Below are positions 1 through 11,023 of a stretch of 11,023 bases of DNA, piece after piece. The stretch's first letter is position 1, and each line of letters begins with the position of its first letter. The DNA is from Prevotellaceae bacterium (GTDB taxonomy: Bacteria > Bacteroidota > Bacteroidia > Bacteroidales > UBA932): contig JAIRXY010000145.1 in NCBI GenBank assembly GCA_031268055.1, positions 1 to 11,023 of the forward strand, read 5' to 3'. Both the position numbers and the translations under genes were made by a program. The notes below the pieces were generated by a model that saw only the letters and a list, made by a program, of their open reading frames with translations, was not told the DNA's origin and did no database searches.

Positions 1-2
1 CG

Positions 3-359
3 CTGATTTTTAGCTACTCCAGCTACCTCCCGATTGGCTTTGAGCTTACCATAGTACCGTTGGATGAAAACAAGCGCGCTATTGCAGTATCATCCTCCGA
101 CAGGTATCGCTACGACATAAAGGCGGCGCCGGTTGATGAGAGTGGCGCTGTAAGCAGCCCGCTAAAAGGTGAGCTTGTCATTCACTACGACAAAGATATC
201 GCCAACGACTTGAAAAAAGCCAAGCACCTGATAGTTAAGGTAAGAGCTACAGGAGCTACTCCAAGCTCCAGAATAAAAATTACAGACGCCAATGGCATGG
301 AAGTAAAGGTCGAGCTTCGCGCAGAAGGTGGTGTGGATATAAATATGAATGAAATTTAA
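3..359 (+). CDS. 3' end of an unidentified protein (5' end outside window)
   Basis: The reading frame is open from the first complete codon at base 3 to a TAA at 357-359, so this is the C-terminal 118 residues of a gene that begins before the window. A TTG at base 60 could be read as a start, but the frame continues upstream without a stop, so I treat the gene as partial. The visible part has alternating hydrophobic and charged residues, suggesting beta strands (for example GELVIHYD and HLIVKVRATG), with no membrane segment or catalytic motif that I recognise. It ends with an acidic, Asn-rich tail (VDINMNEI). The OmpA-family gene starts 14 bases downstream on the same strand, so the two are probably co-transcribed and this protein may also belong to the cell envelope. 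I cannot name its family. That it is a real gene is likely; its function is unknown. Confidence 0.7.
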   Translation: MIFSYSSYLPIGFELTIVPLDENKRAIAVSSSDRYRYDIKAAPVDESGAVSSPLKGELVIHYDKDIANDLKKAKHLIVKVRATGATPSSRIKITDANGMEVKVELRAEGGVDINMNEI

Positions 360-373
360 AAAAAAAGTGAATA

Positions 374-2938
374 ATGCTACCCAAATATCAAAAATCTGAA
401 AAACCAAGATATATGAGGTATTTTGTTGCTGCTGCGGCAGTAGCGTGCTGCAGCGCGAGCCTTTTTGCGCAGCAGGTAAATACGCTCTATTTTATGAATA
501 ATGTGCCCGAAAGGAACGCCTACAACCCGGCCTTTCAGCCGGTACATAACGTTTACATTGACCTTCCGGTGCTACCCAACTTCCGCTTCGACGTGGGTAA
601 TAGCTCGCTGGGCTTCAGTGACGTTATTTTTAGCCAAAGGATTAACGGCGTAGACAGCACCATTACTTTCTTACACCCGGAGGCATTGGGGAAGAAGGAC
701 GACTTCTACAAGTCGCTGAGCAATACCACCCGAATCTACGGAGATATGACTTTCAACCTGATAGGCTTTGGCTTTCGGGTAAAGAAAAATTACTTTAGCG
801 TGGATGTATCCCAAAAAGTATCGGCAGGCGCATACCTGCCCAAAGATCTTTTTAAGCTGGCGCTGTATGGCGCCGGTAAAGGGTCGGGCTACTCCGATGT
901 TTTTGATTTGAGCAGGCTGGGCATTCAGGCATCGGTTTACACTGAATTTGGCCTGGGCTACTCGCGCAAAATCAACGATAAGCTTACAGTGGGCGGTAAG
1001 CTAAAGTACCTCATCGGTCAGGCAAACATCAATACGGACATTAATGATTTTAAGCTGACGGCAAGCGCCGACAAGTGGGCAATATCGGGCTCGGGGACGC
1101 TAAATGCCTCCCTTCCGTTAGTTGATATTCCCTTTGGCGCCGACGGTGTTATTGACCTTGCAAATTTAAAGCCGGAGGTGAATACCGAATCGCTCAACAG
1201 CGTCAAGGCAGCTACCGATTTGATTTTTTCCTCCAACAACGGCTTTGGCGTGGATTTGGGCGCTACTTACAACATCCTGCCAAAGCTGCAGCTCTCGGCA
1301 GCGCTTACCGACCTTGGCTTTATCCGCTGGCGAAGCAACCTGACCAACGCCAACCTGAATGCAAATTTTTCCACAGAAGGGATTGCATATGAGCCGGGCG
1401 ATAATATTGATAACAAGCTGGATACGCTGCTGCAAAGCTTGGAGGATGCGTTTGTGAGCGGCGGTACGCACAATGGCTACACCACCTCGCTTTCTACCCG
1501 CCTGAACGTGGGCGCGGAGTACAGCGTTGTAAACAATAAAATAGGATTTGGGTTACTCTCATCTACCCTTTACACCAACAAAAGCCTTTATACCGACCTC
1601 ACGGTTGCCGCCAACCTGCGCCCCTGCACATGGTTCAGCACTTCGTTTACCTACTCGCTGCTCAATGGACGGCTGAGCGCCGTAGGATTTGGCGCTCAGC
1701 TGAAGGTAATGCCCTTCAACATGTACCTTGCCATTGACCGTATTCCGCTGGCGTTTGCCTCCTCAAAAATGCCGATACCAACCAACCTGACAGGCTTTAA
1801 CCTGCAAGCGGGCATGGTGTGGACAATAGGCAACCCGAAGAAAACAGGCGACGACGACGGCGACGGCGTAAAGAACAGCAAGGACAAATGTCCCAACACG
1901 CCGCGAGGCTACATGGTGGATAAGCACGGATGCATGCTGGACAGCGATGGCGACGGAATACCGGATAACTTGGACAAGTGCCCGGCCTCGGCTTTTGGCG
2001 CTGCTGTTGATGACGATGGCTGCCCGCTGGACAGCGACGGAGATAAGGTGCCCAACACCGAAGACGAGTGCCCTAACACGCCGGCAGACGTAGCGGTAGA
2101 TTCTACGGGATGTCCGCTTGATACCGACGGCGACAAGATACCCGATTACCTCGACAAATGCTCCAATACGCCGGCGGGCGTGGCGGTAGATTCTTCCGGT
2201 TGCCCGCTTGATGCCGACGGAGACGGCGTTTCTGACGATTTGGATAAATGCCCCAATACGCCTGCCAACATTCAGGTTGACGCCTACGGTTGTCCGCGCG
2301 ATTCGGACGGCGATGGCGTGCCCGATTATCGCGACGCGTGCCCCAACACGCCGCTTGATGCACCGATAGATTCTCTCGGATGCTTGCTTGACTCTGATGG
2401 AGATGGCGTATTCGACTACCTCGACAGCTGCGCCGGAACTCCAGCAGCCGCTATGGGTAAGGTAGATGCAAAAGGATGCCCCACCGATACCGACGGTGAC
2501 GGAATTGCCGACTACGAAGATAACTGTCCGACGATTGTAGGAGTTGTAGGCAACTATGGCTGTCCGGAGATAGAGGCAGCGGCAAAGCAAATTTTTGAAA
2601 AGGCGCTCACCGGTATTCAGTTTAGTCTGGGTGGTGAAAGCATTCTGCCGACTTCTTACGAAATACTCAACCAAATTGCCGAGGTAATGTCGGAAAATTC
2701 CGACTACATACTTATCGTTAACGGCCACACAGATAGCATTGGAAGCGCCGACGACAACCTGCTGCTATCCGAAAAGCGCGCCAACGTGGTGAAAACGTAC
2801 CTCAAGGAGAAGGGCATTCAGGAGGACAGGGTAATCACAAAAGGTTTTGGCGACGCTAAGCCGATAGCAAGCAACGATACGGAAGAAGGGCGAGCCAAAA
2901 ATCGCAGGGTAGAGTTTATTGTGAAGTTTGAGCAGTAG
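374..2938 (+). CDS. DUF5723 / TSP3-repeat / OmpA-family outer-membrane protein
   Basis: This 854-residue protein has four parts. A signal peptide ends near SLFAQQ. Residues about 33-480 resemble DUF5723, a Bacteroidetes beta-rich domain predicted to form an outer-membrane barrel ([19 protein letters not shown], then FLHPEA and [12 protein letters not shown]). Residues 493-731 hold eight Asp-rich TSP3 calcium-binding repeats. Residues about 735-854 are an OmpA C-terminal domain with [15 protein letters not shown] and NRRVEF; the Asp of HTDS and the second Arg of NRRVEF are the family's usual diaminopimelate contacts. The expected role is a barrel in the outer membrane tied to peptidoglycan through the OmpA domain, with the repeats as a rigid calcium-stabilised spacer; this is inferred from the families. 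Start: ATG at 374 places 13 extra residues before a conventional signal peptide, so ATG at 413 ([13 protein letters not shown]) is a strong alternative. The 3' end overlaps the convergent pdxT by 23 bp. Confidence 0.93.
1850..2567 (+). repeat. Eight tandem TSP3-type repeats, 90-bp period
   Basis: Within the OmpA-family gene, the codons for DxDGDGhxDxxDxCPNTP-like units begin at 1850, 1940, 2030, 2120, 2210, 2300, 2390 and 2486. The period is exactly 90 bp (30 residues) except for the last step of 96 bp, where the linker gains two residues (around PAAAMGKVD). Most units carry DxDGD plus a conserved Cys in the CPNTP segment, and most linkers carry a second Cys (usually GCP), as expected for calcium-binding thrombospondin type 3 repeats with disulphides. 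The DNA copies have diverged at synonymous sites, so the array does not look freshly amplified. Confidence 0.93.
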
Positions 2939-3500
2939 CAATAATACGCAAAAAATACTCGTGAACGCGGGTATCGCTTGTAAGCTCAGGATGAAAAGCG
3001 GCGGCAAGGAGGTTGCCTTGCTGCGCAAAGAGTATCTTATCCTCAAGGCTAAGCAGCGTCGTAACGTCACCTCCGGCCTTTTCGATGTAGGGAGCGCGGA
3101 TAAAAACGGTATGGAAAGGAGCGTCTCCCAGCGCAGGTATCGGCATGTCTGCTTCAAAGCTGGCCAGCTGACGGCCAAAGGCGTTTCGCTCCACGTGCGC
3201 GTCCATCAACCCTAAGCGGGGCTGGGCGCTGCCGTTGATGTACTTGGATAGAAGTATCAGCCCGGTACACGTTCCAAAAATCGGCAGCCCCGCGCGCCCA
3301 GCCTCGGCTATGGGTTCCAGCAACCCATAGCGCACCAAGAGCTTACCCACGGTGGTGCTTTCTCCACCCGGAAGTATCAGGCCGCTTATCCCGTGCAAAT
3401 CATGAGGGTTAAGCACGTCAACTGTTTCTACCCCCAAGCAGCGTAGCAGGTTGCGGTGCTCCCGTACCGCTCCCTGCAAGGCTAAAATTCCAATCTTCAT
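2916..3500 (-). CDS. pdxT: Pyridoxal 5'-phosphate synthase glutaminase subunit PdxT
   Basis: PdxT hydrolyses glutamine and passes ammonia to PdxS for PLP synthesis in the cytoplasm. It is a class I glutamine amidotransferase-like enzyme. From ATG at 3500 the protein has 194 residues, close to the family's usual length, and starts [10 protein letters not shown] as PdxT proteins do. Visible motifs are LPGGEST (residues 43-49), the nucleophile Cys78 in FGTCTGL, and the His170/Glu172 pair in FHPEL that completes the triad. The usual Ala after the nucleophilic Cys is Thr here, a conservative change. A GTG at 3512 would add four residues and overlap pdxS, but the ATG gives the canonical N-terminus. 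The gene follows pdxS by 5 bases and is surely in its operon. Its 3' end overlaps the convergent OmpA-family gene by 23 bases, so there is no room for an intergenic terminator. Confidence 0.97.
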
Positions 3501-3505
3501 GCTCT

Positions 3506-4402
3506 TTACCACCCGCGGTCGGCAATTTTATCTTTATCTTCCATCTGGGCTACGCTTTGGCCTCGCATAGCCTCGCCTAAACCCTTGGACACCTCGGCCA
3601 CCAGCTTGAAATCTTGGTAGTGCGCAACAGCCTCTACGATAGCTTTTGCGCGCTTAGCCGGGTTGTCCGATTTGAAGATGCCCGAGCCAACAAATACGCC
3701 GTCGCACCCCAACACCATCATCAGGGCGGCGTCGGCAGGCGTGGCGATGCCGCCGGCGGCGAAGTTTACCACCGGTAGCCGTCCCAGCTCTTTTACCTGC
3801 AGCGCCAGCTCGTAGGGAGCGCCCATCTCCTTGGCAATGGTCATCAGCTCCATTGGCGACGCGCTTACAACGCGCTGTATATCCTTGCTCACCTGGCGTA
3901 TGTGGCGGACAGCTTCAACCACGTCGCCGGTGCCGGCTTCGCCCTTGGTGCGTATCATTGCCGCCCCTTCACCCACGCGGCGGAGCGCCTCGCCCAAGTT
4001 GCGAGCGCCGCAAACGAACGGGACTTTAAACTCCGACTTCAGGATGTGGTATACGTCGTCGGCGGGCGTTAGCACCTCGCTTTCGTCTATGAAATCTATC
4101 TCCAGCGCCTCCAGCACGCGCGCCTCCACGATGTGCCCAATGCGCGCCTTTGCCATCACAGGGATGGAAACGGCCTGCTGAATCCCGATAATCATTTCGG
4201 GGTCGGACATGCGCGCCACGCCGCCTTGCGCCCGAATATCCGAAGGTACGCGCTCCAGCGCCATTACTGCAACTGCGCCCGCATCCTCCGCTATTTTTGC
4301 CTGCTCTGGGGTAACAACATCCATAATAACCCCGCCCTTGAGCATCTCTGCGAGGCCTTTCTTAACGGCAAATGTTCCTGTTTCTTTTTTTACTTCCGGC
4401 AT
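3506..4402 (-). CDS. pdxS: Pyridoxal 5'-phosphate synthase lyase subunit PdxS
   Basis: PdxS condenses ribose 5-phosphate, glyceraldehyde 3-phosphate and ammonia from PdxT into PLP. It is a (beta/alpha)8 barrel that forms a dodecamer decorated by PdxT. The 298-residue product is full length. Catalytic residues known from the Bacillus enzyme are all present with an offset of +4: Asp28 in VIMDVV, Lys85 in MAKARIGH (the first covalent lysine) and Lys153 in RTKGEAGTG (the second). The phosphate-binding segments FAAGGIATP and VFVGSGIF are also intact. ATG at 4402 begins [11 protein letters not shown], a natural N-terminus for this family. The upstream region contains a strong Bacteroidetes-type promoter and a hairpin in the predicted leader. 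The organism probably makes B6 by this route; whether it also has PdxA/PdxJ cannot be judged here. Confidence 0.98.
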
Positions 4403-4443
4403 AACCTTTGTTTTTTTTATTTATGAGAGATTAAACATAGCTG

Positions 4444-4471
4444 GTTTTCCGGCGCTTATTTGCCGGAAAAC
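4444..4471 (-). promoter_or_regulatory. Perfect 10-bp hairpin in the pdxS leader
   Basis: GTTTTCCGGC and GCCGGAAAAC are perfect reverse complements separated by an 8-base loop. The element lies 41 bases before the pdxS ATG and only a few bases after the start predicted from the promoter at 4483-4513. It would therefore sit at the extreme 5' end of the pdxST mRNA. It could protect the transcript from 5'-end decay or be the target of a regulator. No U-run follows it on the minus strand, so it is not a convincing terminator. The pairing is plain in the sequence; the role is inference. Confidence 0.6.
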
Positions 4472-4482
4472 ATTTTGGGGTA

Positions 4483-4513
4483 CAAAAATACAGAGAATAA
4501 TTGAACGCGCAAA
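4483..4513 (-). promoter_or_regulatory. Bacteroidetes-type promoter for pdxST
   Basis: Read on the minus strand, TTTG (4513-4510) is followed after 19 bases by TATTTTTG (4490-4483). This matches the Bacteroidetes primary sigma factor consensus, -33 TTTG and -7 TAnnTTTG, at every defined base and with normal spacing. Transcription would start near 4476, giving a leader of about 74 nt that contains the hairpin at 4444-4471. Confidence 0.7.
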
Positions 4514-4620
4514 TAAACAGGAAATTTTTTTTAATTGGATTCCACCGTTATTTGTGTGGAGGAATATCTAAATTACCGAAAAGGCAGGATTACAATTCTG
4601 AGGTTTTCAGTGTACCCGTT

Positions 4621-4643
4621 GGCGCAGACTTGCAGTCCGTGCC
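4621..4643. repeat. Imperfect palindrome resembling a dispersed Bacteroidetes repeat
   Basis: GGCGCAGACT and AGTCCGTGCC flank a 3-base loop and pair at all ten positions if two G-T wobbles are allowed. Conceptual translation of this block gives VGADLQSVP on the plus strand and GTDCKSAPTG on the minus strand. I recall both strings as recurring spurious peptides in Bacteroidetes genomes, which would make this a dispersed noncoding repeat. Recognition is from memory. The surrounding stretch 4514-4732 holds no gene that I can support. Confidence 0.4.
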
Positions 4644-4732
4644 AAGCAGTAGTGTGAAACAGCACAAGCCCGCGCCAGCGAGCTGCGCCTCATTTTTTAC
4701 CAACATTCTGTCTTTACGGTACAGAGCTGCTA

Positions 4733-4887
4733 CTACTTGCCGACATCGAAGGTGAATGTTCCTGCCGCCAAATTTATAGCTTTTTCCCCCTTGTCGAATC
4801 GGGAAGGTAAAGGGTAGCTGTTGCGTTTGGCGGTATGTTAACGCTGTATTTTACGGCGCTATTTTTGCGCGTCCATTTTGAAACGAT
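4733..4887 (-). pseudogene. C-terminal remnant of a probable GH78 alpha-L-rhamnosidase, frameshifted
   Basis: The minus strand encodes SKWTRKNSAVKYSV followed by NIPPNATATLYLPDSTRGK, then hits a stop. In the next frame it continues as EKAINLAAGTFTFDVGK to a TAG at 4733-4735. The join falls in a run of five G and five A, and adding one base there restores a single frame. IPPNATATLYLP followed by a short linker and a GTFTFDV-like end is the pattern of the C-terminal beta-sandwich in GH78 alpha-L-rhamnosidases; some other glycosidases end in a similar way. Nothing homologous is visible upstream, because the toxin gene ends at 4902, right beside the first recognisable residues. The fragment is therefore both truncated and frameshifted. 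It suggests that a rhamnosidase gene once stood here, next to the present hydrolase cluster. The family call is from memory of the motif. Confidence 0.55.
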
Positions 4888-4901
4888 ACATAGTATAATA
4901 A

Positions 4902-5168
4902 TTAAAGATTATACATCTTGTAAGCCTGCCCGCGCACGACCACCTTACGCAAGGAAACAGTATTATCTTTGTACAGCAGCAGTATTCGGTAGTTTCCACG
5001 CCGTATGCGATAGCCGTTTTTCACGCCGCTTAACGGTTTACAGCCAACAATACCGGCAAGTTTATTTGCGGCATTGATATTGTCAATTAGGATTTTTAGC
5101 ATGGCAGAGGCTGCTTCCGGAACAGCGGCAACGTCCTTGAAAAAATTTCTATGGTATATGATTTTCAT
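4902..5168 (-). CDS. RelE/ParE-family toxin
   Basis: The 88-residue protein has the size and pattern of RelE/ParE superfamily toxins. It starts MKIIYHRNFFKDVAAVP, followed by a helical segment (MLKILIDNINAANKL). It then has the characteristic strands LSGVKNGYRIRRGNYRILL and TVSLRKVVVRGQAYKMY, in which a basic, aromatic core precedes the last strand. Members either cleave mRNA at the ribosome or poison gyrase; which applies cannot be told from sequence alone. The preceding frame on the same strand ends one base before this ATG, the usual antitoxin-toxin arrangement, but only its last 28 codons are open. The gene may therefore be an orphan whose toxicity is lost or controlled from elsewhere. 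Downstream it abuts the remnant of a glycosidase gene. The toxin frame itself looks intact. Confidence 0.8.
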   Translation of the reverse strand: MKIIYHRNFFKDVAAVPEAASAMLKILIDNINAANKLAGIVGCKPLSGVKNGYRIRRGNYRILLLYKDNTVSLRKVVVRGQAYKMYNL

Positions 5169-5169
5169 G

Positions 5170-5256
5170 CTATTTCCAACCTAATTGTTTCAGCGCTGCT
5201 TGCGCATCTTCGTCTGACAGGTAATTATCCGGCTCTCCAAAAATTGGCCTACTTAA
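5170..5256 (-). pseudogene. 3' remnant of the cognate antitoxin gene
   Basis: Immediately before the toxin ATG, the minus strand reads LSRPIFGEPDNYL followed by SDEDAQAALKQLGWK and a TAG at 5172-5170, one base from the toxin start. An acidic, helical C-terminus and such tight coupling are typical of type II antitoxins, whose C-terminus neutralises the toxin. In the upstream direction the frame hits TAA at 5259-5257 with no ATG in between, and the sequence becomes A+T rich. The N-terminal DNA-binding half is missing. Recombination or deletion is more likely than a single point mutation, because I see no antitoxin-like sequence further upstream in any frame. Confidence 0.55.
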
Positions 5257-5677
5257 TTACAACGTAGTACATCCCGACAACCTGCGGTTTTTCCTGTTGG
5301 CTTAGGATTCGTAATAAATAAATAAAAATCAGTACTGACCGACTTTGAAAAAAAATGAGAAAATTTGAATCTCTACTTGACAGCATCATTTTTTTGATTA
5401 CTTTTACACTTCACAAAAATAGTAAGGATGTGATGTAAAAAGATGTGTGAGCTGCGTTAAAGGTAGCCGCACAGCTGCGCCTGCGCTTACGCTTTTGCTC
5501 GGTTCAATAATGCTTTCCAACGAACAATTGTTTTTCAGTTGAGCTGCAGGATGATAAATTTTGTGCATTGGCAGCTATTTGGTCGATGCCCCAAAAAGCA
5601 GGATTTTATCCAAGTAGCCGACTGTAATTCAATGAGATTACACACTAAAATTAAAATTCAAAATAGTTTCTAAAAAA
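5257..5677. other. Noncoding region upstream of the hydrolase cluster
   Basis: No convincing gene lies in these 421 bases. The stretch alternates between A+T-rich sequence (5300-5410) and a more mixed block (5440-5560). A weak promoter candidate for the hydrolases is TTG (5377-5379), a 19-base spacer, then TACTTTTA (5399-5406). It differs from the Bacteroidetes -7 consensus at one base and from the -33 box at one base, and would give a leader of about 270 nt before the GH127 gene. I see no tRNA, riboswitch or terminator with clear structure. Together with the fragments at 4733-5256 the region looks like the scar of rearrangement. Confidence 0.4.
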
Positions 5678-7606
5678 ATGAAATTCTTAATTTTAATTTC
5701 AGCATTAATTTGTTTTACTTCCTGTACAGGTAAGGAGAGCGAACGCCCCGATTATCCTATTCGGCAGGTAACGCTGGATAGGGTAGAATTGACCGACCAT
5801 TTTTGGCTACCGAGAATCCAGACAGTACAGGAAAAAACTATCCGCTATGCGTTCGATAAATGCACCGCCGAAGGACGCTTGGAAAATTTCGTAGCTGCGG
5901 GAAACGTTATCCGCGGCGGCACGGGAAAAGTCCGCGGCGTGATGCCTTTCGACGACACCGACGTGTATAAAGCCATCGAAGGAGCAGCATATTCGCTCAT
6001 CAATGCTCCTAATCCCTCCTTGGATACTTACCTTGATTCTATCATTGAGCTTATTGATTATGGGCAGGAAGCAGATGGCTACTTGACCACGTGGCGCACC
6101 ATCAACCCGCAAAATCCGCCTGCCTCGTGGGTAAAATCCGGTGGCGGACGCTGGTTTGATTTAGGCGCGAGCCATGAGCTGTACAACAGCGGTCACTTGT
6201 TCGAAGCGGCTTCGGCGCACTACTTGGCTACCGGCAAGCGCAATTTTCTGAACATAGCGCTCAAAAACGCCGACTTGCTGGTAAAAGTGTTTGGCGATAC
6301 CGCAAGCTACGAGGCGCCCGGACATCAAATTGCAGAAACAGGGCTGGTAAAGCTGTATCGTATTACCGGAAAAACAGCTTACCTGCAGCTGGCAAAAAAA
6401 TTTCTTGACCAGCGCGGCGATAAGCGCCACCGGCAAATCCGTGGAGCGTATACCCAAGACCATTTGCCTGTAACCCAACAGGATGAGGCCGTAGGACATG
6501 CAGTGCGGGCAACGTATATGTACGCCGGCATGACCGATATTGCCGCTTTATATGGCGACAGCCTTTACTCCAAAGCTGTACATAAGCTTTGGGATAACAT
6601 GGTTGGCAAAAAAATGTACATCACCGGTGGCTTGGGGGCGCGGCACGCAGGCGAATCGTTCGGCGACAGCTACGAGCTGCCTAATCTAACTGCTTACAGC
6701 GAGACTTGCGCCGCCATCGGAGGAGTGTACTGGGCAGAACGAATGTTTCGGCTTACGGGCAAAGCAGGCTACTTCGATATTCTTGAACGAATGCTGTACA
6801 ACGGCGTGATTGCCGGAATATCGCTCAGCGGCACGGAATTTTTCTATCCTAACCCCTTGGAATCCGATGGCAAATATGCATTCAATCACGGCGCTTCGTG
6901 TACACGGGCAGCGTGGTTTGACTGCTCATGCTGCCCAACCAACTTGATTCGCTTTATTCCGTATATTCCGAGCTTGATTTATGCTACACAAAAGGATACG
7001 GTATATGTCAACTTGTTTATGTCGAACAAATCGGAAATTCTTGTCGGAGGCAAAACGGTTTGGATTGAGCAGCAGACGGAATACCCTTGGAGCGGGAAAG
7101 TCGTGCTGCGCGTAAAAGCAAGTAAGCCGCTTACGTTCACGCTGAAAATCCGCATCCCGTCGTGGGCGCAGAGCAGAACGGCTTCGTGCGGATTGTATGC
7201 ATATACGAACAACGCGGAAAATCAACCCTCGCCAGCGCCAAACACAGCCGACGGCTACTATACCCTTACGCGCCGCTGTACATCAGCAGGCGATAGCCTT
7301 GTGCTGAGCTTCCCGATGCAGGCGCGAACGGTCGAAGCCAACGCCAACGTGAAAGATAATGCGGGAAAATATGCCGTAGAATACGGGCCGCTGGTGTACT
7401 GCATGGAGGAGGTGGATAATCCGCAAGCATTTGACAGGCACGGTAAGCCAACGTCGTTTTCGGTAGGATGGAATCCTGATTTGCTTGGCGGCATAAGCGT
7501 CATTCGCGAGCAAACCGATGCAGGTGAAAATATACTCATCCCGTACTACGCGTGGTCAAACCGCGGCGTCGGAAAAATGAACGTATGGAGGTATACAGGA
7601 AAATGA
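5678..7606 (+). CDS. GH127 glycoside hydrolase, probable beta-L-arabinofuranosidase lipoprotein
   Basis: The 642-residue protein belongs to GH127, typified by Bifidobacterium HypBA1, which releases beta-L-arabinofuranose by a retaining mechanism with a zinc-bound cysteine nucleophile. Key residues are Glu342 and Cys344 in YSETCAAIGG, and Cys418 and Cys419 in FDCSCCPTN. They match HypBA1 Glu338, Cys340, Cys417 (nucleophile) and Cys418. The (alpha/alpha)6 barrel spans about 35-430, followed by beta-sandwich domains ending LIPYYAWSNRGVGKMNVW, a typical GH127 end. The N-terminus MKFLILISALICFTSC carries a lipobox-like FTSC with Cys16, so it is probably a periplasmic or surface lipoprotein. ATG at 5678 gives this signal directly. 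It is the first gene of the hydrolase cluster, and the GH27 gene starts inside its stop codon. GH127 also contains an aceric acid hydrolase active on rhamnogalacturonan II, so the exact substrate is open. Confidence 0.93.
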   Translation: MKFLILISALICFTSCTGKESERPDYPIRQVTLDRVELTDHFWLPRIQTVQEKTIRYAFDKCTAEGRLENFVAAGNVIRGGTGKVRGVMPFDDTDVYKAIEGAAYSLINAPNPSLDTYLDSIIELIDYGQEADGYLTTWRTINPQNPPASWVKSGGGRWFDLGASHELYNSGHLFEAASAHYLATGKRNFLNIALKNADLLVKVFGDTASYEAPGHQIAETGLVKLYRITGKTAYLQLAKKFLDQRGDKRHRQIRGAYTQDHLPVTQQDEAVGHAVRATYMYAGMTDIAALYGDSLYSKAVHKLWDNMVGKKMYITGGLGARHAGESFGDSYELPNLTAYSETCAAIGGVYWAERMFRLTGKAGYFDILERMLYNGVIAGISLSGTEFFYPNPLESDGKYAFNHGASCTRAAWFDCSCCPTNLIRFIPYIPSLIYATQKDTVYVNLFMSNKSEILVGGKTVWIEQQTEYPWSGKVVLRVKASKPLTFTLKIRIPSWAQSRTASCGLYAYTNNAENQPSPAPNTADGYYTLTRRCTSAGDSLVLSFPMQARTVEANANVKDNAGKYAVEYGPLVYCMEEVDNPQAFDRHGKPTSFSVGWNPDLLGGISVIREQTDAGENILIPYYAWSNRGVGKMNVWRYTGK

Positions 7607-8973
7607 TGAAACGTGGTATGAAAAAAATCGTATGTAATACAGGCGTCGCTGCCATCGCGGCATTTCTTCTCGCCAGCGTCTCCCACGCCGCTCACGGGCA
7701 AGCGGACTTTACGCGCTGGTCGCCAACGCCCCCTATGGGCTGGAATAGCTGGGATTGCTACGGCCCTACGGTGAGGGAGCACGAGGTGAAAGCCAACGCC
7801 GACTACATGGCCGAACACCTGAAGCAATACGGGTGGGAGTACATCGTAGTGGACATTCGCTGGTTTGTTGAGAATGACAAGCCCGGCGGCTACAACCAGA
7901 CCAACCCTCGCTACGTGATGGACGAGTACGGGCGCTACACTCCCGCTGTCAACCGCTTTCCCTCTGCCGCCAATGGTAAGGGATTCAGGCCGCTCGCCGA
8001 CTACATTCATGCCAAAGGGCTGAAGTTCGGTATCCACATCATGCGCGGTATTCCGCGGGAGGCTGTTACCCGTAAGCTACCCGTGAAGGGCACGCGCTTT
8101 ACCGCCAACCAGCTCTACTCCTCCGAGCTGCTCTGCACGTGGCTCGCCGACAACTACACCGTAGCTGACGTTTCCGGCGGACAAGAGTACTACGACTCCC
8201 TCATCGAGCTGTACGCCTCGTGGGGTGTTGATTTTTTGAAGGTCGACGATATCTCTCGTCCCTACCACACCCGTGAAATTGAAATGATTCGCAAGGCCAT
8301 TGACAAGAGCGGAAGGCACATTGTCCTGAGCCTTTCGCCCGGCGCAACGCCTGTCACTGCGGCTGAACACGTTAGCGCACATGCGAACATGTGGCGCATG
8401 GTGGACGACCTCTGGGATGTTTGGGCAGATGTAGTCAGCTTGATGCGCGTGGCGCGCGGCTGGTTTCCAAGCGTTAGCCCCACATGGCCGGACTGCGATA
8501 TGATACCGCTGGGGCGGCTTGCCATCCGCGGCGAGCGCGGGGAGGATCGCCCCAGCCGCCTCTCCCCCAACGAGCAGCGCGTGCTGATGACTTTTTTCTC
8601 CATCTTTCGCTCTCCGCTGATGTTTGGCGGAGATCTTCCCAGCCTCGACGAATTTACGCTATCGCTGCTCACCAACAATGCGGTTCTGGAGATGCACCGC
8701 GAGGGGCGCGAGCCGCGCCTAATCTTCTGGCAGAACGAAAAGGTAGCTATCGCTGCGCGCCGCGACCACTCAAGCGAGCGCTATGTTGCCCTGTTCAACC
8801 TCTCGGACGAGGAGGCGACAGCCTCTGTACGCCTATCTGATATCGGTATTGACGGCGACGGCGAATATCTCGACATGTGGACAGGCGAGCTAAAAGGGCG
8901 AGCGCAGGAAGCTATCTCCGCACAGCTACCCCCACATGCTGCCGTGCTATACTCTGTGAAACCCTTAAAATAA
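7603..8973 (+). CDS. GH27 glycoside hydrolase, alpha-galactosidase or beta-L-arabinopyranosidase
   Basis: A 456-residue GH27 (clan GH-D) enzyme with a signal peptide ending near HAAHGQ. The (beta/alpha)8 barrel opens with PPMGWNSWDCYG. The nucleophile is Asp215 in FLKVDDIS, and the acid/base is Asp299 in TWPDCDM (family form WNDPDM). A short C-terminal beta domain ends AVLYSVKPLK. The residue pair that contacts galactose O4/O6, Asp-Asp in alpha-galactosidases (IDDCW), reads Asp84-Ile85 in VVDIRW. As I recall, Geobacillus beta-L-arabinopyranosidase also has Ile there. Start: ATG at 7603 overlaps the GH127 stop as ATGA; ATGs at 7606 and 7618 are also possible and would equally give a signal peptide. 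A GTG at 7552 adds an unlikely basic extension. The gene looks G+C richer than its neighbours (47 of 60 bases at 8521-8580), a hint of separate origin. Tight overlap implies translation coupled to GH127. Confidence 0.9.
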   Translation: MMKRGMKKIVCNTGVAAIAAFLLASVSHAAHGQADFTRWSPTPPMGWNSWDCYGPTVREHEVKANADYMAEHLKQYGWEYIVVDIRWFVENDKPGGYNQTNPRYVMDEYGRYTPAVNRFPSAANGKGFRPLADYIHAKGLKFGIHIMRGIPREAVTRKLPVKGTRFTANQLYSSELLCTWLADNYTVADVSGGQEYYDSLIELYASWGVDFLKVDDISRPYHTREIEMIRKAIDKSGRHIVLSLSPGATPVTAAEHVSAHANMWRMVDDLWDVWADVVSLMRVARGWFPSVSPTWPDCDMIPLGRLAIRGERGEDRPSRLSPNEQRVLMTFFSIFRSPLMFGGDLPSLDEFTLSLLTNNAVLEMHREGREPRLIFWQNEKVAIAARRDHSSERYVALFNLSDEEATASVRLSDIGIDGDGEYLDMWTGELKGRAQEAISAQLPPHAAVLYSVKPLK

Positions 8974-8995
8974 CCATAACCCTTAACAACATAAC

Positions 8996-10159
8996 ATGCA
9001 ACGTCATTACTACCATTTCATTCCTCTGCTATTGCTACTTCCCGGCTTGCCGGCGGTTGCGCAGGACGACGCAAGGCTGCCGTCCGACGTGATTGCCATC
9101 ATTGAGAAAGTCAACGATCAATGGCAGCGTACACACCCCGATCATGGTAACGCTTTTTGGCATACGGCTGCTTATCATACCGGAAACATGGAAGCCTATT
9201 TTGCAACAGGAAAGGAAAAATACCGAAGCTACTCCGAAGCATGGGCGGAAAAAAACGAATGGAAAGGCGCTCCGTCGAGCGATAAATCTCAATGGAAGTA
9301 TACCTACGGCGAGACCGACGATTTTGTGCTCTTTGGCGATTGGCAGATTTGCTTCCAAACCTACGCAGACTTGTACATGCAGCAACCAAACGAACAAAAA
9401 ATTGCCCGCGCACGGGAAGTCATGGAGTACCAAATGTCCACCCCCAACAACGATTACTGGTGGTGGGCTGACGGGCTTTACATGGTGATGCCGGTGATGA
9501 CCAAGCTGCATAAAGCAACAGGAAGCGACTTGTACCTGCAAAAGTTGCATGAATATTTTTCGTATGCAAAGAATTTGATGTACGATTCCGAATCGGGATT
9601 ATTTTATCGGGACGCCAAGTATATTTACCCCAAGCATAAAACCAAGCAGGGCTCAAAGGATTTTTGGGCGCGCGGTAACGGCTGGGTATTTGCTGCGCTG
9701 GCAAAAGTATTGAGCGATTTGCCCCAGAACGATGCCCATAGAGCAGAATACATTCAAGTTTTTCAATTCATGGCAAAGGCGCTGAAAAATGCCCAACAAC
9801 CTGAAGGATACTGGACGCGAAGTATTTTGGAGGCCACTCAAGCCCCCGGATACGAAACCAGCGGCACAGCCTTTTTTACTTACGGTTTTCTATGGGGAAT
9901 CAATCATGGTTTGCTGGAGAGAAGCGAGTATGAAACTGTTACGGAAAAAGCTTGGGCTTACCTGACAAAGATAGCCTTGCAGCCGGATGGACAAATAGGC
10001 TACATTCAACCCATTGGCGAAAGAGCCGATCAACACACGGTAAGCGCCGCAACTACGGCTGATTTTGGGGTTGGCGCATTTTTATTAGCCGCTTCGGAAA
10101 TGCTTCGCTTTATGAAAGAATCGCAAGCACAGGCGAACATAAAGGCAAGCGGTCGCTGA
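8996..10159 (+). CDS. GH105 unsaturated uronyl hydrolase
   Basis: GH105 enzymes hydrate the 4,5-unsaturated galacturonyl or glucuronyl residue that polysaccharide lyases leave at the non-reducing end, releasing it from rhamnogalacturonan or related oligosaccharides. The 387-residue protein has the usual family length plus a signal peptide (MQRHYYHFIPLLLLLPG, cut near AVAQ), so it acts in the periplasm. Its (alpha/alpha)6 barrel shows the family motifs YWWWADGLYMVMPVM, with Asp159 as the likely general acid/base, then FWARGNGWVFAAL near residue 222 and ETSGTAFFTYGFLWGI near 288. ATG at 8996 is 22 bases after the GH27 stop, with an A-rich leader and no Shine-Dalgarno, so it is probably in the same transcript. 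Bases 9642-9789 of this gene recur inverted at the right end of the window. The gene itself appears intact. Confidence 0.9.
   Translation: MQRHYYHFIPLLLLLPGLPAVAQDDARLPSDVIAIIEKVNDQWQRTHPDHGNAFWHTAAYHTGNMEAYFATGKEKYRSYSEAWAEKNEWKGAPSSDKSQWKYTYGETDDFVLFGDWQICFQTYADLYMQQPNEQKIARAREVMEYQMSTPNNDYWWWADGLYMVMPVMTKLHKATGSDLYLQKLHEYFSYAKNLMYDSESGLFYRDAKYIYPKHKTKQGSKDFWARGNGWVFAALAKVLSDLPQNDAHRAEYIQVFQFMAKALKNAQQPEGYWTRSILEATQAPGYETSGTAFFTYGFLWGINHGLLERSEYETVTEKAWAYLTKIALQPDGQIGYIQPIGERADQHTVSAATTADFGVGAFLLAASEMLRFMKESQAQANIKASGR
9642..9789 (+). repeat. Left arm of a 148-bp inverted repeat, inside the GH105 gene
   Basis: These bases are the reverse complement of 10876-11023 with a single difference (T at 9760, against C at 10905, which would pair with G). 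This arm lies in frame within the GH105 gene, around the FWARGNGW motif, so it is the original copy. Confidence 0.95.
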
Positions 10160-10290
10160 AATGGCACAACCAATTGGATTTGAGCGTTTTTGACGATTGC
10201 TCGAATGTGAGCAGCCAGCAAGCGGAGGCCAACCGTACACATTAGCGTGCATAAGGCGGCGAAGAAAATTATTAACATTTTTCAAAGGAA

Positions 10291-10902
10291 ATGAATACAA
10301 TTAAGCTCCTATTTACAAGCCTATTATCCATTAGCTCGATGCTGGGTTGGGCGCAGGCAACGCTGCCCGAAAGAGAGTTTTCTGCTTATCTTTTTGCCTA
10401 TTTCGAAGGCTCAAGTACGCGGGACAAGCAGGAGCAGCTGCGCTTTGCCGTCAGCGCAGATGCTGTAAAGTGGTCGGCTTTGAATGGAAATAATCCGGTG
10501 GTAGCCTCCGATAAGATTTCACAAACCGGCGGCATTAGAGACCCGCACATGCTGCGTGGCGAGAAAGGTGAATTTCTGCTTGTAGCTACCGATATGTTTA
10601 CCGTGAAGAATGGTTGGGACAGCAACCCCGGCATTGTTATGCTGCGCTCCGATGACTTGATAAATTGGCAACATTCCATTATTGACTTGGCAAAGCGTTA
10701 CCCGAAAAAATTCGGAAATGTGAAGTGGGTGTGGGCTCCCCAAGTGCTTTACGATTCCAAAGCCCAAAAATATCTCGTTTACTTCACAATTCGATTTCAC
10801 AACGATACAAAGCTTGATTTTTATGCAGCGTACGCCAACAAGGATTTTACAGGATTCGAAAATGAGCCACGCCTGTTTTTCAGCGCCTTTGCCATGAATT
10901 GA
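10291..10902 (+). CDS. GH43 glycoside hydrolase, N-terminal part only (interrupted by an inverted copy)
   Basis: The N-terminus is a signal peptide (MNTIKLLFTSLLSISSML, cut near GWAQA) followed by the first blades of a GH43 five-bladed propeller. YLFAYFEGSS, LRFAVSADAVKW and GGIRDPHML carry the Asp expected to act in catalysis, and VKWVWAPQVLYD is also characteristic. GH43 members are inverting alpha-L-arabinofuranosidases, beta-xylosidases, arabinanases or beta-1,3-galactosidases; the subfamily cannot be fixed here. Only residues 1 to about 195 are genuine. From 10876 the sequence becomes an inverted copy of GH105 DNA, and the last residues (AFAMN) and the stop come from that copy. The catalytic Glu region is therefore missing and the 203-residue product would be inactive. 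The true gene probably continues beyond the point of joining. A 131-base gap with no gene and no clear promoter separates it from GH105. Confidence 0.8.
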   Translation: MNTIKLLFTSLLSISSMLGWAQATLPEREFSAYLFAYFEGSSTRDKQEQLRFAVSADAVKWSALNGNNPVVASDKISQTGGIRDPHMLRGEKGEFLLVATDMFTVKNGWDSNPGIVMLRSDDLINWQHSIIDLAKRYPKKFGNVKWVWAPQVLYDSKAQKYLVYFTIRFHNDTKLDFYAAYANKDFTGFENEPRLFFSAFAMN

Positions 10903-11023
10903 AACACTTGAATGTATTCTGCTCTATGGGCATCGTTCTGGGGCAAATCGCTCAATACTTTTGCCAGCGCAGCAAATACCCAGCCGTTACCGCGCGCCCA
11001 AAAATCCTTTGAGCCCTGCTTGG
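10876..11023 (-). repeat. Right arm of the inverted repeat, replacing the rest of GH43
   Basis: This arm carries GH105 internal coding sequence in the opposite direction and runs to the window edge. The transition out of GH43 falls within or next to TTTTTCAGC, a stretch that may be common to both sequences, so the join looks like short microhomology. No transposase, terminal repeat or target duplication is visible at the join. Confidence 0.95.

What the first reader, a model, noticed from the sequence alone, without database searches (positions are those of the whole stretch)
10860..11023. GH43 gene is joined to an inverted, near-identical piece of the upstream GH105 gene
Bases 10876-11023 are the reverse complement of 9642-9789 with one mismatch over 148 bases. 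The arms are separated by 1.09 kb, and the GH43 frame is broken at a short T-rich junction. Two paralogous genes would not enter GH43 at an arbitrary point in the middle of its propeller. Nearby inverted joins at microhomology are a hallmark of multiple displacement amplification chimeras in single-cell or low-input genomes. A genuine inverted duplication or a palindromic recombination product is the biological alternative.
Basis: partly seen in the sequence, partly recalled or inferred. Interest (0 to 1): 0.7.

Follow-up and report, generated by a model that had tools for sequence, protein, structure and literature searches.

The report
Assembly fold-back at a contig end
The inverted copy of a sugar-cutting-enzyme gene at the end of this sequence is most likely a false join made while preparing or assembling the metagenome, because the sequence stops just where an assembler using 119-letter words could no longer tell the copy from the original.

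Summary
Bases 10876-11023 are the reverse complement of 9642-9789 with 1 mismatch in 148, 1086 nt apart, and the join cuts a GH43 frame. The window is the whole contig C228 of a 313-contig, 74.5%-complete genome, so the contig really ends at 11023. The only mismatch lies at 10905. The terminal 119 bases begin on it, and the last 118 equal the native arm. In this genome three contig pairs overlap end to end, two by exactly 119 bases and one by 98. Loci of two same-genus genomes are identical to termite-gut metagenome records named k119_. So the contig ends where 119-mers stop being distinguishable from the native gene: an assembly-graph end on a chimeric fold-back join, probably at an 8-12 nt inverted match. 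MDA is unlikely: a related study describes whole-gut DNA and KAPA HyperPlus libraries without MDA. The rest of GH43 was not found in the bin. Among 114 other distinct usable contigs, no comparable fold-back was seen. A real inversion or inverted duplication in a minor strain is not excluded (about 12%). Verdict: artefact, low interest.

The parts
9642..9789 (+). native arm, inside the GH105-type (Pfam Glyco_hydro_88) gene 8996-10159
Evidence: Pfam PF07470 E 1.6e-85; colinear with relative L034 through this stretch.
10876..11023 (-). inverted copy of 9642-9789, 1 mismatch at 10905, runs to the contig end
10876..10887 (+). junction zone TTTTTCAGCGCC; 10879-10886 (8 nt) up to 10876-10887 (12 nt) is probably shared by native GH43 and the reverse complement of GH105 (inferred inverted microhomology)
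   Evidence: homologues carry F 114/119, S 68/119, A 64/119 at residues 197-199, but F at 196 in only 1/119
10905..11023 (.). terminal 119-mer; its first base is the mismatch; the final 118 nt equal the native copy exactly
10291..10878 (+). 5' part of a GH43-type gene, cut by the join
   Evidence: Pfam PF04616 E 1.8e-06, 27.9 bits, below the curated cut-off of 32.2 for this fragment; PF00251 Glyco_hydro_32N 26.8 bits, above its cut-off of 22.1. Three best order-level relatives 59-67% identical; up to 73% in a protein search
9790..10875 (+). 1086-nt spacer between the arms (rest of GH105 gene, decayed remnant, start of GH43)

Best explanation
This is a chimeric fold-back join at the end of a short-read metagenome contig. 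In a library or PCR molecule, a 3' end of the GH43 coding strand paired with the GH105 coding strand 1.1 kb upstream through a short inverted match (about 8-12 nt, TTCAGCGC to TTTTTCAGCGCC) and was extended there, copying GH105 backwards (inferred). The assembler, with a final word length of 119, followed the chimeric reads because the native GH43 continuation was missing or weaker, and could follow them only while the one mismatch kept the 119-mers distinct from the native gene. That is why the contig ends 119 bases after the mismatch (position shown; word length supported by other contig ends and by relatives' record names; pruning of a weak link is inferred). It has no biological function.
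For: The window is the complete contig C228 and the copy runs to its last base. The terminal 118-mer recurs in the native arm, the terminal 119-mer does not. Among 73 usable contigs of this genome, end-to-end overlaps of 40-300 nt were three: 119 (L219/L233), 119 (L221/L241) and 98 (L143/L215). A whole G009 contig and a 4134-base G010 stretch are identical to titled records Roe453_bin105 k119_3147130 and Gx485_bin89 k119_1255102. The join enters GH43 mid-domain; 101 of 119 homologues continue at least 60 residues from there. F197, S198 and A199 across the join are the commonest family residues (114, 68, 64 of 119), which points to shared bases at the join. Such matches are plentiful by chance: 22 inverted 8-mer positions (nested ones counted) and one 11-mer between the two genes. 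The contig runs unbroken through the native arm, which suggests that the copy path was the weaker one (inference). Literature: library chimeras joining a strand to the inverted complement of nearby sequence, with a search criterion of 8 bp or more; KAPA HyperPlus is said to have more artefacts than two other kits (PMC10908179, passages).
Against: Reads and coverage are not available, so the strength of the join is unknown. The overlap here is 118, not the 119 of two other pairs; my reading, that the linking edge was pruned, rests on recalled assembler behaviour and one 98-nt analogue (99 minus 1). No end-to-end overlaps were found in the G010, G009 and titled samples (20, 16 and 7 contigs). 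F196 at the join is rare in homologues (1 of 119), so breakpoint and microhomology length are uncertain. The mismatch is synonymous, which also fits a copy drawn from a real strain variant. A 1.09 kb span is long for one short-insert molecule. In PMC10908179 inverted-repeat chimeras came mainly from sonicated libraries, while enzymatic ones gave palindrome chimeras, so the KAPA parallel is loose. The window's own sample is unnamed. Fold-backs are not a general problem here (1 of 73 usable contigs).
Confidence: 0.8

Rival explanations
1. A real rearrangement carried by a minor strain: either an inversion of 9790-10875 (the observed join is exactly one of its two junctions) or a fold-back inverted duplication by template switching during replication.
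For: The join geometry equals the left junction of a 1086-bp inversion (sequence). The mismatch is a synonymous third-position change, as between strains; GTG is used at this codon in 2 of 11 relatives examined. Probable short inverted matches lie at the boundaries. DNA inversions are reported in gut bacteria including Bacteroides (abstracts in the listing).
Against: The reciprocal junction was not found: the only matches to 9600-11023 in the 74.5%-complete bin are on C228 itself. Both genes would be broken mid-domain. The contig end is explained by a word length of 119 without a strain. None of the 119 listed homologues contains FAMN. I did not search for a recombinase.
Confidence: 0.12
2. 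MDA chimera in a single-cell or low-input genome.
For: Inverted joins with an intervening deletion are the main MDA chimera class: 406 of 475, of which 337 span under 10 kb (PMC1855051, passages and table). The geometry fits.
Against: Loci of two same-genus genomes are identical to bulk metagenome-bin records, and a related study describes whole-gut DNA and KAPA HyperPlus libraries without MDA. No other fold-back in 72 further usable contigs of this genome.
Confidence: 0.05
3. Two paralogous GH105 genes in opposite orientation, one following GH43.
For: Other GH105-like genes exist in this genome (C111, C311) and in relatives.
Against: The copy is 147/148 identical while the two other matches in this genome are 23 and 25% identical in protein. 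It begins inside the GH105 frame with no intergenic DNA, and inside GH43.
Confidence: 0.01

Closest known systems
Library-preparation chimeras (PDSM model, PMC10908179)
   Same: One part of the molecule is the original strand, the other the inverted complement of nearby sequence, joined at a short inverted match.
   Different: Described for human hybridization-capture libraries. Inverted-repeat chimeras there came mainly from sonication, palindrome chimeras from enzymatic fragmentation. The span here is 1.09 kb; the authors only speculate on more distant pairs (passages).
MDA inverted chimeras (PMC1855051, passages)
   Same: Inverted orientation, intervening segment, priming at a short complementary sequence.
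   Different: No sign that this kind of sample was MDA-amplified; fold-backs are not recurrent in the contigs sampled.
Invertons of gut Bacteroidales (listing only)
   Same: The join equals one junction of an inversion between short inverted matches.
   Different: Breaks two enzyme genes mid-domain; reciprocal state not seen; probable inverted match only 8-12 nt.

Membership tests
Chimeric fold-back join (library or PCR artefact) | near-identical inverted copy of nearby sequence | tested here: met
   147/148, 1086 nt apart
Chimeric fold-back join (library or PCR artefact) | breakpoint arbitrary with respect to genes | tested here: met
   mid GH105 frame and mid GH43 domain
Chimeric fold-back join (library or PCR artefact) | short inverted microhomology at the junction | tested here: inconclusive
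   native GH43 bases past the join are not available; homologues support F-S-A (114, 68, 64 of 119) but F196 is rare (1 of 119)
Chimeric fold-back join (library or PCR artefact) | few, non-independent reads across the join | not testable with these tools
   no reads held
Assembly-graph contig end at word length 119 | end position set by the last distinguishable 119-mer | tested here: met
   terminal 119-mer begins at the only mismatch; the 118-mer recurs, the 119-mer does not
Assembly-graph contig end at word length 119 | other ends in the genome overlap by the same length | tested here: inconclusive
   119, 119 and 98 among 73 usable contigs; none in the G010, G009 and titled samples; the window's own overlap is 118
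MDA chimera | sample amplified by phi29 polymerase | tested here: inconclusive
   own sample unnamed; related study names KAPA HyperPlus and no MDA terms
Inverton | both orientations or both junctions present | tested here: not met
   only one junction in the bin; the bin is 74.5% complete
Inverton | invertase gene nearby | not tested
   not searched for; none among the eight window proteins given to Pfam

The most novel reading that the evidence does not exclude
A minor strain in the gut community carries a real 1.09-kb inversion, or a fold-back inverted duplication, that joins GH105 and GH43 at an 8-12 nt inverted match and switches off two carbohydrate-enzyme genes at once.
Probability: 0.1. 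Interest if true: 0.35.

Novelty: not a real feature. Interest (0 to 1): 0.06.

Why it matters
It shows how a false inverted duplication can sit at a metagenome contig end and look biological. It also gives a simple check that needs no reads: measure the distance from the first mismatch in the copy to the contig end and compare it with the assembler's word length. The truncated GH43 protein (ending SAFAMN) should not be taken as a natural protein.

Tried and rejected
Paralogue reading: rejected on identity and entry points.

Continuation of GH43 elsewhere in the bin: looked for with L006, with a 138-residue C-terminal piece of L176 and with L174. Besides the window itself there was one weak match, C216 (E 0.09 with L006, E 0.04 with L174), over a part of the protein before the join; the C-terminal piece gave none. 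That piece was found in the three control genomes given with G000 (G131 is the piece's own source, G097 80% and G204 61% identical), so the query works. The bin is incomplete, so the absence is weak. Of the same-genus genomes, none holds a close GH43 (best 49% identical), and the best non-self hit in the protein database was 70-73% identical, so no same-species intact copy was available.

Systematic fold-backs: contig samples were scanned for inverted pairs of 60 bp or more at 90% or more: 73 usable of G000 with the window, 20 of G010, 16 of G009, and 7 titled contigs, one of which (L036) is the same as a G009 one (L258), so 114 distinct others. Six contigs were held only to 20,000 bases, so one end of each was not seen. 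Two other terminal pairs passed the threshold (G009 L254, 63 bp, 93.7%; G010 L163, 95 bp, 95.8%). Their sequence is repetitive and palindromic and recurs in other contigs (L254's arm in L259 and L249, L163's arm in L172), whereas the window arm recurs nowhere else in the 73, so I count them as repeat families. Inverted pairs below the threshold exist, including a 1.8-kb internal pair at 86% in G010 L158 and short palindromes. Dropped before counting as wholly N: 8 of 80 fetched G000 contigs and 4 of 20 from G009.

Columns 200-203 of the alignment are misplaced by the aligner (the query's FAMN was slid to a distant C-terminal motif) and were not used.

Papers: the deposit of the k119 assemblies was not found in the searches. 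PMC9137090 used SPAdes with words up to 71, so the deposited bins come from another assembly. Read as passages: PMC11707648, PMC9137090 (19, 62, plus outline 20), PMC10908179, PMC10281810, PMC1855051. Searches were seen as listings.

Full report
Observation. Bases 10876-11023 are the reverse complement of 9642-9789 over 148 nt with one mismatch; the arms are 1086 nt apart. The match ends sharply at 10875/10876 on the GH43 side. The frame 10291-10902 ends ...EPRLFFSAFAMN-stop.

Where the window lies. The window is contig C228 in full, 11023 bases, of a genome of 2.07 Mb in 313 contigs, 74.5% complete. The inverted copy therefore runs to the real contig end. In that genome the search with 9600-11023 matched only C228 itself.

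The end position fits the assembler. The one mismatch is at 10905 in the copy. Counting from it, the contig ends after exactly 119 bases: the terminal 118-mer is present in the native arm, the terminal 119-mer is not. Among 73 usable contigs of this genome (window included; 8 of 80 fetched contigs were wholly masked and dropped), three pairs overlap end to end, by 119, 119 and 98 bases; the smaller samples of G010, G009 and titled contigs gave no such pair. A whole contig of G009 and a 4134-base stretch of G010, both same-genus, are identical to public records 'Prevotellaceae bacterium isolate Roe453_bin105 k119_3147130' and 'Gx485_bin89 k119_1255102'. That k119_ is MEGAHIT's naming for its word length is recalled, not from a call. 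If the end fell at random within the 148 copied bases, the chance of its falling at just this place is about 1 in 148 (my arithmetic). The window's overlap is 118, one less than the two 119 cases. I read this as a pruned weak link, which would also explain why C228 runs unbroken through the native arm; that is inference from recalled assembler behaviour.

The join. GH43 homologues continue past the join: 101 of the 119 listed non-self homologues have at least 60 residues from the join column on (284 proteins were found, 120 listed). At residues 197-199 the query reads F, S, A, the commonest residues of the family there (114, 68, 64 of 119), so native GH43 probably shares TTCAGCGC with the reverse complement of GH105. 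Residue 196 (F) is found in only 1 of 119, so the shared stretch may be 8 to 12 nt, or the breakpoint may lie at 10875/10876; this cannot be settled without the native DNA. Inverted 8-mers between the two genes are plentiful (22 positions, nested ones counted; one 11-mer), so such a match needs no special cause. The mismatch is a synonymous third-position change, GTT to GTG; it could be a PCR error or a strain variant.

Where is the rest of GH43? Three homologue queries found no C-terminal half in the bin, while the C-terminal query was found in the three control genomes. The bin is incomplete, so absence is weak evidence; it fits a contig that was extended by chimeric reads where the native path was missing.

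Cause. A related study of termite guts describes DNA from whole guts of five workers, KAPA HyperPlus libraries and Illumina reads; 'mda', 'multiple displacement', 'whole genome amplification' and 'phi29' do not occur in its text, and its 3 uses of 'amplif' concern 16S PCR and a reference title (PMC9137090, passages). One Gx485 genome is given as coming from Glyptotermes (PMC11707648, passage). That study's own assembly used SPAdes with words up to 71, so the deposited k119 bins come from another assembly of presumably the same samples (inference). PMC10908179 (passages) describes library chimeras that join a strand to the inverted complement of nearby sequence: mainly at inverted repeats after sonication, at palindromes after enzymatic fragmentation. 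Its finder uses a total inverted-repeat length of 8 bp or more, and its authors speculate that more distant complementary regions also join. The parallel with an enzymatic KAPA library is therefore loose, and ordinary PCR template switching is as good a candidate. MDA inverted chimeras (PMC1855051, passages) have the same geometry, but the provenance speaks against MDA, as does the lack of another fold-back in 114 further distinct usable contigs. Two other terminal inverted pairs in that set are repeats that recur in other contigs.

Biological alternative. The observed join is exactly one of the two junctions of a 1086-bp inversion, so an inversion or inverted duplication in a minor strain remains possible. 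Against it: no reciprocal junction found, two enzymes broken mid-domain, no homologue with the join among those listed, and an end position already explained. I give about 0.12 to all real-rearrangement readings.

Conclusion. The best account is a library or PCR chimera that ends where the assembly graph could no longer tell copy from original. Interest is low.

Noticed in passing
window 10132-10236: In five same-genus genomes the best GH105 match (73-86% identical) lies in a long open frame (664-1136 aa); in L034 it is GH105-GH43-DUF2264 in one 1128-aa protein. In the window the gene stops at 387 aa, and apparent remnants of the missing part follow: a 24-nt piece matching L034 residues 413-420 and an overlapping 93-nt piece matching residues 713-743, in another frame. 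This looks like stepwise deletion and gene shortening.
   Followed up: partly
window 5678-10878: Run of carbohydrate enzymes on one strand: GH127, an alpha-galactosidase-type Melibiase_2 gene, a Glyco_hydro_88 (GH105-type) gene and a GH43 start. SusC/SusD genes were not searched for.
   Followed up: partly
window 374-2938: 854-aa protein with DUF5723, thrombospondin type 3 repeats and a C-terminal OmpA domain; 38-nt DNA repeats spaced 90 or 180 nt at 1916-2403 lie in the same gene and probably encode the type 3 repeats.
   Followed up: partly
window 2916-4402: PdxT/PdxS-type pair (SNO and SOR_SNZ families), overlapping by a few bases on the minus strand.
   Followed up: no
window 4902-5168: 88-aa minus-strand frame that looks RelE-like by eye (recalled); no Pfam match at 0.001.
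   Followed up: partly
L254 6599-7114; L163 1-320 and 9100-9778: Sibling genomes carry palindromic repeats at contig ends that recur in other contigs (L259, L249; L172) and can mimic terminal inverted repeats.
   Followed up: partly
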